A stretch of DNA of 64,000 nt from Brevibacillus sp. JNUCC-41 (GTDB taxonomy: Bacteria; Bacillota; Bacilli; Bacillales; DSM-1321). Under the pieces are notes generated by a model. The model was not told the DNA's origin, searched no databases, and saw nothing but the letters and a program-made list of their open reading frames with translations. Both the position numbers and the translations under genes were made by a program. Each line of letters opens with the position of its first letter. The first letter of the stretch is position 1. Shown here piece by piece: positions 1-64,000 of this stretch. The DNA is taken from positions 558,001-622,000 of the forward strand of contig NZ_CP062163.1 in the NCBI RefSeq assembly GCF_014844095.1, written 5' to 3'.

Positions 1-113
1 TTCAAAAAGAAGAAATATTAACCATAATGTAATGGAAGAACCTCTGGAAAAGAAGATAGAATAGAATGACGGAATAAATAGTTTTGCATTTGGAAAAGTG
101 AGGAGATTGCGGA

Positions 114-968
114 ATGAAGAATATGGATAACAATGAACAAACAATAACTGGTCTAGAGAAAGAAATTCAAACCGATTTTCAAAAAGCGATGTCTTACGGA
201 GATTATCTCCACCTAGATAAGATTTTAACTAGTCAACATAGATGTTCCGATCATCATGATGAAATGCTATTCATCATTATCCATCAAGCGAGTGAGCTAT
301 GGATGAAGCTCATTTTGCATGAGTTGACAGCAGCAACTGAGTCCATCCGCCAAAACAAGTTGGAACCTTCGTTTAAAATGCTGTCGCGCGTTTCGAGGAT
401 CCAGCAGCAATTGATCCAGTCCTGGAATGTCCTTTCAACTTTGACGCCGGCTGAATACATGGAGTTCAGGGATAAACTGGGACAATCTTCCGGGTTCCAA
501 TCTTATCAGAATCGTTTGATTGAATTTGCATTAGGAAACAAAAATGTCCATACGCTATCAGTCTATCAGCACCAAACAGATTTATACGGGCAAATGCAGC
601 AGGCCCTTCATGAACCAAGTATTTATGACGCGGCGATCAATGCACTTGTGGCGCGCGGATTACCTATTGATCAAGAAGCCACCAGCAGGGATTGGTCACA
701 AAGATATGAACCAAATGCCAGTGTAGAAGAGGCGTGGCTGACAGTTTACCGCGATGTTGAGCAATATTGGGACTTATATGAGCTGGGCGAGAAGTTAGTG
801 GACATTGGCCATCAACAGCAATTATGGCGTTTTAATCATATGACTACAGTGGAAAGAATTATTGGTAATAAACAAGGTACTGGCGGATCATCAGGTGTAA
901 CGTATTTAAAAAGAGCGCTCGATCAACACTTTTTCCCGGAACTATGGAGTCTAAGAACGAAGCTATAA
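114..968 (+). CDS. kynA: tryptophan 2,3-dioxygenase
   Basis: Cytosolic haem enzyme that opens the indole ring of L-tryptophan with O2 to give N-formylkynurenine, the first step of the kynurenine pathway. The 284-residue protein has the family length. His57 lies in the [13 protein letters not shown] helix that lines the active site, His242 in the [12 protein letters not shown] segment is the likely haem ligand, and the GTGGSSG loop at about 255-261 binds the substrate carboxylate in known structures. The ATG follows a GAGGAG ribosome binding site by 8 nt. kynB starts about 20 nt downstream, so the two form an operon. No kynureninase gene follows in the window. Confidence 0.96.
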
Positions 969-989
969 GAAGAGATGGAGGTAAGGTGC

Positions 990-1616
990 ATGGGGACATG
1001 GATTGATATTTCACAACGTCTGGATGAAAACGTTGCAGTTTGGCCTGGAGATACACCTTTTTCATACAAAGTCAATTGGAGTAAAGAAGAAAGTGGATCT
1101 GTCAATGTAGGTCAAATCAATATGAGTATCCACACCGGTACCCATATTGATGCTCCTTTTCATTTTGATGACGATGGAAAAAGAGTGATTGATTTGGATC
1201 TCGATTTATATATGGGAAGTGCCCGGGTTATCCATTTACCTAACAAAACAAGCATCGGTGTCAATGAATTATCCAGTATAGACCTGCAAGGCGTTACCCG
1301 TCTGTTAATTCGGACGGACGCTTGGAAGAATCGGAGTGTGTTTCCACAAACCATTCCTCATATCCAGCCAGAATTAGCGGCATATCTTTCAGAACACGGC
1401 GTTCGTCTTATTGGTCTTGATTTACCATCAGTAGATCCCTTGGATAGTAAAGAACTATCTGCACATCATGAACTTGCCGGTCATGGAATTCACATTTTGG
1501 AAGGTCTTGTACTAGACGGTATAGGAACGGGTAATTATGAGTTGGCTGCCCTCCCTCTTCCATTAGTTGAAGCAGATGGAAGTCCGGTACGTGCTGTGTT
1601 GAAAAAGTTACCCTAA
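990..1616 (+). CDS. kynB: arylformamidase (kynurenine formamidase), cyclase family
   Basis: Hydrolyses N-formylkynurenine to kynurenine and formate, the step after kynA. The cyclase-family metal site is visible as HTGTHID (His48, His52, Asp54, numbered from this start), with His58 just after it. I chose the ATG at 990 because an in-frame ATG at 975 contains the GGAGGT ribosome binding site itself. The resulting 208 residues match the usual KynB length. A hairpin terminator follows, so the operon ends here without kynU. Confidence 0.94.
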   Translation: MGTWIDISQRLDENVAVWPGDTPFSYKVNWSKEESGSVNVGQINMSIHTGTHIDAPFHFDDDGKRVIDLDLDLYMGSARVIHLPNKTSIGVNELSSIDLQGVTRLLIRTDAWKNRSVFPQTIPHIQPELAAYLSEHGVRLIGLDLPSVDPLDSKELSAHHELAGHGIHILEGLVLDGIGTGNYELAALPLPLVEADGSPVRAVLKKLP

Positions 1617-1644
1617 CTTATAACAGTGTTGGCAATGAACTAAT

Positions 1645-1690
1645 AAAAAAACGAGCCAGATCAAAAAATGATTTGGCTTGTTTTTTGTTT
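1645..1690 (+). terminator. rho-independent terminator of kynAB
   Basis: The stem AACGAGCCAGATCA pairs with TGATTTGGCTTGTT, with G-U pairs, and is followed by a T run. It lies 30 nt after the kynB stop. Confidence 0.85.
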
Positions 1691-1696
1691 CATTAA

Positions 1697-1914
1697 GGCT
1701 GTTTTCGCTTACTTTGTTGCTATTTTCCAAGTAAAGCGGTGTGGTTGATTTCCCCTCCAGATGCTCGCTTTCCGCGGGGCGGGCGGTGAGCCTCCACGGC
1801 GTATACGCCTGTGGGGTCTCACCTGTCCCGCTGCTCCCGCAGGAGTCTCGCACTTGCGCTCCAATCAACCTTAAATCGTTTCGTTTTAAAACAACAATCT
1901 TTACGAAAAGAGCC
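1697..1914. mobile_element. MITE copy A (GGCTSTTTTCG family)
   Basis: A 218-bp non-coding element that begins GGCTGTTTTCG and ends CGAAAAGAGCC, an 11-bp inverted repeat with one mismatch that extends imperfectly to about 28 bp (TTGTTG is conserved inside both ends). The flanks are TTCATTAA and TTTATTAA, matching at 7 of 8 positions as expected of an old 8-bp target duplication. The interior is GC-rich and self-complementary and carries no credible gene. Copies B to G in this window have the same ends. Confidence 0.85.
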
Positions 1915-2038
1915 TTTATTAAACTTTCCCCTCTCATCCATTATCCTGGGAAAATCATGACCATCAAATTTTTCCCCTAAACCAAGTACATCTATGTTAT
2001 AATTTTCAGAATTCATCACTAAGAGCGGAGGTCCGAAT

Positions 2039-2671
2039 ATGGAAAACTTTTATTTGTTCATCATCATGTGCATCCTTCTCATCATCTTACCTGGTCCAGA
2101 TACAGCAATAGCCACAAGGAATACCGTTACCGTGGGGACGTCGGGAGGTTTTAAAACGATGTTCGGCACATGCTGTGCCCTGCTTATTCATACATCAGCT
2201 GCCGTGTTCGGACTTTCAGCAATCATTGTGAAATCCGCTTTACTATTTTCCATCTTCAAATATGTCGGTGCCGTTTACTTGGTATATCTAGGCTTCAAGA
2301 CCCTATGGGGATTAAGGAATAAACAAGTGGCCGCAGCGGCGGAAATGCCCGTCAAAAGTAAATACGAAAACCAGTCTTGCTTTAAGCAAGGGTTCCTTAC
2401 CAACCTGCTGAACCCTAAAGTGGCCGTCTTCTTTTTAACATTTCTGCCTCAGTTCGTGAATCCGGGAAATGATACGTTTTTACCGTTCCTGATCATGGGC
2501 ATGACGTATACCGTGTTAACTGTGTTGTGGTTTGTCTTTTATATCTATCTGTTGAACCAGATCAGTGCTTTTATGAAAAAGCCTAGAACCCAAGCGATTT
2601 TCGAGGGTATAACCGGGACGGCCTTGATCGGTTTCGGGATAAAGCTAGCCCTGGAAAAAGCTCATAATTAA
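2039..2671 (+). CDS. LysE/RhtB family amino acid or metabolite exporter
   Basis: Predicted inner-membrane exporter of 210 residues with five or six hydrophobic segments. The family signature is visible near the N-terminus as LPGPDTAIATRNTV, and a conserved GFLTNLLNPKVAVFFLTFLPQF block sits in the middle. LysE/RhtB proteins export amino acids or related small molecules by proton exchange; the substrate cannot be read from sequence. An AGCGGAGGT ribosome binding site precedes the ATG. The gene stands alone between MITE copy A and a terminator. Confidence 0.9.
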   Translation: MENFYLFIIMCILLIILPGPDTAIATRNTVTVGTSGGFKTMFGTCCALLIHTSAAVFGLSAIIVKSALLFSIFKYVGAVYLVYLGFKTLWGLRNKQVAAAAEMPVKSKYENQSCFKQGFLTNLLNPKVAVFFLTFLPQFVNPGNDTFLPFLIMGMTYTVLTVLWFVFYIYLLNQISAFMKKPRTQAIFEGITGTALIGFGIKLALEKAHN

Positions 2672-2675
2672 TTTG

Positions 2676-2727
2676 AACTGCACCCTAATCGTTAGCCAAC
2701 ATCTAACAATTGGAGGTGCAGTTTTTA
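2676..2727 (+). terminator. terminator after the LysE exporter
   Basis: AACTGCACC at 2676 pairs with GGTGCAGTT at 2715 across a loop of about 30 nt and leads straight into TTTTT. Confidence 0.75.
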
Positions 2728-2784
2728 TGAGTTATGATACAATAAAAACCATAATTTGGTGTTTTTATACAAGAAGAAAATGGC

Positions 2785-3120
2785 ATGCCAACTAATGAAG
2801 TTCGGAAAACAAAGGATATCGGTTTTGGTTCACTTTCTTTTGCGCTATGTTTAATCGGAATATTGTTTACCTTTCAATTTGGTGATAAGCCTTGTTTTGG
2901 AGATAATATTTTAAATACTATCGGACTTAGCGCATGGTCGAATGGAGATTCAGGCATTCATTATACAATGTTCTATTCGGCTATATTTTTCATCCCCTCC
3001 TTTATCATTGGTCATATTCATCCCGATGATAGAGGAGCAAAGGCAGGGAAAATTATCTCAGGTTTCCTATCCATTCTTATTGTTACAGTACTATTAATGA
3101 TTATTATCGATTTTTTGTAG
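2785..3120 (+). CDS. small membrane protein of unknown function
   Basis: A 111-residue protein with three hydrophobic stretches (about residues 13-30, 60-76 and 90-110). A short extracytoplasmic or loop region contains two cysteines and a GDNILNTIGLSAWSNG segment. I do not recognise a family. Only a weak purine-rich AAGAAGAAAA precedes the ATG, so the start is uncertain. It faces the MBL gene convergently. Confidence 0.5.
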   Translation: MPTNEVRKTKDIGFGSLSFALCLIGILFTFQFGDKPCFGDNILNTIGLSAWSNGDSGIHYTMFYSAIFFIPSFIIGHIHPDDRGAKAGKIISGFLSILIVTVLLMIIIDFL

Positions 3121-3130
3121 TTCGGTTGCG

Positions 3131-3170
3131 GAAAAAGGGTATGAGCCCCATATTACCGAACCCATACCCC
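3131..3170 (-). terminator. terminator of the MBL hydrolase gene
   Basis: Read on the minus strand, GGGTATG pairs with CATACCC across about 19 nt and is followed by TTTTT. It lies between two convergent genes. Confidence 0.7.
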
Positions 3171-3221
3171 ACCAAAACCTTTATTAAAGTGTTTACCTTG
3201 TTGTGTTCTTTAGTGCTTGTA

Positions 3222-4073
3222 TCACTCAACATAGCCATTCACGAAAAATCTAACCGTTTCGAGCTCGTCCTCGGTTAAATCCCTCTTTAATTCTTTAGCC
3301 AATTCCTGCTCCATTAAATCTTGGTTTCCCCGATGCTTGACCACGGTTCTGGCACATTCTTTCATTAGCTTTAACTCCGCCTCCATCTCCTGTCTCGAGC
3401 AAGGCCGAGCATGATGGGAGAGGATATATGTTTCGGCATCATAGGCTTCAATTTTCTTAATGAGAAGTGAAGCCTGTTCAGCCGTATAATTCCACTTTTC
3501 AGCATAAAGATTGGCATAAAGGCAATCTCCCAGAAATAACGTTTTTTCTTCTTGTACATAAATGATGCAGGAATCTTTGGCATGGTCGCCGCCAACATGT
3601 TCAATGATACAGGTTATATTGCCGAGATCGATCGTCATCGTTTTTTCAAAGATGATATCAGGCAGGGGGAAGGTAATCTCTCTATTCGTCCCATGTTCCA
3701 ATTTGATTGCATCGGCGCAAAAGAGAATCTCCGTCCCTTCTTCGACCCGTTGATCAAGGGCTTGATCTTCCCATGAAAGCTGCTGCATATCTTTCATGTT
3801 CGTGTATGTTTTTTCCTGACAAATCACCGGAATCTTGATATTCTCCAGCCCGAATACATGGTCCCAGTGTGAATGGGTAAGAACGAGGAAATTCCCGCTT
3901 ATATCATGCCGAAGCAATTCGTCCTTAAAGAGCTGTGCATGCCTGACAGAGTTACCGGCATCGATGATGAGCGTTTTCTTGTTTCCCGTAATGGCGGCAA
4001 GTACCGGGCGATCGGTTTCCTGAACTGGCGTCAGATAGGCAATATGTTTCGATAGGTGCTGTAATGTTTGCAT
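3222..4073 (-). CDS. MBL-fold metallo-hydrolase
   Basis: A 283-residue metallo-beta-lactamase-fold hydrolase. The metal motif LTHSHWDH gives His67, His69, Asp71 and His72. The further ligands are probably the His in HVGGDH (about 163) and a late SHHARP histidine. The protein lacks a signal peptide, so it is cytosolic. The class covers thioesterases, glyoxalase II-like enzymes and others, and the substrate cannot be called. An AAGGAGAAC ribosome binding site precedes the ATG. Confidence 0.85.
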   Translation of the reverse strand: MQTLQHLSKHIAYLTPVQETDRPVLAAITGNKKTLIIDAGNSVRHAQLFKDELLRHDISGNFLVLTHSHWDHVFGLENIKIPVICQEKTYTNMKDMQQLSWEDQALDQRVEEGTEILFCADAIKLEHGTNREITFPLPDIIFEKTMTIDLGNITCIIEHVGGDHAKDSCIIYVQEEKTLFLGDCLYANLYAEKWNYTAEQASLLIKKIEAYDAETYILSHHARPCSRQEMEAELKLMKECARTVVKHRGNQDLMEQELAKELKRDLTEDELETVRFFVNGYVE

Positions 4074-4163
4074 GTTTCTGTTCTCCTTACGATAGTTGTG
4101 ATTAGCTTGCTCAAGTATAGCAAATTACACATGCTTTCATAAGATACACTCCGCGAAAGGTTA

Positions 4164-4193
4164 AAAAGACAACAATCACTCAGATTGCTGTCC
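4164..4193 (-). terminator. terminator of the PLD-type gene
   Basis: On the minus strand GACAGCAAT pairs with ATTGTTGTC and is followed by TTTTT, just after the stop at 4206. Confidence 0.85.
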
Positions 4194-4205
4194 TTTCGTC
4201 ATCAT

Positions 4206-5633
4206 TTAAATGAACCTATTCAAATATACGGTAATTTTCGAGAGGGCATTTAAAAAGGTGGCTTTAAAAAAAGACTCTTCCTTTTTCTGATCTTCAGGCA
4301 GTTCTATATATTTTTTATTGTCAGCAATGAGTGTACTATTCAACATTTTCGACTCGATCGCCACTGTCAGCTGCTCGGCAAATGCTTCACTATCGATGAC
4401 CACCATCGATTCTGTATTTAAAAAGGCAGATCGAGAATCCAAATTGTAGGAACCCACTGCACTTAATCGTTGATCATAGACAACCGATTTACCATGCAAA
4501 GAATAAGGCTTTGAATATTCATAAAGCCTTGCCCCCGTTTCAACGATACTATCCCTACGCGCCAAGTATCCGGAAAAAGCGATCACATTCGGGGTTGATG
4601 CCGTAGAGTTGGTAAGTATCGTCCAATCAGCCTTTGAATCCAGCTTCTTCGGTACATATTGCTTCAAAGCATCCGCGGGAACAATATAGGGACTTTGAAT
4701 AATTACCGATTGATTGGCATTCGCCGCAATATCCAATAAAGATCTCCACACAAAAGGGTATTTATTGAAACGTTCGATTGGATTATGAATGAAGGACACT
4801 TTTTTAGTAGGTGTTGTAGCCTTGCTCCAATCGACGGCTGGATGAACGAAATCGGCTTCAGTTTGCAAAGCTGCGCTGTATTGTTTCACCAATGCATCTC
4901 TTTCACGTTTCCCTTTTTCCGTTTGCCTTTTCGAAAGGTTTGAAAAGACATCGCTCGTATACGGATGGTTCCATAATTCATTCATATAGACCTTCATTTC
5001 AACGATTACACTATCTTTTTCCTCTTTAGCATTGAAAATGAGCACATCCCTGTCATAGACATAATTCTTCGGCGGCTTGCTGGCTAAATACTTATCGGCG
5101 ATATTTCTCCCTCCGATGATGCCCAACTTCCCATCTACAATGATGATTTTGTCATGAAGGCGATTATGCCAGGTCCACGGCTTAAATGGCTTAACGGTTT
5201 CGTAATATCTTAATTCAATGTTTTCATGCGAGGCCAAGGCATAACGGGCACTGCTTAATTGACCTCTGAGTCCATGAGATATTCCATCCAAAAGAATTCG
5301 GACTTTGACACCTCTGTCAGCCGCTTCGATCAAGGCTCCAATAATAAGTTCGGTTGATTTGCCTTTTCCAAAAGCATAGTAGGCAATATTGATTGAATGC
5401 TGGGCTTCCTGGATCATTCGCATCCGAGCGAGTCCCGACTCATAGCCGTCTTCGAGAAGCAGGACACGATCCACGGTGGATTCCTTCTCACCCATATATT
5501 CACTCACATGTTTAATCGGCCTATTTTCTTTTTTTTCTGCTTTGGGGAAAAGAACCACTGCAGTCACCACTACATAAAGGAAATATAATAGAAGAACGAT
5601 CAGAAACCCTATTATTGCCGTTTTTACAGTCAT
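4206..5633 (-). CDS. phospholipase D-like / cardiolipin synthase-like membrane enzyme
   Basis: A 475-residue protein with an N-terminal membrane anchor (about residues 7-29) and two PLD catalytic motifs. The first is HDKIIIVDGKLGIIGGRN and the second is HGKSVVYDQRLSAVGSYNLD. Two HKD motifs in one chain form a single active site that transfers phosphatidyl groups or hydrolyses phosphodiesters. The layout resembles cardiolipin synthases, but there is only one transmembrane segment, so the exact reaction is open. The ATG has a strong AAGGGGGGAG ribosome binding site. It is monocistronic. Confidence 0.85.
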   Translation of the reverse strand: MTVKTAIIGFLIVLLLYFLYVVVTAVVLFPKAEKKENRPIKHVSEYMGEKESTVDRVLLLEDGYESGLARMRMIQEAQHSINIAYYAFGKGKSTELIIGALIEAADRGVKVRILLDGISHGLRGQLSSARYALASHENIELRYYETVKPFKPWTWHNRLHDKIIIVDGKLGIIGGRNIADKYLASKPPKNYVYDRDVLIFNAKEEKDSVIVEMKVYMNELWNHPYTSDVFSNLSKRQTEKGKRERDALVKQYSAALQTEADFVHPAVDWSKATTPTKKVSFIHNPIERFNKYPFVWRSLLDIAANANQSVIIQSPYIVPADALKQYVPKKLDSKADWTILTNSTASTPNVIAFSGYLARRDSIVETGARLYEYSKPYSLHGKSVVYDQRLSAVGSYNLDSRSAFLNTESMVVIDSEAFAEQLTVAIESKMLNSTLIADNKKYIELPEDQKKEESFFKATFLNALSKITVYLNRFI

Positions 5634-5834
5634 TGAGCACTCCCCCCTTCAAGCGATATTTTATTACTATTTGTAATATGCGAAGACTCTATTCACCATC
5701 TGCATGCTTGATAGTATCAAGCGATGCCACTAACCCACTTTGCTTGATTCTAGGTGCACTTTTTTTCTTTTTAAATGTGACAAAGTGGTGAACATGAAAG
5801 CCGTTGCATAATATGATATAGAAGGAGGGATTTC

Positions 5835-6281
5835 ATGCTTAAACAACCTGGTAAAATAAGTATCTTCAATTATTGTTTTGCATTAGGGGTATCAGAAGTA
5901 TTCTTTTTATCCAGCTTTTATCTTTCCATTCTTGACGTTTCATTATTTGCGATCGCTTTACCATTTTCCGCTTTATTTCTAATGTTCTCCCTGTACCTAT
6001 TCCTTCGAACGCACAAAGCAGTAAAGACCTTACCCAACCAAGAGGAACGAAGAAGCGAAATTCATGCATTCTATCATCAATCTTTCGGGATTTTCACGAT
6101 CATTTTTTTCACTTTACTTTTTGTAGCTTTAGCCTTTATTCCTCTGCTCGGAAACGGCGGGCATTTCTATCTTCTTTATTGTTTACCTATGGCCTTGCTT
6201 TGTATGATCCCTTCGATTGTATCTTATAAAGGAATGAGATTATTCAAACTGGAAGCCGACGGGAAATTAACGAAAATCTAA
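5835..6281 (+). CDS. four-helix membrane protein of unknown function
   Basis: 148 residues with four hydrophobic segments (about 13-30, 37-56, 88-108 and 113-132) and charged loops, one of them Arg/Glu-rich (TLPNQEERRSE). No family is recognised. A GAAGGAGGG ribosome binding site precedes the ATG by 6 nt, which supports translation. It is followed by the toxin-antitoxin locus on the other strand. Confidence 0.65.
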   Translation: MLKQPGKISIFNYCFALGVSEVFFLSSFYLSILDVSLFAIALPFSALFLMFSLYLFLRTHKAVKTLPNQEERRSEIHAFYHQSFGIFTIIFFTLLFVALAFIPLLGNGGHFYLLYCLPMALLCMIPSIVSYKGMRLFKLEADGKLTKI

Positions 6282-6359
6282 TTATTTACCAAACCTTCGT
6301 TTCATGAAACTCTGGAAATGATCAAAGAAACCAATCGGTGCTCTTTCCATGTTTTTTTG

Positions 6360-6389
6360 TTGAATGTGTAGGTAAAATGAGGATATAAT
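6360..6389 (+). promoter_or_regulatory. sigma-A promoter of the putative antitoxin RNA
   Basis: TTGAAT at 6360-6365, an 18-nt spacer and a perfect TATAAT at 6384-6389, with no gene directly downstream. Transcription would start near 6396 and run into the complement of the toxin mRNA 3' part. Confidence 0.65.
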
Positions 6390-6395
6390 AATTAT

Positions 6396-6560
6396 TACTA
6401 ACATATAAAAAAAGACACTGGTTAAACCAGCGTCTTAATGAACAGCAAACTGCATAAAGAGCAGCGGCTTTCCGTGGTAAGTCAGTGGCTACTCAATCAT
6501 GAAAGTAACCCTTTTCCTACATACATCTGGCCGGATGGTATGGAGGGGGTTACTTTTTTA
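6396..6560 (+). ncRNA. putative type I antitoxin RNA (RatA/SR4-like)
   Basis: Predicted RNA of about 165 nt from the promoter at 6360-6389 to a rho-independent terminator. That terminator is formed by AAAGTAACCC (about 6503) pairing with GGGTTACTTT (about 6547), followed by T residues. It is fully complementary to the 3' part of the toxin mRNA, the convergent arrangement seen in the txpA/RatA and bsrG/SR4 pairs of B. subtilis. In those systems the RNA triggers RNase III cleavage and blocks toxin production. No coding potential is seen. The boundaries are inferred. Confidence 0.6.
6405..6436 (-). terminator. terminator of the toxin mRNA
   Basis: On the minus strand AAGACGCTGG pairs with CCAGTGTCTT around a 5-nt loop and is followed by seven T residues. 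It would end a toxin transcript of about 290 nt. Confidence 0.75.
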
Positions 6561-6636
6561 ATGTAACCGCGATTATTGCGACGATTAAAGAGGCGAATGA
6601 AATCATTAGCATCAGTCCGTCCATAATAGAAATCAC
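6550..6636 (-). CDS. putative holin-like type I toxin, 28 residues
   Basis: A tiny membrane peptide too short for ordinary gene callers. From the GTG at 6636 it starts MISIMDGLMLMISFASL, continues as one hydrophobic helix and ends in a Lys-Lys tail. The (D/E)-x-LMLMI-FA pattern is typical of holin-like type I toxins of the TxpA/Fst kind in Firmicutes, which insert into the membrane and depolarise it. A strong AAAGGGGG ribosome binding site lies 8 nt before the GTG. That site sits in a predicted hairpin (CACTCCTTTT opposite AAAGGGGGTG), as in other type I toxin mRNAs whose translation is masked. A TATAAT at 6709-6704 may be its promoter -10. An upstream GTG at 6645 overlaps the ribosome binding site and is less likely. 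Confidence 0.72.
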   Translation of the reverse strand: MISIMDGLMLMISFASLIVAIIAVTLKK

Positions 6637-6778
6637 CAGCGACACCCCCTTTCTTAAAAAGGAGTGGCCGCTGCCCACTATACCAAATTGCTGTCCAATT
6701 ACTATTATATCTATTTATTTGTTATTTATATCCAAAAAAGTGGATGTAGTTAGTCTTCTTATTATATCCATGCCTTAC

Positions 6779-6803
6779 AAAAAAAAAATCCCACATAAAG
6801 TGA
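6779..6803 (-). terminator. weak terminator after the peptidoglycan-binding protein
   Basis: On the minus strand CTCAC and GTGGG flank TTTAT, and nine T residues follow. The stem is short. Confidence 0.5.
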
Positions 6804-6827
6804 GAACATTCTTTGCGTGTATATCCT

Positions 6828-7376
6828 TTATTGTTCCACTACACGGCCATCTTTATAAATGTGGAACCACCCAATCGTTCCTGTGCCGCCTTGATCGATC
6901 CAATCTTTATTAGCTGCTTTATAGTTGTAATAGGATTTTCCTTTGCCATCTTTCAGCAATCTGCCATCACCGCTGAATACGATCTTGTTACCCAGCTTCT
7001 TCTTCCCTAACGCGATCGCGTCTTTCTCCGTGAACTGTTTTCTTTCCACCTTATTCTCATCTAAAGCAGCCCATGTCATCGGACCGACGATACCATCTGA
7101 ACTCAAGTTATGATCTACTTGAAACTCCCTTACCACATTTTGTGTTTGGGTACCGAAAATCCCATCTACGCCTACACTATATTTAACATCTTTAAGGCTT
7201 TGCTGTAAGTCTCTTACATAACTTGAACGTGAGCCTTTCCTGAGGGTCGGGCGCGTTTCCGCCTTCGTTTCGATTTTCTCCTTTGTTGCTGCGTGGGTAA
7301 TTGAAGTTCCCGTTCCTAGTGGGGCCAACATCAGGGCAACAGTTGGAATGATGACCAATAATTTTTTCTTCAACAC
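6828..7376 (-). CDS. secreted peptidoglycan-binding domain protein
   Basis: 182 residues with a signal peptide (residues 1-30: a Lys-rich start, a hydrophobic core and a likely cut after THAA). It then carries a PG_binding_1 domain at about 45-110 (LRKGSRSSYVRDLQQSL, then VDGIFGTQTQNVVREFQ and SDGIVGPMTW). The C-terminal 70 residues (GNKIVFSGDGRLLKDGKGKSY onward) are a small unassigned domain that ends in IGWFHIYKDGRVVEQ. It probably attaches to the cell wall. No hydrolase motif is seen, so it may deliver the C-terminal domain there. Confidence 0.85.
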   Translation of the reverse strand: MLKKKLLVIIPTVALMLAPLGTGTSITHAATKEKIETKAETRPTLRKGSRSSYVRDLQQSLKDVKYSVGVDGIFGTQTQNVVREFQVDHNLSSDGIVGPMTWAALDENKVERKQFTEKDAIALGKKKLGNKIVFSGDGRLLKDGKGKSYYNYKAANKDWIDQGGTGTIGWFHIYKDGRVVEQ

Positions 7377-7550
7377 ATATAACCTCCATTCATTTGATCA
7401 CTCCTGCAGGTTTCTGGCACTTTCCTTGGAGCCCATTCATTATAACGTATGGAGTAGTTTTATTGGTGTTTTATTACTTAAATTATAAAAAATGGTAAAT
7501 ACTATTCATGGTATGTATTAAGCTTATATGATGGAGGTCCCTTTTCTTAC

Positions 7551-7590
7551 TAAAACAAAATGATCCCCTAAAGGGGATCATTTTGTTTTA
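7551..7590. terminator. strong symmetric terminator
   Basis: A perfect 18-bp stem, TAAAACAAAATGATCCCC (7551-7568) against its complement at 7573-7590, with a 4-nt loop. A-rich and T-rich edges let it work on both strands. It ends the small gene at 7597-7770. Confidence 0.9.
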
Positions 7591-7596
7591 GTGATT

Positions 7597-7770
7597 TTAT
7601 GGCTGTTGTTGATTCTGCCCTTGCATCCCAGTTCCCATGCCCATCAAGTTAGTGGCAAGCGGCACCATATTATTCATTTTCCCGCCATTTCCACTCAACA
7701 TTTGATAAGTAGCAATACCTACTCCGACCGAAGCGACAACTGGCAAAATTTTATTCATGTTAGCCTTCAT
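7597..7770 (-). CDS. small Met/Gly/Gln-rich protein of unknown function
   Basis: 57 residues, starting MKANMNKILPVVASVGVGIA, with one hydrophobic segment followed by a polar tail rich in Met, Gly, Asn and Gln (TGMQGQNQQQP). I prefer the ATG at 7770, which lies 6 nt after AAGGTG, over the in-frame GTG at 7779 inside that ribosome binding site. A perfect terminator follows. It resembles the short hydrophobic proteins common in spore-forming Bacillaceae, but I cannot assign a role. Confidence 0.65.
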   Translation of the reverse strand: MKANMNKILPVVASVGVGIATYQMLSGNGGKMNNMVPLATNLMGMGTGMQGQNQQQP

Positions 7771-7952
7771 CTTAATCACCTTATTTTATATTTTTTTGTT
7801 CATTTCCTGAACTCTTATATCTTGTTCAAAAAAACCCAAAAAATTCAAGATGATTGTAACCGAAACGATTAGTTATAAAAATACGTTTGAAAGGGAAAAT
7901 TCTTTCAGGAGGGATATTATGCAAGTTCTCTTCAAATGAGGTGAATATTCAT

Positions 7953-8383
7953 ATGCCCATGTTAGATGTGGACGGTATTAGCTTGTATTATTCTGTTAAG
8001 GGAAACGGTGTTCCTATTGTTTCTATTCATCCTCCAGTACTGACAAGTGTGTATTTCCAATACCAACTGAAGGAATTATCAGAAGAGTTCAAAGTTATCA
8101 CTTTTGATATTAGGGGTCACGGAAGAAGTCAGTATTCAAGACGCCAGTAACTTATCCCCTGATTATAGAAGATATCAATCATCTATTGGATCATTTGGAA
8201 ATTAAAAAAGCTATATATGCGGTTATTCGACCGGACCATTGCATCATTACGCTTATTTATTACATGAAAAATTGCCATTTACGGAATTAAAATTCATTGA
8301 ACATGCCAAGCATCAGGTCCCTACAAGCGGCTAATGATTTAAATGAAAGCATTAAGCGTTTTATCCATACACGAACTGTTTGA
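7953..8383 (+). pseudogene. decayed alpha/beta hydrolase
   Basis: The first 66 codons read as a normal alpha/beta hydrolase N-terminus (MPMLDVDGISLYYSVKG, then VITFDIRGHGRSQYS), after an ATGAGGTGA ribosome binding site. The frame is then lost near 8140. The same protein continues in a second frame (TPVTYPLIIEDINHLLDHLEIKKA), then a third with the nucleophile elbow CGYSTG. An internal deletion removes the middle domain, and the C-terminus (HAKHQVPTS, then NDLNESIKRFIHTRTV) appears after another shift. At least three frameshifts plus a deletion rule out function. Confidence 0.8.
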
Positions 8384-8419
8384 TTCTATCAACTGATAAA
8401 TTTAATGGAGTGAAAAAAA

Positions 8420-9043
8420 TTGGGAAGAGATAAAAGCATACTGATTCATTTATTATTTCTATTGCTAGTCACTGCCGTTTTTATTTGGTCAGTCATTAAG
8501 CCTGAAGGATACTTGATATGGACAATGGAAGTACTTCCTGCCGTTGTGTTTCTGATTTATTTACTTGCTACATATAATAAATTCCGCCTCACTACATTAT
8601 CCTATTTCGTTGTTGCCGTTCTTTCAATCACCATGTTCATCGGTGGCCATTATACGTACTCAAAAGTCCCTGCATTTAATTGGCTAAAAGATCATTACGA
8701 TCTAAACCGGAACCACTATGATCGGTTTGGGCATTTCCTGAAAGGTTTATTTGCGATTGTGATTAGAGAAATATTAATACGTAAAACCCCTCTAACAAAA
8801 GGACCGTGGTTATTTGCTGTTACATTAAGTTTTGCGCTTGCCATTGGAGCCTTATATGAAATCATCGAATGGATAACTGCCATTGTTTCAAAAGGTGGAA
8901 AAGCTTCAAAAGAATTTTTAGGAACACAAGGTGATATTTGGGACGCACAATGGGATATGTCGTTAACATTAATAGGCTCTATCCTTGTATTGTTCACCTT
9001 GTCCAAACTTCATGACAAACTGTTACGAAAAGTGAAAAATTGA
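8420..9043 (+). CDS. DUF2238 (YjdF-type) integral membrane protein
   Basis: 207 residues with about six membrane segments and the family's conserved polar blocks: YDLNRNHYDRFGHFLKG near 95-111, ALYEIIEWI near 145-153 and FLGTQGDIWDAQWDM near 170-184. This domain is common in bacteria and its biochemical role is unknown. Translation starts at TTG behind TGGAGTGA; no better start is seen. It is monocistronic and follows the hydrolase pseudogene. Confidence 0.85.
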   Translation: MGRDKSILIHLLFLLLVTAVFIWSVIKPEGYLIWTMEVLPAVVFLIYLLATYNKFRLTTLSYFVVAVLSITMFIGGHYTYSKVPAFNWLKDHYDLNRNHYDRFGHFLKGLFAIVIREILIRKTPLTKGPWLFAVTLSFALAIGALYEIIEWITAIVSKGGKASKEFLGTQGDIWDAQWDMSLTLIGSILVLFTLSKLHDKLLRKVKN

Positions 9044-9206
9044 GAAGAAATATTGGGTCCGACCTACAAACAAAAACTGTAAAGGCTTAAATGAATTACA
9101 ATCAGGATGCTTCACGAAGCCCTTTAATATCAAATTAGAATTTGATCGTTAATATGATGCTCCATATGTTCTATGAAAATCAACAGCATTCAATATCAGG
9201 TCCAAA

Positions 9207-9238
9207 AGAAAAAACCGAAATCAACAAAAGATTTCGGT
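9207..9238 (-). terminator. isolated minus-strand terminator
   Basis: On the minus strand ACCGAAATC pairs with GATTTCGGT around a 7-nt loop and is followed by TTTTTTC. The nearest minus-strand gene upstream is fbpB, about 630 bp away beyond the repeat cluster. Confidence 0.65.
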
Positions 9239-9299
9239 CCCACTATAGACAAACTCGAAGGAAAGTCAGTTTGCCTGCAGTTTTTTATTTAAAAGCGTT

Positions 9300-9395
9300 T
9301 CAGTTGATTTCAGAAATCCGCTCCCTTTCCGCCGGCTGTCTGCCAAGCCAGTTATTCGGCAGGAGTGTCGCATATTTCTTCAATCCAATAAGGTT
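9300..9395. repeat. degenerate copy of the GC-rich core repeat
   Basis: The block carries GTTGATTTC, CGCTCCCTTTCCGCCGG, GGCAGGAGTGTCGCA and CAATCCAAT in the order and spacing of the core repeat at 9684-9810, read on the other strand, but with many changes. It seems to be an old copy. Confidence 0.55.
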
Positions 9396-9449
9396 TCATT
9401 AAACTATGAAAAACCGTATAAATCGTGTTTGCTTACAGTTTTTCATTTA

Positions 9450-9664
9450 GGCTCTTTTCGTAAAGATTGTTGTTTTTAAAAACTAAACGATTTAAGGTGA
9501 TTGGAGCGCAAGTGCGAGACTCCTGCGGGAGCAGCGGGACAGGTGAGACCCCACAGGCGTTTACGCCGAGGAGGCTCACCGCCCGCCCCGCGGAAAGCGA
9601 GCATCTGGAGGGGAAATCAACCACACAGCTTTACTTGGTAAATAGCAACAAAGTATGCGAAGCC
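9450..9664. mobile_element. MITE copy B
   Basis: 215 bp, inverted relative to copy A: it begins GGCTCTTTTCGTAAAG and ends GCATACTTTGTTG-type sequence on the complement. The second terminus has lost about 4 nt (CGAAGCC instead of CGAAAACAGCC). The flanks TTCATTTA and TTTATTTA match at 7 of 8 positions. ORFs across it are chance readings of the repeat. Confidence 0.82.
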
Positions 9665-9683
9665 TTTATTTAAAAACAGACCA

Positions 9684-9810
9684 GTTGATTGGAACGGAGG
9701 GTACGAGACTCCTGCGGGAAAAACCTGTCCAAGGGAGACCCCGCAGGCGCAAAGGCGCCGAGGATGCTCCCGGACCGCCCGCGGAAAGTGAGTGCCTGTA
9801 GCGGAAATCA
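9684..9810. repeat. solo GC-rich core repeat
   Basis: Starts GTTGATTGGAACGG and ends GCGGAAATCA, with CGAGACTCCTGCGGGA, GGGAGACCCCGCAGGCGC and GGACCGCCCGCGGAAAG between. It matches the repeat at 15904-16031 and the interior of the MITEs, but lacks the GGCTSTTTTCG ends. It sits 19 bp from MITE copy B. Confidence 0.75.
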
Positions 9811-9873
9811 TTTTACAAACCCTAAAAAAGCATCCAAACCTTATTTTGTTGACTGAACCAAATTTCTAACCAG

Positions 9874-10023
9874 TCATGATTGTACTTGCTTACTTCCCTT
9901 TTTTTCATTGATGGCTTTTTGATCGATTTTTATATAGATGCGTTCCACTTCCATTTTGTCATGCAATAGAAGTTCGCGGTTTTCCTTTAGCAGTTCAGTA
10001 TAAAATTTCCTTCTCCTAGACAT
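9874..10023 (-). CDS. fbpB: Fur-regulated basic protein B-like
   Basis: A 49-residue, very basic protein (MSRRRKFYTELLKENRELLL, then KMEVERIYIKIDQKAINEKK). It matches the FbpB pattern: an Arg-rich start, an xELxKENxxxLL helix and an E-R-I helix. In B. subtilis FbpB helps the small RNA FsrA repress iron-rich proteins during iron starvation. The ATG overlaps the fbpA stop by 8 nt behind GAGAGGTGA, so translation is probably coupled. A Fur box precedes the operon. It was missed by longer-ORF thresholds. Confidence 0.75.
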   Translation of the reverse strand: MSRRRKFYTELLKENRELLLHDKMEVERIYIKIDQKAINEKKGSKQVQS

Positions 10024-10183
10024 TTTTTAATTCACCTCTCAAGTGATTGAATTCCTTTTGTAAAACAACGATCGGAAGCTCATATAGTTGTTTATTATAT
10101 TTTTTAAAAATCCCTAATTTCAGAAGCTCTTGTATAAGTTCCTCTTTTTTTACTTCTCTCTTTGAACTTAATTGGGTAATCAT
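10016..10183 (-). CDS. fbpA: Fur-regulated basic protein A-like
   Basis: 55 residues with the FbpA core: KKEELIQELLKLGIFKKYN, then KQLYELPIVVLQKEF. The family is short, helical and basic, and acts with the iron-sparing response in Bacillus. The start is well defined: an AAGGAGGG ribosome binding site lies 6 nt before the ATG. Its first 80 nt overlap the 3' end of the flavodoxin gene in another frame, and its last 8 nt overlap fbpB. The three genes therefore share one transcript under the Fur box at 10768-10788. Confidence 0.8.
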   Translation of the reverse strand: MITQLSSKREVKKEELIQELLKLGIFKKYNKQLYELPIVVLQKEFNHLRGELKNV

Positions 10184-10715
10184 CAAGGACCCTCCTTAAC
10201 AAAAATGCTGACTTTCGGTATTTCGGACTGCCTAGCATCCGATCCCACATGCAGATTCTCCATTTCTTCCTATTGCTTCCCCATATAAGGGCATGCTCTG
10301 CAAAGTCTTCACTTTTCCTAAATTGTTCGTATGTATTGCTTTCATGGTGTATTTTCAATACTCGATCATATACATCAAATCCAAATTGCTTCATTTTATC
10401 GGAAAGGATATCTATCGCGGCGCACGGTTTCGAATGGGTCAAGTCGCCGGCACCAAAGAATGCGACCTTCCCTCCAGCAAAGTCCACCTGGTCAATTTCT
10501 TCATAAAACTCGTGTGCTTCATACGGTAAATCTTCAAGATTCCATGTATATAAACCAATAAAGGCCAAATCAAAATCCTTTAAAGCATCAACTTCAACAG
10601 TATCCAATCTTTCCATATATACTTCACAGCCGACAGCCTTCATTCTATTCTTTATGTTTATAGCCATCTTCTCGGTATTACCGGATAAACTGACATAACC
10701 AATGAATACCTTCAT
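10104..10715 (-). CDS. flavodoxin-like protein, probably iron-starvation induced
   Basis: FMN-binding electron carrier. The phosphate loop SLSGNTEKMA (residues 9-18) and the later GLYTWNLEDLP and FFGAGDL segments are typical. The flavodoxin fold accounts for about 150 residues, yet the frame runs to 203 because the stop lies inside fbpA. The last 27 or so residues are a second reading of fbpA and may not be functional. Flavodoxins such as B. subtilis YkuN and YkuP replace ferredoxin when iron is short. The Fur box upstream and fbpA-fbpB downstream fit that role. Confidence 0.85.
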   Translation of the reverse strand: MKVFIGYVSLSGNTEKMAINIKNRMKAVGCEVYMERLDTVEVDALKDFDLAFIGLYTWNLEDLPYEAHEFYEEIDQVDFAGGKVAFFGAGDLTHSKPCAAIDILSDKMKQFGFDVYDRVLKIHHESNTYEQFRKSEDFAEHALIWGSNRKKWRICMWDRMLGSPKYRKSAFLLRRVLDDYPIKFKERSKKRGTYTRASEIRDF

Positions 10716-10767
10716 CTATATCACCTTCCTAATTGAGAATTAATTTCATTACACAGTTTACTATAAA

Positions 10768-10788
10768 TGAAAATGATTCTCATTGTCA
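10768..10788. promoter_or_regulatory. Fur box upstream of the flavodoxin-fbpA-fbpB operon
   Basis: A near-perfect palindrome containing GAAAATGATTCTCATT, close to the Bacillus Fur consensus built from TGATAAT-N-ATTATCA. It sits 53 nt upstream of the flavodoxin start, so iron-loaded Fur would shut off the operon. Confidence 0.85.
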
Positions 10789-10832
10789 ATTATTTGTTCC
10801 CTATATATATAATGCCGCTGGAACGTTTCTTC

Positions 10833-10875
10833 AAAAAAAGAGCACGTTTTACTCTTTAAGAGTAAACGCGCTCTT
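10833..10875 (-). terminator. terminator of the nitroreductase gene
   Basis: On the minus strand AAGAGCGCGTTTACTC pairs with GAGTAAAACGTGCTCTT and is followed by TTTTT. Confidence 0.85.
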
Positions 10876-10907
10876 GGTTAATCCAGTATCCACCCTAAAT
10901 CTTTGAA

Positions 10908-11510
10908 TTAATAAAATTTCACAATATCTTCGAAAGGCAGTAACGTTTTTTCTCCTGGTTGTTCATTCGGCTCACCAAATGGCATTTGAGCTATCAATGA
11001 CCATTTCCCTGGAAGATCCCAAGCCTTCATCACTTCTTCATCAATGATTGGATTATAATGTTGTAAAGATGCCCCTATACCTTCCGCTGATAAAGTCATC
11101 CATATTGCATACTGAAGCATAGCATTTCCTTGATGGGACCAATATGGAAACTGTTCTTTATAGGAGGGTGCTTTTTCTTGCATTTGTTCTATTGTTTCTT
11201 GATTTTCAAAGAATAGAATAGTACCCACTCCATCACGAAATCCTTGTAATCGTTCTGCTGTTGCCGCAAAGCTCTCTTCTGGAACACGGGAACGAAGTGT
11301 TTCTTTTACAATATCCCAGAACTTTTCATGCTCGTCATCCATCACTACCACCACTCGTCCACTTTGCATATTAAATGAAGTTGGTGCATGTAAAGCCGTT
11401 TTTAATACTTCATTCATTTTTTCTTTCGTAATATTTTCGTTCTTTTTCACCTTACGGATGGAACGGCGATTGATAATGGCTTCTTTTAAATTTGTTGTAG
11501 TTGCTGACAT
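10908..11510 (-). CDS. nitroreductase family NAD(P)H oxidoreductase
   Basis: 200 residues. The FMN-binding start INRRSIRKVKKNENI (about 13-27), the ALHAPTSFNMQSGRVVVV segment and the late EGIGASLQHYNP block are diagnostic of small nitroreductases. These flavoenzymes reduce quinones and nitroaromatics, often in the thiol or electrophile response. A DsbA-like gene lies upstream on the same strand behind a palindromic operator, but MITE copy C now separates them. An ATG is preceded by a GGAGGAATC ribosome binding site. Confidence 0.88.
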   Translation of the reverse strand: MSATTTNLKEAIINRRSIRKVKKNENITKEKMNEVLKTALHAPTSFNMQSGRVVVVMDDEHEKFWDIVKETLRSRVPEESFAATAERLQGFRDGVGTILFFENQETIEQMQEKAPSYKEQFPYWSHQGNAMLQYAIWMTLSAEGIGASLQHYNPIIDEEVMKAWDLPGKWSLIAQMPFGEPNEQPGEKTLLPFEDIVKFY

Positions 11511-11545
11511 TTTGATTCCTCCAAATTATGATGTTTTTAATTTTT

Positions 11546-11764
11546 GGCTGTTTTCGCTTACTTTGTTGCTATTTTCCAAGTAAAGCGGTGTGGTTGATTT
11601 CCTCTCCAGATGCTCGCTTTCCGCGGGGCGGGCGGTGAGCCTCCTCGGCGTAAACGCCTGTGGGGTCTCACCTGTCCCGCTGCTCCCGCAGGAGTCTCGC
11701 ACTTGCGCTCCAATCAACCTTAAATCGTTTCGTTTTAAAAACAACAATCTTTACGAAAAGAGCC
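11546..11764. mobile_element. MITE copy C
   Basis: 219 bp with GGCTGTTTTCG and CGAAAAGAGCC ends, flanked by perfect TAATTTTT direct repeats (11538-11545 and 11765-11772). It lies between the DsbA-like and nitroreductase genes. Confidence 0.88.
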
Positions 11765-11789
11765 TAATTTTTTTAATCCTCAAAAGGCT

Positions 11790-12440
11790 TTAGCAATTCC
11801 CCTTACCTTCACATTGCAAGCCCTCAAGTTCATTCCGTTCATTTTTTGCTTCTTCCTTCTCAATGACTTGCGCTAACCTTTCTTTACTGGCTAGTCCTTG
11901 AATCACTTCATCACCAATAATAAACGTTGGGACAGCCCTTATATCTGCTTCTTCATAAGCATGTTTCAGTGCTTCTTGGTGCACTTCCCGATACTTTCGT
12001 GACACTAATGCTTCTCTAAAAGCATCTACAGGAAGTTCAACTTCACCCGCTAATTTTGTCAATACTTCAATATCTTCAATATTTTGTTCCTCTTGAAAAA
12101 ACGCTGTAAATACTCTGTTGTGGAACTCGTTCCCTTTTCCGTGCTCCTTTGCAAAATGGCACCCTTCGAACGCCAAATGTGTATATGGATGCGGGGAGAC
12201 ACGGGGTAAACGCATATCCACTCCAAGTTTTTTCGCAACAGGGAGAATGTAAGAATCCCATGAATTCAACTTATCGGGTTCATTCCATGGATCTATTTTG
12301 GAATGTGGACTCGGTCGCAATTCAAATGGCATCCATTCCACTTCTACATCCTTTTCCTCCATGATTTCATCCAAAGGACCTTTACCTAAAAAACAAAATG
12401 GACATATAAAATCAGAATACGCTTTAATTTTCACTGTCAT
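11790..12440 (-). CDS. DsbA/FrnE-family thiol oxidoreductase
   Basis: 216 residues with the thioredoxin-fold active site DFICPFC (Cys13 and Cys16), the long helical insertion and the late cis-proline strand AVPTFIIGD. There is no signal peptide, so it is cytosolic, like FrnE and the 2-hydroxychromene-2-carboxylate isomerase group. I chose the ATG at 12440; an in-frame GTG at 12455 contains the GAGGGA ribosome binding site. The C-terminus ends in CEGKGNC. Two inverted-repeat operators lie just upstream. Confidence 0.86.
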   Translation of the reverse strand: MTVKIKAYSDFICPFCFLGKGPLDEIMEEKDVEVEWMPFELRPSPHSKIDPWNEPDKLNSWDSYILPVAKKLGVDMRLPRVSPHPYTHLAFEGCHFAKEHGKGNEFHNRVFTAFFQEEQNIEDIEVLTKLAGEVELPVDAFREALVSRKYREVHQEALKHAYEEADIRAVPTFIIGDEVIQGLASKERLAQVIEKEEAKNERNELEGLQCEGKGNC

Positions 12441-12474
12441 TATATATTCCCTCACTTTTCATCATTGGCTAAAC

Positions 12475-12495
12475 TTGTAACCGAATCAGTTACAA
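12475..12495. promoter_or_regulatory. palindromic operator upstream of the DsbA-like gene
   Basis: TTGTAAC, seven bases, then GTTACAA: a perfect 7-bp inverted repeat between the promoter region and the start. HxlR- and MarR-type redox sensors often use such sites, but no regulator gene is adjacent. Confidence 0.6.
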
Positions 12496-12528
12496 TACAA
12501 ACCAAAAAAAATATAACATTTTCACTAG

Positions 12529-12549
12529 CTGTAATCATTTTAGTTACAG
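12529..12549. promoter_or_regulatory. second operator-like palindrome
   Basis: CTGTAAT and AGTTACAG repeat the half-sites of the palindrome at 12475-12495, with centres about 54 bp apart, roughly five helical turns. This spacing suits cooperative binding of one repressor. Confidence 0.5.
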
Positions 12550-12606
12550 GAGGAAAGAAAGTCAACCATTATTTTTAAAAAACTAAGAGCATGCACTATT
12601 TTACAG

Positions 12607-12650
12607 AAAAAAAAGTTTGTAAAGAAAGCGTTGCTTCTCTACAAACTTTT
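12607..12650 (-). terminator. terminator of the RND pump gene
   Basis: On the minus strand AAAGTTTGTAGAGAAGC pairs imperfectly with GCTTTCTTTACAAACTTT and runs into T residues. Confidence 0.8.
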
Positions 12651-12655
12651 TATTA

Positions 12656-15600
12656 TTACATTTCGATTTGTTCGTTAACGGGTTCTCTCTTTTTCTTTCT
12701 CTGTTTTTTCGATTTTTTATAGTGCAGCAATTCGTATATACATGGAATGACGATAAGTGTGAGCAGTGTAGACACAGCTAGCCCGCCAATGACAACGATC
12801 GCTAAACTTTGTGAAACCAAGCTTCCTGTTTCGGCTTTTTTATACAATAGGGGCAGCATGGCACAAATCGTTGCTACAGCCGTCATTATGATCGGACGGA
12901 ATCTTGTAGCTGTCGCTTCGACGATCGCATCACGGATAATCATTTTTTCTTCGTTTTGTTTGACTCGATCCAGAAGCACAATCGCGTTTGTCACAACAAC
13001 TCCAATTAACATGAGAGCACCCAGCAGTGCTGTAATATCGACTGGAATTCGGCTGATAACCAATCCTAATACCGCTCCAATGGCAGCGAATGGCAAGGAA
13101 AATAAAATGGCGATCGGTGCTTTGATCGATTTAAATGTTATAACCATGATTAAAAAGACAATGCCGATCGATATTAACATCGTAAGGAACAGATCGGAAA
13201 AATCATCTGTTTGCTGAGCACTGGCTCCCCCGACTAGAATATCTACATCATTCGGAATATCAAGTCCTTTGTTCTTCTCTTTATCTCCAAATATCTCAAG
13301 ATTTATTTTACTTGCAATATCGGAAAGCTTAGCCGGATCGACCGTTGCGTTCAATTGAAGATACGTTTCCCCATCTTTATGGAACTGCGTTGTTGCACTC
13401 TCCTCGCTCTTTAAAGAAGCGACCTTTGACACTGGGGCTAAACCGCCATCTGTCATGATCGGAATGTTTTTTAAATCCTCTGGTTTTTTAGGATCTAAGA
13501 TCGGTTCAAGGACGACAGGGGTCTGCTTATCCTGTAAAGTTATATTTCCGATAGGCGTTTTATTAAGCATGATACCTAATTGTTGACCGATTTGTTCTGT
13601 ATTGCCTTTAGCCGGATCTACCTTGAATGAATAAATGGTTTTCTTTTCGTCTTGGTTCGTTGTTACTTCTTCAATTCCTTTAATATCCTGTATACTTTCT
13701 TTTACCTTATTGGCTGTCAGTTCCAAATCTTCAACATTACTGCCAACCACATCTATCGTAATGTTCGTCTTTGATGCCCCCATCATAAAGGAAGAGGCTT
13801 GTGCCGTAAGTTTCGCATCAGGATAGTTTTCTTGTTCCTTTTCCATTTTTTTCAGGATCGAATCTACATTTGCTTTATCCTTTACCAGGATGCCGAAAAT
13901 CGCTTCCGTCGGTGATGTGACTTCCCCATATTGTGCTGATTCTGCAGAGTTTCCTAATTGCATGAAAATATTATCTACTTCACCCATATCCTGCATCGTT
14001 TCTTCGAGTTCAATCGCTTTTTCCTTCACTTTTTCATAGGGCTGATCATTTGGATAAGTTAATGTCACGGAGACATAGTCTGCTGAAGAATTATCAATCG
14101 CCCCTTTTGGCATGGCAAAATATGTACCAATGGAACCGACAAACAACAGCATAGCAATAATCAAGACAACCCATTTATGGTTTAGTGACCAAGTAACGAG
14201 CTTGGTAAAACGCTTGGCCGGGCGATGTTTTGGCAGCTTCGTCCTTTTCAGCAATCCTGCACTCATTAACGGGACAACCGTTAATGCCACGATTAAGGAA
14301 GCCAGTAAAGAATAAGTGACAGTCAAAGCGAAAGGAAGAAGAAACTCTTGAAGCCCTCCATTCAATAAGGCAACCGGAAGGAAAACGGCTACAGTCGTAA
14401 GGGTTGAAGCTGTTATCGCCACTCCCACTTCTTTCGTTGCATCCATCACCAATTCAATTGAAATCTTCTCCTGCTGCATTTTCCGGAAAATATTTTCAAT
14501 AACAACAATACTATCGTCCACCAAGCGCCCGATCGCTACAGCTACACCGCCCAGCGTCAAAATGTTCAGCGTCACTCCCGACAATGACAGCAAAAATAAC
14601 GTAAAGCCAAGAGATAGCGGTATGGATACGATTGTAATGAATGTAGATCGTACATTCCGTAAAAAGACCATGATTACAATCGTGGCGAATAGCGCTCCCA
14701 GCAGAACTTCTTTTACCATCGTCTGAACGGAAGTCTCCACCATATCAGCTGTAGATAAATAAATGATCGATTTCTGGTCGCTATACTTTTCATTAATTTT
14801 TTTCGCTACTTTTTCAACCTCTTTACTGATTGTGACAGCATTTGATTGACTGTCCTTGATAATGCTTAAATCAATGCTTTCCTTTCCATTAAAACGACTG
14901 ATGAGGTTGCCATCCTTCGCTTCTTCAACTTTTGCTATCTCTGCAAGTTTGACGTTCGGGGTGACCTTTAACGCTTTTAATTTTTCAATACTTGTTAAAT
15001 CCCCGATAACCTTGATGTTACTTGCCTTCCCATCAATCACTTTTTCACCTACGGCCAAAGCTGCATTCTGACCGTTAAGTACGTTCATGACATCTTGAAT
15101 GGAGACTTTCTTTTTAGCCAATTCTTCATTATCCACCTTGACCGAAAGAACGGATTGGGAAACTCCAAATGTCTGTACATCGGAAACCCCTTTAATATCT
15201 TTATACAGAGGCTCTAATTCTTTCTTGGTAAAGTCTATATTTTCAGCTGTTAATCCATCCTTAAAAGTAACGGAAACAAATGAAATGGGAATCATAGATG
15301 TATTTAACTGTGTAACAGTAGGCTTTGCCATGCTTTGTGGCAAAGCTACACTGCCTAAAGCCTCTTGAACATCAAGTTTTGCTTGCTTCATATCCGATCC
15401 GGCTTCAAAGAATAGATCTACTTTTGAAAACCCGTCTCCCGTTGTGGAGTATATGGAACTCTTTCCCTTAACTCCAGTGACCGCTCTTTCAATAGGTTCT
15501 GTAACTTGTGCTTCCATCGTTTTCGAATCGGTGCCCTGCCCCATTGTGATAATCGTAACTTGTGGATTATCAGCAGATGGTAAAAATTCCATCGGCAGCT

Positions 15601-15694
15601 TAAAATAACTGACAACTCCTATCAACAAAATAAATATGGTTACCAATGAAACGGCAGCCTTGTTCTTAAACGACCACTTAGTAAAAAACTCCAC
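12656..15694 (-). CDS. RND-family efflux permease (SwrC/AcrB-like)
   Basis: A 1012-residue inner-membrane proton-driven pump. It has the RND plan: one membrane helix at the N-terminus, a large extracytoplasmic domain (about 35-330), helices 2-6 with the GGVAVAIGRLVDDSIVVIENI block near 390-410, a second large domain, then helices 8-12 with a matching GALMLIGVVVTNAIVLLDRV block. It is closest in plan to B. subtilis SwrC (YerP), which exports surfactin and other amphiphiles. No membrane fusion protein is nearby, as usual for this Gram-positive type. Translation starts at GTG behind AGGGGTGAT, and the C-terminus is Lys/Arg-rich. Confidence 0.92.
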   Translation of the reverse strand: MEFFTKWSFKNKAAVSLVTIFILLIGVVSYFKLPMEFLPSADNPQVTIITMGQGTDSKTMEAQVTEPIERAVTGVKGKSSIYSTTGDGFSKVDLFFEAGSDMKQAKLDVQEALGSVALPQSMAKPTVTQLNTSMIPISFVSVTFKDGLTAENIDFTKKELEPLYKDIKGVSDVQTFGVSQSVLSVKVDNEELAKKKVSIQDVMNVLNGQNAALAVGEKVIDGKASNIKVIGDLTSIEKLKALKVTPNVKLAEIAKVEEAKDGNLISRFNGKESIDLSIIKDSQSNAVTISKEVEKVAKKINEKYSDQKSIIYLSTADMVETSVQTMVKEVLLGALFATIVIMVFLRNVRSTFITIVSIPLSLGFTLFLLSLSGVTLNILTLGGVAVAIGRLVDDSIVVIENIFRKMQQEKISIELVMDATKEVGVAITASTLTTVAVFLPVALLNGGLQEFLLPFALTVTYSLLASLIVALTVVPLMSAGLLKRTKLPKHRPAKRFTKLVTWSLNHKWVVLIIAMLLFVGSIGTYFAMPKGAIDNSSADYVSVTLTYPNDQPYEKVKEKAIELEETMQDMGEVDNIFMQLGNSAESAQYGEVTSPTEAIFGILVKDKANVDSILKKMEKEQENYPDAKLTAQASSFMMGASKTNITIDVVGSNVEDLELTANKVKESIQDIKGIEEVTTNQDEKKTIYSFKVDPAKGNTEQIGQQLGIMLNKTPIGNITLQDKQTPVVLEPILDPKKPEDLKNIPIMTDGGLAPVSKVASLKSEESATTQFHKDGETYLQLNATVDPAKLSDIASKINLEIFGDKEKNKGLDIPNDVDILVGGASAQQTDDFSDLFLTMLISIGIVFLIMVITFKSIKAPIAILFSLPFAAIGAVLGLVISRIPVDITALLGALMLIGVVVTNAIVLLDRVKQNEEKMIIRDAIVEATATRFRPIIMTAVATICAMLPLLYKKAETGSLVSQSLAIVVIGGLAVSTLLTLIVIPCIYELLHYKKSKKQRKKKREPVNEQIEM

Positions 15695-15836
15695 GTACTA
15701 ATCACCCCTGAATAAAATTTAAAAGAAAATAATTCCATTTAAAATCTTACCATATATTACTAGTATTTAAACGTTAATTTTTTATTGATTTTTATATTTT
15801 TTTATGTCTCTCTATGTGAAGAGCTGTTTTCCACAT

Positions 15837-15860
15837 AAAAAAGGCTGCCGCAGCAGCCTC
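15837..15860 (-). terminator. terminator-like hairpin
   Basis: On the minus strand AGGCTGC-TGCG-GCAGCCT is followed by TTTTT. It lies downstream of the small gene at 16072-16257, with a core repeat between them. Confidence 0.7.
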
Positions 15861-15903
15861 CAGTTTTTAGACAAAAGGAGTTCAATCTAAATGTTAAAAC
15901 AAA

Positions 15904-16031
15904 GTTGATTGGAACGTAAGGTACGAGACTCCTGCGGGAAAAGCGTGGCCAGGGGAGACCCCGCTGGCGCGAAGCGTCGAGGAGGCTCCCGGACCGCCCG
16001 CGGAAAGCGAGTGCCTGGAGTGGAAATCAAC
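15904..16031. repeat. solo GC-rich core repeat
   Basis: 128 bp bounded by GTTGATT and AAATCAAC, a short inverted repeat, with CGAGACTCCTGCGGGA and CCGGACCGCCCGCGG inside. It is the same repeat as 9684-9810 and has no MITE ends and no clear target duplication. Confidence 0.78.
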
Positions 16032-16071
16032 GTTCAAATAGCACAACCTAAAAAAATGCAAACAAACTCGA

Positions 16072-16257
16072 TTATTTATATCCTTTGAAAAAAAGCATAA
16101 CGATAGCCAAAACCATTACCCCGATAAACAATAACGGGCCGATGCCCGAGCTATACACGAAGTATACTTTGATGTGGCGAAAAAGGAGCACGACAAGAAA
16201 TAGGAATAACAGGAAACACAAAATGATGATCAGAGCGGTATTTTTATTCCGATACAA
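16072..16257 (-). CDS. small two-helix membrane protein
   Basis: 61 residues, almost all hydrophobic, with helices at about 8-27 and 38-57 joined by a short basic loop (RHIKVYFVYSSG) and a Lys-rich C-terminus. It would start at TTG behind a modest GGGGCTGG, which makes the start and even the gene uncertain. No family is recognised. Confidence 0.4.
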   Translation of the reverse strand: MYRNKNTALIIILCFLLFLFLVVLLFRHIKVYFVYSSGIGPLLFIGVMVLAIVMLFFKGYK

Positions 16258-16370
16258 GTAACCAGCCCCATTTTAAAATAGCTTTTTCATGCGATTGCAT
16301 GCCATCAACGAATTCCGTTAAGAAACAATATGCAGACCACGTTTTGTACTATTCTGTAATATATCAAATA

Positions 16371-16398
16371 AAAAAGGGCTGCCGCAGCAACCCTTTTC
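16371..16398 (-). terminator. terminator of the polysaccharide deacetylase gene
   Basis: On the minus strand AAAAGGGTTGC and GCAGCCCTTTT form a stem with a 4-nt loop, followed by more T residues. Confidence 0.85.
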
Positions 16399-16429
16399 TT
16401 CGAAAACCGTACATACGGTATAAATGAGA

Positions 16430-17128
16430 CTACATTTCCTGAAGTTCATTGACCGTTACGAACGTATACCCTTCGTTCGTTAACTCCTGCAAGATCCCTT
16501 CAATCGCTTGAAGTTCTTTCCCCGTATCATCATACATCGGGTGCATCAGGATGATCGAACCTGGTTTTATATTTTCCTTCACATACTTCACTTTGTCAGA
16601 AGCAGTAGTGTAATAGCTATCTGGTTCCAGATTCCAGGTAATGGTCTCTCTATCATTTTCATTTAAATAATAAGGCAGACCTATGATTTTTTTCCCGTTT
16701 GGTGGCCGGACGTCAATTTCACCCTTATATCCGGAGTCCTGAATTAATTTATCCGTTTTCTCGATTTCCGCCTTGATAAAAGAAGGCGATTTAAAAACCA
16801 TTCGCTTGTGGGAATATGTGTGATTCCCAATCTGATGTCCTGCTTCCGCTATTTTTCCAGCTTCCTCTGGGTATTTTTCGATTTCGTTACCAATCAGGAA
16901 GAAAGTAGCTTTTACATCGTATTTTGCCAATAACGGAAGGATCTGATTCACATTCTTCGATGGTCCATCATCAAATGTCAAAGCGACCACTTTTTCATTC
17001 GTCTCGACATTATCCGTCAATCCTCCGAATACCTGATATGTTCTCGAATTCATTAATTTATACGTACCAAGTAATAGCAGGAAAACAACCACGATTCCCA
17101 ATCCAATGAATGTCAGTTTCTTTTTCAT
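16430..17128 (-). CDS. membrane-anchored polysaccharide deacetylase
   Basis: 232 residues: a cytoplasmic Lys-rich start, one membrane helix (about 5-24), then a NodB-type deacetylase domain outside the cell. The metal triad is visible as TFDDGP (Asp53 and Asp54) and HTYSH (His103 and His107). These enzymes remove N-acetyl groups from peptidoglycan or other amino sugars. The usual RPPYG motif is RPPNGKK here, and the final catalytic His lies in ILMHPMY near 195, so activity is plausible but the substrate range may differ. It is monocistronic. Confidence 0.88.
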   Translation of the reverse strand: MKKKLTFIGLGIVVVFLLLLGTYKLMNSRTYQVFGGLTDNVETNEKVVALTFDDGPSKNVNQILPLLAKYDVKATFFLIGNEIEKYPEEAGKIAEAGHQIGNHTYSHKRMVFKSPSFIKAEIEKTDKLIQDSGYKGEIDVRPPNGKKIIGLPYYLNENDRETITWNLEPDSYYTTASDKVKYVKENIKPGSIILMHPMYDDTGKELQAIEGILQELTNEGYTFVTVNELQEM

Positions 17129-17213
17129 GCAAATACCTATCTTTCTATAAGTTTTTAATCCAATGACCTATTATAGCAAATCACTGAACGAAAACACTTA
17201 TTGTTCACTTCCG

Positions 17214-17663
17214 TCACTTTACATGTATCAATTCAAAGCGCTCACACACAAGTAGCATATCTTCTTTAAAGGTGTGCCCGATCTTGTCCAATTGTTCTTT
17301 CAGCCATTTTTCATGAGCCTCCCACCAGTATGTATAGGTTCGATCTCCTTCCCCTTCTGCAATCGCAAACTCTTCGCTCACTTCATTCATGGGCAATACT
17401 TCGACTTTCACTGTTTGGATGATGGCTAAGGGCTCATCCTCACTACTTAAAATAATGCTGTAATCACCTACGGATGGTAATGGTTCATTTTCCTCTTCAT
17501 AAAAAACATACCCAGAGCACGTAGCCGTTTTCATCCCATCCATCACTAATTGAGCCAACTGATCGGGATCAGCCCCGAATTGCCATGCACTGACTGCCTG
17601 GGGTTTTTCTTCATCTTTCCCCTGCCAAAATTCATTCCAATATAATTCCGCTTTGACATTCAT
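17214..17663 (-). CDS. ASCH domain protein
   Basis: 149 residues with the ASCH (PUA-like) fold: SAWQFGADPDQLAQLVMDGMKTAT near the start, then VGDYSIILSSEDEPLAIIQT and the late YTYWWEAHEKWL. ASCH proteins are thought to bind RNA or modified nucleosides, and some are amidohydrolases. The frame is open back to 17735, but the ATG at 17663 has the GGGAGAATC ribosome binding site and gives the family length. The next gene upstream is a VOC enzyme on the same strand. Confidence 0.8.
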   Translation of the reverse strand: MNVKAELYWNEFWQGKDEEKPQAVSAWQFGADPDQLAQLVMDGMKTATCSGYVFYEEENEPLPSVGDYSIILSSEDEPLAIIQTVKVEVLPMNEVSEEFAIAEGEGDRTYTYWWEAHEKWLKEQLDKIGHTFKEDMLLVCERFELIHVK

Positions 17664-17768
17664 TCTATGATTCTCCCATTCTGTTTTGACATAAAACAGA
17701 TATAAATGATTATTATTCTTGAAGTTTTCGCCCATTTGTCATTCGCTTTTTTTACTTCTGTTTTTCAT

Positions 17769-18218
17769 TTATATCTGTTCCCATTCACTTAAATACATAC
17801 GATTCTTGATTTTTTGGGGATTCTCCATTTTACTAATAAACTCCAAACTGTTTCCGTCTGGATCATTAAAGTGAATTTTAGCGTGGGCATATTCCCCGTG
17901 AGGCATCACGAAAGGTTCTATTGGTTTAAATCCAAAAGCCTCTCTTGGCGCATAGCCCCTATCTTCAAGCCATGCGACTGAGCTCTTTAGATCTTCCAAT
18001 GATACTTGAAAAGCGATATGCCGTAGGGAGGGATGATACTCAACTTCCACTTTTTCCGTTTCCCAAAGCCCCAACCAACTTTTGTCCTTTTCAATCCATA
18101 GAAATGCCAGGTTGTCTTCAATCTTATGATCTAACTGTAAACCAAGCCCCTCATAGAATTCGATGGAACGTTTCAAATCACGAACCGGTAAATGTGCTTC
18201 ATATAAACCTCTTATCAT
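17769..18218 (-). CDS. VOC (glyoxalase/bleomycin resistance) family protein
   Basis: 149 residues containing two beta-alpha-beta-beta-beta modules. Candidate metal ligands are His9 (YEAHLPV), the His in LRHIAFQV near 67, a Glu/His in HGEYAHAKIHF near 110, and the Glu of DPDGNSLEFI near 127. The family covers lyases, dioxygenases and antibiotic-binding proteins, and the reaction cannot be assigned. It may share a transcript with the downstream ASCH gene. Confidence 0.83.
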   Translation of the reverse strand: MIRGLYEAHLPVRDLKRSIEFYEGLGLQLDHKIEDNLAFLWIEKDKSWLGLWETEKVEVEYHPSLRHIAFQVSLEDLKSSVAWLEDRGYAPREAFGFKPIEPFVMPHGEYAHAKIHFNDPDGNSLEFISKMENPQKIKNRMYLSEWEQI

Positions 18219-18275
18219 TGAAAAACCACCTTTTGTCAGTTCTATCTCCCAAGAAGCTTCCCTGGTTCAATCCCT

Positions 18276-18599
18276 TTATCCTATTGTTCTACGGGGCAAT
18301 TCTATTTCCCCAGTTATCAACAAGGTGATGATGATCACCCAAAATATAAAGAATGATGAGGAAAAAACCAAAGAAATGATCGGGATCATTTTTTTCTCGG
18401 TTTTCTTCAAAATTCCTATGACAGAGAGGGCGATGCCGGCAATCGTAAGGAAAAAAGTTATATAATCACCCGTCATGCTCCCGGTATTTGCCATTCTAAT
18501 AGGTGTAATAAAAACAGTAAAAAAACAAATGATTCCAATGATGAATGAAGTAAAACTGATTACACCGTACCTCTTCTGAATACATGCTTCGTTTTCCAT
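18276..18599 (-). CDS. small membrane protein of unknown function
   Basis: 107 residues with three hydrophobic segments (about 15-35, 45-65 and 73-97). The ATG at 18599 follows AAAGGGTG by a suitable distance; the frame opens further upstream to 18632 without a ribosome binding site. The layout resembles the DUF4064/DUF4190-type small membrane proteins of Bacillaceae, but the match is not firm. Confidence 0.55.
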   Translation of the reverse strand: MENEACIQKRYGVISFTSFIIGIICFFTVFITPIRMANTGSMTGDYITFFLTIAGIALSVIGILKKTEKKMIPIISLVFSSSFFIFWVIIITLLITGEIELPRRTIG

Positions 18600-18714
18600 C
18601 GAGCACACCCTTTCATCAAGAATCCTGCGCATCTATTAATATCTCACAAATAATTTTAACATATACTACCAGACAAATTGTTGTGCACAGAAAAAGGGGT
18701 CAAAAGACGGTGAA

Positions 18715-19167
18715 TTAAAGCTTCATTTTCATGCCTTCATGAGTGGCGTTGAATCCTAAACGTTCATAAAATCGCAGCGTTTCTTCCCGCTTTTTATCGG
18801 TCGTCAGCTGAATGATATGGCAGCCCCGCTTCCGGGCACGGTCAATCGCATATTGAATCAACTTGCTTCCAATGCCTTTCCCTCGTTCTGAAGATGCCGT
18901 CCGAACCCCTTCGATCGTTGCTCTCCAACCGCCTTGATGGGTAATATATGGAGTGAACGTGATTTGCTGCACCCCAACGATTTCCTCACCAAGACATGCT
19001 ACGATCAATTCATTATTCTCATCTGCATCAATGGATGCAAATGCTTTTAGATAGCTTTCAGGAAGTGGATTTTCATAGCGTTCCCTTTCCCTCCCCAACA
19101 CATCATCCGCTAGCATCCGTACTATTTCACTTAAGTCTTTTACCGTCGCATTCCTGAATGTTACCAT
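18715..19167 (-). CDS. GNAT family N-acetyltransferase
   Basis: 150 residues with the acetyl-CoA loop SERGKGIGSKLI near 95-106, preceded by the RATIEGVRT strand, and with the C-terminal FYERLGFNATHEGMKMKL block. It transfers acetyl from acetyl-CoA to an unknown amine. An AGGAGGGATATC ribosome binding site precedes the ATG. It stands alone. Confidence 0.87.
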   Translation of the reverse strand: MVTFRNATVKDLSEIVRMLADDVLGRERERYENPLPESYLKAFASIDADENNELIVACLGEEIVGVQQITFTPYITHQGGWRATIEGVRTASSERGKGIGSKLIQYAIDRARKRGCHIIQLTTDKKREETLRFYERLGFNATHEGMKMKL

Positions 19168-19285
19168 GATATCCCTCCTGTACAGTATTGCTCTTTTTTC
19201 ATTATGCTGGTTAACCGATCGTTCATTAATAACTTCAACTAAAAGTTAGGCGGTCCTCTTTTCTGGAGGAAAAAAATTGGACCAA

Positions 19286-19318
19286 CAAAAAAGGACCCCT
19301 TTTAAAAGGAAGTCCTTC
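19286..19318 (-). terminator. terminator of garD
   Basis: On the minus strand AAGGACTTCCTTTT pairs with AAAAGGGGTCCTT and is followed by a T run. Confidence 0.85.
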
Positions 19319-19334
19319 TTAAGTAACATCATTA

Positions 19335-20870
19335 TTAGGTAATTGGCGCAGGATTGAACAGGGCAAAATCATTATGCAGGCCCCAATGCTCTGCCCAGGT
19401 TTTCTTTTTACCGCTGGCCACTTCCAATATGAGGTGAAACATTTCCCACCCGACATCCTCTATGGTTGCTTCACCTGTAGCGATAGTTCCTGCATTTATA
19501 TCAATCAGATCTTTCCATTGCTCGGTCAATGTATTTCTTGTAGATACTTTGATGACGGAAGCCATTGCCAGGTTATAAGGTGTGCCTCTTCCGGTTGTAA
19601 AAACTTGAAGGTGCATGCCGGAAGCGAGCTGCAGCGTTCCGCAAACGAAGTCACTAGCTGGTGTAGCTGCAAAAATCAGCCCTTTTTCCGTTGCTTTTTC
19701 ACCTGGAGCCAGTACGCCTGAAATGGGGCTGCCTCCGGATTTGGCAATGGAGCCTAATGATTTTTCCACTACATTGGCCAATCCGCCTTTTTTGTTTCCT
19801 GGAGACGGATTGGCACTTCGATCGGCATCACCTAAAGCCAGGTAGTTATCATACCAATCCATTTCCTTTATTAACGCTCTCCCCACTTCTTCATTCACTG
19901 CACGGGGCGTCAATAGATGAATCGCATCCCGTACTTCTGTGACTTCAGAAAATAGAACGGTTGCCCCTGCCCTAACTAACAGATCTGTAGCATATCCCAC
20001 TGCAGGGTTAGCTGTCACACCAGAAAATGCATCACTTCCTCCACACTGCGTGCCGATGACTAATTCGGAAACCGGAAACGTCTCCCGCTGCCTGCGGTTC
20101 AACTTGATTAAACGTTCCTCGGCCATTTCGATAATGGATTGGACCATTCCCGCAAATCCATGCTGATCCTGAAGGGAAATGATATCTGAATCGTCCCCGC
20201 TTGGATTTATTCTCATTGGAGACAGTTTTTCACACCCCAATCCAACTACCAAGGCTTCCCCGCCGAAATTCGGGTGTTTCGCAAGGTTCTGTATCGTGCG
20301 AATGGGAATGACCGCTTCCGGTACATTGATTGCGACACCGCACCCATAGTTGTGATTTATGGCGACAACATCATCAACATTGGGATACCTCGGGAGAAGC
20401 TCTTTTTTTATCCGGTTCACGACGAAATCCAGCACGCCCACTACACATTGAACGCTTGTTGTAATGCCTAATATATTCTTGGTTCCAACACTGCCATCTT
20501 CATTGCGGAATCCCTGAAATGTATAACCTTCAAGCGGGGGTAAAACTTCGGGTATATCATTTGCTACCGGCAATTCCTTTAAATCCGGAGAAGCCGGAAG
20601 CATCACCAATGACTCGTCAATCCAACATCCCTTACTGATTGATTCAGCCGCATGGCCGATAACTTCCCCATAGCGGATGATGGCTTCATTCTCGACTATA
20701 TCCATTAAAGCCACTTTGTGGCCTTGTGGTACTCTTTCTTTCAATTCAAGCCCACAAGGGAAAACGGTTCCTTGATCCAGGCCCCCCGTATTAACCACGA
20801 TGGCGACATTGTCTAGCCTATTTACCTTAATATAAAGCGGTACCTCCGTCAGCTGCGTTTTCGTATCCAC
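19335..20870 (-). CDS. garD: galactarate dehydratase
   Basis: 511-residue UxaA/GarD-family dehydratase that turns galactarate into 5-dehydro-4-deoxy-glucarate. An N-terminal SAF-like domain (to about 95) is joined to a larger domain with conserved [40 protein letters not shown] and GEKATEKGL blocks. The product is the same intermediate made by GudD, so garD feeds the kdgD-gucD route encoded next door. A MITE and about 700 bp of sequence without genes separate it from gucD. Confidence 0.93.
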
Positions 20871-21008
20871 TTTACCAACCCTTTCAATATAATAAAGCTA
20901 GCATACTTGTCTGTTATGGATATAAATGTAGCTTTTTAAATGGCTTCAATTATATTCCTTATGCTATTGGGAATCTTCATTTTTCAAAAGTTCGTTTTCT
21001 TTTAATTT

Positions 21009-21212
21009 GAGTGTTTTCGCATACTTTGTTGCTATTTACCAAGTAATGCGGTGTGGTTGATTTCCCCTCCAGATGCTCGCTTTCCACGGGGCGTGCGGTG
21101 AGCCTCCTCGGCCTTTCACCTGTCCCGCTGCTCCCGCAGGAGTCTCGCATTTCCACTCCAATCAACCTTAAATAGTCTCGTTTTAAAAACAACAATCTTA
21201 ACGAAAAGAGCC
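21009..21212. mobile_element. MITE copy D, internally shortened
   Basis: 204 bp with ends GAGTGTTTTCG (a changed terminus) and CGAAAAGAGCC and a perfect TTTAATTT duplication (21001-21008 and 21213-21220). Compared with the other copies it lacks about 16 bp around the GTAAACGCCTGTGGGG segment. Confidence 0.85.
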
Positions 21213-21591
21213 TTTAATTTTTAGCTATCAATACGATTCTTTCAGGTTTATTTACTATGAAAATGCAGGATAGAGCTCCTATGAGCAATACACCATGCAA
21301 CCACGCACATTGGTTTTTTTAGGATGTTCAGTCTCATTGCTGATGCGTTGTCATACGCTTCCTCTTTATTTCGCTTAATTTTTCAGAAAAATTTAATATC
21401 TTTTATTTTTACTCTTCGTAATAAAGTAAGGGCTTAGATAAAGTGATGAAAGCAAATGAATTTTATCGCAGTCTGCCATATCATGATTGGAATGCGATTT
21501 CATCATTGAACTTCCTTCCAGGTTCATTAACTTCATAAGTTCTTTAATCATTCATTCGAAAGCGTTATCCATTGATCGCATTCACGTTATA

Positions 21592-23055
21592 TTATTTTAC
21601 AAACACCGTTTTAATGGATGTAAAAAACTCTTTTGCTGCTTCTCCTTGTTCCCTGGAGTGGGAACTGGAGTTTTTCATGCCGCCAAATGGCGCCTGCAAT
21701 TCAACGCCTGCGCTCTCAGCGTTGACCCTGATCAATCCGGCTTCCATATCGTTAACAAATGAAAGCAAGTGTTGGATATTGGCTGTAAAAATCGAAGCAC
21801 TAAGACCGTATTCGACGCTGTTCGCAAGTTGCAGGGCTTCATCAACTGAATCAGCTTTCAATAAAGCAATCACCGGACCAAAGATTTCTTCCTGTACAAT
21901 TGTCATATCTGACGTACAGTTATCAAAAATCGTAGGCTCTACATAAAAGCCATTAGCCTGAGTGCCTTTTTCAGCACGCTTTCCGCCAGTTAGAAGTGCA
22001 GCGCCTTCCTCGACTCCCTTTTCGATATAAGAAAGAACCGTATTTAATTGATTTTCGCTAGCGCATGGTCCCATCCATGTCCCGCTATCCAATCCATCCC
22101 CGATGGAAATGCCTTTCGTTTCTTTCACCAGCAGCTGCTTGAACTCTTCATAAACTTCAGCTGCAACGATGACACGGCTTGTCGCGGTACATTTTTGCCC
22201 CGTCGAGCGAAACGCGCCGGTAATGACTGCTTCTACAGCCAGATTTAGATCCGCATCCGCTGCAACGATGACCGGGTTTTTCCCGCCCATTTCAAGCTGG
22301 TATTTCGCTCCGCGTGCTATCGCCGCTTGTCCAATCCTTTTCCCAACGCCGTTTGAGCCGGTAAAGGTAATGCCGTTTATATCTTCGTGATCGGCGATGC
22401 CCTGCCCGATGACACTGCCCGGCCCTGTGACCATATTGATAACACCCGCCGGTAGACCGGCTTCTTCAAAACACTCCATGATCTTCGCACAGGTGATGGC
22501 CGTCTCGGTGGCTGGCTTCACCACAATCGTATTCCCATAAACGAGAGCAGGAGCCATCTTCCAGATCGGGATGGCGATTGGGAAATTCCAAGGTGTAATG
22601 ACACCCACTACACCAAGCGGGACACGTGTCGTGAACATAAGCGCTGAACTGTCGGTGGATGGAATGACATCCCCCACTTTACGCATTCCTTCTCCTGCAT
22701 AGTATTTCAGGATCGCAATACCGCGTGCCGTTTCCCCTTTTGTTTCCGCAAAGGTCTTACCCATTTCCCGTGTTGCACATTCTGCGATTTCATCAATCCG
22801 CTTTTCAAGAATATGCGCTACTTTATATAGATACTCCCCGCGCTCTGAACCAGCTAGTTTGCGCCATTTATCTTTCGCCTTTTTCGCCGCTTCCACTGCC
22901 AGGTTCAAATCTTCCTTGGCAGATTTCTGTACATATCCGACAATTGCCTGATTATCTGCCGGGTTTAAACTTTTTTCAACTTCATTTGAAATGGAAGCAA
23001 CCCATTCACCGTTAATATAGTTAAGATACGTTTTTGTTTGAACTGTAGTTATCAT
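21592..23055 (-). CDS. gucD: 2,5-dioxovalerate (alpha-ketoglutarate semialdehyde) dehydrogenase
   Basis: 487-residue NAD(P)-dependent aldehyde dehydrogenase that oxidises 2,5-dioxopentanoate to 2-oxoglutarate, the last step of glucarate/galactarate use. Key blocks are [32 protein letters not shown], the Glu general base in [12 protein letters not shown], the nucleophile Cys in [14 protein letters not shown] (about 287) and the late [13 protein letters not shown]. kdgD lies 17 nt upstream, so the two are co-transcribed. The specific substrate is inferred from the cluster and its likeness to B. subtilis YcbD. Confidence 0.92.
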
Positions 23056-23072
23056 CTATAATCCCGCCCTTA

Positions 23073-24005
23073 TTAGATTGATTGAATTGGTGTTTCTTTT
23101 GGAAAACGATCTAAAGCATTCTCTAATATCGTTTGCATTTCTGCATAATGTTCTTTTTCCACCGGAAGAATTGGTAATCTGACTGTTTGCCCAACTGGCA
23201 TTCCCATAATCTCCATACCTGCTTTAATGAGAGAAACGGCATACCCTTTTCGCTGACGGCGAATATTATTGATTGGCATGATGACCTGTTGGTAAATTTC
23301 TTTGACCGTTTCTTGATTTCCGCTCAAAATGCCATTATAGAATTTTCGTGAGATGTGCGGAATGTAATTGGATATCGCAGATGAGTAAGAGTCAAAGCCG
23401 AGTGGAACGTAGGCCGACATGGTAACTTCCGCAAGCGGCATTCCGTTCAGCCAGCCGAAACGCTTTCCGAAGGTATATGTAAGAAGTCCATTCAACTCCA
23501 TATTGCCTAGACCGTCTTTGACGCCGACCACCTGCGGGACCTCCGCGAGCGCTTCCAAAGTTGAAATTGAAAGTGAAACATTATCACGCTGATATACTAT
23601 GGAATTCAAGTCTGTACTCTCTGCGATCGCTTTGAAATAAGCCGCCAGACCTGCCTGTTCTCCAGTAACAAGATATGGAGGTAATATTAAATATCCGTCT
23701 GCCCCTTTATCCGCTGATATTCTGGCAAGTTCCAGGGAAGTTTGAATATTCCCGCCTACCCCTGTGTATACAGGGACTTTTCCAGCCGTGACGGATACGG
23801 CCACCTCAACCATCGCTTCATATTCCTCTTTACTTAATGATGGATATTCCGCTGCTGCACATGCTACGAAAATAGCCTCGAGTCCTTCATCTAGTAAAAA
23901 TTGGATATTTCGGGCGAGTGCATTTTCATCAAGCTTATTACTCGTTGTAAATGGTGCCACGGGAAATCCGAGGATCCCTTTAGGCGCCTTGCGAATTTTA
24001 TTCAT
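23073..24005 (-). CDS. kdgD: 5-dehydro-4-deoxyglucarate dehydratase
   Basis: 310-residue member of the DapA/NAL aldolase superfamily that decarboxylates and dehydrates 5-dehydro-4-deoxyglucarate to 2,5-dioxovalerate. A TIM barrel with the Schiff-base Lys in VGVKDGLGNMELN and the Tyr in SIVYQRDNVS is visible. The frame is open upstream for another 49 codons, but that stretch holds the promoter and operator. The ATG at 24005 has an AAGGGGGAATACAAG ribosome binding site. It is first in the kdgD-gucD operon, opposite gudP. Confidence 0.93.
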   Translation of the reverse strand: MNKIRKAPKGILGFPVAPFTTSNKLDENALARNIQFLLDEGLEAIFVACAAAEYPSLSKEEYEAMVEVAVSVTAGKVPVYTGVGGNIQTSLELARISADKGADGYLILPPYLVTGEQAGLAAYFKAIAESTDLNSIVYQRDNVSLSISTLEALAEVPQVVGVKDGLGNMELNGLLTYTFGKRFGWLNGMPLAEVTMSAYVPLGFDSYSSAISNYIPHISRKFYNGILSGNQETVKEIYQQVIMPINNIRRQRKGYAVSLIKAGMEIMGMPVGQTVRLPILPVEKEHYAEMQTILENALDRFPKETPIQSI

Positions 24006-24035
24006 CTTGTATTCCCCCTTGTGTATTATTGTTTT

Positions 24036-24064
24036 ATTGTAAGACAAATACACCTTCTGGTCAA
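24036..24064 (-). promoter_or_regulatory. kdgD-gucD promoter with overlapping operator
   Basis: On the minus strand TTGACC, a 17-nt spacer and TACAAT. The sequence TATTTGTCTTAC (24050-24039) runs into the -10 box. The divergent gudP promoter has the same arrangement, so one repressor, probably the GntR-type regulator at 27238, should control both. Confidence 0.7.
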
Positions 24065-24191
24065 TCGTATTTTTTTTATTTTCTGAAAAATCAACCCACC
24101 ACCTTATCCCATAATAATTTCGCTTCAAATATATACAAAAAAGCACGATCATTAAGGAGCTAAAATGAAAAAAGATTTATAAAAAAAGCGA

Positions 24192-24220
24192 TTGACAAAC
24201 AATTTTATTTGTCTTACCAT
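24192..24220 (+). promoter_or_regulatory. gudP promoter with overlapping operator
   Basis: TTGACA at 24192, a 17-nt spacer and TACCAT at 24215. TATTTGTCTTAC (24206-24217) overlaps the -10 box exactly as in the kdgD promoter. Confidence 0.7.
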
Positions 24221-24271
24221 TGGACAAAACTAAATATTAAGAATTTTCACGAAGGGAGACGCAGCCGACAT

Positions 24272-24285
24272 TGTAAGCGGTAACA
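24272..24285 (+). promoter_or_regulatory. CcpA cre site in the gudP leader
   Basis: TGTAAGCGGTAACA fits the cre consensus TGWAANCGNTNWCA at every position. It lies about 50 nt downstream of the gudP -10 box, where CcpA would act as a roadblock under glucose repression. Confidence 0.82.
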
Positions 24286-24325
24286 ACCAAAAAGTATAAT
24301 TAAATACGTTTAAGGAAGTGAGTAT

Positions 24326-25687
24326 ATGAACGCTGAAGAAAAAGTTTTTCAAACATCTCCTAAACTGCCGTATGCCCAGAAAAAAACACGGACACGATGG
24401 TTCATTGTCTTCATGCTATTTTTGGTTACAGCTCTGAATTATGCGGATCGTGCGACGCTATCAATCGCAGGTACGGACATGTCTGGTCAGCTTGGTCTCG
24501 ATTCAGTCATGATGGGCTATGTTTTCTCCGCTTTTGCATGGTCTTACGTAGCTGGACAAATTCCGGGTGGATGGCTTTTGGACCGTTTTGGCTCAAAAAA
24601 AGTTTACTTTTGGAGTATCACGCTATGGTCTACCTTTACGCTTTTACAAGGGTTTATCGGATTTCTCGGCTCTGCCGGAACGGCTGTCATGGTATTGTTC
24701 GGACTGCGTTTTTTAGTTGGATTGGCAGAGGCTCCTTCCTTCCCGGCCAACAGCCGCATCGTTGCTACCTGGTTCCCAAGCCATGAACGCGGAACCGCGG
24801 CTGCCACTTTCAATTCAGCCCAGTATTTTGCAACCGTCCTCTTTGCACCGATCATGGGTTACATTACGTATAAGTTTGGTTGGGAATACGTCTTCTTCTT
24901 TATGGGCGCTTTAGGAATCATCGTCGCTTTCTTCTGGCTGAAAACGATATATGGCCCAAAGGAACATCCGCGCATCAACAAAGCTGAGCTTGAATATATC
25001 GAAGCAGGCGGCGCTTTGATCAATATGGATCAAACCACTGCAAAAAAGGAAGAAAAGAAAGGCGTCAACTGGAATAATATTAAGCAGCTTTTATCAAACC
25101 GTATGCTGTTAGGTGTTTATCTCGGTCAATATTGCATTACAACGTTAACGTACTTTTTCCTGACATGGTTTCCTGTGTACCTTGTACAAGAAAGAGGGAT
25201 GACCATTCTTGAAGTTGGACTCGTCGCTTCCCTTCCAGCCATTTGTGGGTTTTTTGGCGGCATTCTCGGAGGGACATTCTCGGATTTCTTGTTACGGAAG
25301 GGATTCTCATTGACTGTCGCACGAAAAGTGCCCATTGTTGTGGGGATGGTTCTATCGATGAGCTTGGTAGCTGCAAACTATGTAGATACGGAATGGGTGG
25401 TTATATTCGTTATGGCCCTTGCGTTTTTCGGTAAAGGATTTGGGGCACTCGGCTGGGCGGTAGTGGCCGATACCTCACCAAAGGAAATGTCCGGTGTCAG
25501 TGGCGGGCTCTTCAACACATTCGGTAACATTGCAGGCATTACAACACCGATTATCATCGGATACATCATTGCCACGACAGGATCATTTAATGGGGCGCTG
25601 GTCTTCGTATGTGCCAATGCTCTTGTCGCAGTCTGCAGCTATTTATTCCTTGTTGGTGAAATCAAACGTGTAGAGTTAAAATCATAG
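24326..25687 (+). CDS. gudP: glucarate/galactarate transporter, MFS
   Basis: 453-residue MFS permease with 12 membrane helices and the anion:cation symporter signature ([14 protein letters not shown] near helix 1, [12 protein letters not shown] in loop 2-3, and [20 protein letters not shown]). It imports glucarate or galactarate with protons. It is the first gene of the gudP-gudD transcription unit, 31 nt before gudD. The leader contains the promoter-operator pair and the cre site. It is the homologue of B. subtilis YcbE. Confidence 0.93.
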
Positions 25688-25718
25688 TCAACTAAATATT
25701 CTGGTAGGGGGAAGAATC

Positions 25719-27077
25719 ATGAACGATCAAATGCTTAAGGATCATGTAAAAATCGGCACACCGGTAATTTCAGAAATGAGCGTTATTCCAGTTGCTGGCC
25801 ATGACGGCATGCTGCTGAATTTGAGCGGTGCCCATGCTCCTTATTTCACCCGGAACATTGTCATTCTGAAGGACAATGCGGGTAATACAGGTGTAGGTGA
25901 AGTTCCCGGAGGCGAAAAAATCCGCCGGACGCTCGAAGATGCCAAACAATTGGTTGTCGGCCAGTCCATTGGGACATACAACAACATTCTGAATACCATC
26001 CGTAAGCAGTTCGCGGACCGGGATGCGGGAGGCCGCGGCCTTCAGACGTTCGATCTCCGTATAGCCATCCATGCCGTAACAGCATTGGAAGCGGCACTTC
26101 TGGATTTAGTCGGCCAATATTTAGGTGTTCCAGTTGCAGCCCTTCTCGGCGAAGGACAGCAGCGTGATAAGGTGGAAATGCTGGGCTACCTATTTTATGT
26201 AGGTGACCGCAATAAAACGGATCTTGGTTATTTAAGCGAGCCTGAAGCGGAAGATGATTGGATTCGCCTCCGTCATGAGGAAGCGCTCACACCTGAATCA
26301 ATTGTCCGCTTGGCCGAAGCCGCCCACTCTCGCTATGGATTCAATGATTTTAAACTGAAAGGCGGAGTTTTGCGCGGGGAAGAAGAAATCGAAGCGGTGA
26401 CGGCTCTTGCGGAACGCTTCCCTGAAGCCAGGATCACCCTTGACCCAAATGGCGGCTGGATGCTTAAGGATGCGATTGAACTTTGCCGGGATCAATATCA
26501 TGTCTTAGCCTATGCGGAGGATCCATGCGGAGCGGAAAATGGTTTTTCCGCCCGGGAAATCATGACGGAATTCAGGCGCGCAACGGGCCTTCCGACCGCT
26601 ACTAATATGATTGCAACGGACTGGAGGCAAATGGGGCACTCCATTCAACTTCAATCCGTGGACATCCCTCTTGCCGATCCACATTTTTGGACGATGCAAG
26701 GCTCCGTCCGTGTCGCTCAAATGTGCAACGACTGGGGATTGACATGGGGATCACACTCGAATAATCACTTTGACATTTCGCTTGCCATGTTTACACACGT
26801 TGCTGCGGCCGCACCAGGAAAAATCACTGCGATCGATACCCATTGGATTTGGCAGGATGGGCAGCGTTTGACGAAAGAACCTTTTAAAATAGTCGGCGGT
26901 ATGGTCGATGTCCCTTCCAAGCCCGGACTTGGAATTGAAGTGGATATGGAACAAATCGAGAAGGCACATCAGCTTTATAAACAAAAAGGACTTGGTGCCC
27001 GTGATGATTCAATGGCGATGCAATACCTGATCTCCGGATGGGAGTTCAATCCAAAATCACCTTGCCTTGTCAGATGA
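25719..27077 (+). CDS. gudD: glucarate dehydratase
   Basis: 452-residue enolase-superfamily enzyme that dehydrates D-glucarate to 5-dehydro-4-deoxyglucarate. The N-terminal capping domain and C-terminal barrel are intact. The catalytic Lys lies in FNDFKLKGG (about 205-213). The metal ligands are in [16 protein letters not shown] and ATNMIATDW, and the His base is in [12 protein letters not shown] near 340. A GGTAGGGGGAAG ribosome binding site precedes the ATG. Its product is the substrate of KdgD. Confidence 0.95.
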
Positions 27078-27088
27078 TTTTTTCCAAC

Positions 27089-27131
27089 AATGCGTGCGTC
27101 TCTCTCTTTAGAGCGGCGCATTTTACTTTTT
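27089..27131 (+). terminator. probable terminator after gudD
   Basis: AATGCG at 27089 pairs with CGCATT at 27117, with an inner TCTCT/AGAG pairing, and T-rich sequence follows. It would separate gudPD from the regulator. Confidence 0.6.
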
Positions 27132-27185
27132 TTGGGTATGGCTCTTCCCTTCCTTACATGCAAATAAGTGTATTATATTATATAA

Positions 27186-27196
27186 TTAGTCTTACA
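27186..27196. promoter_or_regulatory. candidate GudR operator before its own gene
   Basis: TTAGTCTTACA repeats the GTCTTAC core found over the kdgD and gudP -10 boxes, about 42 nt before the regulator start, which suggests autoregulation. Confidence 0.5.
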
Positions 27197-27237
27197 GTAT
27201 GAATACATATAGGATTTAACAGAAAAGGGGTTACACA

Positions 27238-27939
27238 ATGGAAGAATCGTCAAAGAAATTAGGCGTACAATCGGTACATCGCAACACTCTTTCACAACAA
27301 GTCGTGGATCAAATCGTGCATCTGCTCGTCAGCGGACAAATGAAAGCAGGCGACAAACTGCCTCCTGAAATGGAACTTATGAAAGAACTTGAAGTAAGCC
27401 GGCCTGTTTTACGGGAGGCACTCAGTGCACTTGATACACTAGGAGTCATTACACGGAAAACGCGTGAAGGAACCTTTTTTAACGATAAAATCGGTACACA
27501 TCCATTCTCTGTCATGCTGGCGCTGGCTACGGATAATTTACCAGCGATCATCGAAGCGCGAATGGCATTGGAGTTGGGACTGGTAACTATGGCTGCCGAG
27601 AAGATCACAGACGAACAACTGGAGAAACTGCAAGTTACGATTGACACGATTGCCAATAGTGAAGACAACGATTATGGAGAGGCCGATAAAGAATTCCACA
27701 AGATCATTGCTTTAAGTGCGAACAATCCCATTATTGAAGGCATGATCGATTCCTTATTGATTACCCATAATAAAATAAATAGCCTGATACAATTCAGGGA
27801 ACGGGAACTGACTGTAAAGTATCATAAAGCCATCTATGCGGCACTTGCAGCACATGATCCACATGAAGCATTCAGTCAAATGTACAAGCACCTTGATTAC
27901 GTCCGTCAGAAAGTCCTTCAATATTCTCACGCAAATTAA
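27238..27939 (+). CDS. gudR: GntR/FadR-family regulator of the glucarate genes
   Basis: 233 residues: a GntR winged helix at about 15-80 (VVDQIVHLLVSGQMKAGDKLPPE, then LMKELEVSRPVLREALSALDTLG) and an all-helical FCD ligand domain with Glu/Asp/His metal-site residues (EARMALELG, DKEFHKIIAL). It is the counterpart of B. subtilis YcbG. The conserved position and repeated GTCTTAC sites suggest that it represses kdgD-gucD and gudPD until glucarate or galactarate binds. The symbol is by context. A GAAAAGGGGTT ribosome binding site precedes the ATG. Confidence 0.87.
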   Translation: MEESSKKLGVQSVHRNTLSQQVVDQIVHLLVSGQMKAGDKLPPEMELMKELEVSRPVLREALSALDTLGVITRKTREGTFFNDKIGTHPFSVMLALATDNLPAIIEARMALELGLVTMAAEKITDEQLEKLQVTIDTIANSEDNDYGEADKEFHKIIALSANNPIIEGMIDSLLITHNKINSLIQFRERELTVKYHKAIYAALAAHDPHEAFSQMYKHLDYVRQKVLQYSHAN

Positions 27940-28088
27940 TGTATCGTTTGTGTGGAAGATGGATGGACGTAATCGCAGTGATCCAATTTCATAGGGAAAG
28001 TGGATTTTTTCAGGGAACCTATTTTGCTTCCAAGATTTCAGAGTTCAACTTATCTTTTAAATCCAATTGATAGCATCATTCTTATTGA

Positions 28089-28119
28089 GAAAAAACTGGA
28101 TAGTAGTTGATCTATCCAG
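28089..28119 (-). terminator. terminator-like hairpin in the gap between gudR and the SDR gene
   Basis: On the minus strand CTGGATA and TATCCAG form a stem with a 10-nt loop followed by TTTTTTC. It is one of two tandem hairpins downstream of the SDR gene; the rest of 27940-28284 holds no gene that I can see. Confidence 0.6.
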
Positions 28120-28202
28120 CCCCCACTTATCCACTTTCGATTGAAATGAAAATGATCCCCGATGAAGTCGAAACCTCCCGATCCCCATCCAAGTCTCCAC
28201 TC

Positions 28203-28238
28203 AAAAAAATGCATCCCTGCTTACTAGCAGGAATGCAT
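28203..28238 (-). terminator. terminator of the SDR gene
   Basis: On the minus strand ATGCATTCCTGC pairs with GCAGGGATGCAT around a 6-nt loop and is followed by seven T residues. Confidence 0.88.
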
Positions 28239-28284
28239 GAATCAGTCCCAAGTTCTCTTGACCATCCTCTTGTTCATTTACGGC

Positions 28285-29043
28285 TTAATATGCACTCCAA
28301 CCAGCATCTGCCGTGATGACCGTGCCATTAACAAAACTGGAATCGTCTGAAGCAAGGAACAAAGCCACTTTAGCGATTTCCTCAGGTTTGCCATTGCGTG
28401 GATTGATGGCCATACCCAATTGTTGGCGAGAGATGCCGAACTCATTGATGCTCGTCATGCTGGAACCGATGTTGGTTTCAACCCCGCCTGGTGCTATTGC
28501 ATTGCAGCGAATCCCTTTATTGGCATACATGAAACCCGTGTTTTTTGTGAACCCAACCACTGCGTGCTTAGAGGCAGTGTATGCTGCGCCCGCTCGAGCA
28601 CCGTGCAAACCGCCAGCAGAAGCAATATTGATGATGACCCCTTTTTGTTTTTCCAAAAAGATCGGCAATACTTTTCTAGTCGAACGCATGACGCTTGTCG
28701 TGTTAATGGCAAAAATCCGATCCCACCTAGAATCTTCAATGTCTCCAGCAGGTTCCATGCCATCCATGATACCCGCGTTATTCACCAAAATATCCACCGT
28801 ACCATACGTACTTACCGTGGTATCGATCAAATGTTGAATATCTTCCTCCACCGCTACGTTCGTTTTAATGGCAAAAGCCATACCGCCATTCGCCTTTATT
28901 TCTTCTACCGTCTCATTCGCACCATCAAGATTTAAATCCGATACGACGACTTTAGCCCCTTCTCTAGCATAATCTATAGCGATTTGTTTCCCCATGCCGG
29001 ATGCTGCGCCTGTCACTACTGCAACTTTGTCTTGTAATTTCAT
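28285..29043 (-). CDS. short-chain dehydrogenase/reductase
   Basis: 252 residues of classical SDR type. The cofactor loop is TGAASGMGKQIA (about 13-24), followed by NNAG (about 89-92), the catalytic Ser in INIASAGG, and YTASK (Tyr and Lys near 156 and 160). It oxidises or reduces an unknown alcohol or carbonyl with NAD(P). I chose the ATG at 29043; the ATG at 29061 contains the GGGGGAG ribosome binding site. It is divergent from a TetR regulator with a shared operator, which probably controls it. Confidence 0.9.
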   Translation of the reverse strand: MKLQDKVAVVTGAASGMGKQIAIDYAREGAKVVVSDLNLDGANETVEEIKANGGMAFAIKTNVAVEEDIQHLIDTTVSTYGTVDILVNNAGIMDGMEPAGDIEDSRWDRIFAINTTSVMRSTRKVLPIFLEKQKGVIINIASAGGLHGARAGAAYTASKHAVVGFTKNTGFMYANKGIRCNAIAPGGVETNIGSSMTSINEFGISRQQLGMAINPRNGKPEEIAKVALFLASDDSSFVNGTVITADAGWSAY

Positions 29044-29171
29044 TTGAACTCCCCCATTCATTCTAGTGAAGTGATACTTATCGTACAGATGTTCATTAAC
29101 TTACTTCCTTTATAGTATAATTAGTTTCAATAGGCTTATACAATCAGCAAATGATGACCTTGATGTTGAAC

Positions 29172-29201
29172 AATGAACAAAAAGTATTCATTATGTTCAT
29201 T
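29172..29201. promoter_or_regulatory. operator-like inverted repeat between the SDR and TetR genes
   Basis: AATGAACA, 14 bases, then TGTTCATT. A further TGTTCATTAA half-site lies near 29088 by the SDR gene. This is the kind of palindrome TetR proteins bind in divergent promoters. Confidence 0.5.
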
Positions 29202-29233
29202 AAAAGCACAATAACCAACAAAGGGTGAAGAAA

Positions 29234-29851
29234 ATGTCCAATAATAACACTGGGATTGATAGAAGGATCAGGAAATCCAAACTGGCTTTGAAAGATTCTC
29301 TCATATCATTAATGCAAAACAAGGATTTCAGGGAAATATCGATTACTGACATTGTAGAACGCGCCGACCTTAATCGAGGTACATTTTACAAACACTATCA
29401 GTATAAAGAGGAACTGCTTGAAGAGGTCATGGAGGATGTAATTGCGGATTTGATCATATCTTACCGGGAACCTTATAAAAATGTTGAAACTTTCACCATC
29501 AATGAACTAACAGCTTCAGTGGTCAAAATATTTGAACATGTAGCTAATTATGCAAACATTTATACCCTCATCCTAAAGTCGAATGCATGGCCTACTTTAC
29601 TGGAAAGGATTTGTGATGAATTAAAGAAACTTCCATTGGAAGACCTAGAAGATTACCGGCCGAATCCCAAGATCAATACAGAACTTGCCTCCAGTTACCA
29701 AGCATATGCGATATTAGGCATGATCATCGAATGGGTCAACACCGGCTTTAAATACAGCGCTGACTATATGGCTGAACAGTTACTGGAAATCATTAATAAT
29801 AAATCGGTAAATGCCGTCTATAAAATAAACCATACATTTAAGCAGGAATAA
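29234..29851 (+). CDS. TetR family regulator
   Basis: 205 residues from the ATG at 29234 (the frame also has a GTG at 29225 within AAGGGTGA, which is better read as the ribosome binding site). The DNA-binding helices are at about 10-55, with SITDIVERADLNRGTFYKHYQYKEELLEE typical of the TetR_N domain. The C-terminal ligand domain is of the TetR_C/DhaS-like kind. It faces the SDR gene and most likely represses it. Confidence 0.87.
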   Translation: MSNNNTGIDRRIRKSKLALKDSLISLMQNKDFREISITDIVERADLNRGTFYKHYQYKEELLEEVMEDVIADLIISYREPYKNVETFTINELTASVVKIFEHVANYANIYTLILKSNAWPTLLERICDELKKLPLEDLEDYRPNPKINTELASSYQAYAILGMIIEWVNTGFKYSADYMAEQLLEIINNKSVNAVYKINHTFKQE

Positions 29852-29880
29852 GAGGGCTGCATCGGCACCCCTCCTTCTCA

Positions 29881-30588
29881 TTAATACGCCTGCCCTTTGG
29901 AAAGAAACCTTGTTACGGTAGACAAGAAAGCTGATAAATTATCTTCATGCACAAAGTGTCCTGCATCCTCTATCGTCACCAATTCGCAATTCGGAATAAG
30001 CTCGGAAACTTCCTGCAATTTATTTTGGGGGATATGGCTCGACCCTCCCCCTATAACAAGCGTCGGAATCATAATATCGGTAAGGCGTGCCCACCATTCG
30101 GGTTCGGGTTCATTAAGCTGCTGTAGGATCGAAGGCACAACCTGCCAATCAAACGGCAGAGGGCCAGAAGGTTGGGAAGGAATCTCTATTGGTTCATCCG
30201 AGAAAGGTGGAGGCGTATCTTCGACAATCAACCTATCTATCCTCGAAGGAAAAGATTGCGAAAAAAGATAGGAAACTGTCCCTCCCATGGAATGCCCTAT
30301 TAGGGAAAACCCTTCCAAATTCAGCGCATCCGCAAAATGAAGCAAATCATCGCACATCAATTCGAAAGTGTATGTACTAGTTCTCGCACTCCCACCGTGT
30401 CCCCGTTGATCTAGAGCCAATACACGATAATTTTCACCTAATGCGGCAGCCACTTGATCCCATGACTCTGCACTTTTGCCCAGCGCATGAAGAACAACAA
30501 CCGGCGGTGCAGAAACATCCCCGCTCTCCCGGTATTGAAACGTGTGTCCATTCAATTCAATTTGATTAACCCGTATTTCCATCTCCAT
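29881..30588 (-). CDS. alpha/beta hydrolase
   Basis: 235 residues with the hydrolase fold. The oxyanion segment is VVVLHALGKSAESW, the nucleophile elbow is GHSMGG (Ser about 98), an acid lies near 185-190 and the His is in EDAGHFVHED (about 213). It is cytosolic with no signal peptide. The substrate is unknown; esterase, lactonase or peroxidase-type activities all occur in this family. A TAGGAGATGA ribosome binding site precedes the ATG. Confidence 0.88.
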   Translation of the reverse strand: MEMEIRVNQIELNGHTFQYRESGDVSAPPVVVLHALGKSAESWDQVAAALGENYRVLALDQRGHGGSARTSTYTFELMCDDLLHFADALNLEGFSLIGHSMGGTVSYLFSQSFPSRIDRLIVEDTPPPFSDEPIEIPSQPSGPLPFDWQVVPSILQQLNEPEPEWWARLTDIMIPTLVIGGGSSHIPQNKLQEVSELIPNCELVTIEDAGHFVHEDNLSAFLSTVTRFLSKGQAY

Positions 30589-30757
30589 TCATCTCCTAGG
30601 ATCTGCATTGGTCTTTTGAACCCGATCTATTTAAGAAAACCTCCTAAAATACTATGTTCACGATAATTAAATTATACTTTTTATGCCTTGACCCATTAAT
30701 TCGCCCTAACAGCTATTCATTCCTGTCTTAATCCGATTATTTCGACCTTTCCCACAT

Positions 30758-31660
30758 TTATTGATCCTTTGGTCTGGCGGATTTGGCGGCCGCGAAGTAA
30801 TCCATGACAAATAACCGAAATTGCTTGGCTACTGGGGTGAAGTAGCGTTTTTCTGACCAGCCGAGCCCTATCGTTCTTTGACAAGCAGGTTCGGTTATCC
30901 GGATTTTATGGGATAATGAACCGGTTTGATGAAGCCATGTCAGCTCGGATACGAAGGCGACTCCCAACCCTTTCCTGACAAGGTCCGAGATGACAGCAGG
31001 TTCATCTCCTTCAAATGCGATGTGCTGGACGAATCCCGCTTCGAGGCAAAATTGATCGGTGAGGCTGCGGAACCCGAAGCCTGTGTTCATACTGATGAAT
31101 GGTTCATCTTTCACTTCTTGAAGTGTAATGCTTTCCCTGCCTGCCAGCCGGTGATTGGGAGGCACGATCAAGTATATTTCTTCGGTGATCAGCGGTTCCC
31201 ACTTTAAGTCTGGGCCTTCAATCGGAACGGATGATATGCAATAATCAATTTCCCCTTCTATTAGAAGCTGCTTCATGGATGATATGGATTTTAGGAATTG
31301 TTGAAAACGGACATCCGGGTATTGAGATAAAAATGTCCCCAATAAATCCGGCAGGACCCTCGGAATGGTAACGGCCAAGGTGATGCTCTTTTGGTCTTGG
31401 TCAGTTAATTCCACTATTTCGCGCCTCCCTTCATTCAGTTCCGCAAAAGCGCGTTCAACACGGTTCAAGAAAATTCGTCCGGCGGCATTGAGCTTGATTT
31501 TCCGGTGTTCCCTATCGAACAGTGCGACTCCCAAATCCTCTTCAAGCCGGGATATGGTTTTACTGAGGGATGGCTGAGCAATCTGAAGTTGTTCCGCAGC
31601 CTTCGTCATATGTTCCAACCGTGCTACGGTTTGAAAGTACTGGAGCTGTAATATTTCCAT
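30758..31660 (-). CDS. LysR family transcriptional regulator
   Basis: 300 residues. The N-terminal winged helix reads LQYFQTVARLEHMTKAAEQLQIAQPSLSKTISRLEEDLGV, followed by a coiled linker and a periplasmic-binding-protein-like effector domain (about 90-290). It is divergent from the YhgE/Pip gene, which is its likely target; LysR proteins usually activate a neighbouring divergent gene when a small effector binds. Confidence 0.9.
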   Translation of the reverse strand: MEILQLQYFQTVARLEHMTKAAEQLQIAQPSLSKTISRLEEDLGVALFDREHRKIKLNAAGRIFLNRVERAFAELNEGRREIVELTDQDQKSITLAVTIPRVLPDLLGTFLSQYPDVRFQQFLKSISSMKQLLIEGEIDYCISSVPIEGPDLKWEPLITEEIYLIVPPNHRLAGRESITLQEVKDEPFISMNTGFGFRSLTDQFCLEAGFVQHIAFEGDEPAVISDLVRKGLGVAFVSELTWLHQTGSLSHKIRITEPACQRTIGLGWSEKRYFTPVAKQFRLFVMDYFAAAKSARPKDQ

Positions 31661-31781
31661 TTTCCCACTCTTTTCACATAGATTTAAATCTATTATTACA
31701 TAATCAATTATGTATTATACAGTATCTAAAAAAGCCATTATGATGAAATAATCTCTTAGTTAGAAAGGGCAGGCTCAAATA

Positions 31782-33785
31782 ATGAAAGGTTTACAACTTG
31801 TATTTCAAGATATAAAAGCAATGTGGAAACATAAACACGGGAGAATCGCCTTGATTTTCCTTTTGGTCGTTCCATTGATTTACTCAGGTTTCTTCTTGGC
31901 AGGATATTGGAACCCTTATGGAAAGTTGGATCAGCTCCCTGTGGCAGTGGTCAATCTCGATAATGGTTCAAAAATGGACGATAAGCCAGTGGAGGCTGGA
32001 GAGGATTTCGTTGAACAATTGAAAAAGCAGAAAGAATTGGATTTTCACTTTGTCACGGCAAAGGAGGCAAATACGGGTCTTAAGGAAGGTACCTATTATA
32101 TGGTAGTCACGATTCCGGAAGATTTTTCGCAAAATGTCACGACTTTAATGGATAAAAAACCGGAAACGGCTAAACTTTTGTATACTGTCAATCCAGGTAA
32201 GAACTTCGTTGCCTCACAGATCAGCTCCACTGCTGTTGAAAAAATGACGGCAAAAATCAACGCAAGCATCACGAAAGTCTATTCTGAAGGCATACTTTCG
32301 AAGTTCCAGGACGTTTCTAATGGCTTGGCGGAAGCCGGAGATGGAGCGGAAACACTTCATCAAGGAACGGCGGATGCGAAAAGTGGCAGTGAGAAATTGA
32401 ATGATGGCATCCAGAATTTGAATGAAGGCGCTCAGAAGCTGCAAACAGGAGGCAACAAGCTCTTGGACGGACAAGAAGCCCTAACGGATGGTGCGAAAGG
32501 ATTAGCAACAGGTTCCCACAACTTGCAATCTGGCATGAAGCAGCTATCTGATGCACAGGACTCATTGGAAAATGGGATGAAGGAAGTAAGTAAGGGTGTT
32601 GAGAACTGGTCAGCCGGAAATGCAAAATTGATGCAAGGGCAAGAACAGGCTGCCGATACAACGAATACTCTAAAGAAACAATTGGATGCCTATATGAAAA
32701 GTCATCCTGATGCAATAAAGGATCAAGACTTCAAGCAAATCATTGCCCTATCGGAAGGTTTATCCAAAACAGCCGCCACTTTACATGCCAATCAAAAGCA
32801 ATTGGGCGAAGGTGCTGCCAAAGTGGCTGATGGACAAGCAACCGTTCAAACCGGGATGAATGCCTTTGGTAATAAAATGGCACAAGCTACCTCTGGTGCC
32901 GAGCAATTAAACGAGGGTTCTGAAGAATTGGCGAATGGATTATTTAAATGGAAAAATGGTTTCTCCACTCTACATGCCGGAATCGATTCACTAGCCGGCG
33001 GAAGCAGCCGGCTAGCCAGTGGATCGACGGAACTTCAAGACGGACTGGCTTCACTGGAAACGGGTTCAAGCAAATTATCCACCAAGCTTAATGAAGCCGC
33101 CGATAAAACGGCCAGTCTTCAGTACGACGATTCGACAACTTCGATGTTCTCTGAGCCCGTACAATTGGTCCAATCCAATTTATCTGAAGTACCTAACTAC
33201 GGAACCGGGATTGCCCCTTATTTTCTGTCATTGGCCTTTTATGTAGGCGGCATCATGGCTTCCAATATCTTGCCGCTTGGCCGCAGGCAGAATCTTAAGG
33301 TTACCGGAACCGTTCATTTCACGAATAAATTATTGCTCGTATATGTAATCGGCTTGATACAGGCACTTCTAGTGGATGCAGTCGTCCTTCTTGGATTCCA
33401 TTTACACGTGGCCAGTGTCCCTGTATTCATTCTATCAAGCATCATCGTTTCATTTACCTTCATGACATTCATTCTTATGTTGGTGACCGTATTCGGAGTG
33501 GTGGGCAAATTCGCAGCCGTGACCCTTCTCGTGTTCCAATTGGCGACCTGCGGCGGAACATTCCCAGGCGAACTGGGCATGTCATTATTGACGAAAATCG
33601 GTCAACTTTTACCTATGGCCCACTCATTAAAGGAACTTCAAGAGGTCATCTCACTAGGCGGCTGGGAAAACTTGCAAACGCAGATTTGGATCTTATTAGC
33701 CTATCTCGTTTCGGCAGCGATCATTGGCTGGATGGCCAGTCATATCCAGCATGCAAAAGCAGCTTCAGAGGAAGTGACATCTTGA
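31782..33785 (+). CDS. YhgE/Pip-domain membrane protein (ABC-2-like export protein)
   Basis: 667 residues. An N-terminal membrane helix and Pip domain (HGRIALIFLLVVPLIYSGFFLAGYWNPYG) are followed by a long extracytoplasmic region of repeated xLxxGxxxLxxG motifs (about 190-460; for example GSEKLNDGIQNLNEGAQKL). The last 170 residues form six membrane helices of ABC-2 permease type. Homologues include YhgE of B. subtilis, ESX/WXG-associated EsaA-like proteins and the phage infection protein Pip of Lactococcus. The molecular role is not settled. Confidence 0.9.
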   Translation: MKGLQLVFQDIKAMWKHKHGRIALIFLLVVPLIYSGFFLAGYWNPYGKLDQLPVAVVNLDNGSKMDDKPVEAGEDFVEQLKKQKELDFHFVTAKEANTGLKEGTYYMVVTIPEDFSQNVTTLMDKKPETAKLLYTVNPGKNFVASQISSTAVEKMTAKINASITKVYSEGILSKFQDVSNGLAEAGDGAETLHQGTADAKSGSEKLNDGIQNLNEGAQKLQTGGNKLLDGQEALTDGAKGLATGSHNLQSGMKQLSDAQDSLENGMKEVSKGVENWSAGNAKLMQGQEQAADTTNTLKKQLDAYMKSHPDAIKDQDFKQIIALSEGLSKTAATLHANQKQLGEGAAKVADGQATVQTGMNAFGNKMAQATSGAEQLNEGSEELANGLFKWKNGFSTLHAGIDSLAGGSSRLASGSTELQDGLASLETGSSKLSTKLNEAADKTASLQYDDSTTSMFSEPVQLVQSNLSEVPNYGTGIAPYFLSLAFYVGGIMASNILPLGRRQNLKVTGTVHFTNKLLLVYVIGLIQALLVDAVVLLGFHLHVASVPVFILSSIIVSFTFMTFILMLVTVFGVVGKFAAVTLLVFQLATCGGTFPGELGMSLLTKIGQLLPMAHSLKELQEVISLGGWENLQTQIWILLAYLVSAAIIGWMASHIQHAKAASEEVTS

Positions 33786-33840
33786 TGTAAAAAAGCGCAT
33801 GGGTAAAGCTTACTGATTAAGTCGGCTGAACTTAAAAGAA

Positions 33841-34059
33841 GGCTGTTTTAGCATACGTTGTTGCTATTTACCAAGTAAAGCGGTGTGGTTGATTTCCCCT
33901 CCAGATGCTCGCTTTCCGCGGGGCGGTCCGTGAGCCTCCTCGGCGTAAACGCCTGTGGGGTCTCACCTGTCCCGCTGCTCCCGCAGGAGTCTCGCACTTG
34001 CGCTCCAATCAACCTTAAATCGTTTCGTTTTAAAAACAACAACCTTTACGAAAAGAGCC
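33841..34059. mobile_element. MITE copy E
   Basis: 219 bp with GGCTGTTTTAG and CGAAAAGAGCC ends and a perfect TAAAAGAA duplication (33833-33840 and 34060-34067). It lies between the YhgE gene and the MFS gene terminator. Confidence 0.88.
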
Positions 34060-34065
34060 TAAAAG

Positions 34066-34110
34066 AAAAAGCCCTATGCTGCCTGAACGATTCAGGTGAC
34101 ATAGGGCTTT
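34066..34110 (-). terminator. terminator of the DHA2 MFS gene
   Basis: On the minus strand AAAGCCCTATG pairs with CATAGGGCTTT, with an inner CCTGAA/TTCAGG pairing, and is followed by T residues. Confidence 0.88.
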
Positions 34111-34120
34111 ATTGTTTCCT

Positions 34121-35626
34121 TTAAGCGGTTTGATCTTTTTTCACAGCTGGTTTTTCTTCAGCCGGCCAAGCACGCTTAATGAATAATGCCAGAATCAGCG
34201 CCACACCGGCAATGAAGGTAGATACAAAGAAGGAGAAGTTAATTCCATCCAGCATTGCCTGCATCCCGATTTGGGCTTTCATTTGGCCCATCATCTCAGC
34301 GGTGGGCTGGCTTGTTAATTTGCTCATCGCTTTCGTCATTAAATCTTCGGCAGTAGAAGCTGCACGGTTAGACATGACCGTAACGAGCAATGCCGTACCG
34401 ACCGCACCGGAAATTTGGTTCAGTGTGTTATTCATGGCCGTACCATGCGGGTTCATGCGGGCTGGCAGCGAGTTCAAGCCATTTGTCATGATCGGCATCA
34501 TGGACATTGACATCCCGAAGGAACGAACGGAAAACAGGATTACAATTTCTGTATACGTAGTTTCCATTGATAATTTACTTAGCAAATACGTAGTTACCAC
34601 GGTGATAAGCAAACCGATTGAAGCAAGGATGCGGGCACCGAATTTATCGAAAAGCTTACCGGTAACCGGTGACATGAGGGCCATTAATAACGCACCTGGA
34701 AGCATCAGTAATCCAGAATCGAATGGTGAAATGCCACGTACTGTTTGTGTGTACATCGGAATTAAGATCATCCCCGAGAACATCGCCATGTTCAGTACGA
34801 TTGAGATCGTTGCGGATAAAGCGAACATCGGGTGCTTGAAGATCTTGAACTCAAGCATTGGTGTTTCCATTTTAAGCTGGCGTGTTATGAAAAGGATCAG
34901 GGAGATGGCACCGACTACCAGTGTTCCGTATACCCACGGGCTGTCCCAGCCTTTGCTGCCTGCCGAACTGAATCCGTAAAGCAAACCGCCGAAGCCTAAG
35001 CTTGAAAGGATGACCGATATTTTATCAATTGAGATATCGACTTTTTCCTTGTGGTCTTTAAGTTTAAAGAAGCCGAAAATAAGCACTAGTAAGGCTAGCG
35101 GAGTAATGAAATGGAATAGCATTCTCCAATCATAATGTTCGATGATCCAGCCTGAAAGCGTCGGCCCGATTGCAGGGGCAAACATCATGACCAAACCGAA
35201 TAATCCCATTGCCGAGCCCCGTTTTTCAACAGGGAAAGAAGTTAAAAGTACGTTCATTAATAATGGCATCATGATTGCCGAACCGGCAGCCTGAACCATA
35301 CGTGCGCTCAATAATAGCGGGAATACATGCGCTACACCTGCAACGATCGTCCCGATTGAGAATAGGAGCATGGCTGTCAGGAACAAATTACGCACCGAAT
35401 ATTTTCTTATTAAGAAGGCAGTTGTCGGAATCATGATTCCGTTCACGAGCATATAGCCCGTTGTCAGCCATTGGACTGTGGAAGTCTCGACTCCCAGGTC
35501 TGTTTGGATTGATGGCAGTGCAATATTTAAAAGGGTTGAATTCAAAATCGATATAAACGCCCCGACCATCAGTATGGCCAAAATGCCATACGAACCCTTT
35601 TTCTCATTTGTTTGTGCAGTACTCAC
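34121..35626 (-). CDS. DHA2-family MFS multidrug efflux pump
   Basis: 501 residues with 14 predicted membrane helices, which marks the EmrB/QacA (DHA2) group of drug:proton antiporters. The IQTDLGVETSTVQWLTTGYMLV helix-1 segment, the motif-A loop and the helix-5 motif C (GLVMMFAPAIGPTLSGWII) are all present. A TetR regulator is divergent 197 bp away and probably represses it, the same layout as LmrA/LmrB. The substrate is unknown. Confidence 0.9.
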   Translation of the reverse strand: MSTAQTNEKKGSYGILAILMVGAFISILNSTLLNIALPSIQTDLGVETSTVQWLTTGYMLVNGIMIPTTAFLIRKYSVRNLFLTAMLLFSIGTIVAGVAHVFPLLLSARMVQAAGSAIMMPLLMNVLLTSFPVEKRGSAMGLFGLVMMFAPAIGPTLSGWIIEHYDWRMLFHFITPLALLVLIFGFFKLKDHKEKVDISIDKISVILSSLGFGGLLYGFSSAGSKGWDSPWVYGTLVVGAISLILFITRQLKMETPMLEFKIFKHPMFALSATISIVLNMAMFSGMILIPMYTQTVRGISPFDSGLLMLPGALLMALMSPVTGKLFDKFGARILASIGLLITVVTTYLLSKLSMETTYTEIVILFSVRSFGMSMSMMPIMTNGLNSLPARMNPHGTAMNNTLNQISGAVGTALLVTVMSNRAASTAEDLMTKAMSKLTSQPTAEMMGQMKAQIGMQAMLDGINFSFFVSTFIAGVALILALFIKRAWPAEEKPAVKKDQTA

Positions 35627-35823
35627 TTTTTATCTATTCCTCCATTCAAACTATTGGTTCATTTTATTAGACGTGCGGTATATTCCAATCTCACAAAATC
35701 AATAATATACCCCTAGTTCATTTTTTGCAATAAAAATTTACTGGTTTAAATAAGGGTTTGTGCTGTGATGAAAAATAGAGTACGATTATTTTTATACAAG
35801 CAGTATAATGAAAATTAGGTGAT

Positions 35824-36723
35824 ATGATGAATAATCGAAGGCAGAATGTCATCGATACGGCTCATAAGCTGTTTATTGACAAAGGCTACCAAGCCACGTC
35901 CATCCAGGACATTTTAGATGGCAGCGGTATATCAAAAGGTACATTCTATAATTATTTCCCTTCGAAGGGTGAATTATTTATAGCCATTTTCCGTTCCTTC
36001 TATACAAAGATTCTCCATGACAGGGAAAAACTGTTGATTGGTCAAGATTCAGCCGATATTGAAGTTTTCATCCGGCAGCTTGATTTGCAGATGATGGTGA
36101 ACAAGCAGAGCAAATTGCTTATCCTGATCGAAGAAGTCCGTGTTTCTAACGATGAAGAATTAAAACAATTCATCAATAATACAGTATTGTTGAACTTACG
36201 CTGGATATATAATCGTTTTATCGATATATTCGGGGAAAACAAAAAACCCTATCTTTTAGATAGCGTCATCATCTTTCATTCGATGATGACCCACATGAAT
36301 CATTTTAGCCATCGGGCCAATCCCGCCGGTACACCGGACATACAAATTATCCGCTATTGCATGAACCGGATTGTCCGCTTAGTCAATGAAGTGGCTGAAA
36401 GCGGGGAACAGATCATTGACCCGGAACTAATGGATAAGTGGTTTCCAAACTTTACAAACAACCTTGATCCTTGCCATAATGATTTGCTTCAAACCACCAC
36501 GGAATTGAAAAAAGCGATAAACAAAGCTTTGCCTTGCGATGAAGATCGAACAAGAGCCATTGAATTGATCGACTTTATCCAAGATGAGCTGATGCAGTCC
36601 GACAAGCCGCGAAAATTCTTGATAGAAAGTTTGCTGCTCACTTTAAAAACTGGATATGCATCAAAGGTCCAAGCAAACATTGAGACTTTTGAAGAAAGCA
36701 TCAATTCTTGCTTGAGCCTATGA
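35824..36723 (+). CDS. TetR family regulator, likely of the divergent MFS pump
   Basis: 299 residues, longer than a typical TetR protein because of an extended C-terminal domain. The DNA-binding part is clear: FIDKGYQATSIQDILDGSGISKGTFYNYFPSKGELF (about 16-52). The remaining 240 residues are helical. It is paired head to head with the DHA2 pump. The start is either of two adjacent ATGs behind TAGGTGAT; the second (35827) has the better spacing. Confidence 0.87.
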   Translation: MMNNRRQNVIDTAHKLFIDKGYQATSIQDILDGSGISKGTFYNYFPSKGELFIAIFRSFYTKILHDREKLLIGQDSADIEVFIRQLDLQMMVNKQSKLLILIEEVRVSNDEELKQFINNTVLLNLRWIYNRFIDIFGENKKPYLLDSVIIFHSMMTHMNHFSHRANPAGTPDIQIIRYCMNRIVRLVNEVAESGEQIIDPELMDKWFPNFTNNLDPCHNDLLQTTTELKKAINKALPCDEDRTRAIELIDFIQDELMQSDKPRKFLIESLLLTLKTGYASKVQANIETFEESINSCLSL

Positions 36724-36739
36724 AGATTGAAGATACACG

Positions 36740-36768
36740 CACCTGCCTAAAACGGCAGGTGTTTTTTT
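36740..36768 (+). terminator. terminator after the TetR gene
   Basis: CACCTGCC pairs with GGCAGGTG around a 6-nt loop and is followed by eight T residues. Confidence 0.9.
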
Positions 36769-36802
36769 TATGGCTTTTTGAATTGCCCTGTTTTTAAAAA
36801 AA

Positions 36803-37014
36803 GGCTGTTTTCGCATACTTTGTTGCTATTTAAAGCGGTGTGGTTGATTTCCCCTCCTGATACTCGCTTTCCGCGGGGCGGGCGGTGAGCCTCCCCGGCG
36901 TAAACGCCTGTGGGATCTCACCTGTCCCGCTGCTCCCGCAGGAGTCTCGCACTTGCGCTCCAATTAACGTTAAATCGTTTCGTTTTAAAAACAACAATCT
37001 TTACGAAAAGAGCC
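36803..37014. mobile_element. MITE copy F
   Basis: 212 bp with GGCTGTTTTCG and CGAAAAGAGCC ends and perfect TAAAAAAA flanks (36795-36802 and 37015-37022). It ends about 75 bp before the RNase J start, so it could affect that promoter. Confidence 0.87.
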
Positions 37015-37090
37015 TAAAAAAAAGAGTTGGTTTTTTAAAAGGGACCTATGGAAACACTATCATTATCATCATAAAGGGAGGTCTATCTAC

Positions 37091-38764
37091 TTGAGTGCGA
37101 AAGAGAATGCTTTGTCCATACTGGCTCTGGGCGGAGTGAATGAAATCGGTAAAAACATGTACGTGGTTCAATATGCTAACGATCTCGTCATTATTGATTG
37201 TGGGGCTAAGTTTCCTGATGAAAGTTTATTAGGAGTCGATTTGATCATTCCCGATATTTCCTTTCTTCAGGAAAATAAGGAGAAGATCCGCGCTTTAATT
37301 GTGACTCATGGGCATGAAGACCATATTGGCGGGATCCCTTATTTCCTGAAAAAATTGAATGTACCCATTTATGCCACACGTTTAACACTTGGTTTGATTG
37401 AATTGAAATTAAAAGAACATAACCTTTTGGCTGATACGGAATTAATTCAGATCGATTCGGATTCAAGGTTGGAATTTGGGGAGATGGTTCTGGACTTTTT
37501 CAAAACGAATCATAGTATACCCGATTGCCTTGGAGTTACCATGCATACGCCTGAAGGCACGGTCGTTCATACAGGGGACTTTAAGTTTGACTTGACTCCC
37601 ATGAATGATCAGTATCCCGATATTCATAAAATGGCCAAAATCGGGAGTGAAGGTGTACTGGTTTTATTATCTGAAAGCACGAACGCTGAACGCCCGGGCT
37701 CAAGCCCCTCGGAGCATCTGGTTGGCAGCCATATTGAAGAAGCCTTCATGCAGGCAAAACGGAAAGTCATTCTTTCGACCTTCGCTTCAAATGTCAATCG
37801 CGTTCAACAAGTTGTGAACGCTGCACAGAAGACAAACCGGAAACTCGCCCTGATTGGACGAAGCATGGTGAACGTCGTATCCGTTGCCATTGAACGCGGC
37901 TACCTCGAGGTTCCTGATGGGATGCTTATCCAACCGCAAGAAGTGGATAAATATGCTCCTGAAAGGGTCGCGGTTTTATGTACAGGAAGTCAAGGAGAGC
38001 CATTTGCTGCACTTTCCCGGCTTTCCAGTTCGAATTATCGGGATATGAGTATATTGCCTGATGATACAGTGATTCTTGCCTCCACTCCAATACCCGGAAA
38101 TGAACGGGATGTTTCACGCATCATCGACAACCTGTTTCAACTTGGTGCCAAAGTCATTTACGGTTCTGGGACTGTAACGGGCATGCATGTTTCCGGACAT
38201 GCCTATCAGGAAGAATTAAAGCTCATGCTTACACTGATGAAACCCAAGTATTTCATACCGATTCACGGTGAGTATCGGATGTTGCACCAGCATCGATTGC
38301 TAGCTGAGTCTGTCGGGGTGGAGAAGGAGCATACTTTCATCATCAATAACGGCGATGTGGTGGATATTGAAAACTCCGTTGCCCGTCAAACGAGAAAGGT
38401 CGCTGCAGGCAATACCTTTGTTGATGGTGTTGGCGTCGGTGATGTTGGAGAAATCGTTCTGCGGGACCGTAAGCAGCTTTCCGAAGATGGAATGCTCGTG
38501 ATCGTCATCACACTAAGCAAGACGGAAAGAAAAATAGTATCAGGACCCGATACCATTTCCCGGGGATTTGTTTATGTTCAAAATTCCGAAGATCTCCTTA
38601 GGCATGTGAACCGTCTTGTCACGAAAACGGTCAATGACTTACAAAGTGAAAAAATATACCGCTGGAACGTCATTAAACAAACCATAAAGAAGGAACTGGG
38701 GCAATACCTCTTTACTCAAACTAAGAAAAAACCAATGATCCTTCCGATCATCATTGAGGTTTAG
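37091..38764 (+). CDS. ribonuclease J family protein
   Basis: 557 residues, the length of RNase J. The beta-lactamase part has the metal motif THGHEDHIGG (His73, His75, Asp77, His78) and an HTGDFKFD block. The beta-CASP part has STFASNVNRVQQV and the GRSMVNVV segment, and a C-terminal domain ends MILPIIIEV. RNase J is a 5'-3' exo- and endoribonuclease in mRNA turnover and rRNA maturation. B. subtilis has two (J1 and J2); this one is nearer J1 in length and ending, but the context is not that of rnjA (no ykzG or rpoY neighbour), so it may be an extra paralogue. TTG start behind GGGAGGT. Confidence 0.9.
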   Translation: MSAKENALSILALGGVNEIGKNMYVVQYANDLVIIDCGAKFPDESLLGVDLIIPDISFLQENKEKIRALIVTHGHEDHIGGIPYFLKKLNVPIYATRLTLGLIELKLKEHNLLADTELIQIDSDSRLEFGEMVLDFFKTNHSIPDCLGVTMHTPEGTVVHTGDFKFDLTPMNDQYPDIHKMAKIGSEGVLVLLSESTNAERPGSSPSEHLVGSHIEEAFMQAKRKVILSTFASNVNRVQQVVNAAQKTNRKLALIGRSMVNVVSVAIERGYLEVPDGMLIQPQEVDKYAPERVAVLCTGSQGEPFAALSRLSSSNYRDMSILPDDTVILASTPIPGNERDVSRIIDNLFQLGAKVIYGSGTVTGMHVSGHAYQEELKLMLTLMKPKYFIPIHGEYRMLHQHRLLAESVGVEKEHTFIINNGDVVDIENSVARQTRKVAAGNTFVDGVGVGDVGEIVLRDRKQLSEDGMLVIVITLSKTERKIVSGPDTISRGFVYVQNSEDLLRHVNRLVTKTVNDLQSEKIYRWNVIKQTIKKELGQYLFTQTKKKPMILPIIIEV

Positions 38765-38775
38765 CGCCAAATCAC

Positions 38776-38806
38776 AAAAAGGAACTCGACTCGAGTTCCT
38801 TTTTTC
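38776..38806. terminator. bidirectional terminator between RNase J and the permease
   Basis: AAAAAGGAACTCGA and its complement TCGAGTTCCTTTTTT form a near-perfect palindrome between two convergent genes, with A and T tracts on both sides. Confidence 0.9.
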
Positions 38807-40223
38807 AATCAAGCCCTGATTTACTTGCTTTTGCGGCCATCGCCTTGTTCTTATTCCAAACCTTGAACTTCATGAAAACGGCGGCAAGACCGATGATCAC
38901 GATGAATAAAAGGCTGATGAAGAACCCTGGACGTATCTCCTTTTCAAGCAGGGTGCCACTTATGGCGGCCAAAATTAAAAGAAGTCCGAAAACGGCCGTA
39001 ATCTTACTCCAAATCTTATTTTCCAAGATTTTAAAAGAAGAGAGAATGATGAATGCCCAGTTATACAAAAGTAATATCCCAGCTGATGTTGTAATATATT
39101 CATAAATCTTGCCTGGCAGGAGCAAGGCAGTGATGATTGATCCTAAAAGTCCCAAGGCCCCAAGACCGAGTGAGGGCAGTGGAAGGTCCTTGAATTTCTT
39201 GATTTTTTGCATGAATAATGCGGGTGCATTCCCATCATCGGAGAGGGTTACCAATAGATTGGTTACACCAAATAGTGAAGCGGTCATCGTCGAGAAACCG
39301 GCAATGATGATCGCACCATTAAAAACGTGCGGGAAAAATGCCAGGTGATAACTGTCCAATGCCGAAACGAATGGGCTTTCTTTTTCACTGAATGCCCCTA
39401 TTGAAATCATGGTTACGGCTAACCCCAATGAAATCACATATATGATGGTAAGAACCAAGAGCATGATCGTCCCTGCCTTAGGCGCATCTTCCTTCTTTTT
39501 AAGCTGCATTGCCATCAGTCCAATGACCTCAATGCCGCCAAACGCATAAAAGGCATAGATAAGGGATGTCCAAAACCCTATTAGCCCTTTTGGAAATAAT
39601 TCATCGAACTTATTCGGAAATGAGGGCGGTTTCCCTCCATCAAGACCAAACCAGCCGAAAACGGCACATACTGCAATAATGATGAACATTACGATCGCTG
39701 CCGTCTTAATTATCGCAAGTATGTTTTCCACTCTGTCGAACCCTTTTGTTCCCAGCAATACCACCACGATCGAAACAATGGCAAAACCGGATGCAAATAA
39801 CCACAGCGGGACCTTCGGAAACCAAAATTGTGATAATAGCGAAAGCGCAGTAAGCTGGCTTCCCATGATCAATATATTGGAGGACCAATAATTCCAGCCA
39901 CAGCTAAAGCCAGCCCATCGTCCAAATGCTTTATTGGCATAATAACAAAAAGAGCCCTCTTGAGGATCGGCAGCCGTCATCTTAGCTAGCAGATTATAAA
40001 CGATGTAAGTACCTAGTGCAGCCAAAACAAATGAAAATACAATGGATGGCCCAGTCGTTTTAATCCCTATGGCCGAACCGAGGAAATACCCTGTCCCGAT
40101 TGTACAGCCAACACCGACCAATGATAACTGCCACCATATCATATCGCCTTGTTGTTCACCGGATGCTGCTGAATTTTGAGCAGTCTTCCCTTTAGCTGAA
40201 CGGCAATTGGCTTTTGTTGTCAT
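38805..40223 (-). CDS. APC-superfamily amino acid permease
   Basis: 472 residues with 12 predicted membrane helices. The helix-1 break is GVGCTIGTGYFLGSAIG, followed by FCYYANKAFGRWAGFSCGWNYW and the helix-6 block IYAFYAFGGIEVIGLMAMQ. It moves an amino acid or polyamine by cation symport or exchange, and the substrate is not clear. The ATG at 40223 has an AGGGGG ribosome binding site; an earlier ATG at 40244 is upstream of it. It is monocistronic and convergent with RNase J. Confidence 0.88.
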   Translation of the reverse strand: MTTKANCRSAKGKTAQNSAASGEQQGDMIWWQLSLVGVGCTIGTGYFLGSAIGIKTTGPSIVFSFVLAALGTYIVYNLLAKMTAADPQEGSFCYYANKAFGRWAGFSCGWNYWSSNILIMGSQLTALSLLSQFWFPKVPLWLFASGFAIVSIVVVLLGTKGFDRVENILAIIKTAAIVMFIIIAVCAVFGWFGLDGGKPPSFPNKFDELFPKGLIGFWTSLIYAFYAFGGIEVIGLMAMQLKKKEDAPKAGTIMLLVLTIIYVISLGLAVTMISIGAFSEKESPFVSALDSYHLAFFPHVFNGAIIIAGFSTMTASLFGVTNLLVTLSDDGNAPALFMQKIKKFKDLPLPSLGLGALGLLGSIITALLLPGKIYEYITTSAGILLLYNWAFIILSSFKILENKIWSKITAVFGLLLILAAISGTLLEKEIRPGFFISLLFIVIIGLAAVFMKFKVWNKNKAMAAKASKSGLD

Positions 40224-40433
40224 AACATTACCCCCTTCCATCATTCATAGTGTTGATAATGCCACAATGAATTATGTAAGGAAGAAATTTACCAAATGGT
40301 AAATCAAGTATTCGAATAAGAATTGAAGTGCTATGTAATAAGCACTGTGATACGACGGCTAAAATGCCTTGATAAGCGCCGATAAAGATAATCCAGGGAT
40401 GATGGAAATAGCCATTAAGCTTTTTTTCATTTA

Positions 40434-40510
40434 GGCTCTTTTCGTAAAGATTGTTGTTTTGAGGTTGATTGGAGCGCAAGTGCGAGACTCCTGCGTATGC
40501 GAAAACAGCC
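40434..40510. mobile_element. MITE copy G, 77-bp internal deletion derivative
   Basis: Keeps both outer ends (GGCTCTTTTCGTAAAGATTG and ATGCGAAAACAGCC) and a perfect TTCATTTA duplication (40426-40433 and 40511-40518). About 140 bp of the interior, including most of the core repeat after CGAGACTCCTGCG, is missing. Confidence 0.87.
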
Positions 40511-40581
40511 TTCATTTAAAAACCTGCGAAATCCAATGCAGCTACAAAAGATAAAATCATCCAGCTATAAATGAAAAGTAC

Positions 40582-40611
40582 AAAAAAGCCGTGGGAAAGC
40601 CCGGCTTTTTC
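40582..40611 (-). terminator. terminator of the MFS gene at 40627
   Basis: On the minus strand AAAAAGCCG pairs with CGGCTTTTTT. Confidence 0.8.
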
Positions 40612-40626
40612 GGGAATCTCTATTGA

Positions 40627-41862
40627 TTAGGAGGCAGCAGCTTCTTTTTTGTCTGAACTAATGAATTTCCAAACAATCAAGACGATTCCTATACCTATGA
40701 TCCCTGTAATGATATAACTCAAATTGAGATGATTTTTCATGACAAGGGACATGACCGGAGGGCCTGCCGCAACTCCGATGAACCTAGATGACATGTAGAA
40801 GGAAGTTATCGTCCCACGCTGTTCCTTTTTTATATTTTGAGTGATGATTGCGTCAAGTGTCGGTAATAACGCACCAATTGCTATGCCCGCCAAACTTGTT
40901 ACGAGTAATAAAAGGAAAACTTTATTTTTTGTAAAACCGACAAATACAAGGCTGATTGAAAGGACAATCAGACTAATCATGATGATCTTTTTCATGATTG
41001 GCAATTCGCCCTTGATTTTCTTCCCGGCAACATAAGAAGACACACAAAGGAAAAATAGCGGGATCGCTATCACTAAACCTTTTTTGATTCCATGCAAATC
41101 ATGGATTTTTTCCAGATTATCAGACAAAAAGAAAAGAACACCGAATAAAACCAACATGACAAATACACCAATCAGGAAAACTGTATATAACCATTTTCCT
41201 TCCTGTTTGAATATTTTTTTCGTATCATGCCAAAATTCATTGAATTTCTTCGGATCATCCTTTTCCTTTGGTACCTTTATAAAGAAAAAGACCAAGACAA
41301 TAGATATTAAACTGAAGAATGAAATCGAGAAGAATGGTAAAAACCAGATAAATGCAGCAAACAGGGAACCCAATATTGGACTAAGCACTTTCCCAAATGT
41401 ATTCGAGGTTTCTATGATACCCAGACAAGCGCTCGTTTTTTCATCATCATCTTTGTATAAATCCCCCACAAGAGGCAAAATGATGGGCGAGGCACCAGAC
41501 GCCCCAATCCCCTGCAATACCCTCCCAATGATGATCCATGTATAGGGATTTTCCATTTTCCATGATGCATAACCTGCGACCAAGCCACCAATGAGGGCTA
41601 GGATCAGACTTGGCAGGATCACCATCTTCCGTCCGAATCGATCTGATAAATAACCTGCTATGGGAATTAAAAAAATGGATGCAACGGAATAGCTTGTTAT
41701 CACCATGCTTGATTGAAATGAAGATATCCCCACCTTATCCTCGAAAATTGGCAAAACCGGAATAAGCATTGAATTTCCAAGCGTCATCACCAATGGAATC
41801 GATGCCATACTGATCAAGCACCACACGCTTACATCTTTATTTTGCTTCTCATGACCCTCCAT
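40627..41862 (-). CDS. DHA1-family MFS multidrug efflux pump
   Basis: 411 residues with 12 predicted helices. The loop 2-3 motif GYLSDRFGRKMV and the helix-5 drug-antiporter motif (GIIETSNTFGKVLSPILGS) support drug:proton antiport. I use the ATG at 41862 behind GAGGAGTGTAAGT; the longer frame to 41877 starts at an ATG that overlaps this ribosome binding site. No regulator is adjacent. The substrate is unknown. Confidence 0.87.
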   Translation of the reverse strand: MEGHEKQNKDVSVWCLISMASIPLVMTLGNSMLIPVLPIFEDKVGISSFQSSMVITSYSVASIFLIPIAGYLSDRFGRKMVILPSLILALIGGLVAGYASWKMENPYTWIIIGRVLQGIGASGASPIILPLVGDLYKDDDEKTSACLGIIETSNTFGKVLSPILGSLFAAFIWFLPFFSISFFSLISIVLVFFFIKVPKEKDDPKKFNEFWHDTKKIFKQEGKWLYTVFLIGVFVMLVLFGVLFFLSDNLEKIHDLHGIKKGLVIAIPLFFLCVSSYVAGKKIKGELPIMKKIIMISLIVLSISLVFVGFTKNKVFLLLLVTSLAGIAIGALLPTLDAIITQNIKKEQRGTITSFYMSSRFIGVAAGPPVMSLVMKNHLNLSYIITGIIGIGIVLIVWKFISSDKKEAAAS

Positions 41863-42033
41863 ACTTACACTCCTCATCCATTATAAAAGCAACTAATTGC
41901 ATAAAAGGTAACCATTCGTGAAATCAATATGTGTTTTGCATCATTTTTTAGATGTCTTAAATTATTATGTTATAGCTTTGAAAGATTTATTCAGTAGCGC
42001 ATTAACCAAAATTACCCCTTTTGACCTTTAAAA

Positions 42034-42073
42034 CAAAAAAACCATTCTGTATAACAATGGGTTTCTCTTTTTT
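42034..42073. terminator. orphan hairpin
   Basis: AAACCATT pairs with AATGGGTTT around a 10-nt loop. The minus strand gives a T run, and the plus strand a weaker CTCTTTTTT tail. No gene ends here; the 344-bp gap 41863-42206 otherwise holds only the two divergent promoters. Confidence 0.45.
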
Positions 42074-42206
42074 ACAATGACTAGGTAAGCGCAAACCGGA
42101 CCACGATTCACCATATCCACTCTAAAAGGGCTAAAAAAGTGGTACAAGTCCAATTGTTTGAATACATTCAAATAAGCGAAGATGTATTAAACGATGAGGT
42201 GATGAA

Positions 42207-42833
42207 TTGGGCGTTTTTTTCAGCTATATATTATTAGGTTTATCACTGGCGGCTCCTATCGGTCCCATAAACGCTGCTCAATTGGACAAAGGAATCAAGA
42301 AGGGTTTTTGGCATGCCTGGATTTTTGGCTGGGGTGCCATTTTAGCAGATCTTGTTTTTATAGCCCTCGTCTTTTTCGGTGTCGTCCACTTTTTGGACAA
42401 CTCCTTCATGAAGACATTTTTATGGCTTTTTGGATTTTTCGTCCTGACCTATACCGGGATCGAAAGTCTGCTAAGTGCAGGCAAGATTGAAGTGAATGCA
42501 CGAAAAGCGAAAGACTCCCTTTTTTCTTCATTTCTGACAGGCTTCATCATGTCCCTTTCGAATCCTTTATCCATTTTGTTTTGGCTGGGCATTTATGGAT
42601 CCATTCTCGCAAACTCCGCATCAAAATATGATATGGATCAACTACTTTTATACAGCTCAGGGATCCTAGTCGGCCTCTTAACCTGGGATTTCGCAATGGC
42701 CATCATCGCCAGCACCTTCAGACGCTTATTATCCAAACCCCTACTAATGGGCATCTCGATCGTTTCGGGTATATCCCTTATAGGGATTGGCATTTACTTT
42801 GCCATCCAAGCAGCCAAGGTTTTATTTACATAA
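42207..42833 (+). CDS. LysE family exporter
   Basis: 208 residues with six hydrophobic segments. The LysE N-terminal motif is GLSLAAPIGPINAAQLDKGI and a conserved SLSNPLSILFWLGIYGS block is present. It probably exports an amino acid. It starts at TTG behind GAGGTGATGAA. A perfect terminator follows. It differs clearly from the LysE-type gene at 2039, so the two are separate members. Confidence 0.88.
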   Translation: MGVFFSYILLGLSLAAPIGPINAAQLDKGIKKGFWHAWIFGWGAILADLVFIALVFFGVVHFLDNSFMKTFLWLFGFFVLTYTGIESLLSAGKIEVNARKAKDSLFSSFLTGFIMSLSNPLSILFWLGIYGSILANSASKYDMDQLLLYSSGILVGLLTWDFAMAIIASTFRRLLSKPLLMGISIVSGISLIGIGIYFAIQAAKVLFT

Positions 42834-42854
42834 GCATTTACTGGGTGAGTTCGT

Positions 42855-42895
42855 ATAGAAAAAGACAGCCGATTTATTCGGCTGTCTTTTTCTAT
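42855..42895. terminator. perfect symmetric terminator
   Basis: TATAGAAAAAGACAGCCGA and its exact complement surround a TTTAT loop. It acts after the LysE gene and may also serve thrZ transcripts from the other strand. Confidence 0.92.
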
Positions 42896-42912
42896 ACAAA
42901 CCTAACTTAAGG

Positions 42913-43100
42913 ACATTTACTCATGAACTTTGTGCATTTACTCGTAAGTTCCGCGCATTTACTCGTGAGTTCCGCGCATTTACTCGTGAGTTTTGCGCAT
43001 TTACTCGTGAATTTCGCGCATTTACTCGTGAGTTCCGTGCATTTACTCGTGAGTTTCGCGCATTTACTCGTGAATTTCGCGCATTTACTCGTGAGTTTCG
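42913..43100. repeat. nine tandem copies of a 21-bp unit
   Basis: The unit GCATTTACTCGTGAGTTYCGC is repeated nine times without a gap; the first copy is the most divergent and the last is one base short. The period is a multiple of three, so ORFs cross it with a 7-residue repeat (HLLVSFA), but no ribosome binding site or family supports a protein. It lies directly after the stop of thrZ. Confidence 0.9.
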
Positions 43101-43119
43101 GATTACGCTGCTTTTTTTG

Positions 43120-45039
43120 TTAGATGCTGCGTTCTTTTATTTGCTGGACCATTTTCTTGATGAACGTTTCTATTGCGACATTTTCAACTTCTTGTTCCCC
43201 GTATTTCCGGACATTCACTTCATTTTCTTTCTCTTCTTTATCTCCGAGAACCAGCATATATGGGATTTTCCCCATCTGCGCTTCCCTGACTTTATACCCG
43301 AGCTTTTCATTCCGATCATCAATTTTCACTCTTATGCCCAGATTCTTCAGTTCTTTTTGAACCTTTAAACAATAATCCAAATGAACTTGTGAGACGGGGA
43401 TGATCTGTACTTGCACCGGGGCGAGCCATACTGGAAAAGCACCGGCAAAGTGTTCTATCAGGATTCCGAAAAAGCGATCGATCGATCCAAAAATGGCACG
43501 ATGAATGACGACCGGACGAACTTTTTCATTATTTTCATCGATGTAAGTCAGATCAAATTTGTCGGGCATTTGAAAATCAAGTTGGATTGTTGCACATTGA
43601 TGGCTTCGTTTTAATGCATCTTTAATATGAAAATCAATTTTCGGTCCATAAAATGCCCCGTCCCCTTCATTTACTTGATAATGTATCCCGATGCTTTCCA
43701 GAACATTTTTCAAGGCTGTTTCAGAAGCTTCCCAAAGGGAATCATCACCCATTGAATCCTCTGGACGCGTCGAAAGCTCAACGGAATACTCGAATCCAAA
43801 AGTGCGGTACACCTTATCGATCAGATGAAACACTTGTTTAATTTCACTTTCGATTTGATCCTGCCGAACATAGATGTGGGCATCATCCTGACAAAATGTA
43901 CGGACACGCAGCATCCCGTTCAATGCCCCGCTATATTCATGACGGTGGACTTGACCGAATTCGGCCATTCGAATGGGTAAATCCCTGTAAGAATAAAGAC
44001 TGTTTTTAAAAATGAGCATATGCCCCGGACAGTTCATTGGCTTCATCGCGAATTTTGTTTGATCCACCTCAGTGAAGTACATATTCTCATGGTAATGATC
44101 CCAGTGACCCGATTGTTCCCATAACCGCTGGTTCATCATGAAAGGAGTCCGAACTTCGTCGTAATCAGCTTCAGTCTGAAGCTCCCGCGAAAATTTCTCC
44201 AATTCATTTCTAACGATTTGCCCTTTCGGTAAATAAAACGGCATTCCAGGGGCTTCTTCCGAAAACATGAATAGCTCCAACTGCTTTCCTAATTTACGGT
44301 GATCGCGTTTGGCCGCTTCTTCCAGGAATTCAAAGTGTTCCTGTAGATCCTTTTTCTTTCGGAATGCCACGCCATACACCCTTTGAAGAACTTCATTTTG
44401 ATTGTCTCCCCGCCAATAGGCACCAGATACATGAGTCAATTTGAACGATTTTACAAATGATGTGGATGGAAGGTGCGGTCCTCTGCAAAGATCGACGAAT
44501 TCCCCCTGTTGATAGATCGTTAATTTTTCACCATTAGGGATGCTCTTTGCAATATCCAACTTGAATGACTCCCCTCTGCCCTCGAATAACTTCACAGCTT
44601 CTTCATAAGTCACTTCGACCCTTTTTATTTCTAGATTTTCACTTATGATTTGTTCCATCTCTTTTTCAATAGCTTGTAGATCTTCTGGGCTCAAAGGATG
44701 GTCTAACTTAAAATCATAGTAAAAACCATCTTCCACGACTGGCCCCATTCCTAATTCCACATCTCGGTACAATCTTTTCACTGCCTGTGCCAAAACATGC
44801 GCCGCTGTATGTCGTAATACTTGTAATCCTTCTTCCGAATCCAGAGTCAAGATCGACAGTTCGGCATCCTCATTCAGCTTGTGACATAGATCAACCAGTT
44901 GCTTGTCCAGTGTTCCTGCCACTGCCTTTTTCCTTAAACTTGAGCTGATGGACCCTGCCACGCCTTCCACTGTCATCCCAAGCGGATATTCCTTTTGCTG
45001 CCCATCCGGGAATTGAACTTTAATCATTTTTTCACCCAT
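43120..45039 (-). CDS. thrZ: threonyl-tRNA synthetase, ThrZ type
   Basis: Charges tRNA-Thr with threonine. About 639 residues: a TGS domain (IKVQFPDGQQKEYPLG), the editing/SAD domain with HTAAHVLAQAVKRLY (His) and the class II core with MNCPGHM (zinc Cys) and FCQDDAHIY, then the anticodon-binding domain ending in a QQIKERSI tail. I place the start at the ATG at 45039, 8 nt after AAGGGGTG. B. subtilis has thrS (one T-box) and thrZ (three tandem T-boxes), and the three leaders here point to thrZ. Confidence 0.94.
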   Translation of the reverse strand: MGEKMIKVQFPDGQQKEYPLGMTVEGVAGSISSSLRKKAVAGTLDKQLVDLCHKLNEDAELSILTLDSEEGLQVLRHTAAHVLAQAVKRLYRDVELGMGPVVEDGFYYDFKLDHPLSPEDLQAIEKEMEQIISENLEIKRVEVTYEEAVKLFEGRGESFKLDIAKSIPNGEKLTIYQQGEFVDLCRGPHLPSTSFVKSFKLTHVSGAYWRGDNQNEVLQRVYGVAFRKKKDLQEHFEFLEEAAKRDHRKLGKQLELFMFSEEAPGMPFYLPKGQIVRNELEKFSRELQTEADYDEVRTPFMMNQRLWEQSGHWDHYHENMYFTEVDQTKFAMKPMNCPGHMLIFKNSLYSYRDLPIRMAEFGQVHRHEYSGALNGMLRVRTFCQDDAHIYVRQDQIESEIKQVFHLIDKVYRTFGFEYSVELSTRPEDSMGDDSLWEASETALKNVLESIGIHYQVNEGDGAFYGPKIDFHIKDALKRSHQCATIQLDFQMPDKFDLTYIDENNEKVRPVVIHRAIFGSIDRFFGILIEHFAGAFPVWLAPVQVQIIPVSQVHLDYCLKVQKELKNLGIRVKIDDRNEKLGYKVREAQMGKIPYMLVLGDKEEKENEVNVRKYGEQEVENVAIETFIKKMVQQIKERSI

Positions 45040-45064
45040 CACATAAACACCCCTTTTTTAGTAA

Positions 45065-45300
45065 TAAAAAAACGCACTCATCCCTATGTAAGGGACGAGT
45101 GCGTTTACCCGTGGTTCCACCCAATTTCCCATAAGCAAGTAACACTCATGGCTCTGGAGCTTGTAACGCAGCTAGACGATATCAGTTACTTTTGTTCACC
45201 GATATTGCTCAAAGGCGGTAAATCAGTTTCCTAAGCCAGGAAGTTCGCAGCTAACCCTTCCCTCTCTGAAGACCGTAAAAATGATTCATGTCCTTATCAT
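45065..45300 (-). promoter_or_regulatory. T-box riboswitch leader 1 (nearest thrZ)
   Basis: Read on the minus strand it has the stem I region with AGAGAGGGAAGGGTTAGCTG, the T-box GGGTGGAACCACGGG (near 45122-45108) and a terminator of AACGCACTCGTCCCTTA paired to its complement, followed by T residues. The T-box can form the competing antiterminator when uncharged tRNA-Thr pairs with it. ACC in the TGATTTACCGCC segment may be the specifier codon. Confidence 0.92.
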
Positions 45301-45318
45301 GGCACTAATTATAATAAT

Positions 45319-45557
45319 AAAAAACGCACCCATCCCTAAGTAAGGGACGAGTGCGTTTATACCCGTGATTCCACCCAATTTCCCATAAGCAAGTAACACT
45401 CATGGCTCTGGAGCTTGTAACGCAGCTTAGACGATATCAGTTACTTTTGTTCACCGATATAGCTCAAAGGCGGTAAATCAGTTTCCTAAGCCAGGAAGTT
45501 CGCAGCTAACCCTTCCCTCTCTGAAGACCGTAAAAATGATTCATGTCCTTATCATGG
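45319..45557 (-). promoter_or_regulatory. T-box riboswitch leader 2
   Basis: A second complete leader, nearly identical to leader 1, with its own T-box and its own GC-rich terminator. An AT-rich spacer of about 16-18 bp separates the units. Confidence 0.92.
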
Positions 45558-45573
45558 CACTAATTATAATAAT

Positions 45574-45815
45574 AAAAAACGCACCCATCCCTATATAAGG
45601 GACGAGTGCGTTTATACCCGTGATTCCACCCAATTTCCCATAAGCAAGAAACACTCATGGCTCTGGAGCTTGTAACGCAGCTTAGACGATATCAGCTACT
45701 CTTGTTCACCGATATAGCTCAAAGGCGGTAAATCAGTTCCCTAAGCCAGGAAGTTCGCAGCTAACCCTTCCCTCTCTGAAGACCGTAAAAATGATTCATG
45801 TCCTTATCAATGCTT
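45574..45815 (-). promoter_or_regulatory. T-box riboswitch leader 3 (nearest the promoter)
   Basis: The third complete leader, also nearly identical. Read-through into thrZ therefore requires antitermination at three successive points, each needing uncharged tRNA-Thr. Confidence 0.92.
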
Positions 45816-45849
45816 CTAAAAATGTAAATGGATTTTTATATTGTTATAT

Positions 45850-45878
45850 ATATTACAATATATTCCCATAAGTGACAA
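45850..45878 (-). promoter_or_regulatory. thrZ promoter
   Basis: On the minus strand TTGTCA, a 17-nt spacer and TAATAT. Transcription would start near 45843, just before T-box leader 3. Confidence 0.7.
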
Positions 45879-45931
45879 CCCCAATTTTATAATTCTCAGA
45901 TTCTTGACCTGGATGAAAAATAAATCAAAAT

Positions 45932-45962
45932 GAAAAACCCGTTCGCCATGACGGGTTTTTTG
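45932..45962 (-). terminator. terminator of the membrane protein gene at 45969
   Basis: On the minus strand AAAACCCGT pairs with ACGGGTTTTT, just after the stop codon. It insulates the thrZ promoter. Confidence 0.88.
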
Positions 45963-45968
45963 ATTGAT

Positions 45969-46568
45969 TCAATCTTCATCGACTATCGTTAGACTTGAAT
46001 TCTTTATTCTAAGCCATAGCGTAAGTCCAGTGATCCAGAGAATTAGCGCGCATCCAAAGCCGAGCAAAGATAACGGTGCAAGGATTTGATGCTCCCCAAA
46101 CATGACAGTGTCTGGCACAATAAGCAATGTGATAAGCGCCAATAAACAGAGAAGCACTCCTGTTGCATAGTAAACCTTGATTTGGAAAAGTGACGCCAAA
46201 GGTAAAAAATGAATCCCTACAATAATGGCGATGACTCCCGGTATAAGATCGGTCTGATTGATCAAGTTACAGATGACAATGGCAATCCCAATCAGCAAAC
46301 CTTCGGCAATGAAGACCATATTAAACAAGAATCCGATACGCTTCAGACGCCTAGCCCCATCTCCTGAAACTTGATTGGACATTTTTTGTGATGCATGAAT
46401 TAATGAAATGCCGCCGATAACCATTATGATTCCCACGAAGATGGCTGCGAGTTCCATGTAAGGAAACCCCCACCCCTGCAATCCCATTACACCGGTACCT
46501 GCCCACAGCGTACCGAAGAACGCCATGAAAATGACTCCAATTCCAGAACCGCGAAACGCCTCTTTCAT
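45969..46568 (-). CDS. multi-pass membrane protein of unknown function
   Basis: 199 residues from the ATG at 46568 with about six hydrophobic helices and a Lys/Arg-rich loop (GARRLKRIGF). I chose this start for its AAAGGAAAA ribosome binding site at suitable distance; the frame is open to 46634. No family is recognised with confidence. It is divergent from a TetR gene, with the operator between them, so the same regulator may control it. Confidence 0.6.
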   Translation of the reverse strand: MKEAFRGSGIGVIFMAFFGTLWAGTGVMGLQGWGFPYMELAAIFVGIIMVIGGISLIHASQKMSNQVSGDGARRLKRIGFLFNMVFIAEGLLIGIAIVICNLINQTDLIPGVIAIIVGIHFLPLASLFQIKVYYATGVLLCLLALITLLIVPDTVMFGEHQILAPLSLLGFGCALILWITGLTLWLRIKNSSLTIVDED

Positions 46569-46703
46569 CCTCATTTTCCTTTCATCCACAGTAATAAAAG
46601 TACATAGAATAATAGTATTGCTTACCCTCCCCAATTATTCAGCTGCAAAAAAAATGATTTTAATACCTTATTGCAAAAATCACCATACTGCGATATTATG
46701 ATA

Positions 46704-46733
46704 TTAATTAGTGATTGATTAATCACTAATTAA
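46704..46733. promoter_or_regulatory. TetR operator, perfect 13-bp inverted repeat
   Basis: TTAATTAGTGATT and AATCACTAATTAA flank four bases, just upstream of the TetR start. A TTAGTGATTGAT sequence recurs at 47308, before the epimerase gene. Confidence 0.78.
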
Positions 46734-46753
46734 TGAAATTATGGAGGATACCA

Positions 46754-47269
46754 ATGGCCAGACCAAAAAAAGAGAACCGAAAAGATGACATTCTGGAAGC
46801 TGGTTTGGAGGTTTTTGCAGATAAAGGCTATTACAATACAACGACTGCCTTAATTGCCGAAAAAGCCGGCATCTCCCAGCCATATGTGTTTAAATTCTTT
46901 AAAACTAAAGAGGAGTTATTCGTAGCGGCCCTGGATCGGGCATACGAAAGGATCCTTGAAGCTTTTAAAATTGAAACAGGACCCGAAGACCTTGTTAACC
47001 ATATGATCCAGGTATATGAAGAATTGACTGAATCCAATCCCAATGAAATTGCCTTGCAGGTCATAGGACTTTCAGTGACGGAAGACGCAATAAGAAATTC
47101 TACGCAGAAAGGGTTAGCAAGCATTAGAAATCACACACTTGAAAAATTTCAATCTGCCGGAATTCCGAATGCAGAGGACCAAGTGACCACCTTCCTGGCG
47201 AGGGGGATACTTTGCAATATTTCCCACTTCATCAATATGCCCGAGCTTATAGATGGCGGGGGCAGGTAA
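46754..47269 (+). CDS. TetR family regulator
   Basis: 171 residues from the ATG at 46754, which follows TGGAGGATACCA. The DNA-binding helices are LEVFADKGYYNTTTALIAEKAGISQPYVFKFFKTKEELF (about 17-55). The C-terminal domain is short. The palindrome overlapping its promoter suggests autorepression, and the second copy of the site suggests that it controls the downstream epimerase-like gene 76 bp away. Confidence 0.87.
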   Translation: MARPKKENRKDDILEAGLEVFADKGYYNTTTALIAEKAGISQPYVFKFFKTKEELFVAALDRAYERILEAFKIETGPEDLVNHMIQVYEELTESNPNEIALQVIGLSVTEDAIRNSTQKGLASIRNHTLEKFQSAGIPNAEDQVTTFLARGILCNISHFINMPELIDGGGR

Positions 47270-47306
47270 GAACCGATTTTCATCGGTTTCTTATTTTGAA
47301 TGTTTA

Positions 47307-47330
47307 TTTAGTGATTGATCAATAAATTAA
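47307..47330. promoter_or_regulatory. second, weaker TetR operator before the epimerase-like gene
   Basis: TTTAGTGATTGATCAATAAA repeats the TTAGTGATT half-site; its centre ATTGATCAAT is a perfect palindrome. It lies 15 nt before the coding start and overlaps the likely promoter. Confidence 0.6.
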
Positions 47331-47345
47331 AAGGGGATGTAAAAT

Positions 47346-48290
47346 ATGAAGAAAGCTATTGTGTTAGGAGCAACTGGCGGATCAGGTCAAGTCATTGTTT
47401 CAGAATTGTTATCAAGGGGCACAGAAGTCATTGCTTTCGGGCGTTCAAGAAGTAAGCTAGAGCGATTAATGAAAGAGCATGATCATTCGCAACAATTATC
47501 ATACAGAATCGGTGACATCTTTGATTACAAAACCATTGTTGAGGCTGCAGAAGATGCGGAAGTCATTTTCCAATGTGCCAACGTTCCCTATCAAGAGATG
47601 GCTTTAAAACTCCTTTTACTTGGGGAAAGTGTCATGAAGGCAACCGATATTTTAGGTAAGAAGATTGTCATTGTAGATGGGATATATATCTATGGGCACC
47701 AAGTTGCGAAAGGAGATGAAAACCATCCAAAACAGCCGCATACAAAAAAAGGGCAAATCAGGTTGGAATTCGAGAAACTCATATTCAGCCAAAAATGGAA
47801 AAATGCCAGAGCATTGATTGTCAGGCTGCCAGACTATTATGGCGCTACCTCACAGAACTCCTACCTTCAGCCAACATTGAATGGACTCGCAGCAAATAAA
47901 ACGACCGTCTTTATCGGGGACTTAAAAACACCAAGAGAATATGTCTACTTACCTGATGCAGCAAAAATGATCGTGGAAATAGCAGAAAAAGACAACTCCT
48001 ATGGAGAAAATTGGAACATCCCTGGGCCTGGTCTGATTTCCGGAAACGAAATCATCCAAATTGCCCGTCAGGTAACGGGACAGAAAAAGATGGTTCTTCC
48101 CCTTACAAAAAACATCATTCAGATACTTGGCTTGTTCAACCCTTTCATGAAAGAAGTAGTGGAAATCATGTATTTAACCAAAGAAGGATTCATCCTGGAT
48201 GGAGAAAAATATGAAAACCGTATCGGCCCCATACCTAAAACTCCATACAAAGAAGGAATGGAAGAAACAATGCGAACTTTAATGAGTTAA
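47346..48290 (+). CDS. NAD(P)-binding epimerase/dehydratase-like SDR
   Basis: 314 residues of the extended (atypical) SDR type: the cofactor loop is GATGGSGQVIVSELL (about 8-22), with an FQCANVPYQEM strand and a late VYLPDAAKMIVEIAEKD region. The classical YxxxK is not obvious; DGIYIYGHQ occupies its usual place, so catalysis may differ and the protein could be a binding or sensor type. Its expression is probably controlled by the TetR protein upstream through the shared TTAGTGATT site. Confidence 0.8.
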   Translation: MKKAIVLGATGGSGQVIVSELLSRGTEVIAFGRSRSKLERLMKEHDHSQQLSYRIGDIFDYKTIVEAAEDAEVIFQCANVPYQEMALKLLLLGESVMKATDILGKKIVIVDGIYIYGHQVAKGDENHPKQPHTKKGQIRLEFEKLIFSQKWKNARALIVRLPDYYGATSQNSYLQPTLNGLAANKTTVFIGDLKTPREYVYLPDAAKMIVEIAEKDNSYGENWNIPGPGLISGNEIIQIARQVTGQKKMVLPLTKNIIQILGLFNPFMKEVVEIMYLTKEGFILDGEKYENRIGPIPKTPYKEGMEETMRTLMS

Positions 48291-48305
48291 TTGCCGTTTT
48301 CATCG

Positions 48306-48462
48306 ATATATACTTATTTTCGAAGATATAACTGGATTTCGGAGATATAACTGGACTTCCGAAGATATATTTCTATTTTCGGAGATCTAACTGGGTTTTC
48401 GGAGATATATTCCTATTTTCGAAGATATATCTCCATTTTCGGAGATATAACTGGATTTTCAT
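48306..48462. repeat. imperfect tandem repeat of about 20 bp
   Basis: Seven or eight units of the form ATTTTCGGAGATATAACTGG with frequent changes (GAAGATATATTTCT, GGAGATCTAACTGG). It lies between the epimerase stop and the lysP terminator. No coding role is seen. Confidence 0.8.
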
Positions 48463-48474
48463 ACAAATCCTCAT

Positions 48475-48510
48475 AAAAAAACCTGAGTCCCAAAGGGATT
48501 TCAGGTTTTT
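48475..48510 (-). terminator. terminator of lysP
   Basis: On the minus strand AAACCTGAAATCCC pairs with GGGACTCAGGTTT and is followed by a T run. Confidence 0.88.
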
Positions 48511-48521
48511 ATCTATTCATA

Positions 48522-49985
48522 TCAAGCCACATCTGATTTATCAAATTGACAATCTTTTAATGATATTAATTTGGTCTTGTGATAAATCTTGTATCCTAAC
48601 CAGATCGCCAGGAATATCGGTAATCCGATATAGGAGACAGCGACGCCATACCAGTCGATGCTGCCGCTTAGGAATGCTTGATAATTCTGCCCGGCAATGA
48701 CTCCCATGCAAAGGACGAATGATAGGATCGGACCGAGTGGAAACCATTTTGCTTTATATTTCAATTCGTTCAGGTCACCACCCTGTGCAACATAGGCAAG
48801 TCTAAAGCGATAATGGCTGATGGCGATTCCAATCCAGGCGATGAAGCCGGTTAGCCCGGATGCATTCAATAGCCATGTAAATACATGGTCCCCAAAAATG
48901 GAGGTCAAGAAGGCGAGCCCGCCAATTAATGTCGTTAGTATCAAAGCATTCATCGGGATTCCCCTGCGATTGACTTTGGCGAGGAATTGGGGAGCTTGTT
49001 TATCTTTCGCCATCGACCATAACATCCGCGTTGATGCATATAGTCCCGAGTTCCCTGCGGATAGTAAGGAAGTCAACACGACTGCATTCATGACGGATGC
49101 CGCGAATGCAAGTCCTGCCCGTTCAAAGACAAGTGTGAAAGGGCTTACAGAAATGTTTTCTACATCCCCGTTCAGCAAACTTGGACTTGTATACGGAATC
49201 AAGAGGCCGAGTATCAGGATGGCTCCGATGTAAAATAATAGGATGCGCCAAAATACTTGGCGGATCGCATTCGGAACATTTTTTTCGGGATTCTCACTTT
49301 CCCCGGCAGCAATACCAACCAGCTCCGTGCCTTGAAAAGAAAATCCCGCGATAAGAAAGATTGAGATGATCGATAAAAATCCTCCCTTGAATGGTGCCTC
49401 GTCCATGGTGAAGTTTTCGAATCCAATCACCTTTCCGCCAAAAACCCCAAATATGGTCAATAAACCAATAATGATGAAGCAAATGATAGCAATGACTTTT
49501 ATTAAGGCAAACCAATATTCAGATTCACCATAGCTTTTAATGGATAGGGCGTTGAGGGTGAAGACGATTCCAAGAAATAATCCACTCCATATAAGGCTGG
49601 GTACATCAGGGAGCCAGAATTTCATGATGATGGCTGCAGCAGCTATTTCCACGGCAAGGGTGACAGCCCAGTTAAACCAATAATTCCAGCCAAGTGCAAA
49701 GCCGAATGCGGGATCAACAAAGCGTGTGGCATAGGTGGAAAATGATCCCGACACAGGCATATATGTCGCCATTTCCCCTAAGCTCGTCATAAGGAAATAA
49801 ACCATGATTCCAATGCAGGCATAGGCAGCAAGGGCACCACCGGGCCCTGCGCTCTGAATGGTTGCCCCGCTTGCCAGGAATAATCCGGTTCCTATTGAAC
49901 CTCCAATGGCAATCATGGTCATATGCCTTGCTTTCAGTTTCCTTTTAACTGTCGGTTCTTGATTATCAATGAGATTCATGTCCAT
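48522..49985 (-). CDS. lysP: lysine-specific permease
   Basis: 487-residue permease of the APC/AAT family with 12 membrane helices. It matches E. coli LysP across its length in conserved blocks, for example KARHMTMIAIGGSIGTGLFL, AAGESENPEKNVPNAIRQVFW, AGNSGLYASTRML and AIGIAISHYRFR. It imports L-lysine with protons. It is downstream of the lysine-degradation genes on the same strand with a 115-bp gap, which fits supply of the substrate to KamA. A separate promoter is possible. Confidence 0.9.
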   Translation of the reverse strand: MDMNLIDNQEPTVKRKLKARHMTMIAIGGSIGTGLFLASGATIQSAGPGGALAAYACIGIMVYFLMTSLGEMATYMPVSGSFSTYATRFVDPAFGFALGWNYWFNWAVTLAVEIAAAAIIMKFWLPDVPSLIWSGLFLGIVFTLNALSIKSYGESEYWFALIKVIAIICFIIIGLLTIFGVFGGKVIGFENFTMDEAPFKGGFLSIISIFLIAGFSFQGTELVGIAAGESENPEKNVPNAIRQVFWRILLFYIGAILILGLLIPYTSPSLLNGDVENISVSPFTLVFERAGLAFAASVMNAVVLTSLLSAGNSGLYASTRMLWSMAKDKQAPQFLAKVNRRGIPMNALILTTLIGGLAFLTSIFGDHVFTWLLNASGLTGFIAWIGIAISHYRFRLAYVAQGGDLNELKYKAKWFPLGPILSFVLCMGVIAGQNYQAFLSGSIDWYGVAVSYIGLPIFLAIWLGYKIYHKTKLISLKDCQFDKSDVA

Positions 49986-50100
49986 ATGGTTCCTACCTCA
50001 TTTTCTTTTAAAGTTAAAAGTTCAAGAAATATAAGAGTTTTTAACAATCGCTTTGTGAAAGTCTTAATAGTTCGCTTCACTTGCTGGGATCCTATCCAGT

Positions 50101-51426
50101 TTAATTGCCATTGCCTGGTATCGTCTCCCTATTCCCGGTCTGGGTGACCCCATCCTGCTCAGGCTCCATTCCACACCATTGAATTAATGTAAGGGCAATG
50201 ATTTCGGCCGTGGAGAACACGTTGTCGAGCAGGATGTATTCATTTGGATAGTGTGCAACCTCGGTTACTCCTGGCCCGAAAACGATTGCAGGCGTTTCAC
50301 CGACATGTGTCAGCAATCCCCCATCCGTTCCCCAAGGGGAGGCTTCAATGACAGGGTCCTGTCCGGCCACTTGCCGATATTGATGAACAAGCGCATTCAT
50401 CAGTTCATGCTCTACATCAATTGCTCCTGGAACCCAGCGTGCCCCGAACCACTCCAATACGGGCGGGTTTTCCTTGAACCATTGGTCCACTTCCGCCAGC
50501 TGCAATAACCAGGACGCCATTTCATCCTTCGCCTGCTCCATCGTTTCCTCTGGCGCAACGCCCATCCTACCTTCGATTTTCACAAGGTCAGGGACGGATG
50601 ACGGCCAATTGCCGCCTTCAATGACACCTAGATTAATAGGAATCGGAATAGGCGTGTTCTGATAAAGCGGATCACTGACACGTGCATTTCGCTTTTCTTC
50701 CAAGGCACGAATATGATTGATGACGGTCATGCTTTTTTCAATCGCACTAACGCCTTCATATCTTGTTCCTCCATGGGCTGATCGTCCTTTGACATGGATT
50801 CGGAACCACATCGAACCCTGCTGTTTCGGGAAGATCCTCATATTCGTCGGTTCAGGGATCAGGGCGGCATCTGCTTTATATCCCCTCAGGACGGCCGCCA
50901 GTGTTCCGGCACCGCCGCTTTCTTCTTCAATCACACTTTGAAAAATGACATCTCCTTTTAATTGGATGCCACTTTCCTTCAATGCCTGCATCGCAAGGAT
51001 CAGCGATACATTTCCACCCTTCATATCGGTTACACCCCGACCAAACATTCTTCCATTTTTAATCGCTCCACTATATGGATCGTCGTCCCACTGATCCCGG
51101 TCACCATCCGGAACCACATCGATGTGTCCGTTCAAAATGATGGAACGTCCGCCGCCAGTCCCTTTCATGATACCTACCACATTGGGGCTGTTGGAAAATT
51201 CACTGCGCGGAGAATAGAAATAAGAATGCTTTTTCAGCTCGCTGCCGTCCGGTTCCCAACTATCGATTTGCAAACCCATTTCCTGCAGTTTTTGGGCGAC
51301 GATGGCCTGTGCCCCTGCTTCATTTCCTTGCGTACTTGGGGCTTGTACCATTTTTTGCAATAGGTTTGTTCCTTCTTCCCGATGATCCTTGATCCATTGG
51401 TTTATCCGTTTTTTAATATCCGGCAC
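50101..51426 (-). CDS. yodQ: M20-family deacylase/peptidase (YodQ-like)
   Basis: 441-residue zinc hydrolase of the ArgE/DapE group. Metal and catalytic residues lie in LNGHIDVVPDGD (His, then Asp), GRGVTDMKGG, EEESGG (Glu general base) and the late HVGETPAIVFGPG. In B. subtilis yodQ sits in the same gene row, kamA-yodP-yodQ-yodR-yodS-yodT. There it probably deacetylates the acetyl-beta-lysine-derived intermediate; that step is inferred. The gene follows yodR by 37 nt. Confidence 0.85.
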   Translation of the reverse strand: MPDIKKRINQWIKDHREEGTNLLQKMVQAPSTQGNEAGAQAIVAQKLQEMGLQIDSWEPDGSELKKHSYFYSPRSEFSNSPNVVGIMKGTGGGRSIILNGHIDVVPDGDRDQWDDDPYSGAIKNGRMFGRGVTDMKGGNVSLILAMQALKESGIQLKGDVIFQSVIEEESGGAGTLAAVLRGYKADAALIPEPTNMRIFPKQQGSMWFRIHVKGRSAHGGTRYEGVSAIEKSMTVINHIRALEEKRNARVSDPLYQNTPIPIPINLGVIEGGNWPSSVPDLVKIEGRMGVAPEETMEQAKDEMASWLLQLAEVDQWFKENPPVLEWFGARWVPGAIDVEHELMNALVHQYRQVAGQDPVIEASPWGTDGGLLTHVGETPAIVFGPGVTEVAHYPNEYILLDNVFSTAEIIALTLIQWCGMEPEQDGVTQTGNRETIPGNGN

Positions 51427-51463
51427 CTTTATCCCTCCTTAATCTTGAATGCATATTTTCGAC

Positions 51464-52126
51464 TTATTCAATCGTGTTGACGGCAGCATGGATTTTCAAT
51501 GTCGCCTCTGTATTCCTTATCACATCATCCACGGTATATGGCGCCATGACTTCTTTCAGCACCACTCCCTCTTCTGTAACTTCCATGACAGCCATATCCG
51601 TAATGATTAAATCCACACTCTGCCTTGCCGTCAATGGGAGCGTACATGCCTTCAATATCTTCGATTCACCCTGCTTATTCACGTGATTCATCAGGACGAT
51701 CACCTTTTTCGCTTTCTGGGCAAGCTCCATTGCCCCGCCCATGCCCGGCACCCGCTTTCCTGGGACGATCCAATTCGCCAAATCCCCTTTTTCACTGACT
51801 TCCAGGGCTCCAAGGATGGTGATGTCGATGTACCCTTTCCTGATCATTCCAAATGCTGTTGCACTGTCAAAATAGGAAGCTCCCATTACAGTGGTGATCG
51901 GGAACCCTCCTGCATTACAGAGGGCAGGATCTTCTTGCCCGGGATCAGGACTTGGCCCTGTACCGAGAACTCCGTTTTCCGCATGGAACATCACATGAAT
52001 ATCTTGAGGTATATGGTCGGCCACCAAGGTAGGGATGCCGATGCCTAAATTGACGATCAATCCGTCATGGATTTCCTTGGCGGCGCGTTTCGCGATGCGA
52101 TTTCGTACATCTACTGCCATGCCCAT
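51464..52126 (-). CDS. yodR: 3-oxoacid CoA-transferase family, subunit B (YodR)
   Basis: 220 residues of the beta subunit of a succinyl/acetoacetate-type CoA transferase. The catalytic Glu sits in HAENGVLGTGP (about 54-64), and a conserved GGAMELAQKAKKVIVLMNH block follows. It pairs with YodS. In lysine fermentation-like routes such an enzyme activates or exchanges CoA on a beta-keto amino acid. I chose the ATG at 52126 (GGGGTGAATTGGAA); it overlaps the yodS stop by 16 nt, as expected for coupled subunits. Confidence 0.86.
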   Translation of the reverse strand: MGMAVDVRNRIAKRAAKEIHDGLIVNLGIGIPTLVADHIPQDIHVMFHAENGVLGTGPSPDPGQEDPALCNAGGFPITTVMGASYFDSATAFGMIRKGYIDITILGALEVSEKGDLANWIVPGKRVPGMGGAMELAQKAKKVIVLMNHVNKQGESKILKACTLPLTARQSVDLIITDMAVMEVTEEGVVLKEVMAPYTVDDVIRNTEATLKIHAAVNTIE

Positions 52127-52809
52127 TTCCAATTCACCCCTTTTGTCGGAATCACCATATCTACATAAATGCCTGGTGTAGCAATACATTCCGGATCCAA
52201 TTCGCCTACAGGAACGATTTCCTCCACTTCCGCAATCGTAAAGGTTCCAGCCATCGCTACCAACGGATTGAAGTTACATGCAGTCTTGTCGTACACTAAA
52301 TTCCCCAGCGAATCTGCCTTTTTGGCATAGACGATGCTGACTTCAGCCGTCAAAGCGGTTTCCACTAAGTATTCTTTTCCTTCTATCACCATCTTGTCCT
52401 TGCCTTCTTCGGCTATCGTACCAATCCCGACATCGACAAAAATCCCGCCTAAGCCTACACCGCCAGCACGAATCCGTTCGGCTAATGTCCCTTGAGGTGA
52501 AAATTCCACCTGCAGCTTTCCTTCAGTCATGAGCCTGCCGGCATTAGGGTTGGAACCGATATGCGAGGCGATCACTTTCTTTGCCCTTTCAGCAGTCACA
52601 AGCCGGCCAATGCCGATGTCAGGGAATCCAGTATCATTGCCAATCAAAGTCAATTCCTTAACGCCCTTGTCAAGAATACCCTGTACGAGCGTCGGAGGAG
52701 TCCCCACTCCGCCAAACCCGCCATACATGAGTGTGCATCCATCGGAAATATGCTCCAATGCTTCTTCCATGGTCACAATTTTGTTTTTCTTCGTAATGGC
52801 CTGCTTCAT
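52111..52809 (-). CDS. yodS: 3-oxoacid CoA-transferase family, subunit A (YodS)
   Basis: 232-residue alpha subunit. The motif GGFGGVGTPPTLVQGILDKG (near 24-43) and the GTLAERIRAGGVGLGG block mark the family. The ATG at 52809 follows AGGAGGAACGTT by good spacing; the frame opens further to 52842 inside yodT. It partners YodR. Confidence 0.87.
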   Translation of the reverse strand: MKQAITKKNKIVTMEEALEHISDGCTLMYGGFGGVGTPPTLVQGILDKGVKELTLIGNDTGFPDIGIGRLVTAERAKKVIASHIGSNPNAGRLMTEGKLQVEFSPQGTLAERIRAGGVGLGGIFVDVGIGTIAEEGKDKMVIEGKEYLVETALTAEVSIVYAKKADSLGNLVYDKTACNFNPLVAMAGTFTIAEVEEIVPVGELDPECIATPGIYVDMVIPTKGVNWKWAWQ

Positions 52810-52819
52810 AACGTTCCTC

Positions 52820-54187
52820 CTAAATAGCCTGCATGTCCTCAATCAAACCTTCCGTGTGCAATTCTTGCTGCAACTCTTCGAGGGAAGCTTCCAGTATCTT
52901 GACGAGGGTATCGATTTCTTCATTTGTAATGATTAATGGCGGAGATATGATAACCGCATCGCCAGCGATTCCATCAATCGCACCTGCAGCAGGATAGATC
53001 AACAGCCCCTTAGCAAAAGCCTTATTGACAATCCTTGTGGTCAGGCCGATTTGCAAGTCGAATGGCGTTTTTGAAATCCGATTGGAGACAAACTCAAGCC
53101 CAAGGAGCAGCCCTTTCCCTCTTACATCACCAATGATGTCGAATTTTTCGGCCAATCCTTCCAGCTTCTTAAACAGATATTGACCTTTCTCTTCGGCTGC
53201 CTGGACCAGGTCATTTCGCTCAATGTAGGAAAGCACTTCCAATGAAACGGCTGCAGATAGCGGATTTGCACTATAAGTGTGTCCAGCCATGATTGATTTC
53301 GAACCTTTTAAAATGGGCTCCATGACACGGTCAGTAATCATCGTGGCTGCAATTGGCGTATAGCCGGCACTCATTCCTTTACCCAATGCGATGATATCCG
53401 GGGTGACTCCCCAGTGTTCCATTGCGAACATTTTTCCTGTCCGGCCGATTCCCGTCATTACCTCATCGGCGATAAAAAGAATGTCATAAGTTTCGCAGAT
53501 TTCCTTTATCCTTTGATAGTAGCCATCCGGCGGTGTTACAGCACCAGCCGATGCACCGATTATCGGTTCTGCGATGAAGGCTGCGATATTCTCGGAGCCG
53601 ACCCTTTGAATAGCTGTCTCCAGTTCATCTGCACACTTAAGCTTGCATCCGGAAGTTTCATTATAATGAGGACAGCGATAGCAGTAGGGAGCAGATATGC
53701 TAGGGAAATCCTCCAATAGCGGCACAAAGCGTTTTCTTCTTGGTACATGGCCTGACATCGACAAAGCGCCCATCGTGATCCCGTGATAACTCGTCCACCT
53801 GGATATGATGCGATTTTTTCGCTCGAACCCTTTTTCTTGCCAATGTTGTATCGCGATCTTCATTGCCGTTTCGGTCGCTTCCGAGCCACTATTCACAAAA
53901 AATGACCAATTCAAATCCCCTGGAGCCAACTCACTCAGCTTTTTTGCCAATGCCTCTGCGGCTCGACTCGTAAAATGAGATCTATATGCAAAAGAAACCT
54001 TGCGGGCCTGCTCCGTCATTGCCTCGACAACGTCCAATACACCATGGCCTATACTTGCTGTGACCGCTCCTGATGAGCCGTCTATATACTGTTTTCCATC
54101 TATATCATAAAGGTAAATTCCATTCCCATGAGAGATAGTGGGATAGTGATGATCCAAAGTGGGCTTAATCAAATGATTCCGTTCCAT
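52820..54187 (-). CDS. yodT: class III PLP aminotransferase (YodT)
   Basis: 455 residues of the ornithine/omega-amino acid aminotransferase group. The PLP lysine lies in DIIALGKGMSAGYTPIAA (near 285), with the FIADEVMTGIGRTG Asp/Glu block, SGSEATETAMKIA and a WTSYHG segment. It probably transaminates an omega- or beta-amino acid from lysine breakdown, such as the deacetylated beta-lysine product. It is 10 nt upstream of yodS. AAAGGAGAGATGAA precedes the ATG. Confidence 0.88.
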   Translation of the reverse strand: MERNHLIKPTLDHHYPTISHGNGIYLYDIDGKQYIDGSSGAVTASIGHGVLDVVEAMTEQARKVSFAYRSHFTSRAAEALAKKLSELAPGDLNWSFFVNSGSEATETAMKIAIQHWQEKGFERKNRIISRWTSYHGITMGALSMSGHVPRRKRFVPLLEDFPSISAPYCYRCPHYNETSGCKLKCADELETAIQRVGSENIAAFIAEPIIGASAGAVTPPDGYYQRIKEICETYDILFIADEVMTGIGRTGKMFAMEHWGVTPDIIALGKGMSAGYTPIAATMITDRVMEPILKGSKSIMAGHTYSANPLSAAVSLEVLSYIERNDLVQAAEEKGQYLFKKLEGLAEKFDIIGDVRGKGLLLGLEFVSNRISKTPFDLQIGLTTRIVNKAFAKGLLIYPAAGAIDGIAGDAVIISPPLIITNEEIDTLVKILEASLEELQQELHTEGLIEDMQAI

Positions 54188-54263
54188 TTCATCTCTCCTT
54201 TTTCACGTTCGTACACACTTCTCATTATCTATTAATCAATTAAGTTCTGAAAAGAAACCGATT

Positions 54264-55371
<1,108 letters not shown>

Positions 55372-55436
55372 TACGTCCCCCCCTTATTTAAAGAATTCGG
55401 GAGAAGAGATGCATATCATCCGCTTCTCCCGGCATT

Positions 55437-55709
55437 CTATTTCCAATTGAATAATTTTTTGACAGGTGCCTGAAGAAGCTGATCATACGTGAACTCATCA
55501 GGATATTCACTCACATCATATATAGACAAGGCTTCATCCACCTTTTGATTCATCGAATCGGACACATAGATTCCACACTCAGGACAGTTCACGGCTGGAA
55601 CTTGAAGGACTTTTATCGAGCGTTTCCCGTCAGGCATGATCCAGTAACAATCCTTCTTTTCACTTTCTTCCACGTTCGGGGCGTTGCACCACAAGCAATC
55701 CATCTTCAT
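55437..55709 (-). CDS. yokU: YokU family zinc-ribbon protein
   Basis: 90 residues with two Cys pairs, Cys5/Cys8 (CLWCNAPN) and Cys42/Cys45 (CPECGIY), as in YgiT-type zinc fingers. The function is unknown. In B. subtilis it is linked to kamA. Its ATG overlaps the kamA stop as ATGA, so translation is coupled. Confidence 0.85.
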   Translation of the reverse strand: MKMDCLWCNAPNVEESEKKDCYWIMPDGKRSIKVLQVPAVNCPECGIYVSDSMNQKVDEALSIYDVSEYPDEFTYDQLLQAPVKKLFNWK

Positions 55710-57157
55710 TCCTCCTTGCCATCGGATTTAACCGAGCCACTAACGGCCATGGCGTTCTTTTTTTCTTGAGCTAGCCTTAATTTTTCCTTCATTTCATCCC
55801 GTTTATCACGGCGATCCTTCAAGGAAGCATGTTCATCAGTGCTTTCATACGATTTTCTCTTGTCAAGACGACGAAGGCCCTCTGGCACCAAATTGAATTT
55901 CTCGTCCGTCATGAGAGCAGAAATCCCGACGGCTTCTTTCCTATCCGCCGTACCATACACTTCATCAAAGTAAGCATCCGCACTGCCGGCAACATAATTC
56001 TTTGGCTCCGGATAGCTTGTGATAACTCCTTCAAAGTTCCGTAAAACGACTTTATCCGGACTTTGCGAAAGAAGGTAATTCGGAGTCAGGGCAATCTTTC
56101 CGCCTCCACCGGGAGCATCCACCACAAAGGTCGGCACTGCATATCCTGATGTATGGCCGCGCAGAGCTTCAATGATTTCCAGCCCTTTTGAAACCGGCGC
56201 CCGGAAATGGCCAATCCCTTCAGATAGATCACATTGATAAATGTAATAAGGTCTTACCCTTGCTTTTACACAGTCATGCATAAGCTTTTTCATGATATGT
56301 ACACTATCGTTGATTCCAGCCAGAATGACTGCCTGATTACCAAGCGGCACTCCTGCCATCGACAGCATATCACATGCTTTTTTCGCTTCATCCGTCAGTT
56401 CAAGTGAATGATTGAAATGCGTATTCAACCAAATCGGATGATATTTTTTCAGAATATTACATAAATTTTCTGTAATCCTTTGCGGGAAAACGACCGGTGC
56501 ACGTGTTCCAATCCGAATGATTTCCACATGCGGGATGGCACGTAAGTTACTCAATACGTATTCAAGAATCTTATCATTGATCAGCAGGCCGTCTCCACCA
56601 GAGATCAGCACGTCCCTTACTTCCGGAGTGTTCCGGATATATTCAATCGCCCCGTCAAGCTGCTTCTTCGGAACACCCATGCCAACCTGACCTGAAAAAC
56701 GGCGTCGCGTACAGTATCTGCAGTACATGGAGCATTGGTTCGTTACAAGGAATAGAACGCGATCCGGATATCGATGCGTCAATCCCGGAACAGGGGAATC
56801 CTCATCCTCATGCAGCGGATCCTCCAAATCATATCTAGTCTTGTTCATTTCTGCCGAAAGCGGTACCGACTGTAAACGAATCGGACAGCGAGGATCATCG
56901 GGATTCATCAATGAAGCATAATAAGGCGTAATGTTCAACGGAATCGTTTGAGTCGAAATCCGGACTCCTTCCTCTTCTTCAGGTGTCAGGTTAACGACCT
57001 TTTTCAGATCATCCAGTGTTTTAATCGTGTTTGTCAATTGCCAGAGCCAATCATTCCACTGCTCTTCCGTTACATCTTTCCACAATTCGATATCATTATA
57101 ATGCCTGCGTCCACCTAGGTATTCTTTATGTTTTACATCCATTCCCATCAAATTCAT
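55706..57157 (-). CDS. kamA: lysine 2,3-aminomutase
   Basis: 483-residue radical SAM, PLP enzyme that shifts the amino group of L-lysine to give L-beta-lysine. The cluster motif is CSMYCRYCTRRR (CxxxCxxC). The SAM/PLP region has RDVLISGGDGLL, and the PLP lysine lies in VDAPGGGGKIALTP (about 340). The C-terminal Lys/Glu-rich tail is typical. It is the first gene of the long operon. A sigma-54-type promoter lies 43 nt upstream. Confidence 0.94.
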   Translation of the reverse strand: MNLMGMDVKHKEYLGGRRHYNDIELWKDVTEEQWNDWLWQLTNTIKTLDDLKKVVNLTPEEEEGVRISTQTIPLNITPYYASLMNPDDPRCPIRLQSVPLSAEMNKTRYDLEDPLHEDEDSPVPGLTHRYPDRVLFLVTNQCSMYCRYCTRRRFSGQVGMGVPKKQLDGAIEYIRNTPEVRDVLISGGDGLLINDKILEYVLSNLRAIPHVEIIRIGTRAPVVFPQRITENLCNILKKYHPIWLNTHFNHSLELTDEAKKACDMLSMAGVPLGNQAVILAGINDSVHIMKKLMHDCVKARVRPYYIYQCDLSEGIGHFRAPVSKGLEIIEALRGHTSGYAVPTFVVDAPGGGGKIALTPNYLLSQSPDKVVLRNFEGVITSYPEPKNYVAGSADAYFDEVYGTADRKEAVGISALMTDEKFNLVPEGLRRLDKRKSYESTDEHASLKDRRDKRDEMKEKLRLAQEKKNAMAVSGSVKSDGKEE

Positions 57158-57199
57158 TTAAAATGCCCCCCTTATTTTAAAAGCTTATACATATACTCT

Positions 57200-57215
57200 C
57201 GCAAGAATGATGCCA
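57200..57215 (-). promoter_or_regulatory. sigma-54 (SigL) promoter of the kamA operon
   Basis: TGGCATCATTCTTGCG on the minus strand keeps the invariant GG and GC at -24 and -12 with exact spacing (consensus TGGCAC-N5-TTGCW). Its activator is encoded 200 bp upstream. Two TTTGC(A/G)GCCA-like direct repeats near 57295-57320 may be activator sites, at low confidence. Confidence 0.78.
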
Positions 57216-57325
57216 ACACGAATAACAAGGTAAACATAAGCAAAAGGGGGCAAACCGAGCTTAAAGTCGCAAGAAATTTTTCAATACGCATGATTTTTTG
57301 CAGCCAATTTCTTTGCGCCATGCGA

Positions 57326-57358
57326 AAAAAGAGGGTCTCTTTTCACAAGAGCCCTCTT
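57326..57358 (-). terminator. terminator of the sigma-54 activator gene
   Basis: On the minus strand GAGGGCTCTT pairs with AAAGAGACCCTC and is followed by six T residues. Confidence 0.88.
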
Positions 57359-57405
57359 CAAGTTACATGATCAAGAAAGTGGCAGCGTTTCCAAAAAACC
57401 TGAAT

Positions 57406-58887
57406 TTACTTCGATTCCTTCGATCCCGCCGTATAAACTTTCTCAATGCCGTACTTGTTTAACTTATATTGCAGCCCCTGTCTTTTAATATTGAGGGCTT
57501 CTGCCGTTTTGCTAATATTTCCGTTATATTTCTCGAACATCTTGATGATCATTTCCCTTTCCATTTCTTCCAGAACGACAGGTAAATCAATCTTGTCCTG
57601 CAATGGGGAATGATGGCTCTGCGCATTTGCTGCAGCATAATTTCCTGAAGGGAAAAGATAAGCGGGAAGATGATGTTCATCAATCATATCTTCCCCTGCG
57701 TCCATGACGTTAAAGGTCAACTCGATGGCATGTCCCAGTTCACGAATGTTCCCTGGCCATTGATATTGAAGAAGCCGCTGCATCGCCTTTTGACTGATCC
57801 CGCGCACTTCGGTAAAAAATGATTTGTTGAACTTTTGAATAAAGTGATTGACGATCTCCGGAATATCCGTTTTACGCTCCAAAAGAGAAGGCATTTGGAC
57901 CGTCACGACATTCAGGCGGAAAAATAAATCCGAGCGAATGATTCCCCGCTCCAACGCCTCTTCTGGAGATATGTTCATCGCAGCAATGATCTTAACATTA
58001 ACCTTCTGCTCCTTCGAACCTCCAACACGGCGCACCTCACCTTCCTGAAGCACTCGCAGCAATTTTGCCTGCAGACCGAGGTCGAGGCTATTCAGCTCAT
58101 CAAGGAAAAGGGTTCCGCCATTCGCCTGCTCAAAAATGCCCATGCGATCCATCGCTCCGGTAAAAGCCCCTTTCGTCGTGCCGAACAGCAGCCCCTCCAT
58201 CAATTCCTTTGGAACAGCTGCACAGTTCTGCGCGATGAAAGGCTGATTTCTCTGAGCACTTACATTATGTATACTTTGGGCGACCAGTTCCTTCCCTGTC
58301 CCGGTGGGTCCATAAATCATCACTGGGGAATGTGTACGGGCCGCTTTTTTCGCCAATGAAATCGCTTGCTGAAAAGCAGGGCTACTACCAATCAAATCAC
58401 TAAAATGATAGGTCGCCGTCCCTTCAGAGAACTTGCTTTTCTTATGGGTCTCGACCAGCTGGGAACGCAAATCGACAATTTGGTCGTACATATTCATGAC
58501 CTTCGTAATATCCTTTGCGATTTCCACTGCCCCTATAATTTCACCATCCTCATACAGAGGATACGTACTATTGATCGACGTTATTTTTTTCTCTTTTACA
58601 TTGACATATGTTTGAATGGACTCAATCGTTTCATTGCCTTTTTCCAATGCTACATGCAGCGTACTGGATTCATCAGTCAATGAAGGATAAAGCTGAAAAA
58701 TATTCTCCCCCAGCACCTGTTCACGATCAAGCCCGTCGATATGTGCCATCATTTCATTGTAGAATACCGTATCCCCATCCTTATTCACGATATGGACACC
58801 CACATTGATCACATTCAATATCCATTCAAATTGAGTGGAAAACTGATTTACTGAAGATTTCATTTCTTCATCTCCGTTCTCTGTCAT
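57406..58887 (-). CDS. kamR: sigma-54-dependent activator of lysine catabolism (KamR-like)
   Basis: 493 residues in the NtrC-like order. A PAS sensor domain (about 20-130; NVGVHIVNKDGDTVFYNEMMAHIDG) comes first. An AAA+ domain (about 165-390) follows with Walker A GPTGTGKELVAQSIH, the sigma-54 contact loop KGAFTGAMDR and Walker B GGTLFLDELNSLD. A Fis-type helix-turn-helix is last (about 450-485). It should open the -24/-12 promoter of kamA when a lysine-related signal is present; this is inferred from position and from KamR in B. thuringiensis. A start at 58863 is an alternative. Confidence 0.9.
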   Translation of the reverse strand: MTENGDEEMKSSVNQFSTQFEWILNVINVGVHIVNKDGDTVFYNEMMAHIDGLDREQVLGENIFQLYPSLTDESSTLHVALEKGNETIESIQTYVNVKEKKITSINSTYPLYEDGEIIGAVEIAKDITKVMNMYDQIVDLRSQLVETHKKSKFSEGTATYHFSDLIGSSPAFQQAISLAKKAARTHSPVMIYGPTGTGKELVAQSIHNVSAQRNQPFIAQNCAAVPKELMEGLLFGTTKGAFTGAMDRMGIFEQANGGTLFLDELNSLDLGLQAKLLRVLQEGEVRRVGGSKEQKVNVKIIAAMNISPEEALERGIIRSDLFFRLNVVTVQMPSLLERKTDIPEIVNHFIQKFNKSFFTEVRGISQKAMQRLLQYQWPGNIRELGHAIELTFNVMDAGEDMIDEHHLPAYLFPSGNYAAANAQSHHSPLQDKIDLPVVLEEMEREMIIKMFEKYNGNISKTAEALNIKRQGLQYKLNKYGIEKVYTAGSKESK

Positions 58888-59079
58888 TTGATAGAATCAC
58901 CTGTAAATTATAGCATTTAATGGGAAACATTCATCTCATTATTCTTATAAGATTAAAACTTCAACAAAAAGGCAATAGATTAATAAGTTCAACTAAAGGA
59001 ATATCGCACCAAGCCAAGAAAATTAATTAAGAAAAATTAAAATTCAGGGGTGAGTCGGATTTCAGAACGAAGCAAAAAA

Positions 59080-59571
59080 ATGAAAATAGAAATTAAACCG
59101 TGGGAAGATACAGACCTTGCATTACTTTTTCAACTAAATGCCCCAGAAATGATGGAACACCTTGGCGGAACAGAAAATAATGAACAAATCCTGAAACGCC
59201 ATCAACGGTATCTACAGATTGGGGATAAGGGGTGCATGTTTAGCATCAACTTGTTTCCGGAGGCAGAGGCAGCCGGTTCCGTTGGCTACTGGCAAAGAGT
59301 GTGAAATGATGAATATGTATACGAAATCGGCTGGAGCGTCCTCCCTTCCTTTCAAGGAAAAGGAATCGCATCTCAAGCCGTGAAGGCACTGATAGAGAAA
59401 GTCAAAGCCGAACGAAAATACAAATACATTCACGCTTTCCCTTCGATCAATAATCCTGCATCAAACGCAATTTGCCGCAAGCTCGGCTTCAACCTCATCT
59501 CCGAATGTGAATTCGAATACCCGCCAGGGAGCTTTATGAGATGCAATGATTGGTGCTTGGAACTTATCTGA
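59080..59571 (+). pseudogene. GNAT acetyltransferase with an in-frame stop
   Basis: The frame reads MKIEIKPWEDTDLALLFQLN to GSVGYWQRV, then TGA at 59302, and continues in the same frame NDEYVYEIGWSVLPSFQGKG (the acetyl-CoA loop) to WCLELI and a stop at 59571. One base change, probably TGG to TGA, explains the break. The last 120 bp occur again at 60808-60927. Confidence 0.82.
59446..59565 (+). repeat. direct repeat copy 1: 3' end of the GNAT gene
   Basis: 120 bp identical to 60808-60927 except for one base (CCTGCA versus TCTGCA). The pair encloses 1242 bp that carry the toxin/immunity-like genes. Confidence 0.95.
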
Positions 59572-59700
59572 CAATGGCTCATTACCATTAGGATAGTAGT
59601 AAATGAAAGAGAAATTTGGATTGTATAGGATTAAACTCAACAGTTAAAAAGTTTATCAACATTTTTAATTGAAAACTTAGAACTCCATTCATTTGAGTGA

Positions 59701-59744
59701 CAAAAGCCCACTCTCTCAATCAAGGGAGACTGGGCGTTTTATAG
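59701..59744. terminator. terminator between the GNAT pseudogene and the immunity-like gene
   Basis: AAAAGCCCACTCTC pairs with GAGACTGGGCGTTTT. T residues follow on both strands, so it can serve both convergent genes. Confidence 0.7.
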
Positions 59745-59805
59745 CTCTTTTTTGTTTGATAACTTGGAAAACACTTGAGTTATTTATTAAGTAAGTAAAG
59801 GCGTA

Positions 59806-60363
59806 TTAATTCAAGAATCCAAATTGTTCTAAATTTTTTAAGTAATATTGAAAATACTCATCTGTAATGTCAGTTGGATACTCTGCGACGCCCCTTTGAA
59901 TAAGTGAACCTACAATCAATGCATTTAAATAACTATTCAATTTCTCACACTGGTCTCTTACAATAAACTCCGAAATGTATCTGCCATCTTTGCTTTCGAA
60001 GAATATATCGATTCTTCTACCTTCTTGTTCATCTAATAGTAACTGGTTGTAATTCCATTCGGTTTTTTTTATTTTTTTCTCATTAAGCGGATTTTCGCGA
60101 TTATCCAGCACTTGTTCATTGTGGTATCGTCTTTCTTCGTTTGAAAACAGTTTATTTAACACCGATGGATCATCTATTACAAGACATGTGAAAATCTTAG
60201 AGTATTCTAATTGGTCATCATTGACTAAATCTAGCACTTCTTTTTTTGAAAATTCTCTAGCTTTGAATTTAGATAAAATACGGTCAACGACCTGTTCCTT
60301 GGTTAACGATAGTTCATCTTGCCTGTATAGGTATTGTTTATATAACTTTTCGTAATTGTTCAT
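59806..60363 (-). CDS. putative immunity protein, family unknown
   Basis: 185 acidic residues with no signal peptide or membrane segment: mostly helical with a central RRIDIFFESKDGRYISEFIV strand region and a C-terminal EYPTDITDEYFQYYLKNLEQFGFLN. I do not recognise a family. It follows the toxin-like gene by 16 nt on the same strand behind a strong AGGGGG ribosome binding site, the usual toxin-then-immunity order. The immunity role is inferred from position only. Confidence 0.55.
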   Translation of the reverse strand: MNNYEKLYKQYLYRQDELSLTKEQVVDRILSKFKAREFSKKEVLDLVNDDQLEYSKIFTCLVIDDPSVLNKLFSNEERRYHNEQVLDNRENPLNEKKIKKTEWNYNQLLLDEQEGRRIDIFFESKDGRYISEFIVRDQCEKLNSYLNALIVGSLIQRGVAEYPTDITDEYFQYYLKNLEQFGFLN

Positions 60364-60379
60364 TGTTTACCCCCTGCGT

Positions 60380-60790
60380 TTATTTGACGGGTCCACCGTA
60401 AAAAGCATGAGCTTTCGGAGTTCGCTTATAAGGGTGCCAATGCCAGTAATAACCTTTTTTAGGTTTACCGTTAAGTTTGTCAACCTCATTTATTGGTTTT
60501 CCATTCTTATTAGCCGAAGATGCAACACCTTTTGCTTGATTACTAGAAGTAGACCACGTATCATTCTTCGACTTTATTCTAGCAACTGCCTTAGACTTTG
60601 ATAAGCCCTTACCAATATATACTCCACCCTTTTTAACAGTTGCAGCAAAATGATAATAACTCTTGGATTTATTGGCTTGAGTAGCAATTACAAAAGCTGT
60701 TCCACTAACAATTATCATAGCTCCTGTATGAAACAAAGCAGTTAGAACAGCAGGTGACATAGCAAGTCCAATTGGTATTAAGAATGCCAA
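60380..60790 (-). CDS. putative polymorphic-type toxin domain, 5'-truncated
   Basis: 136 residues: two hydrophobic segments, then a globular domain that begins YYHFAATVKKGGVYIGKGLS and ends KKGYYWHWHPYKRTPKAHAFYG. The terminal HWHP-x-R-x4-HAFYG block looks like the C-terminus of the SAR2788-type putative toxins of Firmicutes, as I recall them; this needs a profile search. Those proteins normally carry an N-terminal secretion part, which is missing here. The TTG start has no good ribosome binding site, and the coding frame stops close to the duplicated GNAT fragment. It is probably a remnant or a silent cassette. Confidence 0.55.
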   Translation of the reverse strand: MAFLIPIGLAMSPAVLTALFHTGAMIIVSGTAFVIATQANKSKSYYHFAATVKKGGVYIGKGLSKSKAVARIKSKNDTWSTSSNQAKGVASSANKNGKPINEVDKLNGKPKKGYYWHWHPYKRTPKAHAFYGGPVK

Positions 60791-60807
60791 TGACGGTACG
60801 CCTTCTT

Positions 60808-60927
60808 ATCAATAATTCTGCATCAAACGCAATTTGCCGCAAGCTCGGCTTCAACCTCATCTCCGAATGTGAATTCGAATACCCGCCAGGGAGCTTTATG
60901 AGATGCAATGATTGGTGCTTGGAACTT
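60808..60927 (+). repeat. direct repeat copy 2: 3' end of the GNAT gene
   Basis: Matches 59446-59565 at 119 of 120 positions, so it is a recent duplication or is kept alike by conversion. Downstream it ends GAATGA where copy 1 ends ATCTGA. The 5' part of the GNAT gene is absent here. Confidence 0.95.
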
Positions 60928-60959
60928 GAATGAATTCTTTAGATGATTAGCGGACTTGT

Positions 60960-61062
60960 GCAGGAAGGATTATTCCAGGGTAAGTCGAATCATGACGGGT
61001 TTAGGTGAATTATTTCCCGGGAAAGTCGAATTATTCCCAGGGCAGGACGGATTGCATCCTAT
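60960..61062. repeat. imperfect repeats between the GNAT remnant and ntdR
   Basis: Three irregular units of about 30 bp built from GAATTATTCCCRGGRWARGTCG-like text. The gap 60791-61167 otherwise holds only the GNAT copy; no gene is seen. Confidence 0.55.
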
Positions 61063-61167
61063 CCGACAACATCCATATAGCTGGAACTGCTTAATCCCGC
61101 TCTTCTTTTTGGTGTCTGTCTAAAAGGATAATGAACCTGAATAGGAAGTTTTATATCTTAATGATGG

Positions 61168-62157
61168 TTAGGTTGATTCCCTGATTTTAAGTTTGGTAGG
61201 CAATTTAATAATGTCCCGCTTTAATTCCAAATCATCATTAAAATATTTTATTAATTCTATTACAGTGCATTGTCCTAGTTCCATAATTGGTATATCGATT
61301 GTGGTTATGGTGGGGGTTGTGACTTGGCAAATCGATTGATTATCATAACCAACTATAGCTAGGCATTCCGGTATTTTGTAGCCCAATGTAGTTGCCTTTT
61401 TAATAATTCCTGCTGCTACCTGGTCATTTCCAGTAAATAAGGCAGTAGGTTTTTCTTTTAATTTTACTATTTCATCACAAATACGGAATCCATCTTCAAT
61501 ATTAAATCCATGTCCAAATATCCAGTCATCATTATGTAGTAAATCATTATCCGCTAACGCTTTTATAAATCCCTCTTTTCTTTGGCCCTGAGCCTGACTA
61601 TAAGAAGTATCGTAGCAAAAACCTATCTTCCTATGGCCTTTTTTTATTAAATGATTTACCGCTTTGTAAGTCGCTTCAAATTCATCATAACCAATAATTG
61701 GTATAGAGGCGGAATGATGGTATTCATTACACAGTAAGATTGGGCCATATTTCAAATAAGGCTTTATTACATTCCATTCATTTTCTAACGCTCCTAAAAT
61801 AACTCCATCTACTTCTCTATTCTTTAATTTTCCCATAACATCCAATTCATTTTTCGAATCATAAAAGGTTTGAAAAATAAGAACTTTATAATCATTTTCC
61901 AATGCCGCTAGAGATACCCCTTTAACCAATTGGGCAAAGAATGGATGATCGAATCTTGGGACTGATAGTGCAATGGTTTGGGTTTTATTTGTCCTAAAAT
62001 TCCGGGCAAGTGAACTTGGTGCATAATCAAGTTCTTCCATGACCTTTAAGATTTGTTCCCTTTTTTCTTTTGATACATATGGATGATTATTCAAGACTCT
62101 AGATACCGTTGTTTTAGAGACATTACACATCTTGGCTATTTCGCTAATTTTAGTCAT
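61168..62157 (-). CDS. ntdR: LacI-family regulator, NtdR type
   Basis: 329 residues: a LacI helix-turn-helix at 1-50 (ISEIAKMCNVSKTTVSRVLNNHPYVSKEKREQIL) and a periplasmic-binding-protein-like effector domain. The whole sequence follows B. subtilis NtdR, for example ARNFRTNKTQTIALSVPRFDHPFFAQLVKGV and LKNREVDGVILGALENEWNVI. NtdR activates ntdABC when neotrehalosadiamine is present. It is divergent from ntdB. Confidence 0.86.
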   Translation of the reverse strand: MTKISEIAKMCNVSKTTVSRVLNNHPYVSKEKREQILKVMEELDYAPSSLARNFRTNKTQTIALSVPRFDHPFFAQLVKGVSLAALENDYKVLIFQTFYDSKNELDVMGKLKNREVDGVILGALENEWNVIKPYLKYGPILLCNEYHHSASIPIIGYDEFEATYKAVNHLIKKGHRKIGFCYDTSYSQAQGQRKEGFIKALADNDLLHNDDWIFGHGFNIEDGFRICDEIVKLKEKPTALFTGNDQVAAGIIKKATTLGYKIPECLAIVGYDNQSICQVTTPTITTIDIPIMELGQCTVIELIKYFNDDLELKRDIIKLPTKLKIREST

Positions 62158-62310
62158 TTGATCACATCCTTGTAATAAGTGGTTGACATGTTACCGATTT
62201 CAGAAGTTATTATTAAACCGTTCCTCACATATCACATATTACCAAATTTTCCTGAGTTGCATTTTTACATGTTATTGAAGCGGATATTTTTAGCTAATGG
62301 AGGGATTGTT

Positions 62311-63159
62311 ATGTTATTGAATAAAAAGGGCGGGTTTCAGTTACTGCCAAATGTTGAAGACCCAAAATACATTGTATTCTGTGATTTTGATGAAACCTAT
62401 TATCCTCACTCCATGAGTCACGAGAGACAGAAAGATTTATATGAACTTGAAAATTACTTAGAGGCAAAAAGTCACGATGGAGAACTTGTCTTTGGCTGGG
62501 TCACTGGAAGTGGTATTGAATCAATATTACATAAAATGGAACAAGGTGGCTTCAGATTTTTCCCGCATTTTATTGCTAGTGACTTAGGTACTGAAATCAC
62601 CTATTTCTCAGAAAATAATTTTTTGGAAAATGATCCAGATTGGCATTCACAGCTTACTATCGAAGAATTTAATAAAAGGAAAGTCGATGAAATTTATAAT
62701 GTTCTACATAACGGCAATATACCATTGATTCCTCAGACTCAAATGGGAAGTTCACGCTACAAAAGAAATTATTATTATCAAATACAACATGAATCCCTCG
62801 ACAAGAAGAACTTAGCCACCATCCAGATGGTGGCCAAAGAGTACGGGGTAGGGGTAAATATCAATCGTTGCAATCCCCTTGCCGGAGATCCTGAAGATAG
62901 TTATGATATAGACTTTATTCCATTGGGTACTGGAAAAAATGAAATTGTACGTTTTATGCTAGACAAATTCGCGCTGAGTCGGGAGCATGCCTTTGCATTC
63001 GGGGATAGCGGCAATGATCTGCTCATGTTAAAAAGTGTTAAACATGGTTACTTGGTAGGGAATGCAACTCAAGAAGCGAAGGAAGCTCATACTAAAATAG
63101 CGGCAGGTACGTACTCCAAAGGAATATTAAGAACTTTGCAATCCATCATTACTATTTGA
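62311..63159 (+). CDS. ntdB: kanosamine-6-phosphate phosphatase (HAD family)
   Basis: 282 residues, the exact length of B. subtilis NtdB. The HAD nucleophile motif is VFCDFDETYYPH (Asp25, Asp27). A GWVTGSGIESIL block, FIASDLGTEITYFSE, NINRCNPLAGDPEDSYDIDF and FGDSGNDLLMLK (motif IV Asp pair) follow. It removes phosphate from kanosamine-6-phosphate to give kanosamine. The frame is open upstream to 62179, but the ATG at 62311 has ATGGAGGGATTGTT. Neither ntdA nor ntdC is nearby. Confidence 0.9.
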   Translation: MLLNKKGGFQLLPNVEDPKYIVFCDFDETYYPHSMSHERQKDLYELENYLEAKSHDGELVFGWVTGSGIESILHKMEQGGFRFFPHFIASDLGTEITYFSENNFLENDPDWHSQLTIEEFNKRKVDEIYNVLHNGNIPLIPQTQMGSSRYKRNYYYQIQHESLDKKNLATIQMVAKEYGVGVNINRCNPLAGDPEDSYDIDFIPLGTGKNEIVRFMLDKFALSREHAFAFGDSGNDLLMLKSVKHGYLVGNATQEAKEAHTKIAAGTYSKGILRTLQSIITI

Positions 63160-63229
63160 GTGGAGGTATAAGCAATTGATGCGCTTTTGCCACAGCTTTA
63201 ACTTTCTGCTAACGGTATGGTTTTTTCTA

Positions 63230-64000
63230 TCAAGCAAGCAATTCATTCCATGTTTCTTGACCTGCTTGCTTATCAGCGGAAATCTTGCTTGCCTTTTGGT
63301 CTTGAAATAATGCCGCCTCTGTTTTCCCCCCGAATTCTCCGTCAAGGGGTCCGGGGTTAAACCCTTTCAAATAGAGCGCTGCTTGCAGGATCCATGTGAT
63401 GTTGCCAGCAGCTCCTTTTTTTAAAGTGACGGTTGCTGTCTTGGTTTTAGGTCCCCATTTTCCATCGGCAATTAGCTTTTTATTGTATTGCTTATTCAGC
63501 TCCGTTTGTAAACCTTTTATTAGAGCCGATCGAGTTTTTGGACCATAAAACCCATCACCTTCAATATTCGTTTTATATCGGCTATTTAACGTTTTTTGTA
63601 TCGAAATTATATGACTATCTCCTTTGCTGGCCTTCGGCATTTCCATTTTTTCTAATTTGAAGGTAAGGTGAGGTTCTTTTCCTGCTTGTAACTGTGTAAA
63701 AGATAACCCGCCTGTCATCTCCAAGTGGGGATAATCCTTGAATGAACTCCAATCCCCGCCCCATTTAAATCCTAAATCCTTACCTATGGCAGCCACGCGC
63801 TGCCACTTTGAATCAACTGTCCATATCGCCCTCTTGCCATCATCACTCACAATGAAGAAATCAATGGCCAGTCCATAATTATGATAAGATTGCCCTGGTT
63901 TAGCGTTCGTCACAATAGGTTTAGCTAGATTGCTATAGTTTTTTCCATTGTAGCTGTAAACTCGTCCTTGACCATAAAGTACGGCTTGTTCTTCCAAAGA
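63230..64000 (-). CDS. M15-family L,D-/D,D-peptidase with cell-wall-binding repeats, partial
   Basis: The 3' part of a gene whose start lies beyond the window. The visible N-terminal half is a VanY/CwlK-type peptidase: EEQAVLYGQGR, then SYHNYGLAIDFFIV with the zinc His and Asp, and the last zinc His in DYPHLEMTG. Two peptidoglycan-binding modules follow (GDGFYGPKTRSALI, GKWGPKTKTATV) with a third, partial one (LDGEFGGKTEAALF). It cuts peptide crosslinks of peptidoglycan, as endolysins and autolysins do. No phage genes accompany it here. Confidence 0.86.
   Translation of the reverse strand, partial: SLEEQAVLYGQGRVYSYNGKNYSNLAKPIVTNAKPGQSYHNYGLAIDFFIVSDDGKRAIWTVDSKWQRVAAIGKDLGFKWGGDWSSFKDYPHLEMTGGLSFTQLQAGKEPHLTFKLEKMEMPKASKGDSHIISIQKTLNSRYKTNIEGDGFYGPKTRSALIKGLQTELNKQYNKKLIADGKWGPKTKTATVTLKKGAAGNITWILQAALYLKGFNPGPLDGEFGGKTEAALFQDQKASKISADKQAGQETWNELLA

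Follow-up and report, generated by a model that had tools for sequence, protein, structure and literature searches.

A flavodoxin-fbpA-fbpB gene row behind a Fur-like promoter, conserved among Peribacillus genomes

Replacement of ferredoxin is a known role of flavodoxins. Two described systems stand closest to the locus considered here. The B. subtilis ykuNOP genes are part of the Fur regulon (PMC4409812), and B. subtilis FbpA and FbpB are Fur-regulated supporters of the small RNA (sRNA) FsrA whose mechanism is given as unknown (PMC12871923, PMC7430163); FbpB has been linked to an FsrA target, and its binding of RNA is described as unproven (PMC7430163). The short-chain flavodoxin operon ykuNOP shares with our locus a Fur-type promoter, in many cases with a pair of boxes, and provides the closest flavodoxins outside Peribacillus; it has a second flavodoxin, whereas the Peribacillus operon has fbpA and fbpB instead and a C-terminal tail on its flavodoxin. 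The B. subtilis-type fbpAB operon holds the same two families side by side and occurs in genus g44, where a perfect Fur box lies upstream and any flavodoxin is more than 1.5 kb away (loci L040, L045 and L047), whereas the Peribacillus operon starts with a flavodoxin. The FbpB proteins of these g44 operons end in IDRKH, as opposed to KIDQK in Peribacillus, and, set against the B. subtilis type, the Peribacillus FbpB falls below the NCBIfam FbpB equivalog cut-off. Among the matches listed for the literature on Fbp proteins, on flavodoxin operons and on Peribacillus flavodoxin or Fur, judged by titles and the beginnings of abstracts, there was no description of the flavodoxin-fbpA-fbpB order. We consider the locus best read, with a probability of roughly 0.7, as a three-gene iron-economy operon derepressed from Fur. 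The computed basis for this reading consists of the protein families, the gene order, the promoter layout, conservation and coding constraint.

Layout and gene products

In the window, by which we mean the whole 64-kb stretch of DNA analyzed, an iron-saving flavodoxin gene, fbpA and fbpB form a compact gene row on the minus strand behind a Fur-like promoter (Table 1). The sequence and its open reading frames were as given in a preliminary description of this DNA, with one adjustment: the fbpA start is better set at the ATG of Table 1, since of the 19 genomes, the source genome included, in which the start could be placed, 4 lack the TTG at 10186. From this shift it follows that the flavodoxin gene and fbpA overlap by 80 nt and fbpA and fbpB by 8 nt; the genes do overlap each other and the flavodoxin end, as originally described, and the two tiny proteins are indeed basic, with computed pI values of 9.6 for FbpA and 9.8 for FbpB. 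No intrinsic terminator was found behind fbpB down to 9700. Separately, a GC-rich interspersed repeat with the core GAGACTCCTGCGGGA occurs in eight copies in the window, against 0.06 expected, at positions 1835, 9516, 9705, 11684, 15925, 21132, 33979 and 36934, and two of these copies sit just behind fbpB.

Table 1. Coordinates of the genes and predicted control features, numbered from the first letter of the window
Feature	Position	Strand	Details
Flavodoxin	10104..10715	-	203 aa; PF00258
fbpA (Fur_reg_FbpA)	10016..10183	-	ATG at 10183; 55 aa; PF13076
fbpB (Fur_reg_FbpB, KID variant)	9874..10023	-	49 aa; PF13040
Predicted sigma-A-type promoter	10760..10789	-	-35 TTGACA 10789-10784; 18-nt spacer; -10 TATAGT 10765-10760; 11/12 matches
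Fur-like operator between -35 and -10	10768..10788	-	two overlapping 7-1-7 motifs
Second Fur-like motif, leader	10734..10748	-	TGAAATTAATTCTCA; 3 mismatches; 34 bp from first
Predicted hairpin	10182..10200	-	buries fbpA Shine-Dalgarno AAGGAGG 10197-10191; touches ATG

All three family assignments were borne out by scores above the Pfam cut-offs: 59.7 bits for the flavodoxin (PF00258, cut-off 25), 34.5 bits for FbpA (PF13076, cut-off 22) and 30.7 bits for FbpB (PF13040, cut-off 25). The flavodoxin also exceeds the NCBIfam model NF005216 (130, cut-off 127), and the solved structures closest to its model are B. cereus flavodoxins 2 and 1 (6gaq and 6fsg; TM 0.89 by target); by family score as well as by fold it belongs to the short-chain flavodoxins of PF00258. 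Its predicted fold is that of a flavodoxin to about residue 146, followed by weakly predicted tail helices at residues 150-179 and by disorder at 182-203, and the 80-nt overlap encodes residues 178-203, where the tail is mostly predicted to be disordered. FbpB reaches 19.2 bits against the NCBIfam equivalog NF033227, below the cut-off of 60, and we therefore refer to the product as an FbpB-family protein and not as an FbpB orthologue. For FbpA, the model (mean pLDDT 80) gave no credible match among solved structures, and none was obtained by sequence profile. A kinship of FbpA with the N-terminal domain of IF2 was considered and rejected, the sub-threshold match being found in only 1 of 22 FbpA members.

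Both small frames evolve as genes. In 12 aligned genomes, 16 of the 21 changes in fbpA outside the overlap were synonymous (dN/dS-like ratio 0.10, P 5e-7), as were 22 of the 46 changes in fbpB (ratio 0.34, P 3e-4), where a synonymous share of 0.23-0.24 is expected without constraint; the other two frames showed no synonymous excess in the same genomes. The 12 are those of the 22 genomes with the locus that have a 203-aa flavodoxin frame and no frame difference, loci L017 and L019-L027 being left out, and the test scored each distinct change relative to a close-relative consensus and gave transitions double weight. For the flavodoxin core the dN/dS-like ratio was 0.33.

The promoter region

The operator combines the motif TGACAATGAGAATCA, with three mismatches, and the motif TGAGAATCATTTTCA, with two; the latter forms the Fur-like box at 10782..10768 and agrees at 12 of 14 specified positions with TGATAATNATTATCA, which we take to be the Fur consensus and used for scoring. 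By itself the Fur pattern is at chance level, with one site in the 64-kb window against 0.79 expected, and promoter-like sites between 9700 and 11000 are also near chance (5 found, 3.9 expected), the operon promoter being the best of them. The box gains weight because it lies between the -35 and -10 elements and is present in all 22 Peribacillus loci with the flavodoxin; it is identical in 21 of these and nearer the consensus in the remaining one (L018). The -35 element TTGACA is retained in 22 of 22 genomes, the -10 element differs in three, and the second Fur-like box is present in 20 of the 22. With a 7-1-7 predicted operator at its promoter the operon counts as a predicted member of the Fur regulon, and the near-consensus Fur-type control region proposed in the preliminary description holds at two mismatches in 14.

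Outside Peribacillus, two boxes lie 36-37 bp apart in 8 of 17 flavodoxin loci, these 8 belonging to genera g44, g12 and g42; the remaining loci have one box, another spacing or more distant boxes, or none close by. A search of plasmids with the operon gave a single partial match, to the megaplasmid of Niallia taxi, in which a similar two-box promoter stands ahead of a flavodoxin-like open reading frame. Because such two-box layouts recur in these genera and in Niallia taxi, we suggest that the operon promoter resembles those of Fur-controlled ykuN-type flavodoxins, where the ykuN label for the flavodoxins of the relatives is our assumption from sequence and gene pairing. In the source genome, Fur sites with at most one mismatch number 10, where the reversed pattern used as a control gives 2, and the window box, with its two mismatches, is not among them; inspection of the open reading frames around these 10 sites, which was not systematic, yielded no clear sRNA candidate. 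As an observation apart, a one-mismatch Fur-like box in the source genome (L180, G000:C1:5236341) precedes by about 80-110 bp an open reading frame that we presume from its cysteine pattern to be a ferredoxin, the protein that the flavodoxin would replace.

Conservation and variation within Peribacillus

A search of related genomes for the same gene order showed it to be conserved. The flavodoxin of the locus was found in 22 of 36 Peribacillus genomes (E <= 1e-30), the other 14 having no flavodoxin match at that threshold. The FbpA core stands behind the flavodoxin in all 22 and has a usable start in 20, the start region not being intact in G007 (L017) and G012 (L025); FbpB is present in 21, whereas in G022 (L027) fbpA is altered at its end and lacks an fbpB behind it. 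Together with the synonymous excess in both frames, this bears out conservation of the fbpA and fbpB frames in relatives, on which the preliminary description had made its reading depend. In a search of named records the flavodoxin was present at all 12 loci, including those of P. frigoritolerans, P. simplex, P. butanolivorans and P. muralis, though these are largely the same genomes as the 36 and so not independent of them. It is the presence of this gene set in such named records that places the source genome in Peribacillus. One genome outside the 22, G016 (L159, G016:C1:4161500-4166500), has lost most of the flavodoxin and kept fbpA and fbpB along with some of the control region, so the fbpA-fbpB pair can outlive the flavodoxin.

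The flavodoxin frame itself is less uniform. It measures 203 aa in 13 of the 22 genomes, 183 aa in four, 177 aa in one, 172 aa in three and 161 aa in one, and the most divergent copies, those of G010 and G022, end at 172 aa, ahead of fbpA. The length of the flavodoxin/fbpA overlap differs even among close relatives and is therefore not a conserved coupling device: of the coupled message proposed earlier, the overlaps are present, but conserved coupling is not borne out. Downstream drift of the flavodoxin stop codon is the simplest account of this variation; we give no count of stop losses, since only 8 of the 19 inner branches of the flavodoxin-core tree are well supported. The predicted hairpin at the fbpA start is well formed in the 203-aa genomes with a placed start (somewhat weaker in G034) and also in G028 and G010; it is altered in G003, and its stem is poor in G013, G017, G018 and G030 (loci L021-L024). 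Across 11 distinct sequences of the 22, one pair in G010 and another in G003 have both partners changed, a result equaled by 35 of 500 shuffles; loci L017, L025 and L027 were left out of these counts because another start was chosen or no result was obtained, and L007, L008, L010, L012, L014-L016 and L024 as duplicates. The 151-nt stretch containing the hairpin folds no better than shuffled sequence (z -0.01).

The variation in overlap among close relatives suits a reading of the locus as a neighborhood only, in which members of a single regulon came to lie side by side with no functional link and the overlaps are by-products of compaction and stop-codon drift. The tail encoded by the overlap is mostly predicted to be disordered, the 12 aligned genomes show only 13 changes in the overlap, 5 of them synonymous in the flavodoxin frame (P 0.18), which is too few to show constraint on that frame or on either frame, and the persistence of fbpA and fbpB in G016 without most of the flavodoxin points the same way. 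Such a reading sits uneasily, however, with an order that 22 of 36 Peribacillus genomes share behind a nearly invariant promoter, and with fbpB lying directly behind a flavodoxin in two further genera, and we regard it as possible but somewhat unlikely.

A probable iron-economy operon and its relation to FsrA

Read as an iron-economy operon, the locus would respond to falling cell iron when bound Fur leaves the two-box promoter, as the operator suggests, and, to judge from the gene spacing, a single message would be made from it. The ykuN-type flavodoxin would substitute for iron-containing ferredoxin as an electron carrier. Ribosomes would get to fbpA and fbpB by way of the overlapping frames, whose conservation suggests products made in step with the flavodoxin, and the hairpin over the fbpA ribosome site may aid this translational coupling. 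The small basic proteins are thought to help shut off iron-rich enzymes and would act on mRNAs together with an sRNA. The operon most likely arose by the joining of a Fur-controlled flavodoxin gene to an fbpA-fbpB pair. We infer this joining because G076 holds the two units apart: its fbpA-fbpB locus (L192), the best-scoring unlinked one in the FbpB profile search described below, combines a perfect Fur box with the absence of any flavodoxin within 1.5 kb, and a Fur-boxed flavodoxin stands separately in the same genome. After the joining, the flavodoxin stop would have moved downstream until it lay within fbpA in some Peribacillus genomes. The arrangement is real and conserved but is a recombination of known parts, not a system of a new kind; the earlier interpretation as a whole is thus partly supported.

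An FsrA gene, suggested earlier as something to look for, was not found in the source genome with Rfam: RF02273 gave no match there at E <= 0.001, with 150 of 1407 first-look candidates scored. Across the order, where stricter filters were used than in the source genome, RF02273 matched 8 of 249 genomes at E <= 0.001, and the 5 above the cut-off all belong to genus g44; the FbpB family is present in 239 of the 249 and FbpA in 145, so that both families are far more widespread than Rfam-detectable FsrA. The Rfam model may be too narrow, and a divergent sRNA is therefore possible in the source genome. A role of FbpA and FbpB as FsrA helpers is suggested by their family names. Of the earlier claim that these proteins are iron-sparing helpers, family membership in Pfam stands, but no Rfam FsrA accompanies them and FbpB scores about a third of what the NCBIfam equivalog cut-off asks. 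The operon is of moderate interest because poorly understood Fbp proteins here sit in a setting without detectable FsrA.

The genomes with FsrA offer a direct comparison. In G146, G173 and G247 of g44 a Fur-boxed fbpA-fbpB pair is found in one place and a Fur-boxed flavodoxin followed by a second flavodoxin in another; G078 and G270, also of g44 with FsrA above the cut-off, have the flavodoxins and no FbpA match. The statement that fbpAB and the flavodoxin genes are separate loci is supported for three of the five FsrA genomes, since G146, G173 and G247 carry them apart; fbpB also stands behind a flavodoxin in two other genera, so that this placement is not unique to Peribacillus. All five of these g44 genomes have fsrA on the contig that carries the two-flavodoxin locus, about 3-5 kb upstream of it.

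The two other genera are g12 (family f11) and g2 (family f1, the Peribacillus family). A Fur-boxed flavodoxin is followed by a second flavodoxin and then fbpB in G205 and G230 of g12, and by a shortened second flavodoxin and then fbpB in G264 of g2, whereas in G413 and G318, both of g12, a flavodoxin lies directly ahead of fbpB. No FbpA was found beside the flavodoxin-fbpB genes of these five genomes, in which they differ from Peribacillus, as G205 and G230 also do in keeping the second flavodoxin and G264 in keeping it shortened. Their FbpB proteins are the closest to that of Peribacillus. When 397 genomes of the order were searched with an FbpB profile, the best ten loci all held a flavodoxin or a remnant of one (G021, G034, G000, G016 and G015 of Peribacillus and G230, G264, G205, G413 and G318 outside it), against none of the next 20. 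Of these ten, the flavodoxin-linked FbpB proteins from which the profile was built already included three from outside Peribacillus and at least two from within it, so that only G413 and G318 are independent cases outside the genus, and further matches within a genome were given no locus. Since G045 and G091 of g12 and G107 of g2 gave no profile match at E <= 1e-4, the flavodoxin-fbpB link is not general within these genera. Among distinct frames, the motif KID[Q/E] near the FbpB end was shared by 23 of 24 when a flavodoxin was at the locus and by 0 of 27 when it was not, the lone exception being another FbpB in the L027 locus and most of the 27 being Peribacillus paralogues with endings like ERLEKKH. 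In a wider set, KID was found in 9 of 20 unlinked loci (L193-L200 and L202), often followed by KH or KY, and the linked G318 has KIA. As a mark of flavodoxin-linked FbpB, KID is thus only partly useful, and because of this weakening profile rank is the better sign of a possible separate FbpB branch.

These loci invite a bolder proposal, which we consider rather improbable: that a distinct FbpB branch is dedicated to Fur-controlled flavodoxin operons, that translation of the Peribacillus flavodoxin opens the fbpA hairpin and so meters the helpers, and that the proteins act without FsrA, by way of another sRNA or of the flavodoxin. If FbpA and FbpB were not sRNA helpers at all and acted on or with the flavodoxin as its partners or regulators, one FbpB branch would be expected beside flavodoxins, and both the ranking of the ten best profile loci over the next 20 and the rarity of FsrA (above the cut-off in 5 of 249 genomes and one genus) beside the frequent FbpB and FbpA would fit. 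The independent outside cases are down to G413 and G318, however, three genomes of the same genera have no profile match, fbpA and fbpB of G016 survive with most of the flavodoxin gone, the Rfam model of FsrA may be narrow, and work on B. subtilis links FbpB to a target of FsrA (PMC7430163), which together make a flavodoxin-partner role quite improbable. An assembly error or frameshift in the source genome as the origin of the flavodoxin tail and overlap, although the tail lies outside the flavodoxin domain, the neighboring frame is open up to the fbpA start and G028 and G007 differ in frame here, is refuted by the relatives that share the 203-aa frame (13 of 22 genomes, the source included, 12 of them read alike to the end) and keeps next to no probability. 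For the iron-economy operon that we prefer, fbpA and fbpB behind a flavodoxin, along with FbpB relatives behind flavodoxins elsewhere, provide natural contexts in which Fbp roles without the B. subtilis FsrA can be considered.

Members of both families also occur away from the operon. In the source genome, two FbpA-family open reading frames lie in tandem near 772 kb (L071, 6646-7183), and no Fur-like box with at most two mismatches was found in the 10 kb around them. A second FbpB-family gene of 45 aa, with ERLEKKH near its end, lies near 4207 kb (L073, 5191-5328) among very short open reading frames, and the sole Fur-like motif upstream of it, at 90 bp, has three mismatches; the gene upstream of it is presumably aconitase-like. 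Frames of about 216-218 aa around FbpA matches raised the prospect of a flavodoxin-FbpA fusion, which was rejected when the six that were fetched proved to be FbpA joined to another domain. In these six genomes of genus g22, family f21 (L062-L067), an FbpA-family domain forms the N-terminus of a protein of 214-218 aa, the second part of which we take, from a GCFWG motif, to be like peptide methionine sulfoxide reductase A (MsrA). The fusions suggest a role for FbpA beyond Fur-linked small proteins.
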